Shown: positions 1-64,000 of the stretch, piece after piece
Numbering within the stretch: position 1 is the first letter of the stretch
Layout: each line of letters starts with the position of its first letter
Source: Natrarchaeobius oligotrophus
GTDB lineage: Archaea; Halobacteriota; Halobacteria; Halobacteriales; Natrialbaceae
Length of the DNA stretch: 64,000 nt
Direction of reading: 5' to 3'
NCBI RefSeq assembly: GCF_003841465.1
Contig: NZ_REFZ01000011.1
Coordinates: 62,001-126,000, forward strand
Notes under the pieces: generated by a model
Database searches by the model: none
Seen by the model: the letters and a program-made list of their open reading frames with translations, nothing else
Told to the model about the DNA's origin: nothing
Translations under genes and position numbers: made by a program

Positions 1-1021
1 TCGCCCGCTCGCGGCGGATGTGTTGCTCGCGGGTCTGCAACGTCAGGGTGAACGCGCGGTTCCCGTCCGCGTCCTCGCTCGCACCGACCAGTCGTCCCGG
101 TACCTGCCGGAGGTACTCCTCCCGGCACGCGAACAGTCCGAGCCCCATCCCGTAGCTCGCGGGGAGGCCGAGCACGCTCGCGTCGCCGATCACGACGTCG
201 ACGCCGACCGACGCCGGCGAGCGCAACAGCGACAGCGCGACCGGATCCGATCCGAGACAGAACATCGCGTCGTGATCGTCGACGAGCGCGCCGATCTCCT
301 CGAGGTGTTCTTCGAGGAGTCCCTCGGTCGTCGGACTCTCGAGGTAGGCCATCACGACGTCGTCGTCGATCGCACGCTCGACGGCGTCGGGCGTCGTCAC
401 GCCGTCGTCCGCGGGAACCGTCTCGACGCTGAGGTCGGCTCCGTCGACGTAGTTCTCGAGGACGTCTCGACGCTCCGGCCGAAGGTACTCGGGCACCAGA
501 ACGCGGGATCCGCTGGTTCCCCGGACCCGCGCGGCGAGCGTCGCCGCCTCGCCGAGTGCAGTCGCCGCGTCGTACATCGAGCAGTTCGCGATCTCGAGAC
601 CGGTCAACTCGACGAGCATCGACTGGTACTCGAACAGCGCCTGCAGGAACCCCTGCGTGACCTCCGGCTGGTACTGCGTGTAGGACGTGATGAACTCGGA
701 TCGCAGCGAGATGTGATCGACGATCGACGGAACGTGGTGGGAGTAGTGACCGCGGCCGAGGAACTCGGTCGCGTCGTCGTTTCGCGCGAGGGTCTCGCGC
801 AGCCGTCGCTCGACAACCTGTTCCGAGCCACCGTCGATGTCGAACGAGCCGTCGAACCGGATCGACTCGCCGATGTCGAACAGCTCGTCGACGTCGTCCG
901 CGTCGATCGCCTCGAGCATCGTCTCGACCTCGTCGGCGGTGTGGGGCGCGTACGGCGTCCCCCGAGGGTCGGCGTTCTGTTCGTCGCGGTCGGTTATCGA
1001 GAGTTCGGGATTTCCGCTCAT
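1..1021 (-). CDS. gcvPA: Glycine dehydrogenase (decarboxylating) subunit 1, partial
   Basis: Subunit 1 of the two-subunit P-protein, which decarboxylates glycine and passes the aminomethyl group to lipoyl-GcvH in the cytoplasm. The reverse strand from the ATG at 1021 reads [20 protein letters not shown] and continues about 340 codons to the left edge, so the C-terminus is outside the window. Family blocks visible include [30 protein letters not shown] and [15 protein letters not shown]. In this family the PLP lysine is on subunit 2 (GcvPB), expected further left. The start lies 6 bp after the gcvH stop, in a gcvT-gcvH-gcvPA operon. Identification is firm. Confidence 0.93.
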
Positions 1022-1027
1022 CGTCGG

Positions 1028-1402
1028 TTAGATTCGTTCGGCGTATTCGTCCGCGTCGAGCAGGTGGTCGGGCTCGTCGGACGACTCGAGTTCGATCAAC
1101 CAGCCGTCGTCGAACGGGCTTTCGTTGACCAGCTCGGGCCGGTCGCGAAGCGCCTCGTTCACCTCGACGACGGTCCCCGAGATCGGGGCGTAAACGTCCG
1201 AGACGGCCTTGATGCTCTCGACGAGCCCGAACGCGTCGTCGCGCTCGAGCGTCTCTCCTTCCGCCGGGAGTTCGACGAAGACGATGTCGCCGAGTTCGTC
1301 CTGTGCGAAGTCCGTGATACCGACGCGGACGACGCCGTCTCGCCTGTCGATCCACTCGTGCGATTCCGCGTACGACAATCCGTCCGGGATAGCAAATTCC
1401 AT
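1028..1402 (-). CDS. gcvH: Glycine cleavage system H protein
   Basis: Lipoyl carrier that shuttles the aminomethyl intermediate between the P, T and L proteins. It has 124 residues, the usual H-protein length. The segment [15 protein letters not shown] holds the lipoylated lysine (Lys65), followed by the normal [12 protein letters not shown] block. The ATG at 1402 follows the gcvT stop by 2 bp, so translation is probably coupled. A longer in-frame extension into gcvT is possible, but the N-terminus [17 protein letters not shown] matches the family start. No anomaly seen. Confidence 0.96.
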
Positions 1403-1404
1403 AG

Positions 1405-2517
1405 TTACTCCGTCACCGTCTCTTGTTCGAGCGATTCGAGGAACCGCTGATTGATAACCGTTGCGTCCACGGTCCGGTTTCGGACCTCGACGTCGATCGT
1501 CGTTCCCTCCTCGGCGTACGCCGAGTCGACGTATCCGAGCGCGATCGCCACCCCGAACGTGGGGCTCATCGTGCCGCTCGTGACGTGACCGATCCGCTCG
1601 CCGTCCGCGAGGATCGGGTAACCGTGACGGGCGATGCCGCGGCCGTCGATCCGGATTCCGACCAGCTCCTCGTCGAATCCCTCGTCCTCGAGATCGCCGA
1701 GCGCCTCCTGGCCGACGAACGCCGGCTTCGAGAGGTCCACGACGAACCCGAGGCCGGCCTCGAACGGCGTCCGTGGCTCCTCGTCGGGATCGAAGTCCTG
1801 ACCCGAAAGCAGCAAGCCGGCCTCGAGTCGGAGCGTGTCCCGCGCGCCGAGTCCGCAGGGCTGGACGCCGTCGAAGGCGGCCCAGACCGCGTCCGAATCT
1901 TCGGCGGGGAAGAAGATCTCGACGCCGTCTTCGCCGGTGTATCCGGTTCTGGCGACGAGGCAGTCGACGTCGGCGATCTCGGTTCGCGTGGACGAGAACC
2001 GGCCGAGATCGGCGATCGGCTCCGAGGCGACCGACTCGACCCGCTCGATCGCGTCGGGCCCTTGGACCGCGACCAGTCCGGTCTCGTCCGTCTCGTTCGT
2101 CACGGTCGCCGAGAGATCGTGATCGGCCGCGTACGTCGACCACCGGTCGGTCATCTCCTCGCCGTGGCCGGCGTTCGGGACGAACAGGTAGCCGTCCCGC
2201 TCCGGATACCGGTAGACGACCGTGTCGTCGAGGATGATCCCGTCGTCGTCGAGGATGCACGAGTACTGTGCGTCGCCGCGCTCGAGCGTTCCGACGTCGT
2301 TCGTCGTCAGACGGTTCATCAGCGCTGTCGCGTCCGGTCCGTCGACGGACACCTCGCTCATGTGGCTGACGTCGAAGATGCCGACCGAATCGCGGACCGC
2401 GGCGTGTTCGGTTCGGATGGAGTCGAACGTGACGGGCATCTCCCATCCACCGAAATCGGTGAAATCTGCGCCCGCCTCCCGGTGTTCCTCGAAGAGTGGC
2501 GGCTTTTGTAGTGACAC
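1405..2517 (-). CDS. gcvT: Glycine cleavage system T protein (aminomethyltransferase)
   Basis: Transfers the aminomethyl carbon from GcvH to tetrahydrofolate and releases ammonia. The 370-residue product has family blocks GGWEMPVTF near residue 22, FDVSHMSEV near 50, [10 protein letters not shown], and [11 protein letters not shown] near 225. I chose the GTG at 2517 (peptide start [15 protein letters not shown]) over longer in-frame ATGs. It aligns with the family N-terminus, and a TATA-like TAAATA (plus strand 2542-2547) lies 28 bp upstream, as expected for a leaderless GTG-initiated mRNA. It is the first gene of the gcvT-gcvH-gcvPA operon. Confidence 0.93.
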
Positions 2518-2541
2518 GTCAGACTCATTCCGGTAGCCGAC

Positions 2542-2547
2542 TAAATA
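2542..2547 (-). promoter_or_regulatory. TATA box of gcv operon
   Basis: On the minus strand this reads TATTTA, centred about 28 bp before the proposed GTG start of gcvT. That spacing is the one expected when transcription begins at the start codon itself. Confidence 0.5.
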
Positions 2548-2719
2548 GATTTCCCTGTGGACGGGGCGTGCGGAAAGCGGTCCGATCGGATATCCGCGCT
2601 CGGCTCGTCGCTCGAGGCCGGTCGCCGGTTCGTACGGATTGTCGTACCGAAGTATCGGCATAAGCGCGACCGTTCCGGTTGCACCGGTACCGACTGCTAA
2701 CAGACCGTATCAGGGGACG

Positions 2720-3937
2720 TCACTCGAGGTGGGCGACCTCGTAGCCGGCGTCCCGGATCGACTCGACGATTCGGTCGGTCTGATCGGCGCCGCTCGTTTC
2801 GATCCGGAACTGCAGGTACGCGTGTCCGACGTCGAGATCCTTCGCGGAGCGCTCGTGGCTCACGTCCGAAATGTTCGCGCCGCAGTCGGCGATGAGCTCG
2901 GAGATGCGGTTCATCTCGCCCGGCTGGTCGACGATCCGAACCCGCAGCCGGACGAGCTGGTCACGGTGTGTGAGCCCGTGGGTGAGGACCGTCTGGAGGT
3001 CGGTCATGCTCAGGTTGCCGCCACAGAGCAGCGCCACGACGAGTTCGTCCTCCACGTCGACCTGCCCGCTTCGGAGCGCGGCGACCGAGATCGCGCCCGC
3101 GCCCTCGACCATCTGCTTGGTTCGCTCGAGCAAGAACAGGACGCTTTCCGCGATCGCCGTGTCGGAGACGGTGACGACCTCGTCGACGTACTCGTCGATC
3201 AGCGCGAACGTCCGCTCTGAGATGCCGCCGGTCGCGATCCCGTCCGCGATCGTCCGGACCGACTCGCGGGTGTGTGGTTCCCCTTTCCGCAGGCTCTGGG
3301 GAACCGTCGCCGCGCCGTCGGCCTGGACGCCCACGATCCGCGTCTCCGGAGACAGTTCCCCGATCGCCGTCGCGATGCCGCCGATGAGGCCCCCGCCCCC
3401 GATCGGGACGAGCACGGTGTCGACGTCGGGAACCTGCGAGAGGATCTCGAGTCCGAGCGTTCCCTGGCCGGCGATGATCTCCGGATCGTCGTACGCGTGG
3501 ACGAACGCGCGATCGTCGTCCACGATCGACTTCGCGTGCGACATCGCCTCTCGGAACGTCTTGCCGTGGAGTTCGACCGCCGCGCCGTAGCCCCTCGTGG
3601 CGTCGATCTTCGCCTGGGGTGCGTTCTTCGGCATCACGATCGTCGACTCGAGTCCGGTCTTCGTCGCCGCGAGGGCGACCCCCTGTGCGTGGTTCCCGGC
3701 GCTTGCCGCGACGACGCCGGCGTACTCGTCGTCGGCGTCGGTCAGCGTCTTGAGCTTGTTGTATGCCCCCCGGGTCTTGAACGAGCCGGTTCGCTGTAAG
3801 TGTTCCATCTTGAGTCGAACCGTCGCGCCGACCTCGGTGTCTAGCGTCCGGCTCGTTTCGAGCGGCGTTTCTCGGACGACGTCCTCGTCGTCGAACCGAT
3901 CGCGGGCGAGTCGAATGTCGGATAGCGTAACGTCCAT
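2720..3937 (-). CDS. ilvA: Threonine ammonia-lyase with ACT domain
   Basis: PLP enzyme that deaminates threonine to 2-oxobutanoate, the entry to isoleucine synthesis or to threonine breakdown. The product has 405 residues. GSFKTRGAYN places the PLP lysine at about residue 54, and the phosphate-binding GGGGLIGG loop sits near residue 180. A C-terminal ACT domain (about 325-405, starting around LVRLRVRIVDQPGEM) suggests allosteric control by an amino acid. It is monocistronic. A TATA-like CTATAAGA on the minus strand at about 4008-4016 leaves a leader of roughly 50 nt. Biosynthetic versus catabolic role is not decided here. Confidence 0.92.
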   Translation of the reverse strand: MDVTLSDIRLARDRFDDEDVVRETPLETSRTLDTEVGATVRLKMEHLQRTGSFKTRGAYNKLKTLTDADDEYAGVVAASAGNHAQGVALAATKTGLESTIVMPKNAPQAKIDATRGYGAAVELHGKTFREAMSHAKSIVDDDRAFVHAYDDPEIIAGQGTLGLEILSQVPDVDTVLVPIGGGGLIGGIATAIGELSPETRIVGVQADGAATVPQSLRKGEPHTRESVRTIADGIATGGISERTFALIDEYVDEVVTVSDTAIAESVLFLLERTKQMVEGAGAISVAALRSGQVDVEDELVVALLCGGNLSMTDLQTVLTHGLTHRDQLVRLRVRIVDQPGEMNRISELIADCGANISDVSHERSAKDLDVGHAYLQFRIETSGADQTDRIVESIRDAGYEVAHLE

Positions 3938-4089
3938 AGCTGTCTCCGTGGGTGGCGAACGCCGGGCAGTCGCGTGATGCGTCCCGTCGTCGATTGACCG
4001 GCGCCCGTCTTATAGCTACGGGTCGCCACCCGCGGCGACCCCGACGAACGACTCCGATTCGTTCGCCGGGAGACCGAGCCGTACGCGCC

Positions 4090-4109
4090 GGTTCCCACGA
4101 TGGGGAACG
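4090..4109. promoter_or_regulatory. Operator-like palindrome A
   Basis: GGTTCCCACGATGGGGAACG has arms GTTCCC/GGGAAC around a 6-bp centre. It closely resembles site B at 4266-4286. Both lie between ilvA and the IclR-type regulator, so they are candidate binding sites for that regulator. Confidence 0.45.
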
Positions 4110-4265
4110 TTCCCGTTGGCAGGTCGCGAGATCGGCGAGAATCGTCGTTTTTTCTCGCCACATCCGACACGATACGAACGGTATCTTTTCAGATGACGGT
4201 AGATCCCGTTTTTATCGTGAGTCCGTCCACTCACGAAACGTGTTGTTAATAATTCACACGGCTTT

Positions 4266-4286
4266 GGTTCCCCACATGTGGGAACG
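4266..4286. promoter_or_regulatory. Operator-like palindrome B
   Basis: Starts GGTTCC and ends GGAACG around a perfect 12-bp palindrome CCCACATGTGGG (4271-4282). It matches site A at 4090-4109 almost base for base apart from one inserted base and a shifted centre. The site lies about 150 bp upstream of the regulator start. Confidence 0.45.
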
Positions 4287-4436
4287 GTCGGAATACCCGT
4301 TCTGGGTCCCAACGACTGGAACTGACCGATTCGAGTGGTCGACGACCGGTGGAGACGGCCGTAGGCGAACGGGATGGGAGGAAGAACGCGAGTTCCGTCA
4401 GGTAGTTTTATAGGTGTGATCGCTCTCAGTAGGGCC

Positions 4437-5195
4437 ATGAGCGGAACCGACGGTGGGGACACGCGAAAGACGACCAAGACCTCGCTGGCCGTGGTCGAAG
4501 CCGTCAACGAACTGGACGGTGCGACCCTGTCGGAACTCGCCGAACACACCGGCCTCGCGACGAGCACCCTCCATACGCACCTGCGAACGCTCGAGGAAAC
4601 CGAGTACGTGACCAGGATCGGACAGACGTACGAGCTGGGACTGAAGCTTTTCTACCTTGGGGAAAACGCCCGGCGACGCGACAGCAGGTACGCCCTGGCG
4701 AAAGAGCGCGCGTTCCGGCTGGCGAACCAGGTGAGCGAGGAGGTGAACTTCGCCGTCGAGGAGTACGGTCGATCGATCATCCTGTTCGACGAGACGCCCT
4801 CGCCCTCCGACAGAGGCTTTCAGGTCGGCCGGTACTTCCACATGCACAGCTCGGCGAGCGGGAAGGCGATGCTCGCCGAGTTCTCGCGCGAGCGGATCGA
4901 CGAGATCATCGACAAGTGGGGGATGCCACGGTACACGGAGAACACGATCACCGACCTGGAGGAACTCCTCGCGGAACTCGAGACGATCAGAGAACAGGGG
5001 TACGCGGTGAACCGCCAGGAGGAACTCGAGGGGTTGCACTCGGTCGCGATGGTGATCAACGAGCCCGACGGCTCGGTCTTCGGCTCGCTTGACATCTCGG
5101 GACCGCCCTACCGCCTCCCCGAAAACAGCGAGATCGCGGCCCAGCTCCGACCGGTCGTGGAGAACCTCGAGGCCGAACTCGAGGCCTACTCGTAG
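4437..5195 (+). CDS. IclR family transcriptional regulator
   Basis: DNA-binding regulator of 252 residues. A winged helix-turn-helix occupies about residues 12-70 (LSELAEHTGLATSTLHTHLR). The IclR effector domain follows from about 80 to 250, with MHSSASGKAMLAEF and the GLHSVAMVI strand. The ATG at 4437 is 28 bp after a TTTTATA box (4406-4412), which supports a leaderless start and rejects longer starts. It is divergent from ilvA. Haloarchaeal IclR proteins often control sugar or amino-acid breakdown, but the effector here is unknown. The pair of matching palindromes upstream suggests autoregulation. Confidence 0.9.
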   Translation: MSGTDGGDTRKTTKTSLAVVEAVNELDGATLSELAEHTGLATSTLHTHLRTLEETEYVTRIGQTYELGLKLFYLGENARRRDSRYALAKERAFRLANQVSEEVNFAVEEYGRSIILFDETPSPSDRGFQVGRYFHMHSSASGKAMLAEFSRERIDEIIDKWGMPRYTENTITDLEELLAELETIREQGYAVNRQEELEGLHSVAMVINEPDGSVFGSLDISGPPYRLPENSEIAAQLRPVVENLEAELEAYS

Positions 5196-5894
5196 ATTAC
5201 AACCATACATCTGTAATTCTCGAGCGTTTCGTCGATCGGATGAATCCGGGAACACGCCGTGCGATACGTATCACCACCGAAAATATATCAATATTGCACA
5301 TATGATGTGGATCGGATTATTATTTCTGAGTTGTTTTCTGTCCAGATTCACAGTATCGATATATCTGCGCAAAGAGTGCTCATTTGATACCTTCTCCGGA
5401 ATTTATCTTCCGAAATACACAATATATGGAATAGTTATCGATGCTTGTGATTATAGTTCGAACCTATCCACAACTCACGTAATCAGTGGCGTGTCGATCG
5501 AATCCGGAAACCGGATGGGCAATATCGGCGGCAATGCCGTCGAACGAGACGGTGGCGATGGAACACACCGGATCACGGGAACCGTTCGAATTCCATGTAG
5601 GAAAACGGCTAAGTATACAAGTTCAGATAAGATCCAGTTAGTATCTGATCCCAAACCTATTTCTCGGTCGATCACGTTTCGCTTTCGACCGCCGTGTCGA
5701 GCGCGACGGCTCGAGAGTCGACCGTCGTCGATCCGGCGGAACGCGTCGAGTATCGCGTTCGGGTCGAGTCGACAGCATCGTCGTGGGCTGCGACCGGTGC
5801 GGCCGCTGTTCGGGGTGGACCGACGCGGCCGCTGTCCGCGCTGAGGTCTTCGCGCGGCGACGCCCGTGCGGCGATCGGGATCGACCGCGGCGGT
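5196..5894. other. AT-rich non-coding tract
   Basis: About 700 bp without a supported gene. From about 5255 to 5475 the base composition drops sharply, with runs such as AAAATATATCAATATTG and ATTTATCTTCCG, unlike the flanking DNA. An open frame runs through on the plus strand, but it has no family features and becomes arginine/serine-rich at its end, so I do not call it. The tract may be a promoter-rich spacer or a decayed insertion. Confidence 0.55.
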
Positions 5895-7094
5895 TCAGTT
5901 GGTCGTGATGACCTCGATCACGTCGCGGGGTTCGACCTCGTAGTCCTTGCCCAGCTGGCGGTTCGTCCGGCAGTCGATCGCGTGCAGGAACCCGTCGCCG
6001 ATGTCGGAGTGGAGGCTGTAGGCGAACTCCTCGGCGGTCGCGTTCGGCGGGATCAGGTAACAGTCGGGCAACACCTCGCCGCGCTCGTTTCCGAGACCGT
6101 TCGCTCCGCCGGGAAAGACCGGCGTGACGCCGAGTACGTCGAACAGTGCGGTCTCGAGCGCCGCCTGGACGCCCGTTGCGCCGTACGCAGAGAGGAATTC
6201 CCGGATCTGCTCGAGCCCTTGTTTTTGCTCGTCGGAGACGTCCCCCGTCAGTTCGAAGTCGGCGTCGCCGGGTCGGTAGTCGAGTACGCCGGCCTTGTCG
6301 GCCGACTTGAGCGCCTTTTCGGCGTGGGCGCTGCAGGGGACGATCGTCAGGTGGTCGTAGTCGGGATCCGCCGCGATCTCCTCGTAGTTCGCCTGCGCTT
6401 CGGGCGTGTCCATCTTGTTGGCCGCGATCAGCATCGGCTTCGTCGCCATCCGGATCTCGCGGGCGAGCGCGAGTTTGTTCGTCTCGTCCCACTCGTCGGG
6501 GTCGAAGCCGACGTCGGTCCGTCGAATGAGGCGCTTGATCTCGTCTTCGTTCGTCTTGAACGCGCTCATCTGGGTCGCGAGTTCCTCCTCGATGGCGTCG
6601 TCCTCGGTGGTGTAGCCCGACTCGTAGCGTTCGATCCCCTTCTCCAGGACGCCGAGGTACCACTGGTCGAGTTCTTCCTCCAGGAACGCGATGTCTTCGC
6701 GTGGGTCGTGGTCTTCGGTCGGTTCGCCCTCGAGGTCGGTCGTTCCCGAGAAGTCGACGACGTGGACGAGCACGTCGGTTTCGTTGAGGTCGGTGAGAAA
6801 CTGATTGCCCAGCCCCTTTCCCTCGTGTGCGCCGGGAATGAGTCCGGCGACGTCGACGAGTTTCGTCGGAACGAAGCGGGTGCCGTCGTCGCAGTAGCCG
6901 ACGTTGGGAGTGCACTCCTCGTCGAACTCGGGAGCCGCGCAGTCGACCCGGACGTAGGCCTCGCCGACGCTCGGATCGATCGTCGTGAACGGGTAGGCCC
7001 CCTCGGGGACGTCGTTCATCGTCGCCGCGTTGAAAAAGGAGGACTTGCCGACGGAGGGTTTGCCGACCAGTCCGATTCGGTATTCCGTGCTCAT
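5895..7094 (-). CDS. ychF: Redox-regulated ATPase/GTPase YchF (Obg-like)
   Basis: TRAFAC-class P-loop NTPase of the YchF/OLA1 branch, a ribosome-associated protein linked to translation and stress. The 399-residue product shows the P-loop GKPSVGKSSFF (about residues 11-21), the G3 block DVAGLIPGAHEGKGLG, the NKMD specificity motif and a C-terminal TGS domain ending EPRDVIEVITTN. The ATG at 7094 gives the family N-terminus MSTEYRIGLVGKPS; the upstream extension is arginine-rich and not conserved. It is a single-gene unit. Confidence 0.93.
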   Translation of the reverse strand: MSTEYRIGLVGKPSVGKSSFFNAATMNDVPEGAYPFTTIDPSVGEAYVRVDCAAPEFDEECTPNVGYCDDGTRFVPTKLVDVAGLIPGAHEGKGLGNQFLTDLNETDVLVHVVDFSGTTDLEGEPTEDHDPREDIAFLEEELDQWYLGVLEKGIERYESGYTTEDDAIEEELATQMSAFKTNEDEIKRLIRRTDVGFDPDEWDETNKLALAREIRMATKPMLIAANKMDTPEAQANYEEIAADPDYDHLTIVPCSAHAEKALKSADKAGVLDYRPGDADFELTGDVSDEQKQGLEQIREFLSAYGATGVQAALETALFDVLGVTPVFPGGANGLGNERGEVLPDCYLIPPNATAEEFAYSLHSDIGDGFLHAIDCRTNRQLGKDYEVEPRDVIEVITTN

Positions 7095-7281
7095 TACCCG
7101 CTTCTGGCGGGGCCGGCCTAAACGGGTTACTGTCCGCGGGCGCATTGGTGTGCGTTCACCTGCCCCGGTCGCCGAACCGCCGCGATAGCCGGCGGACGAC
7201 GAACCGGTCGACTACCGAGACGGTCATCAACTGCTGACAATCAGGATCGCTTATTTGTACGCTTCCGTGGAGGATGGCGGT

Positions 7282-7635
7282 ATGAGCTCTGACACCGATC
7301 CAGCGCCGACCGCCGAACCGGTCCAGCGGCCCGACGAATCGGGTCGCGACGATCGGGTGGCGCTCGAGCACGACGCGACCGTCACCGAAGCCGGCGGATC
7401 GAATCGACGAGACGCCGGTCCATCGGCGCTCGAGCGCGACGCTCTCGGAGTCGATCGCTGTGCGACCTGCAAAACCGCGATCGGTCCTCGGGCGTACCGA
7501 ATCAGCAGAGTCGTCAGAACCGGGACCGAGACGGCCGAAACCCACTACTGCAGCGAGCCCTGTCTCCCCGACGAGCCCGCACTGGAGCGAGAGCGGTCGT
7601 CCGACCGGCCGCGCGACTGGTCGTACTGTCGCTGA
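7282..7635 (+). CDS. Small zinc-ribbon-like hypothetical protein
   Basis: A 117-residue protein I do not assign to a known family. The N-terminal 60 residues are acidic and low-complexity. The C-terminal half has CATCK and, about 30 residues later, HYCSEPC, which could form a four-cysteine zinc site. A TTATTTG box at about 7251 lies 28-30 bp before the ATG at 7282, supporting a leaderless start and a real gene. It converges on the small membrane-protein gene downstream (stop to stop about 9 bp). Confidence 0.6.
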   Translation: MSSDTDPAPTAEPVQRPDESGRDDRVALEHDATVTEAGGSNRRDAGPSALERDALGVDRCATCKTAIGPRAYRISRVVRTGTETAETHYCSEPCLPDEPALERERSSDRPRDWSYCR

Positions 7636-7644
7636 CGGCGTCGG

Positions 7645-7923
7645 TCAGCTCGCGATCGCCTTCCAGCTCCAGCCGGCGATGGCGACGACGATCACCGCGA
7701 GGACGGCGAACGCGCCCCACTGCTGCGTTTCGGTCGTCGCGACCGGCGCGAAGACGTCGACGAGTCCCGTCGCCTGCATCATCGCGATCACGAGCAACAG
7801 CATCGCGAGTATCGAGACGACCGCGATTCCGACCCAGTTGCGAGCCATCCGCTGTCCCTCCTGTTCGGCCTCCTGCTTGTCGGTGGTGGGCGTCTCGGTC
7901 GGCTCCCGATCGGGTTCGGACAT
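7645..7923 (-). CDS. Small membrane protein with two TM helices
   Basis: A 92-residue protein. The first 30 residues are charged (MSEPDREPTETPTTDKQEAE). Two hydrophobic helices follow, at about 32-52 (WVGIAVVSILAMLLLVIAMM) and 68-88 (WGAFAVLAVIVVAIAGW). No catalytic motif is seen and the function is unknown. The ATG at 7923 is the only start that keeps the hydrophilic N-terminus short. Expressed probably on its own. Confidence 0.6.
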   Translation of the reverse strand: MSEPDREPTETPTTDKQEAEQEGQRMARNWVGIAVVSILAMLLLVIAMMQATGLVDVFAPVATTETQQWGAFAVLAVIVVAIAGWSWKAIAS

Positions 7924-8089
7924 GGCAGGTCGTTGGGTCGGCGGGAGGGAAACCGTTCCACCTGCAGGCTCCGGGCCCCACCTGGAATCCGTCGATTTTT
8001 CGCGGTCAGAGCCGGCGACTCGGCTCGAGTCGGTGGAATTGCCGGAGACGTAGCCGTCGGTCGAACGGGCACCGGCGGACGAGTGCCGC

Positions 8090-9196
8090 TCACTCGAGGA
8101 CGGCCGCGAGGGCGTCCATCGATCGGTCGACGCGCTCGAGACGCGCGTTGTGACCCATGTGGCCGATCCGAAGAACGTCGTCCTCGTGGTCGCCCAGCCC
8201 CGTCGCCAGCGCGACGTCGTGTTCGTCGAGGATCCTCCGCTGGAGGTCGCCCGCGCCGTCGACCGCGAGCGCGGTGACCGTCGGCGAGCAGTCGCCCTCG
8301 TCGGCCGGAAACGGCTCGAGGCCGATCTCCGCCGCCCGCTCACGACAGCGCCGGGCGGCCGCCTCGTGGCGCTCGAAGACCGAATCCATCCCCTCCTCGA
8401 GCAGCAGGCCCGCGGCCGCGTCGAGGGCGGCGAGATTGGCGGTGAGGTGGGTGTAGGGGAACCACTCGTCGTCGACGGCGGTTCGCCAGGGCTCGAGATC
8501 GGTGTAGAACGAGGTGTTCTCCACGGCTTCCATCCGGTCCCAGGCGCGGTCGCTGATCGAGCAGACGGTCAGTCCCGGCGGCGCGCTGAAGCACTTCTGA
8601 CTGCCGCCGATGCAGACGTCGATGCGCTCGGTCGCCACGGGCGTCCCGCCCAGCGACGAGACCGCGTCGACGATCGAGACGACGCCGTGGTCGTCGAGGA
8701 CCTCGAGAATTTCCTCGAGGTCGTTCAGCGTCCCCGTCGGCGTCTCGCAGTGGACCATCGTCGCGACGTCGTAGTCGGCGTCGGCGAGTTCGTCCGCGAC
8801 GGCGTCGGCCGAGAGCGTTTCGTCGTCGGGGACGCGGTCGGTGACTGCCTCGCCACCGTTCGACTCGACGAAGTCCGCGAATCCGTCGCCGTACGTGCCG
8901 TTCGAGAGACACAGCACCCGATCTCCCTCCCCGACCAGCGAGGCGACGGCCGCCTCGAGTCCGAGGATTCCCTCGCCGCCGAGGACGACCAGGTCCATTC
9001 CCGCGTCGCCGACGTCGGCCGGTGCGCCGTCCGCGTCCGCCCGGAAGATCCGCTCGAGTTTCCCGAGCAGTTCCCCGTAGAACTCGAAGTAGTCGGATTC
9101 GACGTCCGGGTTGGGCATCGGCTCGGCCATCCGCTCGCGGATCGCCGTCGGTATCTCCGTCGGTCCCGGCGTCATCCGCAGTCTCTCGGCGTTCAT
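8090..9196 (-). CDS. Class V aminotransferase (alanine-glyoxylate / serine-pyruvate type)
   Basis: PLP-dependent aminotransferase of 368 residues. The N-terminus MNAERLRMTPGPTEIPTAIR carries the TPGPT block typical of the AGXT/serine-pyruvate group. The Schiff-base lysine lies in GGSQKCFSAPPG, and the aspartate of SIVDAVSSLGG contacts the PLP ring. It may transfer amino groups from alanine or serine to glyoxylate or pyruvate; substrates cannot be read from the sequence. The ATG at 9196 is preferred over an upstream in-frame start 36 bp away, because it matches the family start. Confidence 0.85.
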   Translation of the reverse strand: MNAERLRMTPGPTEIPTAIRERMAEPMPNPDVESDYFEFYGELLGKLERIFRADADGAPADVGDAGMDLVVLGGEGILGLEAAVASLVGEGDRVLCLSNGTYGDGFADFVESNGGEAVTDRVPDDETLSADAVADELADADYDVATMVHCETPTGTLNDLEEILEVLDDHGVVSIVDAVSSLGGTPVATERIDVCIGGSQKCFSAPPGLTVCSISDRAWDRMEAVENTSFYTDLEPWRTAVDDEWFPYTHLTANLAALDAAAGLLLEEGMDSVFERHEAAARRCRERAAEIGLEPFPADEGDCSPTVTALAVDGAGDLQRRILDEHDVALATGLGDHEDDVLRIGHMGHNARLERVDRSMDALAAVLE

Positions 9197-9323
9197 GGCT
9201 ACACCCCGGACCGCCGGGACGATAAATCCCATCCCGACGCCTCGTCCGATACGTGGTAACGTCGTACCGCCGCACGTGCAGGCCGGATCGCGGGTGTGGC
9301 GCTACTGCCGACGGCGATCCGTC

Positions 9324-9989
9324 TCAGGGGAACGAACGCGACCCGGATCTCCTCAGCGTCCCGCGGACGAACGGCGTCACGGGAAAGACACCGAAGCGGA
9401 CGCGTTCGAGCTCGTCGACGGCGAGGGCGTCGTGGGAGACGAACCGGGGGACCGTCTCCCGGTTCAGGTGACAGCCTCCCGCAGCGCGGGTCCAGAGCGG
9501 ATCCAAGAGGTCCTGGCCCCGCCCGCGCCAGCCGCCGGCCCGGACGTGCTCGAGAAACCGGAACTCGCCACCGGGCCGGAGGACCCGCGCGGCCTCCTCG
9601 AGCGCGGCGTCGGGATCCGCGATCGTACAGAACACGAGCGACGCGAGGACGACGTCGAAACTTTCGTCGGGGTACGGAAGCGACTCGGCGCGGGCGTCAC
9701 GGAGGTCGACCGCGAGGTCGCCGTCCCGCGCGGCCTCGACTGCCCGCCGGCGCATGTGCGGGTCGGGTTCGATCGCGTGGTACTCGACGTCCTCGCCGGC
9801 GACGTACGGAAACATCGCGCCGTCGCCGGCCCCGATCTCGAGGACCCGACCCGAGAGGTCACGCGCGAGGTACTCCCGGTGCGATCGCAACAGAAGCGAG
9901 TTCGGCAGCAGGTCGTAAACCGCGGCGAACGCGGGGTGAGCGATCTCGCGGTCGGTCCGGCTCGAGGCTCGAGCGCTCCGGTCTGCCAT
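9324..9989 (-). CDS. Class I SAM-dependent methyltransferase
   Basis: A 221-residue Methyltransf_11/UbiE-like protein. SAM motif I is VLEIGAGDGAMFPYV near residue 50, the acidic loop is AIEPDPHMRRRA, motif II is ESFDVVLASLVFCTI, and RVLRPGGEFRFLEHV follows. The C-terminal GGCHLNRETVPRF resembles small-molecule methyltransferases of quinone or lipid metabolism, but the substrate is not known. The ATG at 9989 fits the family start; longer in-frame starts add a non-conserved segment. Confidence 0.85.
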   Translation of the reverse strand: MADRSARASSRTDREIAHPAFAAVYDLLPNSLLLRSHREYLARDLSGRVLEIGAGDGAMFPYVAGEDVEYHAIEPDPHMRRRAVEAARDGDLAVDLRDARAESLPYPDESFDVVLASLVFCTIADPDAALEEAARVLRPGGEFRFLEHVRAGGWRGRGQDLLDPLWTRAAGGCHLNRETVPRFVSHDALAVDELERVRFGVFPVTPFVRGTLRRSGSRSFP

Positions 9990-10083
9990 ACTCGTCTCGA
10001 GGGGATCCCGACCGGTAATCGTTTCCCCGCGAGTTTCGGCTTTCGCCGCCATCGAGGCCGTCAGTTCGCACCCGGATTCGATA

Positions 10084-10123
10084 CTTCGGCATTCGAAGCG
10101 AATTACTTCGAATATCGAAGTAA
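10084..10123. repeat. Paired inverted repeats
   Basis: A perfect 9-bp inverted repeat with a 3-bp spacer (TTACTTCGA ATA TCGAAGTAA) lies at 10103-10123. A similar CTTCGGCATTCGAAG lies at 10084-10098. Their centres are 22 bp apart, about two helical turns. The site lies about 100 bp upstream of the methyltransferase start and overlaps the end of the nnr remnant, so it may be an operator for the methyltransferase gene or a terminator relic. Confidence 0.5.
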
Positions 10124-10300
10124 AGTCGAGTACCGGATCGTGTCCGGAATCCGATCGATCACGTCGGTCGCGACGACCCCCGGCCCGTACTCGGCCGTCG
10201 CGAGCTCGCCCGTCTTTCCGAGGATCCACGCGCCGAGTTCGGCGGCCTCGCGTCGGTCCGTCCCCTGACCGAGCAGCGAGGCGACGATGCCGACGCGGCC
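10103..10300 (-). pseudogene. C-terminal remnant of NAD(P)H-hydrate dehydratase
   Basis: The minus-strand frame ending at a TAA (10103-10105) reads IVASLLGQGTDRREAAELGA, then WILGKTGELATAEYGPG, then VVATDVIDRIPDTIR. This is the C-terminal signature of the ADP/ATP-dependent NAD(P)H-hydrate dehydratase (YjeF/Nnr C-terminal domain), an enzyme that repairs hydrated NAD(P)H. The upstream NPGM...GGTGDVL ATP-site block is missing and no start codon serves the fragment. Only about 65 codons are recognisable, so it is a truncated relic. Checked by eye only. Confidence 0.6.
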
Positions 10301-10494
10301 GTTTTCCCGACCCGATTCTTCCGGGACGTTCGAGAGCGTTCGCTGGAGATTCGCTGGAGACGTGCCATGCGTGCGTTCGAGTCCGAAGCCGGGTAGGCGT
10401 TCACCGCGCGTTCGCCGGTCGATCCGCGTCCGGGCGTCGTCGTGGCGTCGTACGCGACCACAAACCCTAGTACGTGGCCGTCGTATCTCGGTCC

Positions 10495-11124
10495 ATGTTC
10501 GAGGACAGAGCCGATGCGGGAGACCGACTCGCAGCCGAACTCGAGCGACGCGGCCTCGAGGCGGACGTTGTGCTCGGCATTCCCCGCGGGGCGTTGCCCG
10601 TCGCCAGACCCGTTGCCGACGCCCTCGACGCCGATCTCGACGTCGTCGTCGCGCGGAAGTTGGGCGCGCCGAACAATCCGGAACTCGCGATCGGTGCGGT
10701 CGCCAGCGACGGCGCAGTCTGGCGAAACGACGACCTCGTCGAGCGCCTCGACGTTTCGGAGTCGTACCTCGAGACGGTGCGCGCGGAGGAGGCGGAAAAC
10801 GCCCGAAAGAAGGCGGATCGATACCGCGAGACGGCGGGGCTACCCGACCTGGCCGGAACGCGCGTGGTGGTCGTCGACGACGGCGTGGCCACCGGTGCGA
10901 CCGCGACCGCATGTCTCAGGCAGGTCCGGGAGTCGGACGCCGCGGCCGTCGTGCTCGCGGTTCCCGTCGGCTCGCCGCGTTCGATCGAGGCTCTGCGCGA
11001 GGAAGCCGACGAGGTCGTCTCGCTGCGGACGCCGTCGGACTTTCGGGCCGTGGGACAGTACTACCGCGACTTCGGCCAGGTGAGCGATCAGGAGGCCATC
11101 GAGTACCTGGATCGAAGCCGGTGA
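10495..11124 (+). CDS. Phosphoribosyltransferase family protein
   Basis: A 209-residue PRTase-fold protein. The PRPP-binding loop is VVVVDDGVATGATATA at about residues 125-140, the hood includes IPRGALPVARPVA near residue 30, and RKLGAPNNPELAIGAV follows. The family covers predicted phosphoribosyltransferases close to the ComF/hypoxanthine PRTase fold, and the substrate cannot be stated. The ATG at 10495 gives a short N-terminus before the hood; a start 21 bp upstream is less likely. It ends 16 bp before the convergent TraB gene. Confidence 0.82.
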   Translation: MFEDRADAGDRLAAELERRGLEADVVLGIPRGALPVARPVADALDADLDVVVARKLGAPNNPELAIGAVASDGAVWRNDDLVERLDVSESYLETVRAEEAENARKKADRYRETAGLPDLAGTRVVVVDDGVATGATATACLRQVRESDAAAVVLAVPVGSPRSIEALREEADEVVSLRTPSDFRAVGQYYRDFGQVSDQEAIEYLDRSR

Positions 11125-11140
11125 GCGACCGGGACCCTCG

Positions 11141-11896
11141 CTACTCGATCGGAATGCGAGTCACCGACCGCGTCGGCGTCCGGATCGGAACCGGGTCGTC
11201 GAGGTCGACCCCGTTTCCGGCGTCCTCGAGGCGCGCGAGTTCGTCCCGGACGCCGTTGTGGTGGCCGGCACCGACGACCGCGACGACGTCGTAGCCGTCG
11301 CGACGCAGCGCGTGGAGGCGACGCGCCATCGCGCGGTCGCGTCGGTCGATCATCACCTCGGCGACCTCCGGGAACAGGTGCCGAAGCTGGTCGATCGCCG
11401 GCTGGACGTCGTCGCCGCGTTCGATCTCCTCGAACGGCTGCGCGAGGAGCTCGAGCTGTTCGGCCTGACGCGCCGGGTCCAGCCGCTGGGCACGCAGCAG
11501 CGTCCGGGGAACGGTCGCCGGACCGACGCGGGAGACCAGCGCCGAGATCGTCTCCGCGATCGGATCGTCGATCAGCGCGACGTCGATGCCCAGTTCGGAA
11601 GCGGTCTCGACGGCCGCCTCCATGTCCGTGGTCTCGGGATCGAAGCCGTACAGGCGGACGACCGTTCGCTGGATCGTCCGGAGGATGGCGTAGACGCACG
11701 CCGTCGCCGGCGGCAGCGACGCGAGGTCGTCGAACCCGAGCCGCGCGTTTCGCTCCATGCGCTCGTAGCGCCGCTCGTCGAGTTCGACCGCGACGAGATC
11801 GGGCTCGGCGTCGCGGATGGCCGTCCGGACGCGACGGCGGTGGACGGGCGAGAAGTGAACGCTCGGAACGAGGGTGACGGAGCCGGTGGCGGTCAT
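11141..11896 (-). CDS. TraB domain-containing protein
   Basis: A 251-residue protein of the TraB/PrgY/GumN superfamily (EreA/ChaN-like fold). It has the N-terminal LVPSVHFSPVHRRRVRTA block with the conserved His, the AVELDERRYERM segment, and the C-terminal VVAVVGAGHHNGV signature. Related proteins are proposed metal-dependent hydrolases or peptide-processing factors, and many archaeal members carry extra C-terminal TM helices. This one has none visible, so it is a short soluble form. Function is unproven. Confidence 0.8.
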   Translation of the reverse strand: MTATGSVTLVPSVHFSPVHRRRVRTAIRDAEPDLVAVELDERRYERMERNARLGFDDLASLPPATACVYAILRTIQRTVVRLYGFDPETTDMEAAVETASELGIDVALIDDPIAETISALVSRVGPATVPRTLLRAQRLDPARQAEQLELLAQPFEEIERGDDVQPAIDQLRHLFPEVAEVMIDRRDRAMARRLHALRRDGYDVVAVVGAGHHNGVRDELARLEDAGNGVDLDDPVPIRTPTRSVTRIPIE

Positions 11897-11975
11897 CGTT
11901 CGTCCGTTCGATCGCGACGACCTTGAAACGAGTCCCCGTCAACACGCCGCACGAACGGTCGGACGGTTTCGCCCG

Positions 11976-13295
11976 TCAGGGCCACAGTCCGCGCGCGTCG
12001 TGGGCCGCCGCGATCCGCTCGAGCGCGACGACGTACGCGCCGTCGCGCCAGGTGACGTCGCGGGTTTCGACCGCGTCGCGGACGCCGTTCCAGGCCGCGA
12101 GCATCTCGGCTTCGAGTTCCTCGTTGACCCGTTCGAGCGTCCATTGGCGTCGGTTGATGTCCTGGAGCCACTCGAAGTAACTGACCGTGACGCCGCCGGC
12201 GTTGGCGAGGATGTCCGGAATCACCGCGACGCCGCGCTCTTCGAGGATCGCGTCGGCGGCGAACGTCGTGGGACCGTTCGCGCCCTCGACGACGAGATCG
12301 GCCCGAACGTCGTCGGCGTTGTCCTCCGTGAGGACGTTGCCGACGGCCGCCGGGATCAGGACGTCGACGTCGAGCGCGAGCAACTCGTCGTTCGACAGCC
12401 GCGTCACGTCGCCGGTCTCCTCGGCGTAGCGCGTGACCGCCTCCGGCTCCTCGTCGTGGGAGGGGATCGCGGCCACGTCGAGGCCGTCGGGATCGTAGAT
12501 CGCGCCGTTGACGTCGCTGACTGCCACGACGGTCGCACCCCACTCCTCGAGCAGTCGGGCGGCGTTCGCACCGACGCTGCCGAAGCCCTGGATCGCGACG
12601 GTCGTCTCCGACAGCGGGTAGTCGTAGTAGTCACAACTCTCGCGCGTGACGATGGCGACGCTCCGACCCGGCGCTTGCTCGCGGCCGCGGGAGCCGCCGA
12701 TGACCGGCGGTTTGCCGGTGACGACGCCCGGAATCGTCTCGCCCTCCTGCATGCTGTAAGCGTCCATCAGCCAGGCCATCACCTGGGGGTCCGTTCCCAT
12801 ATCGGGGGCGGGGATGTCGATCGTCGGGCCGATCACCTCCCTGATCTCCTGGGTGAACCGTCGGGTGAGGCGCTCCGTCTCGTCGTCGGTGAGCGACTTG
12901 GGATCGACCACGACGCCGCCTTTCGCGCCCCCGAACGGGAGGTCCATGACGGCGCACTTCCAGGTCATCCACATCGCCAGGCCGACGCACTCGTCGCGAG
13001 TCACGTCCGGATGGTAGCGAAGCCCGCCCTTGTACGGTCCGCGGACGCTATCGTGCTGGGCTCGATACCCCGTGAACACCTCGACGGAGCCGTCGTCGCG
13101 CTCGAGCGGGATCGTCACCTCGTGGACTTTCGCCGGGTGGCGAAGCCGTTCGACGACGTTGTCGTCGATCTCGAGCTGGGACGCGGCGCGGGCGAGCTGT
13201 CGACGAGCGGTCTCGAGACCGCTTTCGGGTTCCGCGTCCGACGGCGTCGACGGCGGGCGCTCGACGGACGGAGAAGAACGCTGGTTCGACGCCAT
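11976..13295 (-). CDS. gdh: Glutamate dehydrogenase (Glu/Leu/Phe/Val dehydrogenase family)
   Basis: Interconverts glutamate and 2-oxoglutarate plus ammonia. The 439 residues include [11 protein letters not shown], the catalytic lysine segment [25 protein letters not shown], and the NAD(P)-binding [15 protein letters not shown]. The ATG at 13295 gives a 40-residue proline/serine-rich tail before the conserved core; the longer in-frame extension overlaps the small zinc-ribbon gene and is rejected. The coenzyme preference is not decided. The gene is 2 bp downstream of the 46-residue rubrerythrin-like gene, so the two are probably co-transcribed. Confidence 0.93.
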
Positions 13296-13297
13296 CG

Positions 13298-13438
13298 CTA
13301 CTCGATCGGCGTCCGTCGGTTTCGCATGTCGGCTCCGCAGTCGGGACACGTCCCCGGCGCCGACGCGCTCACGACGGTTCCACAACCGAAGCACTCGTAG
13401 GTCGATTCTTCCTCGGGATCGAGTCGAACGTCTTTCAT
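13298..13438 (-). CDS. Rubrerythrin-like zinc-ribbon small protein
   Basis: A 46-residue protein with CFGCG and CPDCG knuckles 15 residues apart, a rubredoxin-like zinc ribbon common in short haloarchaeal rubrerythrin-like proteins. The ATG at 13438 ([20 protein letters not shown]) follows an AATTAAAT box at about 13481-13489, leaving a leader of roughly 20 nt. It directly precedes gdh on the same strand. Role unknown, perhaps metal or redox related. Confidence 0.72.
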
Positions 13439-13553
13439 GGGTACATACGACGAGCGATTCGGAACTGCGGCGTTCGTCGCATTTAATTGTATTAGGGATA
13501 TTAAGATGAGGTTATTCGTCCGATAGCTAGCGTCGGAGAAATTACAGGGTTCA

Positions 13554-16472
13554 CTATTCAACAGCTCGTGCAGTATTTGCCGGAACGCTCACCTCCTCGA
13601 AGAGGAGTTCGAACAGCTTTCGCTGCACCGTTCGGACGTGTCGGTAGAAGGCGGCCGAGGAGATGCCGAGCGTCTCCGCGACCTCCTCGCCCGAGCGCTC
13701 GCGCGGCGACTCGAAGTAGCCGCCGTAGTACGCCAGCTGGACGACCTCGAGCTGTCGATCGGTCACGCGCTCGATCAGCTGCGACTGCAGGTCCCGCGGC
13801 ATCGATCGATCGACGGTCCGCTTCGAGAGAAGTTCGACGTCCGCGAAGCTACTCGCCACCACGTCGGCGCTCCCCCTGTCGTCGACCGCACTCGGTACGT
13901 CGACGGTGATGCGCGTGCGCTCTGGCGTCGCCTCGACGCCGCGCAACACGACGCCGTGATCCGCCAGGCGGAGGGCGAAAAACGGTCGCGAGAACTGGAA
14001 GCGAACCGTTCCGCCCGCGCCGTCCGTTCCGTCGCCGATCACCCGGGCGTCCTCGACGGCGACGAGTTCGACGGCCGCGTTCACGACAGCCGACGCCGGC
14101 GCTCCGTCGACGGTCGCGAACACCGTCGCGCCGCTTTCGTACTGACGGACCCCGCCGTCGAAGGCGATCCGGCAGCCGGCGCGTTTCGCCAGCCGGCTGA
14201 AGACGAAGCTCTCGTCGTCGACGTCGAACTCGAGACGGCTGCTCGAGTTCGAGAGGAGCGCGCTCTTTCGCTCGATCGCCGCGATCGCCGACGCGATCGT
14301 CTCGCCGAGTTCCTCGAAGACGGCTCTGGTGACGTCGTCGAACGCGGCCGGTCGGTCGGCGTAGACGGTCAACACGCCGTAGGTGAACTCGTCGTACGAC
14401 AGCGGCACGCTGATGATCGACTGGTAGTCACAGGCCAGCGCCTCGCCGCGCCAGGGCTGCTCGCGAAGCCCCTCCGCGACGTTCGAGACGAGCGTCACCT
14501 CCCGCGACGACGCCGTCCTGACGGCGGGCTCGCCCGCCTCGGTCGCCTCCCGGCCGTCGAGCGACAGCGAGACGGCGTCGAGGTACTCGTTCCCTCGCTT
14601 CGTTCCGCCGTGGGCGCGCGACTCGAGGCGATCTTCTCCGGGTTCGCTCGAGCCGATCCAGGCGAACGAGAAGCGGTCCGCGGTCGTGAGACGATCGCAG
14701 ACCGCCCGGTCGATCTCCTCGCGCGTCTCCGCCTGGACGAGCGCGCCGTCGATCTCGCGGATGAGCTCGTTGATCCGGTTGAGCCTGGTGAGCTGTCGAT
14801 TTCGACGCTTGAGTTCGCGGTCGCGTTCGCGTAGCGTCCGATCACGCTCGACGCGGTCGAGGGCCGCCTCCGCGGTCGCGGCGAGCAGGTCGATCAGTTC
14901 CCGCGAGACGGCGTCGAACTCGTCTCTGGTTTCGGATCCCGTGAGGAAAACGCCGTGGTCGCCGAGCGGGACGACCGCCGCGCTCGAGACGTCCGACGTC
15001 GGGTTCGACCACACTGACGACGCGGAGACGTCCGGCAGAAACCGGCTCTCGCCGTCGACGAAGACCTCGCCCGGCGGACTTCCGTCTCCCGGCCGGTGGA
15101 CCGACAGCGGCCCGTGGAGCTCCGCCATGCCCGACGAGTGCGCCGCCGGCCGCAGCTCGTTTTCGTCTGCGTCGAACAGGTAGACGGCGCTGGCCTCAAG
15201 GTCGAGAACGTCCGTCGCGTCACCGACGACCAGGTCGGCGATCTCTCGATCCGTCTCGGCGTACACCAGTTCGCGCGTCGTTCGATGAAGTGCGGTCAGC
15301 GCCTCCTCGCGTCGCTTGCGCGTCGTGACGTCGCGACAGCTGTACAGCGTCGTCCCCCCCTGGATCGACACTCGTCTAACGTTGACGAGCAGCACGTGCT
15401 CGCGTCCCGCCTTGTCAGTCGCGGTACACTCGACGTTGGTCAACACTCCCTCTGCGTCGAGTTCGTCCGGATCGAAAAGATCGCGTCCGAGGAGTTCGTC
15501 GATCGTCCCCATCTCGTGGATCTCCTCGTCGTCGTAGCCGAAGATGAAGTGGACGTTGGGACAGACGTACGTGAACTCGCCGTCGTCGTCGGTGATCAAC
15601 ACCGTGTCGGTCATGTGGTTGAGCGTTACCCGGTGGAGCTCCTCCGATTCGCGCAACTCCGCTTCGAGACGCACCCGTTCGGTGACGTCGACCGCACGCG
15701 CGAGCAACGAGGTGATCCCCCCGGACTCGTCTCGAACGGGACGGACGGTCACCTCGAGCGTTCGCTCGCCGTCGGTGGCGTTCCCGTCCCCGCCGCTTGC
15801 CCGCGTGAGTTCGCGGTGGGCCACGTCGCCGGCCGCCGCCGCGTCGATCGCGTCCCGTACCGTCCGTCGTCCGTCCCGGGCGTCCGCCCACCACGGAAGC
15901 GCCGCGAGCGGACGGCCCCGAACGTCAGCCCCAGCGGCGTCGACCGCCTCGAGCGCGGCGTCGTTCGTCCGGCGGACACACCCGTCGGGATCAAGCACCC
16001 ACGAGTACGTCTCCGGGTCGTCGAACAGCGCCGCGAACCCGCGAGCGCGCTCGCGCTGCGTTCGGCGTTCCCGTCCGGTTTCGATCGCCCGCTCGAGCGC
16101 ATCGAGGAGCTCGTCGGTCGGCCGGTCGCGCGGAACGTACTCGGTGACGTCGGCAGCGACCGCATCGGTCGCGAGTGCTTCGTCTCCCTCCTCCGGGACG
16201 AGCACGACCGGACGCGCCGAATCGCGCTCGCGCACCGCCTCGAGCACCTCGAGCCCGGTGCCGTCCGGCAGCGACTGTGCGGCCACGACGCAGTCGACCG
16301 TCCGCTCGTCGAGAACGCCGATTGCCGCCTCCACGGACGACACCGCCGTCACAGCAGCGCCGCGGTCGTCCGCGTACTCCTCGAGAACGCTCGAGATCGC
16401 GTTCCCGTCGGCCGCCTCGTCGGATTCGACGACGAGGAGTCGATCGTCGGCGTCGGTCTGTGCGAAACCCAT
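13554..16472 (-). CDS. Bat-type regulator: pseudo-receiver, PAS, GAF, HTH_10
   Basis: A 972-residue cytoplasmic sensor-regulator of the haloarchaeal bacterio-opsin activator (Bat) group. In order: a receiver-like domain (about 10-125), PAS around 150-265, a second PAS around 285-400 (starting ESEELHRVTLNHMTDTVLIT), a GAF domain around 410-560, a coiled segment, a second GAF around 590-745, a Bat-specific region, and a C-terminal HTH_10 (LSKRTVDRSMPR onward). The receiver has AAQSLPDGTG where the phospho-acceptor Asp should be, and Arg replaces the conserved Lys. Signals probably enter through PAS/GAF. The ATG at 16472 gives MGFAQTDADDRLLVVESD. Confidence 0.88.
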   Translation of the reverse strand: MGFAQTDADDRLLVVESDEAADGNAISSVLEEYADDRGAAVTAVSSVEAAIGVLDERTVDCVVAAQSLPDGTGLEVLEAVRERDSARPVVLVPEEGDEALATDAVAADVTEYVPRDRPTDELLDALERAIETGRERRTQRERARGFAALFDDPETYSWVLDPDGCVRRTNDAALEAVDAAGADVRGRPLAALPWWADARDGRRTVRDAIDAAAAGDVAHRELTRASGGDGNATDGERTLEVTVRPVRDESGGITSLLARAVDVTERVRLEAELRESEELHRVTLNHMTDTVLITDDDGEFTYVCPNVHFIFGYDDEEIHEMGTIDELLGRDLFDPDELDAEGVLTNVECTATDKAGREHVLLVNVRRVSIQGGTTLYSCRDVTTRKRREEALTALHRTTRELVYAETDREIADLVVGDATDVLDLEASAVYLFDADENELRPAAHSSGMAELHGPLSVHRPGDGSPPGEVFVDGESRFLPDVSASSVWSNPTSDVSSAAVVPLGDHGVFLTGSETRDEFDAVSRELIDLLAATAEAALDRVERDRTLRERDRELKRRNRQLTRLNRINELIREIDGALVQAETREEIDRAVCDRLTTADRFSFAWIGSSEPGEDRLESRAHGGTKRGNEYLDAVSLSLDGREATEAGEPAVRTASSREVTLVSNVAEGLREQPWRGEALACDYQSIISVPLSYDEFTYGVLTVYADRPAAFDDVTRAVFEELGETIASAIAAIERKSALLSNSSSRLEFDVDDESFVFSRLAKRAGCRIAFDGGVRQYESGATVFATVDGAPASAVVNAAVELVAVEDARVIGDGTDGAGGTVRFQFSRPFFALRLADHGVVLRGVEATPERTRITVDVPSAVDDRGSADVVASSFADVELLSKRTVDRSMPRDLQSQLIERVTDRQLEVVQLAYYGGYFESPRERSGEEVAETLGISSAAFYRHVRTVQRKLFELLFEEVSVPANTARAVE

Positions 16473-16687
16473 TCGTGTCCCATACGAACCCGCCCCGATA
16501 GAAAGCATCGGTCCGAATCCGTTCGCGAAGGCGCATCGAGCGGGACCCGACGGTTCTCGAGCGGGTTCGATCGGTGGGCGGGCGCTACTCGTTCGCGTCG
16601 CGCGGCGTTTCGGGCCGACGGCTCGAGGGAGTAGCGCCGATTCTCGAGGTCGGCGTTCAACCGCGTGAAATCCCGGTAAAACGGTCG

Positions 16688-17548
16688 TCAGGCGTACTTC
16701 GACCAGACCTCTCGCATCGGCACCCACTCCTCGTCGGGGTCGACGCGATCGGCGAGCACGGCGTTCAGGACGGCACCCAGTAACAGACAGAGCGCGCCGA
16801 GATAGACCCACGTCAACACGAGCAACACGGCACCCGCGATTCCGAACAGCGCGACGCTCTCGGAGGTCGAGACGTAGATCCGGAATCCGACCGCGAGCGC
16901 GGTCCAGGCGAGCGCGGCGAAAATCGTCCCCGGCAGCACCTCCCGGATCGAGACGTCGGGCTGGGGAAACAGGTAATACATCGGCAAGAAGACGGCGGTC
17001 AGCAAGACCGCGAGGGCGGCGGTGGCGAGGACGACCGCCCAGACGCCGACTCCGGCGAGGTGGATCGAAATGCTGACGCCGACGGCGCCGACCAGCGCGA
17101 CGCCGACGGCGACCGTCGTCGTCACGAGGACGACGTCGAGCGCCGTCACGACGGTCACGGCCGCAGCGACGTTCGCGTACGAGACGTCCCTTCGAGCGCC
17201 GTAGACGTCCGTGAACGCGCTGTTGACCGCCTGGAACAGCCGAGCGGCGCTCCACAACAGAACGACGAGCGCGAGCAACGCCGCCCGCGTCCGATCGACC
17301 GCGCCGCCGGCCACTTCGTCTACGCCGCCGTCCGTGACCGCCCCCTCGAGCCCCGTGGCCGACTCGACCGCCTCGAGCAGCGGCTCGAGCGAGTCGACGA
17401 TGGTGACGCCGACGAGCAACAGGATGACCAGCGGCACGAGCGTGTTGAACGCGTGGTAGGCCACCCCGGCGGACTTGACGCTTATCTGGCGTTCGCGCGC
17501 GACGGCGGCGACGTCGCGAACGAACGCGACCGGACTCGAGTCGGCCAC
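16688..17548 (-). CDS. YihY/BrkB family membrane protein
   Basis: A multi-pass inner-membrane protein of the YihY/virulence factor BrkB family (once misnamed RNase BN), about 286 residues with about six TM helices. The conserved N-terminal amphipathic block RERQISVKSAGVAYHAFNTL precedes TM1. Later landmarks are VLLWSAARLFQAVNSAF, FLPMYYLFPQPDVSIREVLPG and LTWVYLGALCLLLGAVLNA. Transport or lipid roles have been proposed but not settled. I chose the GTG at 17548; another GTG at 17617 would add 23 arginine-rich residues. The start is uncertain. Confidence 0.82.
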   Translation of the reverse strand: MADSSPVAFVRDVAAVARERQISVKSAGVAYHAFNTLVPLVILLLVGVTIVDSLEPLLEAVESATGLEGAVTDGGVDEVAGGAVDRTRAALLALVVLLWSAARLFQAVNSAFTDVYGARRDVSYANVAAAVTVVTALDVVLVTTTVAVGVALVGAVGVSISIHLAGVGVWAVVLATAALAVLLTAVFLPMYYLFPQPDVSIREVLPGTIFAALAWTALAVGFRIYVSTSESVALFGIAGAVLLVLTWVYLGALCLLLGAVLNAVLADRVDPDEEWVPMREVWSKYA

Positions 17549-17684
17549 GTACTGGTCTCGACGGGGCGTCGGAAATCGCTTCGGCCGGCACTCGAGGCGA
17601 GCGACGCGAGGAGCCACCTGCGCTCGAGCGATCCGACGGTCGATTCCGGCGGACCCGGACCCGACACCGAAAGACCCTCGGGCG

Positions 17685-17891
17685 CTACTCGTCGTGGACG
17701 ATCGACTGGACGTGTCCGACCACGCCCGTCTTCAGTTCGACCTCCGGCCCCATCGGATCGTCCTCGTAGATCGTCGCGACCTCCCCGACGATCGGCTCGC
17801 GGTCCGTCGACCGGACGTTCTGGTCTCCCTGAACGATCTCGACGGTGAGTCCCTGTCGAAGCTCCTCGGCTGTGGGTCGTTCCTCGGACAT
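17685..17891 (-). CDS. YwbE family protein
   Basis: A 68-residue protein of the small YwbE/DUF2196 family. It begins RPTAEELRQGLTVEIVQGDQ and ends ELKTGVVGHVQSIVHDE. Members are short beta-rich proteins of unknown function. The ATG at 17891 gives normal length. The gene is divergent from gfcR, about 215 bp away, and upstream of the BrkB gene on the same strand. Confidence 0.85.
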   Translation of the reverse strand: MSEERPTAEELRQGLTVEIVQGDQNVRSTDREPIVGEVATIYEDDPMGPEVELKTGVVGHVQSIVHDE

Positions 17892-18106
17892 GGTTCGGGG
17901 TGGGCCCGTCGGCTCGAAAAGCGTCGTGCCTGCACGCGCGCCCTCGAGGTGGACGACGGTTGCGGTCGGACCGCATCCGCCCGTTTTCGCCCGTCCGACG
18001 GTCGGCCGATCCGTTTCCCCCCTTCCCCGCTCCCAACCACGTGCGTGCTGATACGCGCCGCGATTTCGATCGAAATATCCATACTTGTGGAATCGTGGAT
18101 ACCGGT

Positions 18107-18817
18107 ATGAACCGAGCCGAGAAGGCCGCCCTCCAGTTGCGGGCCGTCGACGTGTTGCGAATGCTGAAAGAGACGCGTACCTACGACGAACTCGCCGCCA
18201 CGACCGGGCTCCCCGCGGGTGATCTGAACCGGTACGTCAACGGCCACGTGCTGCCGGGGACCGACCGCGCCCGCGAGGTCGTCGACGATCTCGGTCGCGC
18301 CGCGCTGGCCGAGGAACTCGACGCGCGCATTCGGGTCGACGACGAGGGATACGTCGACAACACCGCGACCGTCTTCGACCAGCCGTTTCTCGACCTCGTC
18401 GCGCCGACCGTCGCGAACGGCTTCGACTTCGGACGACCGGACGTGATCCTGACGGCCGCCACCGACGGCATCACGCTCGCCGCCTCCCTCGCCAGCTACT
18501 ACGGTACGAGATGCGCCTATGCGAAAAAACGCAAGGAGACCGCCGTCGAGGAGTTCATCGAAGCCCGCGAGCGACTCGAGTCGGGGATCCAGCTCACCTA
18601 CTACCTTCCGGCGTCGGCCATCGATCCCGGCGAATCAGTACTCGTCGTCGACGACCTCATTCGCTCGGGCGAAACCCAGGAGCTGCTGTTGGACATCGTC
18701 GAAACCGCCGACGCGGAGGTCGCCGGCGTCTTCGCGCTCATCGCTGCCGGCGAAGACGGCATTCGTCGCGCGCGGAACCGAACCGACGCACCGGTCGGCT
18801 CGCTGACGACCGTCTGA
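18107..18817 (+). CDS. gfcR: GfcR-type transcriptional regulator (PRTase fold)
   Basis: A 236-residue protein with an N-terminal HTH (about 20-55: TYDELAATTGLPAGDLNRYV) and a phosphoribosyltransferase domain with the PRPP loop SVLVVDDLIRSGETQELLLD at about 180. It matches the haloarchaeal PyrE-like proteins known as GfcR, regulators of sugar catabolism in Haloferax; the role here is inferred from that family. The ATG at 18107 lies about 30 bp after an AAATAT box (about 18073-18079), consistent with a leaderless mRNA. It is convergent with the histidine kinase gene. Confidence 0.85.
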   Translation: MNRAEKAALQLRAVDVLRMLKETRTYDELAATTGLPAGDLNRYVNGHVLPGTDRAREVVDDLGRAALAEELDARIRVDDEGYVDNTATVFDQPFLDLVAPTVANGFDFGRPDVILTAATDGITLAASLASYYGTRCAYAKKRKETAVEEFIEARERLESGIQLTYYLPASAIDPGESVLVVDDLIRSGETQELLLDIVETADAEVAGVFALIAAGEDGIRRARNRTDAPVGSLTTV

Positions 18818-18850
18818 GCCGGCCTCCCGCTGCGACGTCGCCGACGACCA

Positions 18851-19981
18851 CTACGGGGCCCGTTCGTCCGTCGTCGGAAGTGTAAACGAGAACGTGGCCC
18901 CATCGCCAGGTGCGGATTCGACCCAGATGTCGCCGCCGTGGCGTTCGACGATCCGCTGACACAGCGCGAGCCCGATGCCCGTCCCGGGGTGATCCTCGCG
19001 GGTGTGCAAGCGGTTGAACACCTCGAAAATACGTTCGTGATCCGCCGGTTCGATGCCGATTCCCTCGTCGCGAACGGAGAGTATCCAGTTCGTCCCGTTC
19101 CGTTTCGCCGAGACGTGTATCACCGGCTCGTCGTCGCTGTACTCGATCGCGTTGCTCACCAGATTCTGCAACAACTGTTTCAACTGCGTCTCGTCGCCCG
19201 TCACTCGGGGTGCATTTTCGACGGTGATCTCCGCGTCGTTCTCGTCGATCGTTACCGCCAGATCCGCGATCACGTCGTCTAGTACCTCCTCCAGGTCGAC
19301 CGTCGAGAGCGACGCTCCGTCGGTGTCGACTCGGGAGTAGACGAGGAGCGCGTCGACCATCTCGCGCATCCGGTCGGCACCGTCGACGGCGTACGCGAGG
19401 AACTCCCGGCCGTCCTCGTCGAATCTGTCGCCGTAGCGATGCTCGAGTAGCTGGAGATAGCTCGAGACCATCCGCAGAGGTTCCTGGAGGTCGTGGGAGG
19501 CGGCGTAGGCGAACTGCTCGAGGCGTTCGTTGGACTCGCGCAGCCGCTCGACCACTTCCTCGACTTCGCGTTCGCGGGTTCTCGTCCTCGCTTCGCGGAC
19601 GCCCAGTCCGAGCCCGGCCAGCGAGCTAAAAGCGGACAAGATCAACACCGCCCGGACGGGGTTGGAGATGCCGCCCTCGACGACGACGTGGTAGATACCG
19701 AGGAAGGCGATCATCACGAAAAATCCGCCGACGCACCACTTCGCGACGATCGGATAGAACTCGGTGCGGACGTCGGTCTCCGGCAACCGGTAGCCGCCGT
19801 AGATCAACAGGACGCCGGGAACGGTGATAAACAGCGAGACGAACAGCGCACTCACCACGGGAGCGCCCGCGTCTACCTGACTGGCCCCCCGTATCACCGC
19901 GGACGCGATGAACAGCGTTCCCAGAACGATGATGATTCGTCCCGCTCCGAGCGCCGTCGTGAAGCGCTCCCACGTAGCCAT
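18851..19981 (-). CDS. Membrane sensor histidine kinase
   Basis: A 376-residue kinase. There are four N-terminal TM helices (about 10-125) including IIIVLGTLFIASAVI and FVSLFITVPGVLLIY. A coiled linker leads to the HisKA domain with the phospho-acceptor AYAASHDLQEPLRMV, then the HATPase domain with NLVSNAIEYS (N box), DEGIGIEP (G1) and GTGIGLALCQRIVERHGG (G2). This is the haloarchaeal Htr-like group without a separate sensor domain. The ATG at 19981 (MATWERFTTALG) is preferred over a longer start in arginine-rich sequence. No partner response regulator is adjacent. Confidence 0.88.
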   Translation of the reverse strand: MATWERFTTALGAGRIIIVLGTLFIASAVIRGASQVDAGAPVVSALFVSLFITVPGVLLIYGGYRLPETDVRTEFYPIVAKWCVGGFFVMIAFLGIYHVVVEGGISNPVRAVLILSAFSSLAGLGLGVREARTRTREREVEEVVERLRESNERLEQFAYAASHDLQEPLRMVSSYLQLLEHRYGDRFDEDGREFLAYAVDGADRMREMVDALLVYSRVDTDGASLSTVDLEEVLDDVIADLAVTIDENDAEITVENAPRVTGDETQLKQLLQNLVSNAIEYSDDEPVIHVSAKRNGTNWILSVRDEGIGIEPADHERIFEVFNRLHTREDHPGTGIGLALCQRIVERHGGDIWVESAPGDGATFSFTLPTTDERAP

Positions 19982-20184
19982 TGCTCGTAGTACCGCCACT
20001 CCAGATTTGTAACTTTCTGTTAAAATACCGATGGCTTCCGTTCGTGACGGATCGGGTGAAAGTACCGGCCGCGACCACGAGTATCGGACGATCGTCGCGG
20101 GTCGAGACCGACACCGCGTCGCTCGAAGGGGTCGCTCGTCGACCGTGACGCGGGCGACCACCCGTCCCGCGGTCGAACGACGGC

Positions 20185-20619
20185 CTACCGAACGATCGTG
20201 ACCGGAACCGGCGAGCGACGAGCGACGGTTTCCGCGACGCTGCCGAGCAGAATGCGACTCGCGCCAGTCCGGCCGTGACTACCGATCGCGACGTGGTCGA
20301 CGTCGTGCTCTTCGACGTAGTCGACGATCGACCGCGAGACGCCGCCGATCAGCTGTTCCGTCTCGAGGTCACAGCCGTGTTCCGCCGCGAGTTCGCGGGC
20401 GTCTTCGAAAATCGCATCTGCCCGACTCTCGTGGTGTTTCTGGATCTCGTCGTAGTTCGCCATGGCACCGCCTTCGAGCCCGGTCGCGGCGTAAAAATCA
20501 CCGGGATCGAGCACGTGTAACGCCGTGATCGTGGCGTCGGGATACTCCCGGCACGCGAACTCGAGGGCCTGAGTCGATCGGTCGGAGTCGTCGACGGGAA
20601 CGAGAACGTGGTCCGTCAT
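20185..20619 (-). CDS. Universal stress protein (UspA family)
   Basis: A 144-residue single-domain Usp. The N-terminus MTDHVLVPVDDSDRSTQALE carries the first strand, and the C-terminal GSHGRTGASRILLGSVAETV has the ATP-binding G-2x-G-9x-G(S/T) pattern, suggesting a nucleotide-binding Usp. An ATTTAAAT box centred near 20647 lies 28 bp upstream of the ATG at 20619, a clear leaderless promoter. Monocistronic. Confidence 0.9.
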   Translation of the reverse strand: MTDHVLVPVDDSDRSTQALEFACREYPDATITALHVLDPGDFYAATGLEGGAMANYDEIQKHHESRADAIFEDARELAAEHGCDLETEQLIGGVSRSIVDYVEEHDVDHVAIGSHGRTGASRILLGSVAETVARRSPVPVTIVR

Positions 20620-20730
20620 ACCGGATAGTACAGTCGTCTCCGATTTAAATTTCCGCACGGCTCGGCCGGGGTGGGAACGTACGAAAGGAATATGCGCTCG
20701 GCCGCTCGAGCGTGCGTCCGATCGGTCGGG

Positions 20731-21321
20731 TTACTTCGCGCGGCCCTGACCGCCGGTGTTCGACGGTCGAACCTTCTCCGCGCCCTTGCCGCGGTTGTGG
20801 AGGCCGCGGTTGGATTTCCCGGCGTTGGTGAGTCCGCGGAAGGCACGGTTGGTGTGTGCGTCGTCGCAGATCCAGTTGAGCTCGTCGTCGTTTTCGATCG
20901 CGGGGTGGTTCGGATCGACGAGGATCACTTCGAACCACTTCTGGGAGCCGTCTTCGCCGACCCAGTAGCTGTTGAGTACCCGCAGGTTGGGGTACTTCCG
21001 GGAGACGCGCTCTTCACCGATGCGCTGGATGTTCTTGCGTCGGCCGATGCGGTTGACGCCCTGGCGCTTCGAGCGCCGGCCGGCTTTGTGTCGCTGCTTG
21101 CGGGCGGTCCCCTTTCGAACCGCGACGCGAGCCATCACGACGCCCTGTTTCGCCTTGTAGCCGAGTTCGCGCGCTTTGTCGAGTCGCGTCGGGCGGTCGA
21201 TCCGTTCGATCGCGCCCTGCTTGCGCCACTCTTGCTTTCGTTGCCACTGCAGTTCCCCGAGTTTACCGTCGTCGGGGTTCTTCCACGCGTCCTTGATGTG
21301 GGAGTAGAAGCTTTTTGCCAT
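20731..21321 (-). CDS. rpl15e: 50S ribosomal protein L15e
   Basis: Archaeal/eukaryotic large-subunit protein, 196 residues, normal length. Landmarks are MAKSFYSHIKDAWKNP, RPTRLDKARELGYKAKQG, RKQRHKAGRRSKRQGVNRI and GLTNAGKSNRGLHNRGKGAE. The ATG at 21321 matches the family; a start 9 bp upstream (MTT) is possible. The promoter TATA (minus-strand CCTTATAC at about 21465-21472) lies about 145 bp upstream, implying a leader of roughly 120 nt with palindromes, described separately. Confidence 0.96.
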   Translation of the reverse strand: MAKSFYSHIKDAWKNPDDGKLGELQWQRKQEWRKQGAIERIDRPTRLDKARELGYKAKQGVVMARVAVRKGTARKQRHKAGRRSKRQGVNRIGRRKNIQRIGEERVSRKYPNLRVLNSYWVGEDGSQKWFEVILVDPNHPAIENDDELNWICDDAHTNRAFRGLTNAGKSNRGLHNRGKGAEKVRPSNTGGQGRAK

Positions 21322-21360
21322 CGTTGTCACCCGCGGGCGTTTCCTGGTTCAATCCGACTC

Positions 21361-21411
21361 GGGGACGTCCCCGCGGATCACATCCCGACCTGCGGCAGCT
21401 GCCGTGCAGGT
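21361..21411. promoter_or_regulatory. Palindromes in rpl15e leader
   Basis: A perfect 12-bp palindrome GGGGACGTCCCC (21361-21372) and an inverted repeat ACCTGC...GCAGGT around GGCAGCTGCC (21388-21411) lie 40-90 bp upstream of rpl15e. Both are inside the predicted transcript leader, so they could fold as RNA hairpins. Confidence 0.4.
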
Positions 21412-21482
21412 GCCCGCTGATGCCCGCGAACCAGCGAGTCGTCCGAACGTATCCAGCGTTGGGGTATAAGGCCTTCGAACCG

Positions 21483-21646
21483 CTCGAGCTCGTCACTGTC
21501 CGTGACGAAAAAGAGCGACGAATCGTTCTGGAGGCCGTCGACTACTACGGTGAGGGGTGATATCGTTCGATACGTTCCACGCCGCGACTGCGGAAACGCG
21601 TGGTGTGGACGTGCTCTCATCGGAAAACGACTACGAAGTCATCGAG
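21483..21646 (+). pseudogene. vapC (PIN toxin) fragment with frameshift
   Basis: The first frame ends LELVTVRDEKERRIVLEAVD then YYGEG and a TGA at 21558. One base later the next frame continues SFDTFHAATAETRGVDVL and DYEVIE. Together they match the C-terminal half of the intact VapC at 22841-23224 (LELVPVRNEEERQIVLKAVN, AFDAFHAATAETRTQNVL, DYEDIE). A single missing base near 21557 explains the frame change, and the N-terminal half with the first PIN aspartate is gone. It is a dead paralogue of the second vapC, not of the adjacent vapC. Confidence 0.75.
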
Positions 21647-21754
21647 CTGTTCGACCTCGTTCAGGACGATAGCTTACGTTACAGATCCCTGTGTACCTTG
21701 CCGGTTTTTGGTCCGTTGTTCACCGTCCGGAACGAGCATGGTCTGGACGTCATG

Positions 21755-21784
21755 ATTTTTAAGCGTACATGTAGTACTGTGTAC
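21755..21784 (+). promoter_or_regulatory. vapB1 TATA box and operator-like site
   Basis: TTTTTAAG at 21755-21762 is centred about 30 bp before the vapB ATG. Between the two, GTACATGTAGTACTGTGTAC (21765-21784) has three GTAC blocks around a central AGTACT, a plausible autoregulatory site for the antitoxin. Confidence 0.45.
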
Positions 21785-21788
21785 TGCA

Positions 21789-22049
21789 ATGGCGACAAAA
21801 ACGATTTCACTCGACGAAGAAGCCTACGAGCGGCTGAAGGCTCGAAAGAAAGAGGGAGAAAGCTTCAGTGAAACCGTCAAGCGCCTCGCAGGAGAACGGT
21901 CGTGGAATGAAGTCGCAGGTATCCTCTCTGAGGGAGAGGCTAGGGACCTCGAAAGCGCTATCGAGGAGGGGCGGACTCGGTCCAAAGAACGGAGTAAACG
22001 CCTCACAGCGGAGCTAGACGAAGCTGTTGGTAACGAAAAGCCGGAATGA
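21789..22049 (+). CDS. vapB: Antitoxin, VapB family (DUF217)
   Basis: An 86-residue antitoxin. MATKTISLDEEAYERLKARK is the ribbon-helix-helix-like N-terminus typical of archaeal DUF217/UPF0330 VapB proteins. ESFSETVKRLAGERSW follows, with a charged helical C-terminus that would cover the toxin. The stop overlaps the vapC ATG by 4 bp (ATGA), the standard antitoxin-toxin layout. The local base composition is less GC-rich than the flanking core genes. Confidence 0.85.
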   Translation: MATKTISLDEEAYERLKARKKEGESFSETVKRLAGERSWNEVAGILSEGEARDLESAIEEGRTRSKERSKRLTAELDEAVGNEKPE

Positions 22050-22438
22050 TTCAGGATACATCATTTATCATCGACTTATTACGTGGAGACGAAAACGCAA
22101 AACGGCTTCTCGACATCGTTGAGAAGGAATCACGACCACAGAAAGTATCCTCCGTAACGGTACTCGAACTCTACGAGGGTGTCGCCCGTTCACAAGCGCC
22201 AGAGGCGAAACGAGAACGTATCCTTGACGTACTGGAAACGAAGCACGTGGTAAGTGCCGACCAGGCCGTAATGCGAAAAGCCGGGAAACTCTCCGGTGAA
22301 CTACTCAACGAGGGTGAGCAGATTGAGCGGGAGGATTGTATTATCGCAGCAACTGCCCTCTTGAACGACGAGCCGATTATCACGGGAAATACTAAACATT
22401 TCAACCGTGTCGATGGACTCGAAGTACGGTCGTACTAG
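22046..22438 (+). CDS. vapC: PIN-domain toxin VapC
   Basis: A 130-residue PIN ribonuclease. The acidic residues expected in the active site are visible: Asp4 in MIQDTSFIIDLL, Glu in TVLELYEGVA, Asp in EREDCIIAATAL, and the Asn of ITGNTKHF. By family it cleaves RNA (often tRNA or rRNA) when free of VapB. It overlaps vapB by 4 bp. A copy of the aroQ 3' end follows 25 bp after its stop. Confidence 0.88.
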   Translation: MIQDTSFIIDLLRGDENAKRLLDIVEKESRPQKVSSVTVLELYEGVARSQAPEAKRERILDVLETKHVVSADQAVMRKAGKLSGELLNEGEQIEREDCIIAATALLNDEPIITGNTKHFNRVDGLEVRSY

Positions 22439-22462
22439 TAGAGATCATCCGGTAGAGTAGCT

Positions 22463-22512
22463 GCTACCGATTCTCTCGCTGCTCAACTTTGTTCAGATAG
22501 ATAATATCCAAT
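22463..22512 (-). repeat. aroQ 3'-end duplication, copy 1
   Basis: Read on the minus strand it ends DIIYLNKVEQRENR then a TAG stop (22464-22466). The intact chorismate mutase ends IELNKVEQRSNR. It matches copy 2 (23247-23296) at 42 of 46 aligned bases and has the same orientation as aroQ. It sits immediately downstream of vapC and looks like an attachment-site scar. Confidence 0.7.
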
Positions 22513-22598
22513 GTGCGAACAGATGAAACACTGATGACTGTACCATTGGTTCCCTGTTGGTGGTAAGATTCTTCGTCTATGGCATCATAGTCACATCT

Positions 22599-22844
22599 AT
22601 GTCAGCAGAAACGGACGGGCAGGGGAGGCTGTACATCCCCAAAGACGTACGAGAAAAATACGGCGAGAAGTACCACATCGTCACGTACGATGACAGAATC
22701 GAACTCGTTCCGGTTGCGGACGACCCGCTCGCTGCAGTCCGCGAAGCGGCAGGCGAGTTACGTGATGCGTCTATCGACGATATTCGCGCGGACATCGAAG
22801 CAGAAGCGAAAGCTGAGGCCCGTGAGAAAGGGGACGATAGATGA
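22599..22844 (+). CDS. AbrB/MazE-type antitoxin
   Basis: An 81-residue antitoxin with a swapped-hairpin AbrB domain (GQGRLYIPKDVREKYGEKYH). A helical acidic tail rich in Glu/Ala (IRADIEAEAKAEAREKGDDR) would bind the toxin. The ATG at 22599 gives MSAETDGQGRLYIPKDV; a longer in-frame start adds a hydrophobic stretch not seen in the family. It overlaps the next gene by 4 bp (ATGA). Confidence 0.82.
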   Translation: MSAETDGQGRLYIPKDVREKYGEKYHIVTYDDRIELVPVADDPLAAVREAAGELRDASIDDIRADIEAEAKAEAREKGDDR

Positions 22845-23224
22845 CGGTCTACGTCGAAACCGACTTTCTACTCGCGCTCGCCAAAGACTCGGACTGGTTG
22901 CAGCAATCAGCAGAAGACGCACTCGACGAGTACGACGTAGAAACGTCGGCCTTCTCCTATCTCGAACTCCTCCTCGCCCGAGAACGGTACGAGTTCGATT
23001 ACGTCCCACTCGTGGCCAATCTGCTCGAACTCGTTCCTGTCCGAAACGAGGAAGAGCGACAAATCGTTCTGAAGGCCGTCAACTACTACGACGAGGGAAT
23101 GACCGCGTTCGATGCGTTCCACGCCGCAACTGCAGAGACGCGGACGCAGAACGTGCTCTTCTCGGAACAGGACTACGAGGACATCGAGGTGGAACGAGTC
23201 CCGCTAGAACCGGCTGATGAGTGA
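22841..23224 (+). CDS. PIN-domain toxin (VapC family)
   Basis: A 127-residue PIN protein. The first aspartate is in MTVYVETDFLLALAKDSDW, the glutamate in FSYLELLLARE, and FDAFHAATAETR carries the C-terminal part of the site. It differs from the 22046-22438 toxin, pairs with an AbrB-type antitoxin, and is the intact relative of the broken copy at 21483-21646. The next aroQ-end copy begins 22 bp after its stop. Confidence 0.85.
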   Translation: MTVYVETDFLLALAKDSDWLQQSAEDALDEYDVETSAFSYLELLLARERYEFDYVPLVANLLELVPVRNEEERQIVLKAVNYYDEGMTAFDAFHAATAETRTQNVLFSEQDYEDIEVERVPLEPADE

Positions 23225-23246
23225 CGTAGTAATATCTCTGTCGTGC

Positions 23247-23296
23247 GCTACCGATTCTCGCGCTGCTCAACCTTGTTCAGGTAGATAAAATCCATG
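23247..23296 (-). repeat. aroQ 3'-end duplication, copy 2
   Basis: The minus strand reads DFIYLNKVEQRENR then TAG. It is nearly identical to copy 1 (22463-22512), and its shared block with the real aroQ end includes ACCTTGTTCA. It has the same orientation as aroQ and lies directly after the second vapC. Confidence 0.7.
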
Positions 23297-23371
23297 GTAC
23301 GAGTCACAGAAAATATCTTCCGTGGGTAATAGTGGGCAACACTTATTCAGCAGTAGGTCCAAGTCGGTAAC

Positions 23372-23611
23372 ATGACGAAAGTAGATGCTCGGGACCTACG
23401 AACTAACGAGACCGATGACCGAGGTCGAATCTATCTCGGAACGGAGTACGCGAACAAGCGTGTGACCGTCGCCGTCGTTGAGGTAGAATCCGACCATCCC
23501 GACGAAGATGAACTGGCTGCTGCGTATCGCGAGGCATCTGAGAGTGCGGAAAAGCTTGCAGAAGAGTGGGACGAAGCATCGGACGAGGCGTGGGACGGGC
23601 TGGATAAATGA
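23372..23611 (+). CDS. Antitoxin-like protein paired with MazF/PemK toxin
   Basis: A 79-residue acidic protein. The N-terminal part (TDDRGRIYLGTEYANKRVTV) has the strand-rich AbrB-like feel of haloarchaeal MazE-type partners. The C-terminal half is a Glu/Ala-rich helix. It overlaps the PemK/MazF gene by 4 bp, which supports the antitoxin call. A CTTATTC box about 30 bp upstream of the ATG suggests its own promoter. Confidence 0.75.
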   Translation: MTKVDARDLRTNETDDRGRIYLGTEYANKRVTVAVVEVESDHPDEDELAAAYREASESAEKLAEEWDEASDEAWDGLDK

Positions 23612-23961
23612 GCGAGGACTCTGAAATTCGTCGCGGTGACGTCGTTATCGTTCGACTCGATCCTGCGGAAGGGCACGAGATGAAGAAAACTCGCCCTGCG
23701 GTAGTCGTCCAGAACGATGTTGGGAATAAAAATGCTAGTACGACTATCGTTGCACCTGCGACGGGAACGCACAGGGGCTACCCGTTCGAGGTTCTCGTCG
23801 AAGCAGCGGAGTCGCCGTTCGAGAACGATTCCTCGGTCCGCCTCGACCAGATTCGTGTCGTCTCCATCGAAAAACGGATTCACTCGGTGCTTGGAAGTCT
23901 CGACAGAGAGTCGATGGAGGCAGTGGACGAAGCGTTGAAACTGAGCCTCGGACTGGACTGA
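23608..23961 (+). CDS. MazF/PemK family endoribonuclease toxin
   Basis: A 117-residue toxin. IRRGDVVIVRLDPAEGHEMK then KTRPAVVVQND is the MazF/PemK core, with the catalytic Arg in KKTRPAVVV, and TIVAPATG carries the conserved Thr/Ser turn. VRLDQIRVVSIEKRI is the conserved C-terminal strand pair. By family it cleaves mRNA at short sequences. It forms a module with the preceding gene (ATGA overlap). Confidence 0.87.
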   Translation: MSEDSEIRRGDVVIVRLDPAEGHEMKKTRPAVVVQNDVGNKNASTTIVAPATGTHRGYPFEVLVEAAESPFENDSSVRLDQIRVVSIEKRIHSVLGSLDRESMEAVDEALKLSLGLD

Positions 23962-24022
23962 CGTATCTGTTGCGATCAGTATAGGGGATTCACTTATCGG
24001 AGCAGGCAGCGTATCGTTCATT

Positions 24023-24310
24023 ATGCCTGAAGAAGTTCTGTTCAAATCAGAGAGTGATCAGACCCGGGAAGACATCGCCTCGTATCTGCGCAGTGTCGCT
24101 GATAAGCTCGAACAAGGGGATGCAGTCACACTCAAATCCGGTTCCGAGTCCGTGACAATGGAACCGCCAGCGCGCCCGACATTTGAGGTCAAAGCCGAAC
24201 GCGAGGGGCCAACGGACGGCCCCGGTGAATTGAGTATCGAGTTCGAGCTTGAATGGGACGAAAACGGCAATGAGGGGGACGGCGGGAGCGGTCAGTTAGA
24301 AATCGAGTGA
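24023..24310 (+). CDS. Amphi-Trp domain-containing protein
   Basis: A 95-residue acidic protein. It begins MPEEVLFKSESDQTREDIA, has VADKLEQGDAVTLKSG, and the C-terminal ELSIEFELEWDENGN with the single conserved Trp in an amphipathic strand, which defines the amphi-Trp family. Function unknown. It may be part of the right-hand cassette with the MazF module, since it lies 61 bp after it on the same strand. Confidence 0.75.
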   Translation: MPEEVLFKSESDQTREDIASYLRSVADKLEQGDAVTLKSGSESVTMEPPARPTFEVKAEREGPTDGPGELSIEFELEWDENGNEGDGGSGQLEIE

Positions 24311-24641
24311 CCAGTTCGCACGTGTAGTTGCCGTTCAGTACAGCAACCTCTTTTACCGGGGGCATCGGCTGGCGTCTGCGCCGCCAGCCTCAACCCCCGG
24401 CAAAACCCGTTGATGCCAAAAGGCCGCCGTCGCGGGGTTTCACCCCGCTCCGGCGGTGAATCGCTCACTCTGTTCGCGAATGCGAGAGCGAGTTTGCCCG
24501 TTCCATTCGCACGTGTAGTGTCCGCTGACTCTGATAATCTACCTACTGCTCAAACTATTCGATACGAACCAACTGAATAGCAACCGGAAGATTTCTAAAC
24601 GCAAACCTAAAGATAACCACACTTAGAAACCCGTTTAGTGC
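24311..24641. other. Non-coding region with multi-hairpin element
   Basis: 331 bp between the amphi-Trp gene and the aroQ stop. It contains a 14-bp direct repeat flanking three strong hairpins (24315-24519) and then about 120 bp of AT-rich sequence up to aroQ. No open frame with family features is seen. Confidence 0.6.
24315..24519. mobile_element. MITE-like or structured-RNA element flanked by direct repeats
   Basis: The 14-bp repeat TTCGCACGTGTAGT occurs at 24315-24328 and 24506-24519. Between the copies lie three hairpins. The first, 24351-24405, pairs CCGGGGG with CCCCCGG and GGCTGGCG with CGCCAGCC and is closed by TTTT/AAAA. The second, 24424-24456, pairs CCGCCG/CGGCGG and GCGGGG/CCCCGC. 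The third, 24461-24491, pairs TCGCTC/GAGCGA. The flanking repeats could be a target duplication around a non-autonomous element, or the whole could encode a small structured RNA. Confidence 0.4.
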
Positions 24642-24965
24642 TTATCTATTGCTTCTTTGCTCGACCTTGTTCAACTCGATCAGCAGCCGGAAGATGGCTT
24701 TCACCAGGTTCGCGTCGACGTCGAACTGCTTCGCGTTCCGGCCGGCGCGGTCCATCACCTGCTGTTCCTGTTTTTCGTCGGTCGTCGGCAGGTCGTGCTC
24801 CGCTTTGACCTGGGCGATCGTATCCGCGACGTACGTCCGCTGGGCGATCAGTTCGACGATCTCCCGGTCGATCGTCTCGATCTCCTCGCGGAGTTCGTCC
24901 AGCGACATCTCCTCCGGCGTTCGATTCTCCGTGCCGTCCTCGGTGGTATCGGGGTCTCGAGTCAT
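24642..24965 (-). CDS. aroQ: Chorismate mutase (AroQ type)
   Basis: Converts chorismate to prephenate for Phe and Tyr synthesis. The 107 residues are one helical AroQ domain: LDELREEIETIDREIVELIA, QRTYVADTIAQVKAEHDLP, and the C-terminal LLIELNKVEQRSNR. The ATG at 24965 overlaps the shikimate-kinase stop by 4 bp, so the two are translated in tandem. Its 3' end appears to be the target of repeated insertions to its left, with partial copies of this end at 22463 and 23247. Confidence 0.9.
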   Translation of the reverse strand: MTRDPDTTEDGTENRTPEEMSLDELREEIETIDREIVELIAQRTYVADTIAQVKAEHDLPTTDEKQEQQVMDRAGRNAKQFDVDANLVKAIFRLLIELNKVEQRSNR

Positions 24966-25834
24966 GTCGTTCGTGTTCCGTCCGTCCGCGTCCGCAACAG
25001 CCGCGTCGTTCCGTCGCGCTCGCGCCACCGACGCTCGACGTCCTCGAGCGTCGTCCGATCCCCGACGGCGACGTAACTCGGTCCGGTTCCGGACAGCGAC
25101 ACGCCGGCGACGTCGGGGAGCGCGTCGATCATGGGGCCGGTCGAAAAGCCGAGCGCGCCACAGAAGGCGAAGCCGTTGACGGTCATCGCCTCGCCGTAGC
25201 GCCCCTCGAGCGCGAGTTCCTCGACGAGATCGGCCACCGGTGCGATCCGCTGGCAGGCGGAAACGTCTGCGTCGGCGCTGAAGGACTGCTCCGGCGGCGT
25301 GTAGACGAGCGCGTGGCAGTCGAGTACGTCGCGCGCGAGCAGTTCGTCGGCCGCGTTGTCCGTGACGGTGACGCCGCCGAGCATGCTCGCGCTCGCGTCG
25401 TCGAACGCGCCGGTGACCGTCACGCCCGCGTCCCGTGCGGCGCGAACGCCGATCCGGCAGGCGTCGATTCGATCGACGGCGTCGGACACCGCGAGGGCGT
25501 CGAGCGTCGCGAGCACCGTCGCGTTGGCGGCGGCGCTCGAGCTCTTCAACCCCGACGCCATCGGAACTTCACTTTCGGTTTGTACCCTGGCGCCGACGTC
25601 GGATTCGTCGAGTCCCGCGGGGTCGGCGTACTCGGCGAGCGTTCGTTCGACGCAGCGTTCGACGAGCGCCGTGTCGGCGTCGGGCTGGTCGACGACCTCG
25701 GCGTCGATCTCGCCGTCGTCGGTGAGATCGACGGTGGCTGTCGTCTCGAGGTCGATCGCGAACGCGGAGCCGACGCCGGTGGCGAGGGCGTTGAGCACCG
25801 TTCCGGCTGCCGGAGCGACGGCGCGGCCGTCCAT
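24962..25834 (-). CDS. aroK: Shikimate kinase, archaeal GHMP type
   Basis: Phosphorylates shikimate in the aromatic amino-acid pathway. The 290 residues have GHMP-kinase architecture rather than the bacterial P-loop type. The ATP-binding PMASGLKSSSAAANATV lies near residue 93, and the C-terminal motif SLSGTGPSYVAVGD is present. The ATG at 25834 gives MDGRAVAPAAGTVLNALATG, which is the family start. It forms an aroK-aroQ operon. Confidence 0.9.
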   Translation of the reverse strand: MDGRAVAPAAGTVLNALATGVGSAFAIDLETTATVDLTDDGEIDAEVVDQPDADTALVERCVERTLAEYADPAGLDESDVGARVQTESEVPMASGLKSSSAAANATVLATLDALAVSDAVDRIDACRIGVRAARDAGVTVTGAFDDASASMLGGVTVTDNAADELLARDVLDCHALVYTPPEQSFSADADVSACQRIAPVADLVEELALEGRYGEAMTVNGFAFCGALGFSTGPMIDALPDVAGVSLSGTGPSYVAVGDRTTLEDVERRWRERDGTTRLLRTRTDGTRTT

Positions 25835-25978
25835 ACGAACACACTCTCAGAGGGTGTATTTACGGCTGACGGTATCGACGGCGTGCGAATTCCGCGAGGA
25901 CGGCGCGAATCGGCCACAGTCGCCGGACGCGGACGAAAACACGCACCGTTTTTCCCCGACCAGTGCGAACGATCCGTC

Positions 25979-26518
25979 ATGAGCGCGAGAAGCAACGTCG
26001 CACCCAGCACGATCGGGGTCGACTTCGTCGACGGGGGCGTCGTCGTCCGGTACCTCGACGGCCGCGAGGTGTTCTATCACGGACCGCCGAAACCCGTCGA
26101 GGGACCGATCACGACGCCGCCGGGAAAGGACGTCCACGTCCTCGTCACCGATCCGGACGGCGTCGAGGGCGTCATGACGTACGTCAACGACCGCGACACC
26201 CACGACGGCATCCTCGAGACGACGGGCGTCGGCCGGCTGATGCTCGAGGGAACCGACGAGGAGGTGCTGTTTCCGGGCGTCACCGTCTCGACCGAGGCGT
26301 ATTCGATCCGCGTTGAGGCGGACCTCTCGCTCGTCGACGGACGGGTGTTCGTCTTCGCGGAGGACGAGATGAGCGAGCACGCCTACGAGCTGGTGGCGAA
26401 CGAAGCCGACGCGGACGCGCTCGACGAGGGGGCGAACGACGAAACCGACGCCTCGGGCCGTGACTCGAAGAACGCTGGTGGGACGTCGACGACGGACGAC
26501 GGCCGACCGGAGGAGTGA
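25979..26518 (+). CDS. Haloarchaeal conserved protein (probable DUF5796)
   Basis: A 179-residue acidic protein with a conserved core of about 140 residues: STIGVDFVDGGVVVRYLDGR, EVFYHGPPKPVEGPITTPPG and VLVTDPDGVEGVMTYVNDRD. The tail is acidic and low-complexity. I recall this pattern from a Halobacteria-only family (DUF5796), but the name is from memory. Function unknown. The next gene starts 2 bp after its stop. Confidence 0.75.
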   Translation: MSARSNVAPSTIGVDFVDGGVVVRYLDGREVFYHGPPKPVEGPITTPPGKDVHVLVTDPDGVEGVMTYVNDRDTHDGILETTGVGRLMLEGTDEEVLFPGVTVSTEAYSIRVEADLSLVDGRVFVFAEDEMSEHAYELVANEADADALDEGANDETDASGRDSKNAGGTSTTDDGRPEE

Positions 26519-26520
26519 CG

Positions 26521-26766
26521 ATGCCGTTGCAAAAACCCTGGCGAGAGCTGGATCGGGACGCCGTCGCGAGCGCACCCGATCGACCCGGCGTCTACGAACT
26601 CGGCGACGCGTCGGGGACGGTTTGCTCCGTCGATTGCGGCGTCCTTCGCGACGATCTGAAGACGGCGCTGGCCTACGGGGACGCAGACCGCGTCCGCTGG
26701 ACGGAGACGCACACCAGAGAGCGCGCCCGGGAACTCGCGGCCGAACACCGCGAGCGCCTCGAGTGA
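26521..26766 (+). CDS. Small haloarchaeal protein, GIY-YIG-like N-terminus
   Basis: An 81-residue protein. DRPGVYELGDASGTVCSVDC recalls the GVYxLxD start of GIY-YIG-type domains, but the rest of that fold is too short here to be a nuclease. It begins 2 bp after the preceding stop, with an alternative GTG at 26515 that would overlap it. It is probably co-transcribed with the upstream gene. Function unknown. Confidence 0.65.
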   Translation: MPLQKPWRELDRDAVASAPDRPGVYELGDASGTVCSVDCGVLRDDLKTALAYGDADRVRWTETHTRERARELAAEHRERLE

Positions 26767-26852
26767 GACGGATCGCTGTCACTGCGGTGGGCGGGCAAAC
26801 CGTTCGCGGTCGCACCGACGGTGACTGACGCAGTCCGTCCGAGTCCCTGCGA

Positions 26853-26987
26853 TCACTGGATGTACGACGGATCGGTGTCGTCGCACCGCTTTTCGTGCTC
26901 GGTTGCGTCCGACTTCTCGTCGAAGAGCAACCCGCAGGTTTCACACTCGTACCAGGTGGCGTCGTCCCGTTCGGTCTGGACCACCAT
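26853..26987 (-). CDS. Small C2H2-like zinc-finger protein
   Basis: A 44-residue protein: WYECETCGLLFDEKSDATEH then EKRC. The Cys-X2-Cys...His-X3-Cys spacing forms one compact zinc finger. Very similar short proteins are common in Halobacteria (I recall DUF7128). It is divergent from the Cdc48-type gene with about 115 bp between starts. The role, whether nucleic-acid or protein binding, is unknown. Confidence 0.72.
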   Translation of the reverse strand: MVVQTERDDATWYECETCGLLFDEKSDATEHEKRCDDTDPSYIQ

Positions 26988-27101
26988 GGCGTCGAATCCG
27001 CCGCGAAGCCTCAAAGGCGTTTCTCCGGAACGGTTTGGACGGCTGGCGTCGGGGACGGACCGGAGGACAATTCTCAAGGCGACGCGGCGAAAAGAATCGG
27101 T

Positions 27102-29321
27102 ATGAGCGGGTCGGACACGGACGGCGTTTCGTTGTCGGTACGGGCCGCGGAGAAACGGGACGCCGGACGCGGCGTCGCGCGCATTCCGGAGATGGCGCGA
27201 CGGCAACTGGGCGTTCTGAGCGGCGACACCGTCGTCATCGAGGGCGAGTCGACGACGGTCGCGAAGATGTGGCCGGCCGATCCGGCGGTCCCCGAGAACG
27301 TGATACAGATCGACGGCGACACGCGGGCGAACGCGGGCGTCCACGTCGGCGATACGGTCGTGGTCAGGACCAAGGATACGTCGACGATCCGCGAGGCCGA
27401 GCGAGTTACGTTGACGCCACCGGCGGGGCTCTCGAGTCGTCAGCAAGGGGTCGCGTCCCGGGAAGTGGCGAGGAAGCTGCGAAATCGGCCGGTACGGGCC
27501 GGCGAGCAGATTCGAATCGAGGGCGTCGGCCAGGAGCCGTTCCGGGTCGTCGACACCGACCCCGCCGGCGACGTGCGAATCACGAGCGCAACCACGGTGC
27601 GGATCGTCGATCCCGACGGAGCGCCGGGCGACGACGTCGATTCCTCGACCAGCGACGACCGGACCGGCGACGAATCGGCGGATGCGAGCGGATCGACGCC
27701 GCTCGAGGAGACCGCCGACGCGGAGCAATCCCCCAGTTCGGGCGTGACCTACGAGGACATCGGCGGCCTGGACGAGGAGCTCGAACTCGTCCGCGAGATG
27801 ATCGAGCTACCGCTTTCCGAGCCCGAACTCTTCCAGCGCCTCGGCGTCGAGCCGCCGTCCGGCGTGTTGCTGTACGGGCCGCCGGGAACCGGAAAGACGC
27901 TGATCGCGCGAGCGGTCGCGAACGAGGTCGACGCCCGCTTCGAGACGATCTCCGGCCCGGAGATCATGTCGAAGTACAAGGGCGAATCCGAAGAGCAGCT
28001 CCGACGGACGTTCGAGACGGCCCGCGAGAAGGCACCCACGATCGTCTTCTTCGACGAGATCGACTCGATCGCCGGCACGCGCGACGACGAGGGAGACGCC
28101 GAAAACCGGATCGTCGGTCAGTTGCTGACGTTGATGGACGGGCTGGACGGACGCGGCGAGGTGATCGTTATCGGCGCGACCAACCGGGTCGACACGATCG
28201 ATCCCGCGTTGCGACGCGGCGGTCGGTTCGACCGCGAGATCCAGATCGGCGTCCCCGACGCGCAAGGCAGAAGGGAAATTCTCGAGGTCCACACCCGCGG
28301 CATGCCGATGGCGGACGACGTCAGCGTCGAGGCGGTCGCTCGTCGGACGCACGGCTTCGTCGGCGCGGACCTGGACGCCGTCGCGAGCGAGGCGGCGATG
28401 GCGGCGATCCGGGACCGGCCGACCGACGCCGACGAACGGCGTGCCTGGAACCGAAATCCGACGGTGCACAAGCGCCACTTCGACGAGGCGCTCGCGTCGG
28501 TCGAACCCTCCGCGATGCGGGAGTACGTCGCCGAATCGCCCAACACGGACTTTTCCGACGTCGGCGGACTCGAGGACGCAAAGCAGGTTCTCCGGGAGTC
28601 CGTCGAGTGGCCGCTGACGTACGATCGACTGTTCGAGCGGACCAACACCGATCCGCCGTCGGGCGTCTTGTTATACGGACCGCCGGGAACCGGCAAAACG
28701 CTGCTCGCACGGGCGCTGGCCGGCGAAACGGACGTCAACTTCGTCCGCGTCGACGGGCCGGAGATCGTCGACCGCTACGTCGGCGAGAGCGAGAAGGCGA
28801 TCCGCGAAGTGTTCGAACGCGCCCGCCAGGCCGCCCCGTCGATCGTCTTCTTCGACGAGATCGACGCCATCACCGCGGCGAGAGGCGATAGTCACGAGGT
28901 CACCGAACGCGTCGTCTCGCAGCTGCTGACGGAACTCGACGGCATGCGCGAGAACCCGAATCTCGTCGTCCTCGCCGCGACCAACCGCAAGGACCACATC
29001 GATCCCGCCCTGCTCCGGCCGGGCAGACTGGACACGCACGTCCTCGTTCCCGAACCCGACCACGACGCGCGCGAGAAGATACTCGAGGTCCACACCCGCG
29101 GAAAGCCGATCGCCGACGACGTGGATCTGCCGGCGCTCGCGGCGGAACTCGAGGGGTACACGGGAGCCGACATCGAAGCGCTGGTCAGAAACGCGTCGAT
29201 GAAGGCGATCCGGGAGGTCGCCGCCGAGTACGGACCGGACGAAGCGAACGCCCGGGCCGACGACGTCACCGTCGAGCGCCGCCACCTGGAGGCGGCCCGC
29301 GAGGACGTCGACGCGCCCTGA
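27102..29321 (+). CDS. Cdc48/VAT-type AAA+ ATPase
   Basis: A 739-residue unfoldase. The N-domain (about 1-150) has the double-psi barrel (RIPEMARRQLGVLSGDTVVI). An acidic linker (about 175-215) leads to two AAA modules. Both Walker A motifs read GPPGTGKT, both Walker B motifs are FFDEID, and the sensors and arginine fingers are in place (ALRRGGRFDRE; LLRPGRLDTH). It remodels or unfolds proteins, probably feeding the proteasome. Haloarchaea keep several Cdc48 paralogues, so I give no symbol. The ATG at 27102 gives MSGSDTDGVSLSVRAAEKRD. Confidence 0.93.
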   Translation: MSGSDTDGVSLSVRAAEKRDAGRGVARIPEMARRQLGVLSGDTVVIEGESTTVAKMWPADPAVPENVIQIDGDTRANAGVHVGDTVVVRTKDTSTIREAERVTLTPPAGLSSRQQGVASREVARKLRNRPVRAGEQIRIEGVGQEPFRVVDTDPAGDVRITSATTVRIVDPDGAPGDDVDSSTSDDRTGDESADASGSTPLEETADAEQSPSSGVTYEDIGGLDEELELVREMIELPLSEPELFQRLGVEPPSGVLLYGPPGTGKTLIARAVANEVDARFETISGPEIMSKYKGESEEQLRRTFETAREKAPTIVFFDEIDSIAGTRDDEGDAENRIVGQLLTLMDGLDGRGEVIVIGATNRVDTIDPALRRGGRFDREIQIGVPDAQGRREILEVHTRGMPMADDVSVEAVARRTHGFVGADLDAVASEAAMAAIRDRPTDADERRAWNRNPTVHKRHFDEALASVEPSAMREYVAESPNTDFSDVGGLEDAKQVLRESVEWPLTYDRLFERTNTDPPSGVLLYGPPGTGKTLLARALAGETDVNFVRVDGPEIVDRYVGESEKAIREVFERARQAAPSIVFFDEIDAITAARGDSHEVTERVVSQLLTELDGMRENPNLVVLAATNRKDHIDPALLRPGRLDTHVLVPEPDHDAREKILEVHTRGKPIADDVDLPALAAELEGYTGADIEALVRNASMKAIREVAAEYGPDEANARADDVTVERRHLEAAREDVDAP

Positions 29322-29328
29322 GCGCGGT

Positions 29329-30018
29329 TTACTCGGCTGCGGAGCCGTCGGTCTCGAGCACGACCGTCTCGCCGGCCGTCATCGAGTCGCCGACCGAGAC
29401 GGACAGCTCCTCGCGGTCGATTCCGGGCGGAAAGAGCAGGTCGACCCGACTGCCGAAGGCGATGTGACCGATCCGGTCACCGCGATCGAGTTCGTCGCCG
29501 GGTTCGGCGTAGGGGTGGATCCGGCGCGCGAACGCGCCGGCGACGAGGGTGACCTCGGCGTCGACGGTTGCCCGCTCCCCGTTCGGCCGCTCGCTCGAGC
29601 CCGCGACGTCGGTCGGCTTCTCGAGGCCCAGCGTCGACCCGTCGGCCTCGAGACGGAGGTGAACGCGCTCGTTTCGGTCGGAGTCCTTCGAGAAGGCCGG
29701 GCGGTTCGCGCCGTCGACGTGTTCGACGTCGACGACGGTCGCGTCCAGCGGTGTGCGGACGACGTGGACGTGCCAGACGTTCATGAACACGCCCAGTCTG
29801 ATCCGGTCGCCCTCCTCGCGGAGCACGGAGACCGTTCCGTCGGCCGGCGAGACGACGCCCGTCGTCGGTGGCGTTCGCTCCGGATCGCGAAAGAACGCGA
29901 GCGTTCCAGCGCCAGCCGCGAGGGCGACGGCAAACGCCGCGACGCTGTGTAACAGCGCGAACGGTGCGACGAGGGCGGGAACGACGGCGTACTTCCAGGC
30001 GCCCGGAGCGAACTTCAT
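29329..30018 (-). CDS. asd: Archaetidylserine decarboxylase (PSD family)
   Basis: Membrane-associated decarboxylase that makes archaetidylethanolamine. The 229 residues have one or two N-terminal hydrophobic segments (VVPALVAPFALLHSVAAFAV) and the FFRDPERTPP and SPADGTVSV blocks. FMNVWHVHVVRTPLDATV follows, then the self-cleavage site GSRVDL, whose Ser becomes the pyruvoyl group. This short PSD form is linked to the archaeosortase protein-lipid anchoring pathway, and artA is also in this window (47963-48973). Confidence 0.88.
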   Translation of the reverse strand: MKFAPGAWKYAVVPALVAPFALLHSVAAFAVALAAGAGTLAFFRDPERTPPTTGVVSPADGTVSVLREEGDRIRLGVFMNVWHVHVVRTPLDATVVDVEHVDGANRPAFSKDSDRNERVHLRLEADGSTLGLEKPTDVAGSSERPNGERATVDAEVTLVAGAFARRIHPYAEPGDELDRGDRIGHIAFGSRVDLLFPPGIDREELSVSVGDSMTAGETVVLETDGSAAE

Positions 30019-30142
30019 GGATCGTCAGAGTCGCGCGAGTCGTATGGCCGTTACGAAAGTCGGTTTCGACAGTCGCGCGAGGGTCGTCGATTCGTCGCGC
30101 CGATCGATCGTTCGACGTCGGAGGCCGCGGCTGAAATCGCGC

Positions 30143-30535
30143 TCACTCGTGCGCCTGGATCGTCAGACGGATCCTGTTCGCGAAGACGTTCATGTCACCC
30201 GTCGCGTGGCTGCTCTTGCTGACGAACGCCGAAACGCCCGACTTGAGCGCCTCTTCGGCCAGCGACTCGAGGGGATTTCCGGTAAAGAGGATAAAGGGGA
30301 CTTCCGGCGAGCCGGCCCGGCCGTTGATCGACGATGCGAGATCGATCCCGGTCTCGTCGGGGAGTTCGTAGCTCGAGATGACGCAGTCGTACGAGGTCTC
30401 CTCGATCGCGGTACGGGTATCGGCGGCGGTCGGGACTGTTTCGATCTCGAAGCCGTGTTTCGACCGAAGCGTCTCGCTGACGTGGCGGGTGATGAACTCG
30501 CTGTCCTCGACGAGAAGAAGGTTGTAGGGTGCCAT
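30143..30535 (-). CDS. Stand-alone receiver protein lacking the phospho-acceptor Asp
   Basis: A 130-residue receiver domain without an output domain. The acidic pocket (LLVEDSE), the Thr of FILFTGNP and the Lys of AFVSKSS are kept. Where the phospho-acceptor Asp should be, however, it reads YDCVISSYELPDETG, with Ser in place of Asp. It may work as a phosphorylation-independent adaptor or decoy. A close partner kinase is not adjacent. The ATG at 30535 gives MAPYNLLLVED. Confidence 0.85.
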   Translation of the reverse strand: MAPYNLLLVEDSEFITRHVSETLRSKHGFEIETVPTAADTRTAIEETSYDCVISSYELPDETGIDLASSINGRAGSPEVPFILFTGNPLESLAEEALKSGVSAFVSKSSHATGDMNVFANRIRLTIQAHE

Positions 30536-30849
30536 AGATACCGAAAACAGACACAGGTGCGGTTCTTAACTCTTGTTGCAGATACTGTCCGTTTCGTCGA
30601 CCCGTTCGACGGTCAACGACGCTCTTCGACTCGATGTTGGGCCGTGAAACGGCGTTCGAAAAGGAGGGGGGCTGACCTCCGCTCGAGACGGCGGCTCGTC
30701 GTCGTTTCGACCGGAGGAGCGAAAAGAACTGTGTCGGACGGCTTCGGATCGGTCGGTATCGGGCGACGCGGCCGTTTCCGATCGGTCGAACGGTACAAAA
30801 ACGCGATCGTCGATCCGTTCTCGGTAGCAGATCCAACCGTCCGTCGATA
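30536..30849. other. Intergenic region, no gene seen
   Basis: 314 bp between the receiver gene and the helicase stop. It holds the upstream region of the receiver gene (TTAAGAA-like sequence on the minus strand about 30 bp upstream). I see no other motif, repeat or gene. Confidence 0.6.
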
Positions 30850-33678
30850 TCAATCCCAGAACGACTGGGTGCGCGCGTACTCGCGTTCTTTCGAGAGGAT
30901 ATCCCGGTAGAACTCGTCTTCGTCCTCTCGGAGTTTGTTGATGATCCGAGCGGCGTTGTGCGGGCCGACGCCTCGAGCCGCCATCGCGATCACGGCCTGC
31001 TTGCCGTGGCTCTGGACGAGGCTCGCGCTCCGGAACGCGCGTTCGGTCATCCGCTCCTGGTCGTCGTCTTTCTCCGCCGCGCGAACCGCCTGGACGACCT
31101 CGTCGGCCCACGGATTCAGCGCCGCGATCCGCGTCGATCCACACTCCGGACATTCGGGCCGTTCCCGGACTCGTTTGACTTTCGTCTTCACCTTCCACTC
31201 CGTACAGTGCGTACAGAGCAGGATCACCCGATCGTTTCGAATGCGCTCTCGAACCGTCTTGATGACGCTCGCGTCCGCGTTCTCTGGGGCGAGTAGTTCC
31301 GTCCCCGACGACCGGCCGTCCCGTCCGATCGGCGTTCGGCCGCGGTGGGTGACCATCTCGAGATCGCCCGACTGGATCCGCTCGAGAACCGCGCTCGCCC
31401 GCTCAACGGCCAGATCCTCGTGGAACACCTCGCGGATCGCCTCCTCGTACATCGGCGTTCCCTCGAGGGCGGCAAGCAGCCGTTCGTTCGACAGTCGACC
31501 GGAACCCTGCCAGCGCTTGAGCGCGCCGAACGAGGCCGACACCTGCGAGAGCCGAAAGGCCAGCGCGTCCGACCGCTTCAGACCGAGTTCGACGATCGTC
31601 TCGACGTGATCGGGATCGGTCTCCCGGAGGACGCCAACCACGTCCGACGTCCCGATCGAGTTCGGAACCTCGAGTTCGATCCGATAGGGATCGGTCTCGA
31701 GACCGACCGACGATCCGGCCCGCTGTCCCAGCAGCGCCGAGAGAACGCGTCCCAGCGTCTCGTTGGTCGCGTGGCCGAAACAGGCGTTCAGCACGACGCT
31801 TTTCCCCTGGCGCTCGAGAACGAGCCTGTTCGCCGTCGGCATCGGCGCGCCGGCGTCGATCTGGCGCTCGAGTTGCTCGCAGGCACCGGTGAGCGTCTGC
31901 TCGTCGGCGGGATAGCGGTTCGCGAGCTCGCGGCCGACGGCGCGAGCGCCCGCTCCCGTCTCGAGCTGTGGCTGGGCGACGGCGCGGATCTCGCCCACTT
32001 CGCCCGCCACCTCGTACGGGACCGGGATCTCCTGGCCGATCCAGGACGGCACCTCGCCGGCCGGATCCTCGATCGGGCTGACCTTGACGACGGCCTCGTC
32101 GTCGTCGATCTCCGCGATGCGCCACATCTCGCCGCGCTGGACGAACACCTCGCCGGGGCGGGCGAAATTGACGACGAACCGCTCGTCGAGCGTGCCGATC
32201 CGCGTGCTCGAGGCGATGTCGTGGACCTCGTAGGTCTCCTCGTCGGGGATCATCGAGAGGTTCGCGTAGACGTACTGCCAGGTGCCGCCCGAGGTCTCGA
32301 TGCGATCTTCGTTCTCGTCGAACCAGACGATCCGGTTGCGGTGGAGCTCCGAGAGCACTTCCCTGAACGTCTCCTCCGCCAGATCGCGAAACGGATACGC
32401 GCCGGTCACGGCCTCGTAGGCCTCGTTGACGCGCGTCGAGCCGCGGCTGTGGACGATGCCCGGAATCTGGTTGGCCACCACGTCGAGGCTACCCTCGTGG
32501 ATCGCCGCCGGCTCTACCTCGCCGGCACGGGCCCGGCGTGCGATCGCGAGCGCCTCGAACGTGTCGTCGGGTCGCGTCGTGACGATGGTCCCGCTCGAGA
32601 CCTCGTCGCGGCGATGGCCCGCCCGGCCGATCCGCTGGAGGAGCCGGGTGACCTGGCGGGGACTCTTGTACTGGATCACGTGGTCGACTCGACCGACGTC
32701 GATCCCGAGTTCCATCGAGGACGTACAGAGCAGTCCGTCCAGCTCTCCAGATTTGAACCGGTTCTCGACGTCGATCCGGGCCTCCTTCGAGAGCGAGCCG
32801 TGGTGGACGCCGATCGGCAACTCGAGTTCGGTAAAGCGCGATCCCAGCGCCTCGGCGGTCTGGCGGGTGTTGACGAAGATCAGCGTCGACTCGTGGGCGT
32901 CGACGAGGTCGCGGATCAGTCGGACGTGACTCGCCGTCTCGGGCTCGGTCAGCAGCCGACCCGCGAGCGTCTCGTCCTCGTCGGTCACCTCGGGTTCGCG
33001 AACGGCGACGTCGACGTTGCTGCCGACGTCGATCTGTCGGATCTCGCAGGGACGCCCGCCGGTCAGAAACCGTCCGACCTCCGCCGGCTCGCCGACGGTC
33101 GCCGAGAGGCCGATCCGCTGGAAACCGCCGGACAGCTCCCGCAGTCGCTCGAGACCGACGGAAAGCTGTGCGCCGCGCTTCGAAGCCGCGAGTTCGTGAA
33201 CCTCGTCGATCACGACGTGCGAGACGTCCGCCAGCGCCTCCCGCAGGCGCTCGCCCGTGAGCATCGCCTGCAGCGTCTCCGGCGTCGTGATCAGCACGTC
33301 GGGCGGATCCTCGGCCTGTTTACTTCGCTGGTACCGGGTCGTATCGCCGTGGCGAACGGCGACTTCGAGGTCGAGGTGGTTTCCCCACCACTCGAGGCGC
33401 TCTCGCATGTCGCGGTTGAGCGCCCGAAGCGGCGTGACGTAGAGCGCGCCGAACCCCTCCGGCGGCCCGTCGGAGACGAGGTGGTCGAAGACGGGCAACA
33501 TCGCGGTCTCGGTCTTGCCGCTCCCGGTCGGCGCGATCACGAGGGTGTTCTCCCCGGCCGAAAGCGGCGGGATCGCCAATCGTTGCGGCCCCGTCGGGGT
33601 CGAGAATCCTCGTTCCGAGAGCGCGTCGCGCACCGTCGGTCCGAGGTGCGTGAACGCGGCGACGTCCCCCTCTGTCAT
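30850..33678 (-). CDS. Lhr-type DEAD/DEAH helicase
   Basis: A 942-residue superfamily 2 helicase. Motifs are APTGSGKTET (I), YVTPLRALNRDM (Ia), VVIDEVHEL (II, DEVH), LSATVGEP (III), TSSMELGIDVGRVD (V) and LLQRIGRAGHRRDE (VI). The Lhr winged-helix/core region follows (about 420-800), then a four-cysteine zinc module, LLCTHCTEWKVK and ERPECPECGSTR, and a C-terminal tail. Lhr proteins act in DNA repair or RNA-related unwinding. The ATG at 33678 is favoured over one 36 bp upstream. Confidence 0.9.
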   Translation of the reverse strand: MTEGDVAAFTHLGPTVRDALSERGFSTPTGPQRLAIPPLSAGENTLVIAPTGSGKTETAMLPVFDHLVSDGPPEGFGALYVTPLRALNRDMRERLEWWGNHLDLEVAVRHGDTTRYQRSKQAEDPPDVLITTPETLQAMLTGERLREALADVSHVVIDEVHELAASKRGAQLSVGLERLRELSGGFQRIGLSATVGEPAEVGRFLTGGRPCEIRQIDVGSNVDVAVREPEVTDEDETLAGRLLTEPETASHVRLIRDLVDAHESTLIFVNTRQTAEALGSRFTELELPIGVHHGSLSKEARIDVENRFKSGELDGLLCTSSMELGIDVGRVDHVIQYKSPRQVTRLLQRIGRAGHRRDEVSSGTIVTTRPDDTFEALAIARRARAGEVEPAAIHEGSLDVVANQIPGIVHSRGSTRVNEAYEAVTGAYPFRDLAEETFREVLSELHRNRIVWFDENEDRIETSGGTWQYVYANLSMIPDEETYEVHDIASSTRIGTLDERFVVNFARPGEVFVQRGEMWRIAEIDDDEAVVKVSPIEDPAGEVPSWIGQEIPVPYEVAGEVGEIRAVAQPQLETGAGARAVGRELANRYPADEQTLTGACEQLERQIDAGAPMPTANRLVLERQGKSVVLNACFGHATNETLGRVLSALLGQRAGSSVGLETDPYRIELEVPNSIGTSDVVGVLRETDPDHVETIVELGLKRSDALAFRLSQVSASFGALKRWQGSGRLSNERLLAALEGTPMYEEAIREVFHEDLAVERASAVLERIQSGDLEMVTHRGRTPIGRDGRSSGTELLAPENADASVIKTVRERIRNDRVILLCTHCTEWKVKTKVKRVRERPECPECGSTRIAALNPWADEVVQAVRAAEKDDDQERMTERAFRSASLVQSHGKQAVIAMAARGVGPHNAARIINKLREDEDEFYRDILSKEREYARTQSFWD

Positions 33679-33804
33679 CGCCGGCGTTAGGGGCGAACGG
33701 CGGATAAGCGACACGCTCTCGGTCGAGACCGGTTCGTCGTCCGGAGAGGGGAACGCGTCCTCTCGAGCCTCGAACAGAGGGATCGTCTCCGGGAACGATC
33801 GTCG

Positions 33805-34344
33805 TCAGTCCTCGTCTTCGTCGTCCGATTCGTCCGACGCCTCGTCGAGCAGATCCTCGACGTCCTCGTCGACGGTCAGTTCGCCCGGCTCGGCCGGTTC
33901 CTCCTGGATATCGTCCGTCGTTCGTTCGCCGATCTCCGCGGCCGACCGGTCGTTCGCGAGGTCGACGTTCGTCTCCTCGTCGCGCGTTCGCGTCCCGTCG
34001 GTTCCCACGCCGTCGCCCCCGTCCTGGGCTCCCACCGACAGGCCGTCGTCGTCCGATTCGTCGCCACCGATCGGGATCGTCTCCGGTTCGGTCGGAGCGG
34101 CAGTCGAAACGTGCTCTTCGACCGCCGAGGGAAGGATGCTCGTCGTTCGATCGCGGATCGCCTCGAGCGGTTCGTCGACGTCCAGACCGCGCGCGTACCG
34201 AGAGAGCGCGTACGCGACGGCGCTCGCGAGTGCGACGACGAGGAGGGCTCGAACGAGCCAACTTCTCGCGGACGTCTCCGGTGCGTCGGGTGGCGGATCG
34301 CGCGTCGGTGTGGAACCGGAACCGCCGGAAGATCGAAGGCGCAT
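33805..34344 (-). CDS. Single-pass membrane protein with acidic tail
   Basis: A 179-residue protein. There is one hydrophobic helix at about 29-46 (WLVRALLVVALASAVAYAL). A very acidic, low-complexity C-terminus of about 80 residues ends DEASDESDDEDED. It resembles many haloarchaeal membrane-tethered proteins of unknown role. No enzymatic motif. Convincing as a gene by length and membrane topology, not by family. Confidence 0.6.
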   Translation of the reverse strand: MRLRSSGGSGSTPTRDPPPDAPETSARSWLVRALLVVALASAVAYALSRYARGLDVDEPLEAIRDRTTSILPSAVEEHVSTAAPTEPETIPIGGDESDDDGLSVGAQDGGDGVGTDGTRTRDEETNVDLANDRSAAEIGERTTDDIQEEPAEPGELTVDEDVEDLLDEASDESDDEDED

Positions 34345-34524
34345 CGTGGAACGTTCCCCGTCGGTTCTGAAACCGGTTCGGGGTGCCCATGCAAGCGCTT
34401 CGAGTCCCGTTCGAGGCGGTCGAATTCACTCGCACGTCGCGGCGCGCTCGAATGACGTCGGCCGGCCCCCTCGAAACTCCGCGTTACCGACCGGTAAGAA
34501 ATCGTTACTGTCAGGTACGACGTT

Positions 34525-34533
34525 CATATAAAG
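34525..34533 (+). promoter_or_regulatory. TATA box upstream of secreted-protein gene
   Basis: CATATAAAG, about 31 bp upstream of a short ATG frame at 34560 and about 130 bp upstream of the main start at 34660. It implies a transcript start near 34557 and a leader of about 100 nt. Confidence 0.45.
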
Positions 34534-34559
34534 AAGGGAGAACGTTGCTCCTCGAGTCG

Positions 34560-34658
34560 ATGAGAGACACGAGAGTGACGGTGAGGCGAGTAGCCGTCGT
34601 CGAACGCCGATTCGGGACGAATGCCCGATCGAACGCGAATCCGAGGAGGGCCGGCTGA
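34560..34658 (+). CDS. Possible 32-residue upstream ORF (leader peptide)
   Basis: Begins with the ATG at 34560, right at the predicted transcript start, and stops 1 bp before the ATG of the secreted-protein gene. The peptide begins MRDTRVTVRRVAVVERRFG and is arginine-rich. It may be a translated leader coupled to the next gene, or chance. Confidence 0.25.
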   Translation: MRDTRVTVRRVAVVERRFGTNARSNANPRRAG

Positions 34659-34659
34659 C

Positions 34660-35628
34660 ATGGTCCGGCTACGCGACGCTGTCGCGGCGGGAGCGTTCGC
34701 CCTGTGTCTGCTCGGACTGCTCGTCGCTGCGGGAATCGGCGGCGTGAGTGCCGACGGCGCGTCGGACGCGCCAGCCGCCCACGTCGCTCCGTCCGACGGA
34801 GACGTCTCGGAGGAAGCGTACGTCGAGGCGGTTCCCGAGGAAGGTGACGCGTACTTCGAGGCGGAGGCGGACGACGGAAGCTGGATCAGCTACATCAATC
34901 CGAGAGACGAGTACCGGATGCCGTACCACGGCGACGGCTCCGGGAAGATCTGTGTGACGCTACTCAACGAGGCCGGCGAGCCGATCGTCGGCGAGTCCGT
35001 TCCGGAGACGACGGTGACGGTTCCGACCGGCGAGGAACTCGAGTGGCACTCCCACGCCGACCCGATGACGGTCGAGTATCCGCTGACGGACAACTACAAC
35101 CGCCCGCTCGACGCGGACCAGTTCGGCACGAATCCGGACCTTCCCCAGGGCGACGGCTACCTCGACTCCCACTGCATCGAGATGCACGGCATCGACGAGA
35201 ACGCCACCGTCGAGTACGGCGAAGCCCGGATCGACGGCGAGCACGCCGACCGGATCGAACTCGTCGGCTACGTCCAACAGGCTCACGACGCCTGGGACAC
35301 CGACGTCGACCCCATCGAGGACGCCGAACCCTACGAGGAAGCCGGCGGCTGGACGTACCACCCCGACGGCTCCCACGGACAGGCCGTCGTCGTCCTCCAG
35401 CTCGAGGGCGAGGTCGAACCCGACGACTCGACCGACGACGGCGAACGGGACGCGCATTCCGACGAGATCGACTCCGACGACTCGACCGCCGTCGAGGGCA
35501 GCGAAACCGGGACGAACGAGTCCGGCGGCGACTCGGCCGATCGAACGGTCGGATTCGGCGCGCTCGTCGCCGCGCTCGCGCTTGCGGCCGTTGCACTTTC
35601 GCGAGCCGCGTTCGGCCGAACGCGATGA
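34660..35628 (+). CDS. Secreted protein with PGF-CTERM-like C-terminal tail
   Basis: A 322-residue exported protein. It has a Sec-type signal (hydrophobic AGAFALCLLGLLVAAG at about 10-25) and a mature domain with few cysteines (KICVTLL, DSHCIEMHG). An acidic Ser/Thr-rich spacer (about 235-290) leads to a C-terminal VGFGALVAALALAAVALSR helix followed by Arg. The tail resembles PGF-CTERM signals cut by archaeosortase A, but starts VGFG rather than PGFG. Function of the domain is unknown. I prefer the ATG at 34660; 34621 is an alternative. Confidence 0.75.
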   Translation: MVRLRDAVAAGAFALCLLGLLVAAGIGGVSADGASDAPAAHVAPSDGDVSEEAYVEAVPEEGDAYFEAEADDGSWISYINPRDEYRMPYHGDGSGKICVTLLNEAGEPIVGESVPETTVTVPTGEELEWHSHADPMTVEYPLTDNYNRPLDADQFGTNPDLPQGDGYLDSHCIEMHGIDENATVEYGEARIDGEHADRIELVGYVQQAHDAWDTDVDPIEDAEPYEEAGGWTYHPDGSHGQAVVVLQLEGEVEPDDSTDDGERDAHSDEIDSDDSTAVEGSETGTNESGGDSADRTVGFGALVAALALAAVALSRAAFGRTR

Positions 35629-35715
35629 GGCCCGCTCGAGCCGTCTCGTCGTCGACCGCCCGCGCCCGTTCGAGCGATCGAATCCCGACGGAACGCCGGC
35701 GCGGGTCGAGCGCGA

Positions 35716-35742
35716 ACCGCGGACGTTTTGAACGTCCGCGGT
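35716..35742. promoter_or_regulatory. Perfect 12-bp-arm palindrome
   Basis: Arms ACCGCGGACGTT (35716-35727) and AACGTCCGCGGT (35731-35742) pair perfectly around TTG. It lies 13 bp before the next ATG (35756) and about 90 bp after the previous stop. It could be an operator covering the promoter of the small downstream gene, or a hairpin terminator. Confidence 0.5.
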
Positions 35743-35755
35743 GGACGTTGCGGGG

Positions 35756-35977
35756 ATGACGAACGCCTATTCGGACGACGGAGATCCGCTCGTTCCGATC
35801 GTCTGCGCCGAGTGCGGGACCCGCTCGCGCGTCGCGCTCTCGGAGCTGGCCGACTCGGTCGCCCGCCACAACGATCAGTTACACGACGGCGAGGAGGTCG
35901 CGCGGGTCGATCCGGACGTCGCGGACCGCATCGCCGACCTGATCGCCGAGGAGCTCGGGCTGCTCGAGGGTTCCTGA
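35756..35977 (+). CDS. Small CxxC-containing haloarchaeal protein
   Basis: A 73-residue acidic protein. PIVCAECGTRSRVALSELAD has one Cys-X2-Cys knuckle, and the C-terminal half is helical (ADRIADLIAEELGLL). No family recognised. A 27-bp palindrome lies just upstream of its ATG. Confidence 0.6.
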   Translation: MTNAYSDDGDPLVPIVCAECGTRSRVALSELADSVARHNDQLHDGEEVARVDPDVADRIADLIAEELGLLEGS

Positions 35978-35987
35978 TCGATCGACG

Positions 35988-36152
35988 TCAGTCGGCTCCG
36001 GACCGTCCGAGCGCTCCGTTCGCCCGCTCGAGCCACGACTCGAGGACTGCGCGCACTCCCTGCCGATCCCGACCGTCGGAGTCTCGATCGGTCACGAGCC
36101 CGTCCTGGTCGCTCGTCTCGTCCATCCTGACGTCGGGGCGTTTCGAGTCCAT
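35988..36152 (-). CDS. Possible small hypothetical protein
   Basis: A 54-residue frame from the ATG at 36152: MDSKRPDVRMDETSDQDGLV, later RAVLESWLERANGALGRSG. The C-terminal helix and acidic middle look protein-like, but there is no family or promoter support. The stop lies 10 bp from the convergent stop of the small gene at 35756-35977. Confidence 0.35.
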   Translation of the reverse strand: MDSKRPDVRMDETSDQDGLVTDRDSDGRDRQGVRAVLESWLERANGALGRSGAD

Positions 36153-36304
36153 CGTCGCCACTTCTCGCGTCGGATCCCACACTGTTGGCCTTGCACGCGC
36201 GTGGTCGTCGAAAGAAGGCGGGGCGACGACCACCGGGTGAGGTTCGACGACGAGTCCCGCGGCCGGCGGGTGATTTATCGAAGTCGGGACGGTACACCTC
36301 ACCG

Positions 36305-36469
36305 ATGGCTCGCACGACTCACACCTGTACCTGCGGTGCGGTGTTGCGGTTCAGACAGGATCTTCGGAAAGAGGACGGAACCGCCGCACCCACGTGGAAG
36401 TGCACGGATTGCGGGACGCCCGTTCCGGGGATCGTCGCCGAGAAGATCACGCACCAGCATCCGTCCTGA
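36305..36469 (+). CDS. Small zinc-ribbon protein
   Basis: A 54-residue protein with CTCGAVLRF and CTDCGTPVPG forming a four-cysteine ribbon. A TGATTTATC box at about 36270 lies 30 bp before the ATG at 36305, so the gene is probably leaderless and real. Resembles many haloarchaeal 50-60 residue zinc-ribbon proteins. Function unknown. Confidence 0.65.
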   Translation: MARTTHTCTCGAVLRFRQDLRKEDGTAAPTWKCTDCGTPVPGIVAEKITHQHPS

Positions 36470-36550
36470 GCGGTCGGAACCGGACCGTTCGGGGTAACGC
36501 CGCGGACCAGGAACGCATTTTACTTGACCGATCGGCGCGTACGCGACGGT

Positions 36551-36814
36551 ATGTCCGTCGACACCCCGGAGTGGATGGAACCCGTCGACGTGGAGATTCT
36601 CGAGTTGATGCGGACCGAGGACGTGTTCGCGCCGAACCACGTCGAGGAGGCGGATATCTGTCGCGGTCCGCACGCGGCCTACCGCTGTCGCGAGCTAACC
36701 AAACGGGACCTCCTGAAGAAGTACGCGCCCGGGATGTACGACATCACCGACCGCGGCGAGCGGTTTCTCGACGGCGACCTCGAGGCGAGCGACCCCGAGT
36801 CGTCCGACGAGTGA
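36551..36814 (+). CDS. PhiH1-like winged-helix protein
   Basis: An 87-residue winged-helix protein: VDVEILELMRTEDVFAPNHV, then RCRELTKRDLLKKYAPGMYD ITDRG, typical of haloarchaeal PhiH1-repressor-like wHTH proteins. An ATTTTACTTG box at about 36517 precedes the ATG at 36551 by about 30 bp. Target unknown. Confidence 0.75.
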   Translation: MSVDTPEWMEPVDVEILELMRTEDVFAPNHVEEADICRGPHAAYRCRELTKRDLLKKYAPGMYDITDRGERFLDGDLEASDPESSDE

Positions 36815-36862
36815 TCGCTGTCCGTTCCGTGCGAGCGAGCCCGGCCGCCGGTTTCGATCGAG

Positions 36863-39511
36863 TCAGGAGACGGACGCCGGCGGCCGCCGGTCGTCCCGTC
36901 CCCGATCCGTCCGGTCAGCGACGTCTTCTCCGCCGTCACCGTCTTCCTCGGACGTCGAGTCCGCGTCGCCGCGGGAGTCGGTGATCGCAGCGTCCGCGGG
37001 TCCCGACCCGTCGTCCAGGAGCGCGTCGATCACGTCCGTCGCCGCGGGCGCGTACAGCGGCCTGTTGTCGTTTCCACAGCGAGCGTCCATGAGGCAGGCC
37101 GGACAGCCCTCGTCGCGTCCGCACTCGCAGTCGACCATCAACTCTCGGGCGCGTCGGGCGACAGACTCGTACTCCTCGTAGATCCGCCGGGAGAACCCGA
37201 GCCCACCCTCGACGCCGTCGTAGACGAACCAGCCGCTCGCGTCGGAGCCGTCGGGGAGACGGTTCGTCGCCAGCCCGCCGAGGTCGTTCGAGTCGACCGT
37301 CAACTCGAGCGGCGAGACGGCGATCATCGCGTGCTCGATGGCGTGAATTCCGCCCAGGTAGCCGTGAAGTCGCGGCGGGAGATCCGCGCACTCGTCGTTG
37401 CGGTAGCCGCTGTGGCGACGCTCGACGGCGCGTTCGACGCCCGGCGGCACCCGGACCCAGCACGTCTGCGTTCGCATCTCGAGCGGCGGAACGCTGGTGT
37501 CGAGGCCGGCCTCGATCGTTTCTCCCGAGGCCACGTCGCGTTTCGCGTACGTCTCGTAGCGGACGGTGACGGTGGCGTACCCCCAGTTGAGTTCGAATCC
37601 GCCGACGGTCCGCGACTCCCGCACCTCGGGATCGTAGATCGACACCCGCCGCTGGGACTGCGTGTAGTAGTCGACGTCGACGGCTTCGAGTTCGACGTAC
37701 GGCTGCGGTCCGTCCTCGCGAAACTCCCGAACCTGGTACTGCTCGCCGCGGTGGAGCACCGTCGCGCCCTCGTGATAGTCTCGATAGGCACGGGCGCGTC
37801 CGATCGATTCGTGATCGATCGACTCGTCGCCGACGGCGCGGACGTCGAACGAATCGCCGCCCGACGCGTAGAGGTTCACCCGGTTCTGCGGCCGATCGCG
37901 GTAGGCGTAGGTCACGCCGCCCGCGAGCGATCCCTCGAGGTCGCCCGTCCGGCGACCGTACTCGACGGCCCGCTCGAGCCGTTCGGGACCGCCGAGCAGA
38001 TCCGCGTCGTCGCGAGTGATCGGAAGCTCCCGGGCGGCGCACTCGACGTGTTTCAGGTACACCGGGTTGTTCTCGAGGTCGACGACCGCGTCCTCGTGGG
38101 AGCCCCCGAGGACGTACTCGGGGTGACGGAGCACGTACCGGTCGAGCGTCGCGTGACGCGGGACGAACGCCGAGAGCGCGTCGCGCCGACCGCGGCCGGA
38201 TCGACCGAGTCGCTGCCAGAACGCGTGGCGCGAGCCGGGGTAACCGAGCAGGACGGTGCCGTCAATCCCGCCGACGTCGATGCCGACCTCGAGCGCGCTC
38301 GTCGTCGCGACGCCGTCGAGCGAGCCGGCAGCGAGCCCCCGTTCGGTCTCCCGGCGGGCGCGCTTGCCGTGTCCCGCGTTGTAGGACTCGAGACGGGTCG
38401 ATTTGCGGTACGGAAGCGATGGATTCTCCAGGAACTCCGTCGCCCGTTCGATCGCCAGTTCGGTCTGCTTTCTCGAGTCGCAAAACAGCAGCGAGGGAAC
38501 GTCGTGGTAACAGAGGTGCGCCCAGAGTTCGGGCGCTTCGACCGTCGCCGGTCGGCCCGGTGACCAGTCGTCGGCCGATCCCCGCGTTCCGCCCGCACGC
38601 TCGGCGACGTCACCGTCGCCGCCGTCCGACGGCGGCTCCCAGAAGACGAGGTGGCGTCGACCCCGCGGGGAGCCGTCGTCGTCGATCACCGTCGCCGGCT
38701 GGCCGGTCAGCGCGCGAGCGTGTTCGCCGGGGTTGCCGATCGTCGCGCTCGTCAGGACGAACCGGGGGTCGCCGCCGTACCAGTCGATCACCCGACGGGC
38801 GCGCCTGACGATCCACGCGGCGTGCATGCCGCTGATCCCCGTCCAGGCGTGTGCCTCGTCGATGACGAACAGCGAGCAGTTCGCGTGAAACGTCGTCCAG
38901 CGGTGGTGACCGTCGAGGTACTGGTTCAGCCCGGCGACGTTCGTCACGACGACGTTCGCGTTCTCGCGGATGCGCGTCTTCTCGTCGGGACCGGTGTCGC
39001 CGTCGTAGACGCCGACGGAAACGTCGAGTCCGAGTTCGTCGAACAGCGCCTCGAGTTCGCGTTCCTGGTCGCGGCTGAGCGCCTTGGTCGGGTAGACGAT
39101 CAGCGCGCGAACGTCGGGGTTCTCGCGGTACCGACGTGCGATCTCGAGGCCGTAGACGTACGTCTTTCCCGACGCCGTCGAGGTGGCGACGCAGACGTTC
39201 TCGCCATCCTCGAGCGCGAACAGCGCTTCGGCCTGGTGGCTCCAGAGATCGACGTCGAGATTCGCCGCGAGGTCGGCCGGCAGCGCGTCGTCCGCGGGGA
39301 CCGTTCGAGCCGATCTGGCCGGCAGCGCGAACCGATCGCTGAGCTGGCCGCGATACCGGCCAGCGGGGTACGTCTCGACGAGATCGTCTGCGTCGAGCGC
39401 GAGCGGGTCCGCGGATCGATCTCCGCCGTCGCGCTCGGTCCGTTCGTCGGCGTCGTTCGCGGTCGCTCGAGCGTCCCTCGTCGTCCGATCGTCGGCGTCG
39501 TTCGATGTCAT
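36863..39511 (-). CDS. MrfA/Hrq1-type helicase (DUF1998)
   Basis: An 882-residue superfamily 2 helicase. Motif I is ATSTASGKTYVY (the S-x-A-S-G-K-T form of Hrq1/MrfA), motif II DEAHAW, motif III SATIGNPGEH, and motif VI QRLGRSGRGRRD. The C-terminal DUF1998 region has the four-Cys cluster CECGRDEGCPACLMDARCG. MrfA of Bacillus works with the exonuclease MrfB to repair mitomycin-type crosslinks, and here the RNase-H-like exonuclease gene is adjacent. The N- and C-termini are acidic and low-complexity, as in halophiles. The ATG is at 39511. Confidence 0.88.
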   Translation of the reverse strand: MTSNDADDRTTRDARATANDADERTERDGGDRSADPLALDADDLVETYPAGRYRGQLSDRFALPARSARTVPADDALPADLAANLDVDLWSHQAEALFALEDGENVCVATSTASGKTYVYGLEIARRYRENPDVRALIVYPTKALSRDQERELEALFDELGLDVSVGVYDGDTGPDEKTRIRENANVVVTNVAGLNQYLDGHHRWTTFHANCSLFVIDEAHAWTGISGMHAAWIVRRARRVIDWYGGDPRFVLTSATIGNPGEHARALTGQPATVIDDDGSPRGRRHLVFWEPPSDGGDGDVAERAGGTRGSADDWSPGRPATVEAPELWAHLCYHDVPSLLFCDSRKQTELAIERATEFLENPSLPYRKSTRLESYNAGHGKRARRETERGLAAGSLDGVATTSALEVGIDVGGIDGTVLLGYPGSRHAFWQRLGRSGRGRRDALSAFVPRHATLDRYVLRHPEYVLGGSHEDAVVDLENNPVYLKHVECAARELPITRDDADLLGGPERLERAVEYGRRTGDLEGSLAGGVTYAYRDRPQNRVNLYASGGDSFDVRAVGDESIDHESIGRARAYRDYHEGATVLHRGEQYQVREFREDGPQPYVELEAVDVDYYTQSQRRVSIYDPEVRESRTVGGFELNWGYATVTVRYETYAKRDVASGETIEAGLDTSVPPLEMRTQTCWVRVPPGVERAVERRHSGYRNDECADLPPRLHGYLGGIHAIEHAMIAVSPLELTVDSNDLGGLATNRLPDGSDASGWFVYDGVEGGLGFSRRIYEEYESVARRARELMVDCECGRDEGCPACLMDARCGNDNRPLYAPAATDVIDALLDDGSGPADAAITDSRGDADSTSEEDGDGGEDVADRTDRGRDDRRPPASVS

Positions 39512-39586
39512 GGTGGATCGTCGGTCGGCGTCTCGATCAGCCGTCGTCCGCTCTCGCGGTCGATCGTCTTCCCGTTCGGTAGTCGG

Positions 39587-41098
39587 TCAGAACTCCGCGA
39601 GTCCGCTCTGTCTCGTCGATTCGTCGTCGGGTTCCGCGCTTCGGTCCGGCTGCGTCGGCTCCACCGGCTCAGCGTCGACGATCGCCTCGTAGATGGCGGC
39701 CAGTTCGCGTACGTCGGCCTCGCAGTATCGACGTGCCCGGTTCCAGTCGATCTCGGGTACCGGCTCGGATTTGCGGGCCGACGCCGCGGTCGCCGACGCG
39801 TTCGTCCCCTCCCTGCCGGACGAGTGCTCGAGAAAGCGGCGGAGTCGCGACGCGAGCGCCTTCCCGTCGATAGCCGCGATGTCCCCGCCGCGGTCGCACC
39901 CCAGCGCGGCGGCGACGTCCTCGAGGCGGTTCGTCCGGCCCGGCAGAACGGCGTTGTTCCGCCGGACCGCCCAGTCGTAGGGGTCGACTTTCGAGACGTC
40001 GTCGGTCCAGAACTCGCGGTACTCGGGCGCGTACCGGGCGACGAATCGTCCGAGGTGCTCGAAGTCGAACGCGTGGCCGTTCCAGGCGACAAGCGACGGC
40101 TCGTCGTACTCGGCGGCGAGCCAAGAGACGAACGCGCGCGTCGCCGATCCGGGATCGTCCCGCGCGGGCATCTCGTCGAGGAAGTCGACGTACGTCTCCC
40201 GGTCTGGATCGTAGGTCCCGATCAACCAGATGACCGTCGGCTGCAGGCCGTCGGTCTCGACGTCGACGAACAGCGGCGACCGGCCGGCGGGCGGAACGGG
40301 TTCGTCCGTCCGACGCACGACGCGCGATCCGGCGAGCGCGCGGGCGCTGGCCCGAATCGTTCGCGCGGTGGACGCGCCGACGCCCCGAACCGAGCGCAGC
40401 TCCGCGAGCGACGCCGCCGCGAGATCGGTCCGCGATTCGTAGCCGCTCGCCCGGAGATGATCCGCCGTCTTCGGTCCGACTCCGGTCACCGCGGCGAGTC
40501 CGAATCGATCGGCCGGGACGGACGAGGTCGCGACCGACCCGTTTTGGCCGAGCGTCGAGGTCGCGAGTTCGACCGCGCCCGAGCGAGGGATCGGCCCGAT
40601 CCCCCGGACCCGCAGCCGAACCCGTCGCCCGTCGATGCGGGCGGTCCAGACGTGATCGTAGTTCGCCGGAAGCGATCCGCTGCAGAACGTCGTCTCGGCA
40701 TCGGCGCTCGATCGGTCCTGGTACCGTGCGATCTCCTCGAGGCCGTCGAGCGTCGCATCCAGCGAGACGCGGTTGCGACCGATCTGGAGCGCGTCGCAGA
40801 CGACGTAGTCGGCGTCCTCGGGAACGTCGTCCTCGAGCAACGAGAGCGAATCCGCGAACGCGACCGTCACCCCGTCGATCGTCTCCGCGCGCGCAGTCGC
40901 GGGTCCGGCGGCAGAGACGACCGGCCCGTCGAACGCCCGGCGGAGCCGGCTGACGATCCTCGCGTCCGTCCCCTCGCGAATCGCGTAGACGAGATCCGGC
41001 GCGAAGTGCCCGAGCACGTCGCGGACGACGGAGTCGCTCCCGTCGGGGAGCGCGTCACACCGGAGCGCGAGCAGTGACGGACCGCCGCCGGTTGCCAT
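39587..41098 (-). CDS. MrfB/YprB-like DEDD exonuclease with HhH motifs
   Basis: A 503-residue protein. The N-terminal 190 residues are not recognised. Helix-hairpin-helix motifs follow (AAVTGVGPKTADHLRASGY and RSVRGVGASTARTIRASA), then an RNase H-like exonuclease domain from about 278: LFVDVETDGLQ (first acidic pair), VAWNGHAFDFEHL, and CEADVREL. This matches YprB/MrfB. It is followed 75 bp later by the MrfA-like helicase on the same strand, so the two are probably one operon with the thioredoxin-fold gene upstream. Start ATG at 41098. Confidence 0.82.
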   Translation of the reverse strand: MATGGGPSLLALRCDALPDGSDSVVRDVLGHFAPDLVYAIREGTDARIVSRLRRAFDGPVVSAAGPATARAETIDGVTVAFADSLSLLEDDVPEDADYVVCDALQIGRNRVSLDATLDGLEEIARYQDRSSADAETTFCSGSLPANYDHVWTARIDGRRVRLRVRGIGPIPRSGAVELATSTLGQNGSVATSSVPADRFGLAAVTGVGPKTADHLRASGYESRTDLAAASLAELRSVRGVGASTARTIRASARALAGSRVVRRTDEPVPPAGRSPLFVDVETDGLQPTVIWLIGTYDPDRETYVDFLDEMPARDDPGSATRAFVSWLAAEYDEPSLVAWNGHAFDFEHLGRFVARYAPEYREFWTDDVSKVDPYDWAVRRNNAVLPGRTNRLEDVAAALGCDRGGDIAAIDGKALASRLRRFLEHSSGREGTNASATAASARKSEPVPEIDWNRARRYCEADVRELAAIYEAIVDAEPVEPTQPDRSAEPDDESTRQSGLAEF

Positions 41099-41121
41099 AC
41101 CGGCCCGGTGACGGCGGCCGA

Positions 41122-41457
41122 CTATAAGGCTTCGTGGTCCTCGAGGAAGGAGACGAGTTCGTCCCCGCCGACGAATCCGTCGGTCAGGCTGGCGATCGGC
41201 TCGCCGTCCTCGAACAGCACGAGCGTCGGAACCGACGAGACGTCGAAGCGCTCGACCAGCGGGAGGTCGTCGCCGGGGTTGACCATTCCGACCGGAACGC
41301 CCGTCTCGCGGGCGACGTTGCCGAGCACCGGCTCCATCGCCTGGCACTTCGAACAGCCGCTCGTGTAGAACTCGACGAGCGCGACGTCTCGGCCGACGAC
41401 GAATTCGTCGAGATCGTCGCCGTCCGCGAGCCAAGCGGGTTTGGCGGCGTCTTCCAT
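41122..41457 (-). CDS. Thioredoxin family protein
   Basis: A 111-residue thioredoxin. The active site is FYTSGCSKCQAMEPVL (CxxC as CSKC), with the cis-proline turn VSSVPTLVLFEDGE. The ATG at 41457 gives MEDAAKPAWLADGDDLDEF. It is the first gene of a probable operon with the MrfB- and MrfA-like genes (23 bp gap). Divergent from gatB. Confidence 0.85.
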   Translation of the reverse strand: MEDAAKPAWLADGDDLDEFVVGRDVALVEFYTSGCSKCQAMEPVLGNVARETGVPVGMVNPGDDLPLVERFDVSSVPTLVLFEDGEPIASLTDGFVGGDELVSFLEDHEAL

Positions 41458-41668
41458 ACTCGCGATAGCGTTCGCAGGGGGAAAGACGCCACGGTGGATC
41501 GCGTTCGATCCACGGAGTGGCACGTTCGATGTGGTGAGGGTCGCATTCGGTTCTCGTCCAGCGGTGGTGACGACGGCTGAGCCTCGCGTCGGTCCGACGC
41601 GAACGACCGCGTGCGCCGACGGCCGCGTCCCGTTACGCTTTACCCGCACGGGCCCGAATCGAGGCTCA

Positions 41669-43156
41669 ATGACTGCCCAGACCGTCCAGCAGGGCGACCT
41701 CGTGACCGTCATCGGACTCGAGGTCCACGTCCAGCTGGAGACCGACACGAAGATCTTCTGTGGCTGTTCGACCGAACAGACCGACGAGCCGAACGAGAAC
41801 GTCTGTCCGGTCTGTCTCGGCTTGCCGGGCTCGCTGCCCGTGCTCAACGAGGCGGCCGTCGAAGCCGCCGTCAAGATCGGCAAAGCGATCGACGCCGACA
41901 TTCCCGAGGAGACGCGCTTTCACCGCAAGAACTACTACTACCCCGACCTGCCCAAGAACTTCCAGATCACCCAGTACGACGAGCCGATCTGTGCAGACGG
42001 CGAACTCGAAGTCGCCGTCGAGGGCACCCGGCGCACGATCACGATCGAGCGGGCCCACCTCGAGGAGGATCCGGGGAGTCTCCAGCACGTCGGCGGCGGC
42101 ATCGACACCGCCGACTACACGCTCGTGAACTACAACCGCGCCGGCACGCCGCTGATGGAGATCGTCACGGCCCCGGACTTTCGCAGTCCGGACGAGGTGC
42201 GGGCGTTCCTCGCGGAGCTGGAGGAGGTCCTCGAGTACCTGGGCGTCTTCGACGCCGAGCGCGACGGCAGCCTCCGAATCGATGCCAACCTCTCGATCAT
42301 CCCCGACGAGGAGATCGACGGCGACGGAGACGAGATCGGCGAAGAGGCGCTCGCGGCCGCAAACCGGACCGAGGTCAAGAACATCTCGAGTCACAAGGGC
42401 GCCCAGAAGGCGCTTGCCTACGAGGAGACGCGCCAGAAGAACGCCATCCAGCGCGGCCGCGCGGTCGAACAGGAGACGCGCCACTGGGACGAAGCGCGCG
42501 GCATCACGGTCTCGATGCGCTCGAAAGAGGAGGAAAAGGATTACCGCTACTTCGAGGAGGCCGACCTCCCGCCGCTTCGAGTCTCGGGCTGGAAGGACGA
42601 GATCGCCATTCCGGAGCTGCCGTCGGCCCGTCGCGAGCGGTTCCGCGCGGAGTACGACCTGGACGAGGAGGCCGCTTCGAAGCTGACGTCGACGAAGCAG
42701 GTGGCGGACTTCTACGAGACCGTCGCGAGCGAGTTCGATCCCGACCTCGCCGCGACGTGGGTCGCGGACAACCTGCTCGGCGAACTCAACTACCGCGACA
42801 TGGAGATCGTCGGGATCGAGGGTCGACTCGAGGAGGTCACCCGGCTGGTCGAACTCGTCGCGACAGACGAGATCACGGCGAAAAACGCCCGCGAGACGGT
42901 TCTCCGGTCGATGCTCGACGACGGCCGAACCCCCGACGAGGTCGTCGCCGAGGAGGGGCTCGGAAAGACCGACGAGGACGACGTCCAGGAGGCGGTCGTC
43001 GAGGCGATCGACGAAAACCCCGACGCGGTCGCCGACTACGAAGCGGGCGAGGACGGTGCGATCAACTTCCTCGTCGGCCAGGTCATGCAAAAGACCGGCG
43101 GCAGCGCCGACCCCGGCGACGTCAACCAGCTGCTGCGGGCCGAACTCGAGGGCTAA
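41669..43156 (+). CDS. gatB: Glu/Asp-tRNA(Gln/Asn) amidotransferase subunit B
   Basis: Kinase/transamidation subunit of GatCAB, which converts Glu-tRNAGln and/or Asp-tRNAAsn to the amide forms. The 495 residues have VIGLEVHVQLETDTKIFCGC, CPVCLGLPGSLPVLNEAAV, KNYYYPDLPKNFQITQYDEP and the tail domain ending VGQVMQKTGGSADPGDVNQL. The two Cys pairs near the N-terminus bind zinc. The ATG at 41669 lies about 30 bp after a CTTTAC box. The MBL-fold gene begins 1 bp after its stop. Confidence 0.95.
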   Translation: MTAQTVQQGDLVTVIGLEVHVQLETDTKIFCGCSTEQTDEPNENVCPVCLGLPGSLPVLNEAAVEAAVKIGKAIDADIPEETRFHRKNYYYPDLPKNFQITQYDEPICADGELEVAVEGTRRTITIERAHLEEDPGSLQHVGGGIDTADYTLVNYNRAGTPLMEIVTAPDFRSPDEVRAFLAELEEVLEYLGVFDAERDGSLRIDANLSIIPDEEIDGDGDEIGEEALAAANRTEVKNISSHKGAQKALAYEETRQKNAIQRGRAVEQETRHWDEARGITVSMRSKEEEKDYRYFEEADLPPLRVSGWKDEIAIPELPSARRERFRAEYDLDEEAASKLTSTKQVADFYETVASEFDPDLAATWVADNLLGELNYRDMEIVGIEGRLEEVTRLVELVATDEITAKNARETVLRSMLDDGRTPDEVVAEEGLGKTDEDDVQEAVVEAIDENPDAVADYEAGEDGAINFLVGQVMQKTGGSADPGDVNQLLRAELEG

Positions 43157-43157
43157 C

Positions 43158-44177
43158 ATGGACCGCATCGTGCTTGGCAACGAGGAGTTCGAGGGGCGCA
43201 ACAACGCGTACGTCCTCGTCGACGAGGGGACCGACGACCTCGCGCTCGTCGACACCGGCGTCTCGACCCCCGAAATTCGCTCGGACCTCGAGAAGGGCCT
43301 CGCGGCGCGCGGCTACGAGTTCGCGGACGTCGACGACGTCGTCCTCACGCACTTTCACGTCGATCACGCCGGGCTGGCCGGCGAGATTCAGGCCGAAAGC
43401 GACGCGACGGTCTACGTCCACGAGGCCGACGCACCGCTGATCGAGGCGGAGCCCGACGCCGTCGCTGCACTCGACGAGCGCCGGCGCGACCTCCTCGAGG
43501 CGTGGGGTGTTCCCGACGGGCCGAAAGACGAACTGCTGGCGCTGCTCGAGGGTGCGCGGGCGATCGAAGGCGAGCCGGCGGACGCGACGCCGATCGAGGA
43601 CGGAACCGTCCTCGAAGTCGGCGGCACGACGCTCGAGACGGTCCACGCGCCGGGACACGCCGCCGGCCTCTGCTGTTTCGAGATCGTAGACGGGAGCAAC
43701 GGTCGCGCGGCCGACGGCGGGAGCGAGCCGGGTTCGGAGGCGTTCGTTGGTGACGCGATCCTCCCCGTCTACACGCCGAACGTGGGCGGGGCGGACGTCC
43801 GGGTCGACCGCCCGCTCGAGAAGTACCTCGCGACGCTCCGGCGGATCGCCGGGCAAGAGTACGACCGCGTCTGGCCGGGCCACCGCGATCCGATCGACGA
43901 TCCCGCCGGTCGGGCGATGACGATCCTCGAACACCACCGCGAGCGGACCGGCAACGTCCTCGACGTCCTCCGCGAACACGGCCCCGCCGACGCCTGGACG
44001 GTCAGCGCTCACCTCTTCGGCGATCTCGAGGGGATCCACATCGTCCACGGACCCGGCGAAGCGTACGCCCACCTCGACCACCTGCGTCACGAGGAGATCG
44101 TCGAGATCGAAGACGAGGAGTACCGTCTGGTCGCGGACGACGTCGATCTCGAGGAACTCGTGTCCGAGACGGGCTGA
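43158..44177 (+). CDS. MBL-fold metallo-hydrolase
   Basis: A 339-residue metallo-beta-lactamase-fold hydrolase. The metal motif is LTHFHVDHAGLAGE (HxHxDH), followed by HAPGHAAGLCCFE, FVGDAILPVYTPNVGG and WPGHRDPIDDP. A C-terminal winged-helix-like region (VLREHGPADAWTVSAHLFG) is typical of the LACTB2-like group. Substrate unknown. The ATG at 43158 is 1 bp after the gatB stop, so it is probably co-transcribed with gatB. Confidence 0.85.
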   Translation: MDRIVLGNEEFEGRNNAYVLVDEGTDDLALVDTGVSTPEIRSDLEKGLAARGYEFADVDDVVLTHFHVDHAGLAGEIQAESDATVYVHEADAPLIEAEPDAVAALDERRRDLLEAWGVPDGPKDELLALLEGARAIEGEPADATPIEDGTVLEVGGTTLETVHAPGHAAGLCCFEIVDGSNGRAADGGSEPGSEAFVGDAILPVYTPNVGGADVRVDRPLEKYLATLRRIAGQEYDRVWPGHRDPIDDPAGRAMTILEHHRERTGNVLDVLREHGPADAWTVSAHLFGDLEGIHIVHGPGEAYAHLDHLRHEEIVEIEDEEYRLVADDVDLEELVSETG

Positions 44178-44282
44178 ACTTCGGGTAGCCGATTCGATGC
44201 CGACTCGGACGCGTTCTCTCGAGCGGCCCGCCGTCCTCGCTGATACTGCCGGCCACAACGATACGTGTGAGTCCGTCGACGA

Positions 44283-44423
44283 ATGGGTATGGTCAGAGCC
44301 TCGACGGTCGTGATCCTCGCGGGGATCGCGTTGCTGTTCGTTCCGATTCCGCCGGTCGCGACGATCCTCGGCGTCCTTACGATCGTCGTGGGCGTCGGTC
44401 TCAGACTCCTTACCGATCTGTGA
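44283..44423 (+). CDS. Very small membrane protein
   Basis: A 46-residue, strongly hydrophobic frame: MGMVRASTVVILAGIALLFV then PIPPVATILGVLTIVVGVGL. It forms one or two TM helices with a short charged end (RLLTDL). The length and hydrophobicity are those of many haloarchaeal mini membrane proteins. No TATA is obvious. A second ATG is 6 bp in. Confidence 0.5.
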   Translation: MGMVRASTVVILAGIALLFVPIPPVATILGVLTIVVGVGLRLLTDL

Positions 44424-44806
44424 GAGCAGCGCCAGCCGCGAAAGGCGGTTTCGGCGTTCGCCGGGTCAGCGGCCGTATCTCGCGTCACGGCCCGCTCGAG
44501 CGGAGAGCGACAGGGCCGTGGAGACACCGGCGGACTCGCGCTTTCGAACGTCGTGTGCGGCGTGGTCCGACAGCGCAGAATTCGCCACAGACAGCGTGGA
44601 ATTCGATACCGACTTTCGCGGTGGAAGCCGTCGAGCACGCTGTCGTACGATACTGTCCGTTAGTACCGGCACACCCGCGACCCGGGCGGCGGGTGTGCCG
44701 GTACATCGGTACAGCAATCCGTATCAGTGAGTTCGTGGTGAGAGTCACCGGAGCTGTCAACCGTGTGAACGCTTTATCGGGTTCGCAGGTGTGGAGAGAA
44801 CGGACC
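44424..44806. other. Intergenic region with palindromic repeat element
   Basis: 383 bp with no supported gene. It contains a long palindromic element (44645-44727, listed separately) and the adh promoter (GCTTTATCGG at 44771-44780, about 32 bp before the ATG). The rest shows nothing. Confidence 0.6.
44645..44727. repeat. Palindromic repeat element, copy 1
   Basis: Core arms GTACCGGCACACCCG (44663-44677) and CGGGTGTGCCGGTAC (44690-44704) pair perfectly around a GC-rich 12-bp loop region. Outer imperfect arms extend to 44645-44727. The right end GGTACAGCAATCCGTATCAG (44708-44727) is, with one more base, identical as a 21-mer to the reverse complement of 54675-54695 after hemA. Confidence 0.6.
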
Positions 44807-45859
44807 ATGAAGGCATTCGTCATGGAAGAGATCGGCGAGACGGGGATCACGGAGAAAGCGCGTCCCGAACCGGGACCGACGGACGCGATCTTGAAACCGA
44901 CGAAGGGGTTGATCTGCACGTCGGATTGTCACACCGTCCACGGTGCGGTCGGCGAGCGCGAAGACCTCACGCTCGGCCACGAGGTAGTCGGCGTCGTGGA
45001 CGAGGTGGGCGACTCCGTCACTGACTTCGACGCCGGCGACCGGGTCGCGGTCGGCGCGATCACTCCCGACTGGCACTCGAAAGCCGCACAGGACGGCCAC
45101 CCGTCCCAGTCCAATCAGGCGCTGGGCGGGTGGAAGTTCGCGAACGTGAAAGACGGGACGTTCGCGGAATACGCCCACGTAAACGACGCGGACGGGAACC
45201 TCGCACACATCCCCGACGACGTCAGCGACCACGAAGCGGTGTACACCGCGGACATGATGTCGACCGGATTCGCCGCCGCGGAGAACGCGGACGTTCCGGT
45301 CGGCGGTCGAGTTGTCGTCTTCGCACAGGGTCCGGTCGGGTTGATGGCCACCAAAGGTGCGGCGTTACAGGGTGCCGGAGAGATAATCGCCGTCGAAACC
45401 GTCGACGCGCGACAGGAACTCGCCGTGGAGTACGGCGCGGATCACGTGGTCGATTTCCAGGAAGGAGATCCGGTCGAGCAGATCATGGAACTGACCGACG
45501 GAGAGGGCGTCGACGCGGCCATCGAGGCGCTGGGCACGGACCGGACGTTACAGGACTGTATCAAGGTCGTGAAACCGGGAGGGACCGTCTCGAACGTCGG
45601 CTACCACGGCGACGGCGAGTTTCGTCGCATTCCCCGCGAGGAGTGGGGCGTCGGAATGGCCGAAATCGACATCGTGACCGACCTGTGTCCGGGTGGACGC
45701 CTGCGCATCGAACGGCTGTTGCGATTGCTCCAGACCGACCGTGTCGATCCGACCCACATGACGACACACGAGTTCGACTTCGCGGCGATCGAGGACGCGT
45801 TCGAGATGATGGACGAGAAAGCAAACGGCATCATCAAACCGCTCATCCACTTCGACTGA
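44807..45859 (+). CDS. NAD(P)-dependent alcohol dehydrogenase, secondary-ADH type
   Basis: A zinc-dependent medium-chain dehydrogenase of 350 residues. It resembles the tetrameric secondary alcohol dehydrogenases (Thermoanaerobacter type): LICTSDCHTVHG with the catalytic Cys, LGHEVVGVVDEVG with the His ligand, VGAITPDWHSK, and TADMMSTGFAAAE with the Asp ligand. AQGPVGLMATKGAA is the coenzyme site, and GMAEIDIVTDLCPGGRLRIE is a signature of this group. It should interconvert secondary alcohols and ketones or aldehydes; coenzyme preference is not clear. The ATG at 44807 follows a GCTTTATC box by about 32 bp. Confidence 0.88.
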   Translation: MKAFVMEEIGETGITEKARPEPGPTDAILKPTKGLICTSDCHTVHGAVGEREDLTLGHEVVGVVDEVGDSVTDFDAGDRVAVGAITPDWHSKAAQDGHPSQSNQALGGWKFANVKDGTFAEYAHVNDADGNLAHIPDDVSDHEAVYTADMMSTGFAAAENADVPVGGRVVVFAQGPVGLMATKGAALQGAGEIIAVETVDARQELAVEYGADHVVDFQEGDPVEQIMELTDGEGVDAAIEALGTDRTLQDCIKVVKPGGTVSNVGYHGDGEFRRIPREEWGVGMAEIDIVTDLCPGGRLRIERLLRLLQTDRVDPTHMTTHEFDFAAIEDAFEMMDEKANGIIKPLIHFD

Positions 45860-45953
45860 TCGCCACGCGCTCGAGACGGGTTCGGACGTCGAACTCGTCG
45901 TTCGAGCTGCCGTTAGGCCCTCGATTTTAGCCGCACCGGTCCGAAGGACCGGT

Positions 45954-47249
45954 ATGACGAACGTTCCGCGAGCCGTCGTCGTCGGCGGTGGACTGGCCGG
46001 ACTCGTCGCCGCGCGTCACCTCGCCGCCGGTGGTCTCGAGGTAACGCTTCTCGAGCGCCGCGATGCGGTCGGCGGACGAGTTCGAACGCGCGAGCGCGAC
46101 GGATATCGCTTCGACCGCGGATTCCAGGTTCTGTTCACCGCCTACCCCGCGGTCCGCCGGGAACTCGACCTCGAGTCGCTGGCGCTGTGCCGGTACGATC
46201 CGGGGGCGACGATCGCCCGGCCGGGACGGCGCTCGACGCTCGTCGATCCGCTCCGTCGACCGCGCGCGACAGCGAAGACGCTGGCCGCGCGGGACGTCTC
46301 GACGACGGACAAGGTCCGGGTCGCGGCGCTTCGGTGGCGACTCGGACGAGCCGATCCCGAGACGCTCTTCACCGGCGAGGACGAGTCGATCGAACGGTAC
46401 CTGCGCGAACGGGGATTTTCCGAACGGTTCCTCGAGAACTTCGCCCGCCCGTTCTACGGCGGGATCACCCTCGATCGGTCGCTGTCGACCTCGAGTCGAG
46501 TGTTCGAGTACACGTTCCGTGCGCTCGCGACGGGCGACGTCGCGGTTCCGGCGGCCGGGATGGGCGCGGTTGCGGAACAACTGGCCGAGCGGGTCGAAGA
46601 TGCGGGCGCAACGATCGAAACCGGCGTACCGGTCGAGTCGGTTGCGAGCGACGGGGTCGGTACGGACGGAGCGGCGAACGCGACCGTCGTCGCCGACGGT
46701 CGGACGATCGACGCGGATGCGGTCGTCGTTGCGACTGATCCGCCGACGGCTCGATCGCTGACCGGAGTGACCGACGTTCCGACCGACGCGCGGTCCTGTC
46801 TCACCCAGTACTACGGGGTACCGGAAGAATCGGCGCTGGGCGGGGAAAAGCGGCTCCTGTTGAATCCGACGGACGACGGCCCGAACCACGTCGTTCCCCA
46901 CAGCGCCGTCGCGCCGTCGCACGCGCCGGAAGGACGGACGCTGTTCAGCGCGACGTACCTGGGAACGCGCGAGGAGACCGACGAGGAACTGACCGAGACG
47001 ACGCGTCGCACGCTCGAGTCGTGGTTTCCAGGCCGACCGTTCGACGACCTCGAGCGACTCCACACGGACCGCATCGAGTTCGCACAGTTCGCACAGCCAC
47101 CGGGAATCCACGAGCGACTCCCCGGCGTGCGGGATCCGGACGGATCGATCTATCTGGCCGGCGAGTACACCCGCTGGTCGTCGATTCAGGGAGCGATGGA
47201 AAGCGGCCGGGACGCAGCGCGGGCGGTCGCGAGAGATCTGTCCGCGTGA
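45954..47249 (+). CDS. FAD-dependent amine oxidase/phytoene-desaturase-like protein
   Basis: A 431-residue flavoprotein. The N-terminal FAD site is AVVVGGGLAGLVAARHLAAG, followed by the GGRVRTRERDGYRFDRGFQV block, and the C-terminal FAD motif is YLAGEYTRWSSIQGAMESGR. It belongs to the NAD(P)-binding amine-oxidase superfamily with phytoene desaturase and protoporphyrinogen oxidase relatives. The substrate is not determined. The ATG at 45954 gives a normal N-terminus. Confidence 0.82.
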   Translation: MTNVPRAVVVGGGLAGLVAARHLAAGGLEVTLLERRDAVGGRVRTRERDGYRFDRGFQVLFTAYPAVRRELDLESLALCRYDPGATIARPGRRSTLVDPLRRPRATAKTLAARDVSTTDKVRVAALRWRLGRADPETLFTGEDESIERYLRERGFSERFLENFARPFYGGITLDRSLSTSSRVFEYTFRALATGDVAVPAAGMGAVAEQLAERVEDAGATIETGVPVESVASDGVGTDGAANATVVADGRTIDADAVVVATDPPTARSLTGVTDVPTDARSCLTQYYGVPEESALGGEKRLLLNPTDDGPNHVVPHSAVAPSHAPEGRTLFSATYLGTREETDEELTETTRRTLESWFPGRPFDDLERLHTDRIEFAQFAQPPGIHERLPGVRDPDGSIYLAGEYTRWSSIQGAMESGRDAARAVARDLSA

Positions 47250-47255
47250 CTTCCG

Positions 47256-47966
47256 TCACAGCAGCTCCCGGCACTTTCCCAGCGGCGGAAACCACAGCGC
47301 TTCGGCGGTCGCGTCGTCCCACACCACGGGGTGAACGGCGTCGGCGTCGGCGACCAGCGGCGACTGGAAGTCCCTGGTTCGCATCCCGTTGATCGTCGCC
47401 CCGGCGGCGGCGCGCGTAAACGCCGGCAGCATCAGAACCGACGCGCCGTCGTAGACTTCCGGCCCGTAGAGAAAACACGGACGCTTTCGCCCCTCGACCG
47501 ACAGCGCGGGGTGGTCGTGGCCGACGACGTACCGACTCGCGTCGGCGTCCGGTCGCTCGTGGCCGTGACAGACCACGGTCTCGCCGTCCGCGAGTCTGTA
47601 CTCGTCGGTCGTCGGTCCGTCGAAGACGTCCTCGAGCATCGCGTCGTGGTTGCCCGGCGTGACGACCAGCGACGCGCCGGCGTCGTCGACGGCCGCCTCG
47701 AGCGCGGTCAGGTCGCGGTCGACGCCGTGGGGAACGTATCCGAACGAGTGCAACAGGTCGCCGGCGACGACGACCGTCGCGGGTGCGGTTCGCTCAAGGA
47801 TCGACGTCAGCCGCTCGCGGAGTTCGGCACCGTCTCCGATCGGTGCGTCGACGCTCGAGGCGGCGGCGCGGCCCAGGTGGAGATCCGCGACGACGAGGGC
47901 GTCCGCTTCGGGGAGGGAAACGGCGCGATCGACGAACGCGATCTGCGGATCGGGCGCGGCGGTCAT
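47256..47966 (-). CDS. Metallophosphoesterase
   Basis: A 236-residue calcineurin-like phosphoesterase. The metal motifs are VVADLHLGRA (DxH), VVAGDLLHSFG (GDxxH-like), TPGNHDAML (GNHD), VCHGHE and VVGHDHPAL. This small archaeal type (YjfP/ICC-like) is often found near Lhr helicases or repair genes, but here it overlaps artA by 4 bp (ATGA). Substrate unknown. Confidence 0.82.
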   Translation of the reverse strand: MTAAPDPQIAFVDRAVSLPEADALVVADLHLGRAAASSVDAPIGDGAELRERLTSILERTAPATVVVAGDLLHSFGYVPHGVDRDLTALEAAVDDAGASLVVTPGNHDAMLEDVFDGPTTDEYRLADGETVVCHGHERPDADASRYVVGHDHPALSVEGRKRPCFLYGPEVYDGASVLMLPAFTRAAAGATINGMRTRDFQSPLVADADAVHPVVWDDATAEALWFPPLGKCRELL

Positions 47967-48973
47967 TGGTCTCGTTTCGAGCCGCCGTCGGCGCGAACCT
48001 CCTCGGTCCCGAGCGCCTCGAAGAGGTCGTACTCGTTACCCGTCAGGACGAACAGCACCTCCTCGAGGGGCTCGAGGACCTCGGGGACGATTTTGACCAC
48101 GAGGTAGGTGATGGCGACGAGGGCGATCACCGAGAGGAACTGGGAGATGTAGTTGTGCGCGACGAGAAAGGAGACGCGGTCGGGCTGTGCGCCCATGTAC
48201 GTGGTCATGAACGAGACCAGCCACTCCTGTTGGAACCAGCCGTAGGGGGAGGCCAGACTGATGAAGACGTTGCGACCCAGGTTGAGCAGCCAGATGATGC
48301 CGACTGCGAGACCGATGCCCGCGAGCTTTCGGCGTAGCGGGGCCTTGACGGCCGCGATCAGTCCGCCGAAGATCGCCATGCTCCCGATTCCGGTACAGGC
48401 GAGCACGATGTAGGTGGTTCGGCCGGTGACCGTCTCGTCGGGATCGAAGTCGAACCTGCTCTGGTAGCCGTTTGCCCCCTCGTTGATGCCGGGACTGTAC
48501 CCGAGCAGTTCCATCCCGACGTGCGTCTGGGCGGCGGTCGTCTCGATCAGCCACTGACGAACGAACGGAATCGTCTCGGCCGGGAGGTAGATCAACCCCA
48601 TGATCGCGACGGCCTTCGAAAGCAGGATGAGCGACTCGCGCCCCCCGTAAAGGAGGTAGCCGGTGTAGACACAAAGCGGCAGGGCGGCGAGCGCGAGGAC
48701 CGTCTGTAACGGGCTCTGAGCGTCGTAGTAGTAGTACGGCACCATCGTCAGCCAGAAGACGCCGAAGAGGAGCCAGGCCGCAGCCGCGAGGTGTCGAGCC
48801 GGATCCGTCGCGCCCCGCCAGTGGAGTACGACCGCCGCGAAAAAAGCCGCGATCGCGATCCACGCGAGGGCGTCGGTAAACTGCGATCCGAGAATCGCCG
48901 GGGCGACGACCGACGTCGACAGCGGCTCGAGGCCCGTCGAGCTCGCTCCCGCCACGGCTGGTGTAGACGGCAT
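47963..48973 (-). CDS. artA: Archaeosortase A
   Basis: Membrane transpeptidase-like enzyme that processes PGF-CTERM proteins and allows lipid anchoring of S-layer and other surface proteins. The 336 residues have about seven or eight TM helices. The catalytic Cys is in LACTGIGSMAIFG, the Arg in LNLGRNVFISLAS, and HNYISQFLSV carries the third conserved region, all archaeosortase landmarks. The archaetidylserine decarboxylase gene (29329-30018) and a protein with a PGF-CTERM-like tail (34660-35628) are in the same window. The ATG is at 48973. The phosphoesterase gene overlaps its stop. Confidence 0.92.
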   Translation of the reverse strand: MPSTPAVAGASSTGLEPLSTSVVAPAILGSQFTDALAWIAIAAFFAAVVLHWRGATDPARHLAAAAWLLFGVFWLTMVPYYYYDAQSPLQTVLALAALPLCVYTGYLLYGGRESLILLSKAVAIMGLIYLPAETIPFVRQWLIETTAAQTHVGMELLGYSPGINEGANGYQSRFDFDPDETVTGRTTYIVLACTGIGSMAIFGGLIAAVKAPLRRKLAGIGLAVGIIWLLNLGRNVFISLASPYGWFQQEWLVSFMTTYMGAQPDRVSFLVAHNYISQFLSVIALVAITYLVVKIVPEVLEPLEEVLFVLTGNEYDLFEALGTEEVRADGGSKRDQ

Positions 48974-49078
48974 TCAGGCGAACCGACGGACTCTCGTGGT
49001 ATCAACTTGACGCCTCGTCTCGATTCGCTCGAGGACGGGATAGCAATCCTTACGCCTATCGGTCGACTTACGCCCTCC

Positions 49079-49600
49079 GTGGACAGAATCCTTCTCAGCA
49101 CCGTCGCTTACCGTTCGCCCGAGGAGGTCTTTCCGTACGTGCGGTCGTTCACCGACTACCCGCGGTACACGGAGCACCTCGAGGACGTTCGCGTCCGCGG
49201 CGACGGCGGCGTCGGATCGATCTACGATTTGCACCTCGCGTGGTGGAAGCTCAGCTACACCGCAAACTCGAAGGTGACCGACGTTTCACCTCCGGAGTCC
49301 CTCGAGTGGCGACTCGTCAACGACGTCGACGCCCGCGGCGAGTGGCGCGTCGAGTCCGAACCGGAGGCGGCGCCGGCGGATCATGAGACCGCGAGTCGGA
49401 TCTACTTCGACGCCGTCTACGATCCGTACTCGGCCGACAGGAGCGCGATCTCGTTGCCGCGGTTCGTCTCGCTCGACTGGGTCGTCGACCGAGTTCGTCC
49501 GCGGCTGCTGTCCGAAGCCGAGACCGTCGTCGAACGGCTCGTCGCGGACATCGAAGGCGATCGGCGACCGGTCGAGCTGACGATCCACGAGATGCCCTGA
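49079..49600 (+). CDS. SRPBCC family protein (coenzyme Q-binding/START-like)
   Basis: A 173-residue START-like protein: AYRSPEEVFPYVRSFTDYPR is the normal first helix-strand, and DLHLAWWKLSYTANSKVTDV is a central strand pair. The C-terminal VDRVRPRLLSEAETVVERLV is a long helix. Such proteins bind hydrophobic ligands. I chose the GTG at 49079 (about 32 bp after an ATCCTTAC box); longer in-frame starts read into arginine-rich sequence. Confidence 0.75.
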   Translation: MDRILLSTVAYRSPEEVFPYVRSFTDYPRYTEHLEDVRVRGDGGVGSIYDLHLAWWKLSYTANSKVTDVSPPESLEWRLVNDVDARGEWRVESEPEAAPADHETASRIYFDAVYDPYSADRSAISLPRFVSLDWVVDRVRPRLLSEAETVVERLVADIEGDRRPVELTIHEMP

Positions 49601-49792
49601 TGCGATCCGGTGTATCGATTCAGCGGCGCACCGGAGTCGATCCCTCGGGACGAGCGGAACAATTCGTGGCGTTACTCCAGTGACCTTCGGAAACTGAGGG
49701 CGGTCGGTGACCACACAGCGCACACACAGCGGACTTCCCGTGTTGCACCCGCACAACTGATTTATCCGACAGTGTCGAATATGCAAAGAGGG

Positions 49793-50662
49793 ATGAACCA
49801 ACCAAACTGGCTCTCTGAGTCCGCGTATCCGTTCGACTCGCAGTACTTCGAGTCGGATGACGGGCGCATGCATTACGTGGATCGGGGAGCCGGCCATCCG
49901 ATCCTTCTGGTTCACGGGACACCAACGTGGTCGTTTCTCTACCGGAACCTTATCACCACGCTTTCACGGGACTATCGGGTGATCGCCGCGGATCATCTCG
50001 GGTTCGGACTCTCCGAGAAACCTGACGGTGCAGGGTATCGCCCGCAGGACCACGCCGATAGGCTCAGTAGTTTTATCGAGTATCTGGGACTGGGGCAGTT
50101 CACGCTCGTCGTCCACGACTTTGGCGGACCGATCGGACTGTCCTATGCGATCGACCACCCGGAACAGGTGTCCCGTCTCGTTCTATTCAACACGTGGTTA
50201 TGGTCGCTCACGGACGATACGACGATTAGAGCCGCAGATCTACTGCTGGGCGGATTACTCGGCCGACTCTTTTACTGCAGATACAACGGTTCTCCGCGTA
50301 TACTGCTGAAATACATGTGGGGAGACGAATCACCCCTCACCGACGAGATACACGCTCAGTATACGAGCCCGTTCTCGTCCGCCGGCGACAGGATCGCGCT
50401 ATTGGTGCTCGCGCGCGAATTGATCGGTTCCTCAGACTGGTATGAGTCGTTGTGGCACCAACGCGCACAGATAACACACAAACCGACCCTCGTCGCCTGG
50501 GGACTTCGAGACCCGTCCTTCGACGAGACGTATCTTGACCGGTGGGAATCGGAGCTTTCCAACGCAACCGTCCATCGACTTCCTGATACCGGTCATTTCG
50601 TTCCCGACGAAGCCGCAGATCACGTTATTCCGCTTCTGATGGAGTTCGTGACGGAGTCATAA
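49793..50662 (+). CDS. Alpha/beta hydrolase, haloalkane-dehalogenase-like
   Basis: A 289-residue hydrolase of the haloalkane/haloacid dehalogenase branch: LVHGTPTWSFLYRNL (oxyanion and halide Trp), AADHLGFGLSEKP, and LVVHDFGGPIGLSYA, in which the nucleophile is Asp rather than Ser. The catalytic His is in TGHFVPDEAADHV. The Asp nucleophile and TPTW motif point to dehalogenation or an epoxide-type reaction. A TTTATC box lies about 30 bp before the ATG at 49793; an ATG at 49781 is an alternative. Its codon use is more AT-rich than the neighbours, suggesting transfer. Confidence 0.8.
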   Translation: MNQPNWLSESAYPFDSQYFESDDGRMHYVDRGAGHPILLVHGTPTWSFLYRNLITTLSRDYRVIAADHLGFGLSEKPDGAGYRPQDHADRLSSFIEYLGLGQFTLVVHDFGGPIGLSYAIDHPEQVSRLVLFNTWLWSLTDDTTIRAADLLLGGLLGRLFYCRYNGSPRILLKYMWGDESPLTDEIHAQYTSPFSSAGDRIALLVLARELIGSSDWYESLWHQRAQITHKPTLVAWGLRDPSFDETYLDRWESELSNATVHRLPDTGHFVPDEAADHVIPLLMEFVTES

Positions 50663-50800
50663 CCCTACCGTGGCGACTACATCCGCTGGATGTTACACGC
50701 CGCTTGTGACACTTGGGGTATCGGTCGAGCGGGGCGTACAAGAGACGGAGCGAAAATCGGTCACCGACGGGTCTGGAGGGGGGCAGACGCGCGGTGGATG

Positions 50801-50854
50801 GTGTACCGGTTACACACTGGCCGGGTTGTGTGCCGGTTACACACTGGCCGGGTT
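50801..50854. repeat. Two 27-bp tandem repeats
   Basis: Copy 1 (50801-50827) and copy 2 (50828-50854) differ at one base. Each contains GTGTA/TACAC half-sites around CCGGT, then CACTGGCCGGGTT. They lie 65-118 bp upstream of the cupin gene start, a likely regulator-binding array. Confidence 0.55.
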
Positions 50855-50918
50855 CGACGACTCTCCGGGTTACCACGAATACTGCTTTATGCTCCCATAA
50901 GTCCAATTATAATTCGTG

Positions 50919-51410
50919 ATGAGTTCACAAGTTACGCCTTCCGCGAAGTACGACGTTACGATCGGTAAGCTCGGTGCGCGACTGAACACCTCCCGGACGG
51001 AGAACGAGGCGAACGTCGCCATCGTCGAACACACGCTCCCGCCGCACACGTTGGCAGCACCGCTTCACCGCCACAGCCGTGAGGACGAGATCTCCTACGT
51101 GCTGGACGGCGAGATGACCGTACTGGCCGACGATGAACTGACGACCGTCCCAGCCCACGAATCGGTCGTGAAAGGCCGGGAGGTCTGGCATACGTTCTGG
51201 AACGCGGGCGACGAACCGCTTCGCTTTCTCGAGATCATCGCACCGGGCGAGTTCTCGGAGTTCTTCGAGGAGATCTCACGTCTCTATCCTCTCGATCCCG
51301 CGGACGAGGAAGCACTCGCCCGCTTCGCGGAAATCTGCGAGCGGTATGACTTCGAGGCAGACCTTGAAAGCGTTCCCAAGCTCTGCCAGGAACACGACCT
51401 CCACGTGTAG
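50919..51410 (+). CDS. Cupin domain-containing protein
   Basis: A 163-residue cupin. The two motifs are HRHSREDEISYVLDGEMTVL and the C-terminal WHTFWNAGDEPLRFLEIIAP. The His residues of the first motif probably bind metal. Small stand-alone cupins of this kind include quercetin-dioxygenase-like and sugar-binding types, and the substrate cannot be told. A TTTATGC box at about 50886 lies 30 bp before the ATG at 50919. Two 27-bp repeats lie just upstream, suggesting specific regulation. Confidence 0.78.
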   Translation: MSSQVTPSAKYDVTIGKLGARLNTSRTENEANVAIVEHTLPPHTLAAPLHRHSREDEISYVLDGEMTVLADDELTTVPAHESVVKGREVWHTFWNAGDEPLRFLEIIAPGEFSEFFEEISRLYPLDPADEEALARFAEICERYDFEADLESVPKLCQEHDLHV

Positions 51411-51598
51411 GGGCCAAGACCGAGCAACTTCCACGGTTTCCGTATTCTATTCGCACTCGATGTCTTTTTCCACCGCTTTGTGCAGTATTGTGACGATGAT
51501 CCGTACGCGTCGTCCACGACTCGAGCGACGTCGTGAACGCTGTGGCCCGACCTGCCGAGTCCGGTTCGCTTATGTCTCGGCGCTGCCGAGATTCTCGC

Positions 51599-52678
51599 AT
51601 GAGCATCGACGCCGACCTCACGGAGCGCGACCGAGCGGTCGTCAACGCCTACCAGGGCGGCTTTCCGGTCGTGGAACGGCCGTTCGAACCGGCCGCGGCC
51701 GCCATGCGCGACCGCGGCGTCGACGTCGACGCGACGTCGCTGCTCGAGACGATCCGTCGGCTGGACGAGCGGGGGGTTCTCTCCCGGTTCGGTCCGCTGG
51801 TGAACGCCCAGGAGATCGGCGGCGCGGCGTCGCTCGTCGCGATGCACGCGCCGGACGACCGGTTCGACGAGATCGTCGAGACGGTCAACGGCTACCGCGA
51901 GGTGGCCCACAACTACGAACGCGAGCACCCGCGCCTGAACGTCTGGTTCGTCGTCTCGGTCGCGAAGCGAGACGGCGTCGAAGAGGTGTTGCGTCGGATC
52001 GAACGCGAAACCGGACAGGAGACGTACAACCTGCCGAAACTTCGGGAGTTTCGGGTCGAAGCGAAGTTCTACGTCGACGGGCCGCTGACGGGCGACGAGC
52101 ACGGGGACGGCGGAATCGACTGTTCGGATTTCGGTCCGTCGGTCGAACCGACCGACCGGCCGACGCTCTCGCCGGCCGAACGCGATCTCGTCCTCGAGAT
52201 CCAGGACGGGCTTCCGCTGACCGAGACGCCGTACGCGGACGTCGCCGACTCGATCGGCCGCGAGACGTCGTGGGTACTCGAGACGATCGCGCGGTTCGAC
52301 CGCGAGGGAAAGATCCGCCGACTCGGCGTCGTGCCGAACCACTACGCGCTGGGGTACACGGAAAACGGAATGACCGTCTGGAACGTGCCGGACGACCTCG
52401 TCGACGAGGTCGGTCCGGCGGTCGCCTCGCTGCCGTTCGTCACCCACTGTTACGAGCGCCCGCGCCACGAGGGCGTCTGGCCCTACAACTTCTTCGCGAT
52501 GACCCACGGGCGAAGCGAGTCCGAGAGCGACCGGCGAATCGAACAGGTTCGCGAGACAATGGCGGAGTACTGGGACGTCGGTGAAAGTGACTGGGACACG
52601 CTTTTTTCCACGCAGATCCTGAAAAAGACCGGCATCCGCCTGCGAGAGCGCGCCGACGCCAACACGGCGTCGGACTGA
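51599..52678 (+). CDS. Siroheme decarboxylase, two-domain AhbA/AhbB-like
   Basis: A 359-residue protein made of two Lrp/AsnC-like units (about 1-170 and 185-355). Each has a winged-helix segment (TIRRLDERGVLSRFGPLVNA; TIARFDREGKIRRLGVVPNH) and a ferredoxin-like ligand domain. In archaea such proteins are AhbA/AhbB siroheme decarboxylases of the alternative heme pathway; a regulatory role is less likely given the next two genes. The fused form probably carries both subunits. The ATG at 51599 follows MSRR-type upstream starts that I reject. First gene of a three-gene operon. Confidence 0.78.
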   Translation: MSIDADLTERDRAVVNAYQGGFPVVERPFEPAAAAMRDRGVDVDATSLLETIRRLDERGVLSRFGPLVNAQEIGGAASLVAMHAPDDRFDEIVETVNGYREVAHNYEREHPRLNVWFVVSVAKRDGVEEVLRRIERETGQETYNLPKLREFRVEAKFYVDGPLTGDEHGDGGIDCSDFGPSVEPTDRPTLSPAERDLVLEIQDGLPLTETPYADVADSIGRETSWVLETIARFDREGKIRRLGVVPNHYALGYTENGMTVWNVPDDLVDEVGPAVASLPFVTHCYERPRHEGVWPYNFFAMTHGRSESESDRRIEQVRETMAEYWDVGESDWDTLFSTQILKKTGIRLRERADANTASD

Positions 52679-52696
52679 CGACGCGTCCGATCGACC

Positions 52697-53353
52697 ATGA
52701 TTCCGCTCCTGCACGACTTCTCGAACGCGACGGTGCTCGTCTTCGGCGGCGGTCCGGTGGGTGCTCGCAAGGCTCGCCGGTTCGCCCGCGAAGCGCGGGT
52801 GATCGTGATCAGTCCCGCGTTCACAGACCGCGGGTTCGGAACGGCGGAGCTGATCAGGGCCTCACCGGAACCGGGCGAGATCGGAGCGTGGATCGATCGG
52901 GTATCACCTGCGCTCGTCGTCGCCGCAACCGACGACGAGGTCGTCAACGACGCCGTCAACGAGGCGGCGCGCGATCGCGGACTCCTGGTCAACCGCGCCG
53001 ACCGCGCCGGCGGACGTGAGCCGGGAGGCGTCGTCGTCCCCGCGACGATTCGGGACGATCCGGTCGTCGTCTCGATCGCGACCGGCGGGACGGCACCCGC
53101 GCTGAGCAAACACCTCCGCCGGGAACTCGAGGAGTCGATCGACGGGGCCGGATCGATGGCCTCGCTCTGTCGACGACTCCGCAGCGAGCTGAAATCCCGG
53201 GACGTGTCAGCGAACCGACGACGAGAGATCGTCACCGACGTCGTCAATTCTCCGGACGTTTGGACAGCTTTACGTAGCGGTACTTCCAACGGCCGACAAG
53301 TGATCGAGGACGTGCTCGAAGAAGAACTATCCGACGGGGGTGACGGGGCGTGA
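52697..53353 (+). CDS. Precorrin-2 dehydrogenase / sirohydrochlorin ferrochelatase-type
   Basis: A 218-residue NAD-binding protein like the CysG N-terminal or Met8 domain: TVLVFGGGPVGARKARRFAR is the Rossmann motif, then VVAATDDEVVNDAV and SIATGGTAPALSKHLRRELE. It oxidises precorrin-2 to sirohydrochlorin and may insert iron. The middle gene of the heme operon overlaps hemA by 4 bp (GTGA). Confidence 0.85.
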   Translation: MIPLLHDFSNATVLVFGGGPVGARKARRFAREARVIVISPAFTDRGFGTAELIRASPEPGEIGAWIDRVSPALVVAATDDEVVNDAVNEAARDRGLLVNRADRAGGREPGGVVVPATIRDDPVVVSIATGGTAPALSKHLRRELEESIDGAGSMASLCRRLRSELKSRDVSANRRREIVTDVVNSPDVWTALRSGTSNGRQVIEDVLEEELSDGGDGA

Positions 53354-54678
53354 TCCCGACGGGCGTCGTCTCGGCGGCACGGGTGAGCCACGATAGCGCA
53401 CGCGTCGACGATCTCGCGGCTGCGAGCCCGGAGAGCCAGCGAGACGGAGTCGCGCGACTGCTTTCCGTGTCGGAGATCGAAGAGGCGTACGTCCTCTCGA
53501 CGTGCAACCGAGTCGAAGCGTACGTCGTCGGCCCCGATCCCGCCGTCGGGCGGGCCACGCTCGAGGAGTTCTTCGCCAGCGTCGACGACGACGCGATCGT
53601 CCACGCGGACCACGACGAGGCGCTCAGACACCTGCTGTCGGTCGCCGCCGGCCTCGAGTCGGTCGTCGTCGGCGAGGACCAGATTCTCGGACAGGTACGA
53701 ACGGCCTACGAGGACGCGCGCACAGCGGATGGAATCGGCTCGATGCTCGAGCCCGCCGTCACCAAGGCGATTCACGTCGGCGAGCGCGGCCGAACCGAGA
53801 CGGAGATCAACGAAGGCGTCGTCTCGCTGGGCTCTGCGGCGACGAAACTCGCCGCCGGGGACGTCAGACTCGACGGCGCAACGGCGCTCGTCGTCGGTGC
53901 CGGCGAGATGGGACGACTCGCCGCACGGAGCCTCGCCGAAGACGTCGACGAACTCGTCGTGGCGAACCGAACCGTCTCGAACGCCGACCACCTCGCCGCG
54001 GAACTCGACGTCGAGGCGCGCGCGGTCCCGCTGGCGGCGCTGTCGAGCGTCGCGACCGACGCCGACGTCGTCGTCACGGCGACCAACAGCAGCGAGCCGG
54101 TGCTCGAGTCCGCTCATTACGCGGATCGAGACTCGAGCGACGACGACGCGGCCGCCCAGGTGATCGTCGACCTCGGTCAGCCCCGCGACGTCGATCCGTC
54201 GGTCGCGTCGCTGTCGGCCGTGACGGTGTACGACCTCGACGACCTCGAGTCGATCACCGAAGAGACCCGCGAGCAACGAGCCGACGCCGCCCGCGAGGTC
54301 GAATCGATGATCGACCACGAGTTCGAACTCCTCTGCGATCAGTACAAACGCGCCCGGGCCGACGAGGTCATCGCCGCGATGTACGAATCCGCAGAGCGGA
54401 TCAAGGGCCGCGAACTCGAGACCGCGTTCTCGAAGCTCGAAGACGACCTCTCGCCGGAAGGGCGTGAGATCGTCGAGTCGATGGCGGACGCGCTGGTCAG
54501 TCAGTTGCTCGCGCCGCCGACGAAGAGCCTGCGGGAGGCGGCCGCCGAGGACGACTGGAGTACGATCAACACCGCGCTCCAACTGTTCGACCCCCACTTC
54601 AGCGGCAACGAGTCGTTCTCGCCGTCGGCGATCGAACGCGAGGGAGACGTCCGGGTCGGACCGGCCGACGACGACTGA
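53350..54678 (+). CDS. hemA: Glutamyl-tRNA reductase
   Basis: First enzyme of the C5 heme pathway, making glutamate-1-semialdehyde from Glu-tRNA. The 442 residues have the catalytic Cys in YVLSTCNRVEAYV (about residue 50), GLESVVVGEDQILGQVRTAY, and the Rossmann motif LVVGAGEMGRLAARSLA. A C-terminal dimerisation helix is present. The GTG at 53350 overlaps the stop of the previous gene (GTGA). Together with the siroheme decarboxylase and precorrin-2 dehydrogenase it builds the siroheme-dependent heme route. A palindromic repeat begins at its stop codon. Confidence 0.93.
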   Translation: MIPTGVVSAARVSHDSARVDDLAAASPESQRDGVARLLSVSEIEEAYVLSTCNRVEAYVVGPDPAVGRATLEEFFASVDDDAIVHADHDEALRHLLSVAAGLESVVVGEDQILGQVRTAYEDARTADGIGSMLEPAVTKAIHVGERGRTETEINEGVVSLGSAATKLAAGDVRLDGATALVVGAGEMGRLAARSLAEDVDELVVANRTVSNADHLAAELDVEARAVPLAALSSVATDADVVVTATNSSEPVLESAHYADRDSSDDDAAAQVIVDLGQPRDVDPSVASLSAVTVYDLDDLESITEETREQRADAAREVESMIDHEFELLCDQYKRARADEVIAAMYESAERIKGRELETAFSKLEDDLSPEGREIVESMADALVSQLLAPPTKSLREAAAEDDWSTINTALQLFDPHFSGNESFSPSAIEREGDVRVGPADDD

Positions 54679-54760
54679 TACGGATTGCTGTACCGGATTA
54701 TCGGTGAAACCCTAGGACGGTCACAGCTGTGTCGGCAACGACGTACAGCAGTCCGTACGT
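54675..54760. repeat. Palindromic repeat element, copy 2
   Basis: Left arm ATACGGATTGCTGTAC (54678-54693) and right arm GTACAGCAGTCCGTAC (54743-54758) pair at 14 of 16 positions. CACAGCTGTG (54723-54732) lies between. The left end of 21 bp (54675-54695) is the exact reverse complement of 44707-44727. It overlaps the hemA stop codon. Confidence 0.6.
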
Positions 54761-54794
54761 GTTCGGCTGATTTCGATTCCCGTCCGGGACGACG

Positions 54795-55205
54795 CTACCG
54801 CTCGGGACGCGGTGCGTTTTCGTAGGTTACCATCTTCTCGGGTTTATCGGAAATCGTTGCGTAAAGTCGCTCCAGCGTCTCCTCGGCCGCCAGCAGATTG
54901 TGTCGCTCGAGGAACCGGCGTCCCTCGTCGGTGAGTCCGTAGAACTTCCAGGGATAGCCCTGTCTTCGTTCGTCATCGGGAAGCGCCACTTCCTCGACGA
55001 CGCCGGCGTCGATCAGCTTCTGGACGTGTTTGTACACGGTCGAGTCGCTCACGCTCGGATTCAGCTGCTCGAGTTCGTACATCGACGGCAGTCCATCGGG
55101 ATGCTGGAGAATGTTGGCGATCAGTGCGAACCGCGTCTCCTGGGTGATGAAGTGGAGGAGTTCGCGCGTTTGCGTCCCCTCACCGGTTCCCAGACGGGTG
55201 CTCAT
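54795..55205 (-). CDS. Winged-helix transcriptional regulator (PadR/MarR-like)
   Basis: A 136-residue wHTH protein: SMYELEQLNPSVSDSTVYKH is the recognition region, followed by LIDAGVVEEVALPDDERRQG and the wing/linker FYGLTDEGRRFLERHNL. It is a typical haloarchaeal repressor-like wHTH with no ligand domain seen. The ATG at 55205 gives MSTRLGTGEGTQTRELLH. Its promoter holds four or five copies of a 15-bp tandem repeat, described separately, so it is probably autoregulated. Confidence 0.82.
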   Translation of the reverse strand: MSTRLGTGEGTQTRELLHFITQETRFALIANILQHPDGLPSMYELEQLNPSVSDSTVYKHVQKLIDAGVVEEVALPDDERRQGYPWKFYGLTDEGRRFLERHNLLAAEETLERLYATISDKPEKMVTYENAPRPER

Positions 55206-55224
55206 ACGGCCACCTACGGATTCC

Positions 55225-55299
55225 TCCCTCAAGTAGTTTACCCACGGGTAAATTACCCTCAGGTAAATCACTTCCGAGTGAAGCACAGACGAGTAACCG
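55225..55299. promoter_or_regulatory. 15-bp tandem-repeat operator array
   Basis: Five consecutive 15-bp units (starts 55225, 55240, 55255, 55270, 55285) share the pattern ACCC-C-GGTAAAT, clearest in units 2 and 3. Units 2 and 3 form palindromes TTTACCCACGGGTAAA (55237-55252) and TTACC/GGTAA (55253-55266). The array spans about 20-95 bp upstream of the regulator start and covers its TATA region. Confidence 0.6.
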
Positions 55300-55436
55300 G
55301 AATCGAGTGGACGGGTCGGAGATCGCCGTCGGTCGACGGTGACGCCCGGATCGAAGACGTGCGCGCGTAACCGACGGCTATCGGAAACGGAAACGACTCG
55401 GAAACGATTATTTTCCGGTCACGAGAACGTGGGGAC

Positions 55437-55985
55437 ATGACGAATACGGAGCCGCCCCTACCGGAGGAGGTCCTCACCAGCGCGTCCGACCGTCTCGAGG
55501 CGGACGAGCTCACGCTCGCGGACAACGAGGAACTCCTCCACGCGCTGAGCGAGTTGACGCCGATCTACGAGAACGAGCGGACCTACTTCGTCCTCGGGAG
55601 CTACGATCGGGAGCCGATCCGCCGGGTGAACCTCGTCGTCGATCGGTTGAACCGTCGACCGGACTCCTACGCCTTCCGCATGATCGACGTCCGTGGCGAG
55701 TGGGAAAACGGGATCCAAAAGTTCTGTCTCGTCGCGGACCTCGCCTCGCACGTCGTCGGCGTCGCGGAGGCAGAACCTAGCGACTTCCTCGTCGAACAGG
55801 GGCTGCTCGTCGGGACGGAGGAGTACTTCTCGAAGAGCTACGTGCTCAAACGCGAGTACCCCGACGAGGACCGATCGTTCGGCTGGATGCAAGACGGCGT
55901 CTTCGAACTCCTCGAGGAGGAGGGGCGGCTCTACCGGTGGGAGACCGAGACGGAACTGGCCGAAGCCGTCGCGAACCTCCCGTAA
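55437..55985 (+). CDS. Haloarchaeal conserved hypothetical protein
   Basis: A 182-residue acidic protein of a family I do not name: LPEEVLTSASDRLEADELTL, RTYFVLGSYDREPIRRVNLV, and FCLVADLASHVVGVAEAEPS. The mix of aromatic-rich strands and acidic loops looks like a structured soluble domain. A GATTATTTTCC box at about 55408 lies about 30 bp before the ATG at 55437. Confidence 0.68.
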   Translation: MTNTEPPLPEEVLTSASDRLEADELTLADNEELLHALSELTPIYENERTYFVLGSYDREPIRRVNLVVDRLNRRPDSYAFRMIDVRGEWENGIQKFCLVADLASHVVGVAEAEPSDFLVEQGLLVGTEEYFSKSYVLKREYPDEDRSFGWMQDGVFELLEEEGRLYRWETETELAEAVANLP

Positions 55986-56081
55986 GACCCTGCGTTGACC
56001 GATGTCCCGTCGCGATCCGGGCGACGACGGCGCACGATTCCCCACATTTTAGTATCACGAATCTATACTGTATACTGACGT

Positions 56082-56171
56082 ATGGCGGACGAACACAACG
56101 ATCGAGACGCGAACCGTACCGACGACAGTGGTATCGTCTCGCGAATCAAGCGCGTGTTCAGCCGCAGCTAG
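56082..56171 (+). CDS. Possible 29-residue peptide
   Basis: A short frame from the ATG at 56082: MADEHNDRDANRTDDSGIVS then RIKRVFSRS and a TAG. Acidic first, basic amphipathic end. A CATTTTAG box at about 56045 lies roughly 32 bp before the ATG, the usual leaderless spacing. There is no family evidence. Confidence 0.4.
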   Translation: MADEHNDRDANRTDDSGIVSRIKRVFSRS

Positions 56172-56256
56172 GCGGCCGTTCGGAAACGCCGACATCCGCC
56201 GCTTTTTCGCCGGTAGCTTCGTCGACGCGGAGACACTCGAAACACTCACTGCGGGA

Positions 56257-56781
56257 CTACAGGACACCGCGGAGTAGCGCTCCGAGCGCGGGAAGTGCGA
56301 ACGCGGACGCGACGGTCACGAAGACGATCGGGCGCATCTCGATGACGAGCGCGACGGGGCCGATTCGCAGGAAGAAGACGACGAGCACGAGCACGCCGAA
56401 CCCGAGTGCGGCGACGACTCCCCGTCGCAACGACGGGGAGAGCAGACCGACGAGCGCGCCGCCGCAGACGAGTCCCAGCCAGTGGACCCACGCGAGTCCG
56501 AGTCCGACGACCGCGGCGAGCGCGAACGCCGGCCTACGGACGCGCGGGTTCGTTCGAACCGCCGCGAGTCGCGACTCGAGGCGGGCGGTCCCTCGACCGT
56601 CGTCGACAGTGGCGCTGTCGCCGGGGCGCTCAGCGGCGCTCGAAGCGCCCCCGTCGGCGGCGTTCGAAGCGCGCCCGTCCCCGTCAACGGGGTCCGAACC
56701 ACTCCCGACGTCGCGGTCGGCGACGTCCGAAACGTCGGCTTCGCCGGCACCGTCGGACGCACGCTCGTCTTCGCCGCTCAC
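56257..56781 (-). CDS. Small multi-pass membrane protein
   Basis: A 174-residue protein with a long acidic N-terminus (about 1-65). Four hydrophobic segments follow: ALAAVVGLGLAWVHWLGLVC, GGALVGLLSP, ALGFGVLVLVVFFLR, and VFVTVASAFALPALGALL. No motif is recognised. Its start overlaps the penicillin-acylase stop by 4 bp, so it is co-translated with it. Confidence 0.62.
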   Translation of the reverse strand: MSGEDERASDGAGEADVSDVADRDVGSGSDPVDGDGRASNAADGGASSAAERPGDSATVDDGRGTARLESRLAAVRTNPRVRRPAFALAAVVGLGLAWVHWLGLVCGGALVGLLSPSLRRGVVAALGFGVLVLVVFFLRIGPVALVIEMRPIVFVTVASAFALPALGALLRGVL

Positions 56782-59267
56782 GATCGATCACCGACGACGG
56801 TCGTGTCGACGTCGCCCTCGACCGTCCGGTCCATCAGTTTCTGCTCGTTCTCGAGCCAGCGCTCGAGCTGGTCGTCGTAGTGCGGCGAGAAGTAATCGCC
56901 CGAGTTCCCGCCGGGGAGGATCGCGGTCGCGTCGCCCCCCGGTTCGACGACCATTCGCCAGCTCGCACCGACGCCCGACTCGACGCGGTAGTTTTTGACC
57001 GTCGCCCGAGAGCCGTCGGCGGGTCGTTCCGGGTAGTCCAGAAACGGGGCTTCGACGCCGAGCGGGTGACCGATCGATCGCGTCGAGTTCCAGTCGCCGT
57101 ATGTCGTCCACCCCTCGGCGTCGATCTCGGAGACGGCGTCCTCGAGCGCGTCGACCATCGCCTCGGCGCGCGTCCGCTCGTCGAAAAAGGGGCTGTCGGC
57201 GGGGAGCGTCGCGACAACCCAGTCGTTCGGGTAGTACGACTTGTCGAGTCCGGCGTCGCCGAACGCCGGTTCGAACACGCGCCGCCGGAAGTGATGCAGC
57301 CACCGCGCGAACAGGAGCGCCCCGCGAGAGTCGCGATCCATGCGGTACTCCCACGCCGCGAGCGTTTCGGCGGCGTCGGTGCGGTCGTCGTCGCTGGCTC
57401 CCTCGAGCGCGTCCAGAAGGTCCGGCACGAGTCGTGCCGCCCGGCCGTCGACGACGTCGTCCTGGAGGTCTCGGTGGAACGCGAGGTCGGTCGGATCGCC
57501 GGCCTCGAGCGCGGCGTCGAGGCGATCGTAGATGCGCGCACCGCGGTAGGGCGTCGCGTACGAGACGCCCACGTAGTGGTCGGGATCGTCGACGACGCGT
57601 TGGTTGGCCGTCGCGAGGACGTGGGGATCGATCGCGTGCGGTTTCTCCTCGAAGGGGACGAACCCCTCCCAGGAGGACTCGCCGAACGGGGTGAAGCCGT
57701 CCCACTCACCCTCGCCCGCCGAGCCGTCGAAGATGCGGTCGCCGGAGACGACCTCGCCGTCGATCGTCCGAATCGGGAGCTTCCCCGTCACGTAGTACAG
57801 CGTCCGACCGTCCGCGTCCGCGTAGACCAGGTTCTGCGTCGGTAGATCGAACGTCCGGGTCGACTCGAGGACGTCCTCGAGCCCGTCGCTGCGGCCGAAC
57901 TCGTAGATCGCCTCCGTCGTCCGGGTCGCGGTGTGACCGGTCCAGGCGACGCCGACCGTCCGGCCTTCTCGCTCGAGGAGCGGACCGTGAACGGTCTTTC
58001 TGACCGTCACCGTTCGATCCTCGCCGTCGGCGACGGGAATCTCTCGCTCGTCGGTCTCGAACTCGCGCCACTGTCCGTCGTACCGGTAGCGGTCGCCGTC
58101 GTCGTCGATCTCGTACCGGTAGCAATCGAGGACGTCCGCGCCGACGTTGGTGAACGACCACGTTCCGCGGTCGTTCGCGCCGGCGATGACGAACGGAACG
58201 CCGGGAAAGGTCGCGCCGCGAACCGACGTTTCGGGCGTTTCGACGTGCTGTTCGTACCACAGCGGCGGCGTCATCAACGCGAGGTGTGGATCGTAGGCGA
58301 CGATCGGGCGGCCGCTCTCGGTGTGTCCGCCGGAGACCACCCAGCTGTTCGAGCCGGTGCCCGGCGGCGACTCGAACCGGGACAGCCAGCTCAACAGCGC
58401 CGGACCGACCGATTCGCCGGCCGTCGTCGCGTCGGCGTCATCCTCGAGTCCAGCGTCGTTCGCACCGCCGACTGCCCCATCGGCAACTCCCTCGACGGTG
58501 CTCGACGCGCCGACGCCGGGAGCGCCGAACTCGCCGTCCGAGCCGGAGCCGCCGATCGTCTCCGCCTCGAGCGACTCCCGCAGGATCGGCGTCTCGTGGT
58601 CCATTCGCGCCGGGTAGAGCTCCGAGGCGACGTCTGCACCGAGGCGGTCCGCGACCATCGATCGGCGGAGTTCGGCGAAATTCCCGGTCAGATCCCACGA
58701 GATCTGTTTTTCCATCAGCATCGAGTCGACCGGCGTCCAGGGCCGCGGCTCGTATCCGAGCAGTTCGAACTCGAGCGGCAGGCTCCCCGCGTCGATCACG
58801 GCGTCGACGCCGTCGGCGTAGGCCTCGACCAGCGGGCCGGCCGGCGTGTCGGCGACGAGTTCCCAGGTGGCCTCGGCCGCGCCGACGAAGTCCATGGCGA
58901 CGTGGAACTCGTCGTCCGCGACGGCGACGTCGCCGACGACCTCGCTGAGCCGGCCGCGCATGACGCGACGCTGCAGGTCGAGCTGGAACAGCCGGTCGAA
59001 CGCCTGGACGTAACCCACGGCGAAGTACGCAGCCGGCTCGTCGTCCGCCACGACCGTCGGAACGCCGTCGTCGTCGTACCGAACGGTCGCGTCGCCGTAG
59101 GGGCTCTCGACCCGGTCCGGACGCGTTCGGTCGGCGGCGGCCCAGGCGTCGCCGGACAGCGGAGCGAACGACTCGAGCAGCTCCCGGGCCGACGAGAGCG
59201 CGAGCCCACCGACGCCCGCGACGAGCGCGCCGGCAAGTGCGGCCCGCCGCGTGAAATCGTCGCTCAC
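56778..59267 (-). CDS. Penicillin acylase family protein (Ntn hydrolase)
   Basis: An 829-residue enzyme that hydrolyses amide bonds of small acylated molecules; the natural substrate is unknown. The N-terminus FTRRAALAGALVAGVGGLAL has a twin-arginine followed by a hydrophobic stretch, a likely Tat export signal. The precursor is self-cleaved at GTGSNSWVVSG, which exposes the Ser nucleophile of the beta chain; the alpha part precedes it. Other conserved parts are YDPHLALMTPPLWYEQHV and SYATPYRGARIYDRL. The start codon is at 59267. Confidence 0.85.
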   Translation of the reverse strand: MSDDFTRRAALAGALVAGVGGLALSSARELLESFAPLSGDAWAAADRTRPDRVESPYGDATVRYDDDGVPTVVADDEPAAYFAVGYVQAFDRLFQLDLQRRVMRGRLSEVVGDVAVADDEFHVAMDFVGAAEATWELVADTPAGPLVEAYADGVDAVIDAGSLPLEFELLGYEPRPWTPVDSMLMEKQISWDLTGNFAELRRSMVADRLGADVASELYPARMDHETPILRESLEAETIGGSGSDGEFGAPGVGASSTVEGVADGAVGGANDAGLEDDADATTAGESVGPALLSWLSRFESPPGTGSNSWVVSGGHTESGRPIVAYDPHLALMTPPLWYEQHVETPETSVRGATFPGVPFVIAGANDRGTWSFTNVGADVLDCYRYEIDDDGDRYRYDGQWREFETDEREIPVADGEDRTVTVRKTVHGPLLEREGRTVGVAWTGHTATRTTEAIYEFGRSDGLEDVLESTRTFDLPTQNLVYADADGRTLYYVTGKLPIRTIDGEVVSGDRIFDGSAGEGEWDGFTPFGESSWEGFVPFEEKPHAIDPHVLATANQRVVDDPDHYVGVSYATPYRGARIYDRLDAALEAGDPTDLAFHRDLQDDVVDGRAARLVPDLLDALEGASDDDRTDAAETLAAWEYRMDRDSRGALLFARWLHHFRRRVFEPAFGDAGLDKSYYPNDWVVATLPADSPFFDERTRAEAMVDALEDAVSEIDAEGWTTYGDWNSTRSIGHPLGVEAPFLDYPERPADGSRATVKNYRVESGVGASWRMVVEPGGDATAILPGGNSGDYFSPHYDDQLERWLENEQKLMDRTVEGDVDTTVVGDRS

Positions 59268-59328
59268 TGTTCGTTCAGAGGGTGCAAGCGTCCATAAATG
59301 TCTTCGATACCGACCGCCGGGAATCCGA

Positions 59329-60480
59329 TCACAGCGAGTCGGAGTCGATCCGGTCGACGATCACTCGAACCGAGGCGAACGCGAGTGCGCCGATCAGACA
59401 GTACAGCGCGAGCGACAGCCACGTCGTTGCCGTCGGGTGTCCGATCGCGAACTTCGCGACCGTGTTGGCCGGATGTTCGGGAAGCAGCGTGGAAACGACG
59501 AGCGCGCCGACGATGACGCTCGAGTACAGCAGTTGCGCCTGTCGCCTGTCCGGTGCCCACAGCGAGATCGCACCACCGGCGCCGACGACGAGCGTCGCAA
59601 GCGCCGTCACGAGCACGATCAGCGCCAGCGGGTGTGCGATCGCGGTTCCGTTGACCGCGAGCAACGCGAGCCACGCGACGGCCTGCAGGGGCGCGAGCGA
59701 CGCCGTCGCGACCAGCTTCGCGTCGACGACGTCGACGAACGAGAGCGGGGCGACACGGAGCAACTCGAGCGTGCCGCGCTGGCGCTCTTCGATCAGCGAG
59801 TCGACGACGATCGAGCCGCTGATGAACGCCGGCAGGAACAAAAGCAGCGGGAGCAAGACGACGTACGTGAACTCCGCGTACGGGCTGGCGTCGGTCCCGT
59901 CCGGAACCGAAAGCGGCGGCTGTTCGAGACGGTCGGCGTTCTCGACGCGTTCGACGTACTCGAGCGTCTCGAGTGCCTCCCGAAGCTGGACGACGAGCAG
60001 CGTGGTCTCGAGCCCGCCGTCGGGAGCGGTCACCCTGACGACGAGCCGCCCGTCGTCGTTCCTGTTTGCGTCGAGAACGGCGTCGTTCCGGCGGTTTTCG
60101 AACGCCCGATGGGCGTCGGCGCGGTCGTCGTAGATCGCCGCCTCGAGGCCGTCCTGTCGATCCACGACGGCGGCGAGGGGAGTCGCGTCGCTCCCGGTGA
60201 TCGCGACGCCGCTCTCGTGACCGTCGACGGTGCCGGGATCGTACATCGAGACGAGTCCGACGACGAGAAACGAGGAGAACGCCGCGATGAACAGCTGAAT
60301 CGCGATGGCCAGCATGATCGTCTTCTCCGATCGAAGCGAGCGCAGTTCGCGACGAGCGATCGCCCAGCGGGCGCGCCAGACGCCGCTCGGGTTCGGGTCG
60401 TCGGTCGCCTCGGGCGGGTTCGGTCCGCGCGGACCGGACGGTTCGTCCGACCGTCGCCACGAGTCCCGATCAGGTGACAA
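59329..60480 (-). CDS. ABC-2 type transporter permease
   Basis: A 383-residue exporter permease of the NatB/ABC-2 group. One TM helix (about 55-78: MLAIAIQLFIAAFSSFLVVG) is followed by an extracytoplasmic region of about 120 residues. Five or six TM helices follow (YVVLLPLLLFLPAFISGSIV onward), with the conserved ERQRGTLELLRVAPL segment that contacts the ATPase. The start is probably the TTG at 60480, inside the end of the upstream gene (11-bp overlap), so it is coupled to it. It works with the fused permease and ATPase below. Confidence 0.8.
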   Translation of the reverse strand: MSPDRDSWRRSDEPSGPRGPNPPEATDDPNPSGVWRARWAIARRELRSLRSEKTIMLAIAIQLFIAAFSSFLVVGLVSMYDPGTVDGHESGVAITGSDATPLAAVVDRQDGLEAAIYDDRADAHRAFENRRNDAVLDANRNDDGRLVVRVTAPDGGLETTLLVVQLREALETLEYVERVENADRLEQPPLSVPDGTDASPYAEFTYVVLLPLLLFLPAFISGSIVVDSLIEERQRGTLELLRVAPLSFVDVVDAKLVATASLAPLQAVAWLALLAVNGTAIAHPLALIVLVTALATLVVGAGGAISLWAPDRRQAQLLYSSVIVGALVVSTLLPEHPANTVAKFAIGHPTATTWLSLALYCLIGALAFASVRVIVDRIDSDSL

Positions 60481-62419
60481 GGACGATCACCCCGAGGTTG
60501 TAGAGCGCGTGGACGAGCGTCGCCACGACGAACGCGACCGCGTAGGGGATCGACCCTCGCCGCGCACCCGCGGCGGAGATCGTCGCCGTCACGACGTGGA
60601 GTGCGAGCGGCGCGAGAACGACGGCCGCCAGCACCGCGATCGAGACGCCGCCCGTGAGTTCGGGACCGAACGCCGCCGTACCCACCGCAAGCTCCGGAAG
60701 GCCGACGAGCTGACCGAGGTGGGTGAGCTTCTCGCCGACGAAAAAGCCAGCTCCGGAGAACGCCCCCAAGACGGCGGCCGTCCGTCCGGTGGCTTCGAAG
60801 CGGCCGCGTGCGAACCCGGCGTAGACGTGAACGCTCTTTGCGAACTCCTCGATCGCCGCCGCGACGACGAGCATGATCGGCAAAGCGACGACGTCGGGAA
60901 CGACGAACAGGAGCGAAACGGTGAGTAACTGCGCGGCGAAGACGAACGGGATACCGAGGATCGACAACACGAACGGACTCCAGTGGCCGCCAACGCGAGC
61001 CGAAATCGAGTCGATCTGGCTCGTGATCGCGTCGAGGATCTTCGCGGGGATCGGCTTCTGGGCGAACATATCCTCCTCGCGGTAGATTCCGATCCCGAGC
61101 AGGAAGAGAACGAACGCGCTGAGGTAGAACGTGGCCGTCGAAAAGAGGTACTCGCCCGCCGTTACCGGATCGCCCTGGAGATCCACGACGACGATCGTCA
61201 GGGGAGAGATCAGCGCGATCGGCGTCACCTCGGTGAAGATGGCGGGGACGAACGCGTACGTCGTGAGGAAGACGCTGATCGTCACCGTGACGAACGTCAG
61301 TTCCTTGAACGAGCGCGCGAGCATCGCGCCGACGAACGTCGAGCCGAGAAACACCAGCGCGATCGGGATCACCGCTGCGACGGAGAGGGGGCCACCCCCG
61401 ATCGCGACGGCGGTCGCGACGACGATCGCGACGAGTCCGAGAACGTACGGCAGCGTCTTTCCACCGACGATCTCGTACCGCGACGACGGGGAGACGAGCA
61501 AGAGTTCCCCCCGGCGCTTGATCCGCTCGTCCATGATCGTGCTGCCGTAGGCCTGCACGACGAAGTTCATCGGCACGATGAACAGAAACGCGAGCAACAG
61601 CGACTGAAAGGGAAACGGCGGCGAGAGCGTACTCGGCGTTCCGGTAGTCGTTCGTTCGTCGATCGTTCCGCCGACGTCGGGGACGCGAAGTTCGTCACCG
61701 TCTCGAGTTTCGTCGGTCGGTTCGGACGACCCGTCAGTCACGCCGTCCGAGTCGGCGGTCGACCCGTCAGTCATTCCATCCGAGTCGGCGGCCGCCCCGT
61801 CGTCCGGACTCGACTCCGTCGACGAGTCGTCCCTCGCACCGGAGTCGGTTCCGTCCGATTCCGCCGGACTGGTCGTCCCGTCCGGTCTGAGAGGATCGCG
61901 TTCCTGGTACGAGACGGTTACGAGCACCGGATAGGCGGCGACCTCGTCGTCGGCTTCGGCCATCCGGTTTTCGTTGTACGATTCGATCGCATCTCGAAAC
62001 GCGTCGAACGCCTGTTCGCCGTTCTCACCGACGTAACCCAGTTCCCCGTCGCGGGTGACGACGACGTCCACGTTCGAGTCCGTACCGTCACCGCTGATCT
62101 CGACGTCCTCGAGCGGTACCGCACGGAACCGATCGCTCTCCGCGACGACGTCCGCGTACGGGTCGTCCCCGTCGACGCCGACGACGTACAGTTCGTCGGC
62201 GAGCCCCAGGCCGTCGTCGGCGACCGACAGGCCGACCGCACCCACGACCAGCAGCATCGCGACCGCGACGAGGACAGTCTTCCGATCGACCGTTCCGGCG
62301 CTCCGGCTGACCTCCCAGCGGGCGATCCGTCCGATCCGTCGAAGCGAGTCGAGGCTCCTGCGGACGATTCTTTTCGTCCGCCGGCACTCCCGATCGACGG
62401 CCGACCGCTCGCCGCTCAC
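60470..62419 (-). CDS. ABC-2 permease fused to PrsW-type membrane protease
   Basis: A 649-residue protein. The first about 400 residues are an ABC-2 permease: one TM (VAVAMLLVVGAVGLSV), a long acidic Ser/Asp-rich extracellular region, then TM helices beginning LLLAFLFIVPMNFVVQ and the DERIKRRGELLLVSP ATPase contact. The C-terminal about 220 residues resemble PrsW-family intramembrane proteases, with AIEEFAKSVH (EExxK), GAGFFVGEKL (FxxxE) and VHALYNLG (HxxxN). The GTG at 62419 overlaps the ATPase stop (GTGA). The combination suggests regulated export or processing. Confidence 0.78.
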   Translation of the reverse strand: MSGERSAVDRECRRTKRIVRRSLDSLRRIGRIARWEVSRSAGTVDRKTVLVAVAMLLVVGAVGLSVADDGLGLADELYVVGVDGDDPYADVVAESDRFRAVPLEDVEISGDGTDSNVDVVVTRDGELGYVGENGEQAFDAFRDAIESYNENRMAEADDEVAAYPVLVTVSYQERDPLRPDGTTSPAESDGTDSGARDDSSTESSPDDGAAADSDGMTDGSTADSDGVTDGSSEPTDETRDGDELRVPDVGGTIDERTTTGTPSTLSPPFPFQSLLLAFLFIVPMNFVVQAYGSTIMDERIKRRGELLLVSPSSRYEIVGGKTLPYVLGLVAIVVATAVAIGGGPLSVAAVIPIALVFLGSTFVGAMLARSFKELTFVTVTISVFLTTYAFVPAIFTEVTPIALISPLTIVVVDLQGDPVTAGEYLFSTATFYLSAFVLFLLGIGIYREEDMFAQKPIPAKILDAITSQIDSISARVGGHWSPFVLSILGIPFVFAAQLLTVSLLFVVPDVVALPIMLVVAAAIEEFAKSVHVYAGFARGRFEATGRTAAVLGAFSGAGFFVGEKLTHLGQLVGLPELAVGTAAFGPELTGGVSIAVLAAVVLAPLALHVVTATISAAGARRGSIPYAVAFVVATLVHALYNLGVIVLVT

Positions 62420-63369
62420 GCCTTCGCCTCCCCGTCGGGGCCGTCGCTGGCGATCTCGAGGAAGATGTCCTCGAGACTCGGCGTCTCCGTCCGAATGTCC
62501 GTCACGCGGCCGCCGTTCGCTTCGACGGCCTCCCGGATCGCCTCGACGTCGGCCATCTCCGGGACGACGTGACGAACGCGGCCGTTCTCGCGGGAGACCG
62601 CGACCGACCGGGACGGTCCGGACCGGCTTCCGACCGCGTCGCGACCGGCGTCGAGGGCGGCGCTGGCGTCGACCGTCGCGTACACGTGGTACTCGGTTCC
62701 GCCGTGTGCGTCGCGAATCTCCTCGAGCGTGCCCCGGGCGACGATCCGACCGTCGTTCATGACGGCGATGCGATCGCAGATGCTCTCGACGTGAAAGAGG
62801 TTGTGCGCGCTGAAGACGATCGTCTTGCCCTCGTCGCTCAGCTCGCGGGTGAACTCGATGATGTAGTTGGTCGTCAGCGGATCGAGCCCCGACGCCGGTT
62901 CGTCGAAGATCAACACGTCCGGATCGTTCACCAGCGCTCTGGCGATGGCGACCTTGCGTTTCATCCCCTTCGAGACGTTGCCGAGCCGACGGTCGCGGTG
63001 CTCGAGGTCGAGTCGATCGAGGGTCCGATGGATGCGCTCGCGCGCGACGTCCGACGGAACGTCGTAGAGGTCCGCGAAGAACGTCAGGTAGTCGACGGCG
63101 GTCATCTCCTCGTACAGCGGCGACTCCTCGGGGAGAAAGCCGAGCTGCCGCTGCATCGCAGGCTCGCCGGGTGCGTAGCCGGCGACGGTGGCGCTTCCCC
63201 CGCTCGGCTCGATCAACCCGGCCAGCATCTTCAGGGTCGTCGTCTTGCCCGCGCCGTTCGGGCCGACGACGCCGAAGACCTCGCCGCGACCGATCGAGAA
63301 CGTGCTGCCCTCGACGGCGACGAAATCTCCGTACTCCTTGCGGAGACCGTCCACTTCGAGTATCGCCAT
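62416..63369 (-). CDS. ABC transporter ATP-binding protein
   Basis: A 317-residue ATPase of the DrrA/NatA export group. Walker A is GPNGAGKTTT, the Q-loop is in LGFLPEESPLYEEM, the signature is VSKGMKRKVAIARAL (a degenerate LSGGQ), Walker B is VLIFDEPASGLDP, and the switch is FSAHN. The C-terminal about 90 residues are a DUF4162-like extension. First gene of the three-gene exporter operon with the two permeases. The ATG is at 63369. Confidence 0.9.
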   Translation of the reverse strand: MAILEVDGLRKEYGDFVAVEGSTFSIGRGEVFGVVGPNGAGKTTTLKMLAGLIEPSGGSATVAGYAPGEPAMQRQLGFLPEESPLYEEMTAVDYLTFFADLYDVPSDVARERIHRTLDRLDLEHRDRRLGNVSKGMKRKVAIARALVNDPDVLIFDEPASGLDPLTTNYIIEFTRELSDEGKTIVFSAHNLFHVESICDRIAVMNDGRIVARGTLEEIRDAHGGTEYHVYATVDASAALDAGRDAVGSRSGPSRSVAVSRENGRVRHVVPEMADVEAIREAVEANGGRVTDIRTETPSLEDIFLEIASDGPDGEAKA

Positions 63370-63552
63370 TGTACGACTCGAGGCAGGAAGCCACCCCAGT
63401 AAAGTCTAGTGGCTCCCGACAGTCCACCGTTCCAACATGCCGCATCGAGCATCTCCGCGGGTTCCCCCCGTCGGACGCACTCACGGTCCGGCGACCACCG
63501 GACCGCGAACGCGGAACTAGTTCCATATCCGTCGCCGACGTACGATCGGTCG

Positions 63553-63990
63553 ATGACCCGTATTCGGACTGTACGAACGCCGGAGGGCACTCGACTCGAG
63601 GTCTCGCACGTGCTCGCGGCGCCGCCGGACGAGATCTGGGATCTCTTCAACGACACGACGCGCTGGCCCGAGTGGTCGCCGGTCGTCAACGGCGTCGAGT
63701 CCACGGATCGGCGCGTGCGCGCCGGCACGTCGGGTCGACTTCGCGTTCCCGGCGCGTGGCTACCGTTTACCGTTACCGAGCGATCGGACCGCCGCTGGAC
63801 GTGGCGGGTGGCGGGAACGCAGGGTGCCGGCCACCGCGTCGACGACCTGGGAGCGGACCGGTGTCGCGTCGCGTTCGAACTCCCGCCGCTGGCGGCGGGG
63901 TGTGCGCCGGTCTATCTCGAGGCGCTCGAGCGAATCGACGCGATCTGGAACGACGAGAATCGCGGGGAGGACGACGGATCCGGTCCGTAG
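63553..63990 (+). CDS. SRPBCC family protein
   Basis: A 145-residue START/Bet v1-like domain: VSHVLAAPPDEIWDLFNDTT, the RWPEWSPVV turn, and a C-terminal helix VYLEALERIDAIWNDEN. Possible hydrophobic-ligand binding or a polyketide-cyclase-like role. The ATG at 63553 gives a short N-terminus; a longer in-frame start is rejected as arginine/proline-rich. The gene ends 10 bp before the window edge. Confidence 0.78.
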   Translation: MTRIRTVRTPEGTRLEVSHVLAAPPDEIWDLFNDTTRWPEWSPVVNGVESTDRRVRAGTSGRLRVPGAWLPFTVTERSDRRWTWRVAGTQGAGHRVDDLGADRCRVAFELPPLAAGCAPVYLEALERIDAIWNDENRGEDDGSGP

Positions 63991-64000
63991 CGGACGACGC

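Follow-up and report, generated by a model that had tools for sequence, protein, structure and literature searches.

Intramembrane proteases of the PrsW and CPBP types and the APH-1 subunit of gamma-secretase have been placed in one published superfamily (PMC6588880 and PMC4602095, in the parts openly available), with APH-1 as a remote relative of PrsW and CPBP (PMC6588880, same part). According to the available part of the second study, PrsW also differs from CPBP by an additional active-site histidine in its penultimate helix (PMC4602095). HVO_0408 is one haloarchaeal stand-alone PrsW, named in a review of haloarchaeal membrane proteases whose accessible section mentions no ABC link and gives the function and targets of haloarchaeal PrsW as unknown (PMC9263693). 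Similarly, the accessible portion of a second such review mentions PrsW once, again with no link to ABC transport (PMC4343526). A related idea for another setting, PrsW as a possible export conduit for toxins, appears in the available text of a further study (PMC3482391).

On the transport side, the closest described systems are DrrAB/NatAB-like ABC-2 exporters and NF041647, an ABC permease/CPBP fusion (636 positions) of similar length to the protein reported here, which likewise carries a protease from the CPBP/PrsW/APH-1 superfamily at the C-terminus of an ABC-2 permease. Here, we describe an ABC-2 permease fused to a PrsW-type domain in a 64,000-nucleotide stretch of the Natrarchaeobius oligotrophus genome (contig NZ_REFZ01000011.1), hereafter the window. 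Permease-protease fusions were catalogued before as permease-CPBP (NF041647), and the PrsW version is a new variant. Among the open-access papers listed in literature searches we recognised none on an ABC permease/PrsW fusion, the subscription literature being mostly outside this coverage. Like DrrAB/NatAB-like exporters, the locus combines an ATPase carrying a DrrA C-terminal domain with ABC-2 permeases, of which the fused one has a predicted NosFY-like fold (Z of about 15-16 with NosY and ABCA1); unlike them, it has two unequal permeases, one with a protease domain. It shares EExxK, FxxxE, the penultimate-helix histidine and HxxxN/D with the PrsW family (PF13367; B. subtilis PrsW; HVO_0408). 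Unlike stand-alone PrsW, the protein is joined to an ABC-2 permease, and the window copy is too divergent for a direct Pfam match.

Results

Three overlapping genes encode an ATPase, the fusion and a second permease

The whole operon lies on the minus strand (Table 1), no strand having been named in a preliminary description of this DNA. That description had claimed two overlaps, one between the ATPase stop and the fusion's GTG start and one between the fusion's end and the next permease; both are present, at 4 and 11 bases, respectively. The motifs it had pointed out are also in place, as EEFAK (524-528), F559-FVG-E563 and H637-ALY-N641, and H608, within LALH, is a further motif residue absent from that account. 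Along the chain, the fusion consists of a first transmembrane helix (TM1, 46-68), an extracellular part (~75-270), TM2-6 (271-445) and the PrsW-type domain (457-648). The ATPase of the window is nearest to the drrA profile, which it matches with 256 bits versus a family cut-off of 312.

Table 1. Features of the fusion operon and of linked surface-protein genes
Feature	Position	Strand	Remarks
ABC ATPase, 317 aa, DrrA-like	63369-62416	minus	stop overlaps fusion GTG by 4 bases
ABC-2 permease/PrsW fusion gene	62419-60470	minus	single open frame, 649 aa, GTG start
Acidic linker, low confidence, extracellular part of fusion	61613..61927	minus	~residues 165-269
Predicted PrsW-type domain, residues 452-649	60470..61066	minus	E524 E525 K528, F559 F560 E563 K564, H608, H637 N641
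Permease 2 (unfused ABC-2 permease), 383 aa	60480-59329	minus	TTG start, 11 bases inside fusion end
Penicillin-amidase family protein, 829 aa	59267-56778	minus	downstream of operon; match E 5e-194
Secreted Ig-like protein loci of family f19	L189 10515-12359, L193 10578-12398, L196 10303-12111		

The N-terminal half has the predicted fold of an ABC-2 permease

In a Pfam search, residues 271-395 of the window protein matched ABC2_membrane_3 with 17.1 bits, against a cut-off of 31.6. Scanning 46 homologues singly (E<=0.001) detected ABC2_membrane_3 in 19 and ABC2_membrane_2 in 11 of them. The full-length model (pLDDT 78) aligned over residues 22-459 to the ABC-2 permeases ABCA1 (Z 16.0), NosY (Z 15.4) and ABCG5/8 (Z 15.2). 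Confidence was low (pLDDT <50) in the linker, at residues 165-167, 169-178 and 180-267, and non-halophile homologues of the fusion are mostly shorter overall. The model, read together with the positions of arginines, suggests eleven membrane helices and a C-terminus on the outer side, and would put the putative catalytic residues between the middle and the outer part of the membrane. Profile-profile comparison (hhalign) of the N-terminal part with permease 2 yielded an E of 2.9e-4 across a short ABC-2 signature, which suggests a distant relationship between the two permeases.

The C-terminal half is of the PrsW type rather than CPBP

The preliminary description had assigned the C-terminal half to PrsW. 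Profile support was lacking for the window protein taken alone, with no PrsW match up to E 10 in Pfam and no family match in NCBIfam, but emerged from its homologues and from profile-profile alignment. In a PF13367 search of 59 genomes of the class, the C-terminal ends of fusion homologues scored above the curated cut-off in 20 genomes (positions compared by eye); the fusion was the sole PrsW match in genome G011, and 58 of the 59 genomes contained a strong match of the stand-alone type. Four second-tier matches under the cut-off were found in addition (G083, G020, G017 and G091, the last not matched to the fusion position), and PrsW was detected in 5 of the 46 homologues scanned singly. Aligning residues 466-649 (108 rows) with 31 haloarchaeal PrsW frames by hhalign gave an E of 3.5e-9 and a probability of 95.7, with EExxK, FxxxE, the first histidine and HxxxN all in register. 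The same comparison with 30 haloarchaeal CPBP frames resulted in an E of 0.0084 and a probability of 4.7. CPBP (PF02517) matched neither the window protein nor any of the 46 homologues, and the motif is EExxK, not EExxxR; a CPBP identity was rejected.

A sequence search of the PDB with the profile returned nothing meaningful. Modelled alone, the C-terminal domain reached a pLDDT of 89.5 and a pTM of 0.83. Its best PDB alignments were APH-1 chains of gamma-secretase (Z 10.9, 10.4 and 10.1; 159 residues aligned at 4.6 A for the top match), followed by chains of multipass-translocon/BOS structures (Z 9.8 and 9.5) and, at Z 5.1, MmRce1. Foldseek found no PDB match at E<=0.001 with the full model or the C-terminal domain; as helical bundles also score easily, these structural matches agree with membership of the CPBP/PrsW/APH-1 superfamily but are no proof of it.

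The motif residues were followed through an alignment of 110 rows, comprising the window, 29 further loci and 80 named haloarchaeal loci (the best 80 of 209), some rows probably representing the same species from two collections. After two mis-parsed rows (L057, L093) had been dropped from the motif counts, E524, E525, K528, F559, F560, E563, K564, H608 and H637 were invariant in 108/108 parsed homologues, and N641 was kept in 107, with D in the remaining one. Invariance on this scale indicates that the residues are not there by chance. E524, E525 and K528 sit in a predicted helix at 509-537, F559 and E563 in one at 545-571, and H608 in the predicted penultimate helix (594-620), being kept in 43/43 rows of the alignment with non-halophile loci; HxxxN falls in the predicted last core helix. 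In the 20 non-halophile loci, which belong to other families of the phylum, the motif residues are retained except for one F559Y and one N641D; F560 is frequently L there. Taken together, residues 457-648 are, by profile and model, a predicted PrsW-type intramembrane protease domain. Both domain calls of the preliminary description are thereby borne out, through the ABC-2 fold, the PrsW profiles of the homologues and the conserved setting of the fusion in an ABC operon.

The structural matches also bear on another reading, in which the PrsW-like domain would be a non-catalytic scaffold that holds a partner membrane protein at the pump, its polar residues being structural. APH-1 is the scaffold of an aspartyl protease complex, not its protease, and is not known to carry an attached transporter. 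APH-1 and translocon/BOS chains outrank MmRce1 in the structural comparison, and conserved histidines are shared with APH-1 according to the available part of one study (PMC6588880). However, EExxK, FxxxE, H and HxxxN are kept from haloarchaea to other lineages of the phylum, a pattern characteristic of enzymes; in addition, the profile is near PrsW, and helical bundles readily give middling Z scores. We consider a scaffold role unlikely.

The fusion is widespread and probably old

A fusion homologue is present in 273 of the 392 genomes of the order, and none was found in the other 119; across the phylum, 147 of 294 genomes have one. Most matches span both halves, among the matches listed. With more than 100 homologues carrying the same joined protein, an assembly or joining error was rejected as the source of the fusion. 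The plasmid collection yielded one match, from Haladaptatus, annotated 'ABC transporter permease subunit'.

The named haloarchaeal loci are the best 80 of 209 from a scan of genome contigs, all from haloarchaea; the window and 45 of these 80 make up the 46 rows of alignment A1. The order ATPase, fusion, permease 2 on one strand occurs in 79 of these best 80 loci, and the ATPase/fusion overlap is exactly 4 bases in 53 of the 74 measured (L057, L093, L066, L091, L111 and, having no ATPase, L071 were left out of this count). Halorussus salinisoli carries two copies of the fusion, one in a complete operon (L063) and another elsewhere, at L071 (5980-7914), where neither an ATPase nor permease 2 lies within 6 kb.

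In the 20 non-halophile loci (L182-L201), permease 2 follows the fusion in all 20, whereas the ATPase is divergent and upstream of the fusion in 17 and was not found in 3. As the ATPase is collinear in haloarchaea, a rearrangement of the genes probably took place when this group arose or close to that point. In a quick tree with long branches and no outgroup, the haloarchaeal rows grouped together with a support of 99, and identity distances of the N- and C-terminal halves correlated with r 0.96 over 903 pairs. This grouping and correlation fit a single ancient fusion inherited vertically. The fusion is real, old and well conserved; its function, discussed below, is what we infer.

No conserved substrate gene was found beside the haloarchaeal operon

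Across the 80 haloarchaeal loci (best 80 of 209), no conserved substrate or bacteriocin gene and no conserved regulator was found beside the operon among the clusters listed. In the same clusters, non-core open reading frames recurred in at most 37 of these 80 loci, a maximum that excludes clusters positioned like antisense or alternative frames of core genes; the largest cluster of the survey merges several core genes. A penicillin-amidase match lies near the operon in 9 of the best 80 loci, making it a local neighbour outside the core system. In the window, the N-terminus of this protein (59267-56778) is what we take to be twin-arginine-like. In seven of the nine loci it is accompanied by the small membrane protein that comes next in the window.

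A different neighbourhood was seen in family f19, where the operon is followed by a secreted protein of ~600 aa that has a membrane helix at its C-terminus and gives Ig-like matches (DUF11/BatD/TRAP-beta; Table 1); a small membrane protein also follows the operon. The secreted protein adjoins the operon in 16/16 genomes with a close form (E below 1e-190; places compared), and also occurs unlinked, in genomes without a detected fusion. In three linked sequences the C-terminal helix appeared specially conserved. Yet among 16 linked and 13 unlinked sequences of this type, the proportion of 21-residue windows that equalled or exceeded the helix in conservation was 0.47 and 0.38, respectively, so the transmembrane end was rejected as evidence that this surface protein is a substrate. 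Given its unlinked occurrence and the ordinary conservation of its membrane end, we treat the protein as a lead only. Two of its homologues (L214, L216) lie near repeated genes that are presumably archaellin-like.

With no substrate gene next to the operon, substrates are probably encoded elsewhere, and there may be several.

An apparently separate fusion in NF041647

NF041647 has a CPBP rather than a PrsW protease half, and its permease half matches permease 2 of the present operon, not the fused permease. No genome out of 148 contained an NF041647 match above the curated cut-off, and the window protein likewise gave no match; membership of this family was rejected. Since its permease half corresponds to permease 2, NF041647 apparently represents a distinct fusion, made on the partner subunit with another protease family, and permease-protease fusions seem to have emerged independently on the two subunits. 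Stand-alone CPBP proteins of ~270-320 aa (L203-L208, mostly from family f18) are, among the matches listed, better matches to the NF041647 protease half than any haloarchaeal protein; f18 genomes have no fusion, among those listed in the phylum search.

Discussion

The mechanism that we propose starts from the observed fusion, the conservation of its catalytic residues, its gene set and its two predicted folds. The ATPase, the fusion and permease 2 would make up a heterodimeric ABC-2 exporter in which the fusion supplies one half-permease and carries, at its C-terminus, a glutamate/histidine intramembrane protease of the PrsW type. ATP hydrolysis would move or lift a membrane-anchored substrate, for which a leader-bearing peptide, a lipoprotein or a single-span protein are candidates, through the pump or alongside it, and the fused protease would cut the anchor within the membrane, coupling release to export. 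We put the chances of such an exporter, one that cuts its membrane-anchored substrate while moving it, at about even. Against coupled export stand the fusion at L071, which has no partners within 6 kb, and the absence of a conserved substrate gene beside the haloarchaeal operons. The best structural match, APH-1, is a scaffold, Foldseek gave the C-terminal domain no significant PDB match, and the window protein itself has no PrsW profile match, all of which also count against it.

In a bolder version, no free compound would be exported at all, and ATP would pull membrane-anchored proteins laterally into the PrsW site. Such an ABC-driven protease machine would amount to an ATP-powered sheddase or extractor, phylum-wide and older than the haloarchaeal split; we regard this reading as doubtful.

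Coupled export also has to be weighed against a regulatory or defensive module, in which the exporter would expel a compound that is toxic or harms the envelope, with the protease acting on a regulator once the pump is engaged. The model here is PrsW in the Bacillus anti-sigma cascade; to our knowledge, archaea have no anti-sigma pathway. The ATPase is nearest to a drug-resistance type profile (drrA), although the match, at 256 bits, falls short of the 312 bits set for the family, and the lack of a detected homologue in 119 of the 392 order genomes is as expected of an accessory trait. In B. subtilis, PrsW works in antimicrobial-peptide resistance, as stated in the available part of the source (PMC4602095). 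However, no conserved regulator neighbours the operon, and a fusion present in half of the phylum's sampled genomes, with halves that diverge in step (r 0.96), suggests a standing function. We find this module quite unlikely. That the protease half works alone, independent of the pump's cargo and fused only through the shared membrane, is very unlikely: the L071 fusion lacks an adjacent ATPase and permease 2 and stand-alone PrsW also occurs in 58/59 genomes, but the fusion is seldom broken, most matches cover both halves (among the matches listed), and the halves diverge together.

Overall, the fusion links a sequence-defined intramembrane protease with an energy source and a transport path in one polypeptide, and it is conserved across the phylum. 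The presence of the joined protein across the phylum makes a cargo-cutting pump a testable idea, and Haloferax species among the operon carriers (loci L062, L067, L069; carriers include H. larsenii, H. mucosum and H. marinum) bring it into a genus with established genetics. The fused pump would offer a direct handle on which membrane proteins a PrsW-type protease cuts.
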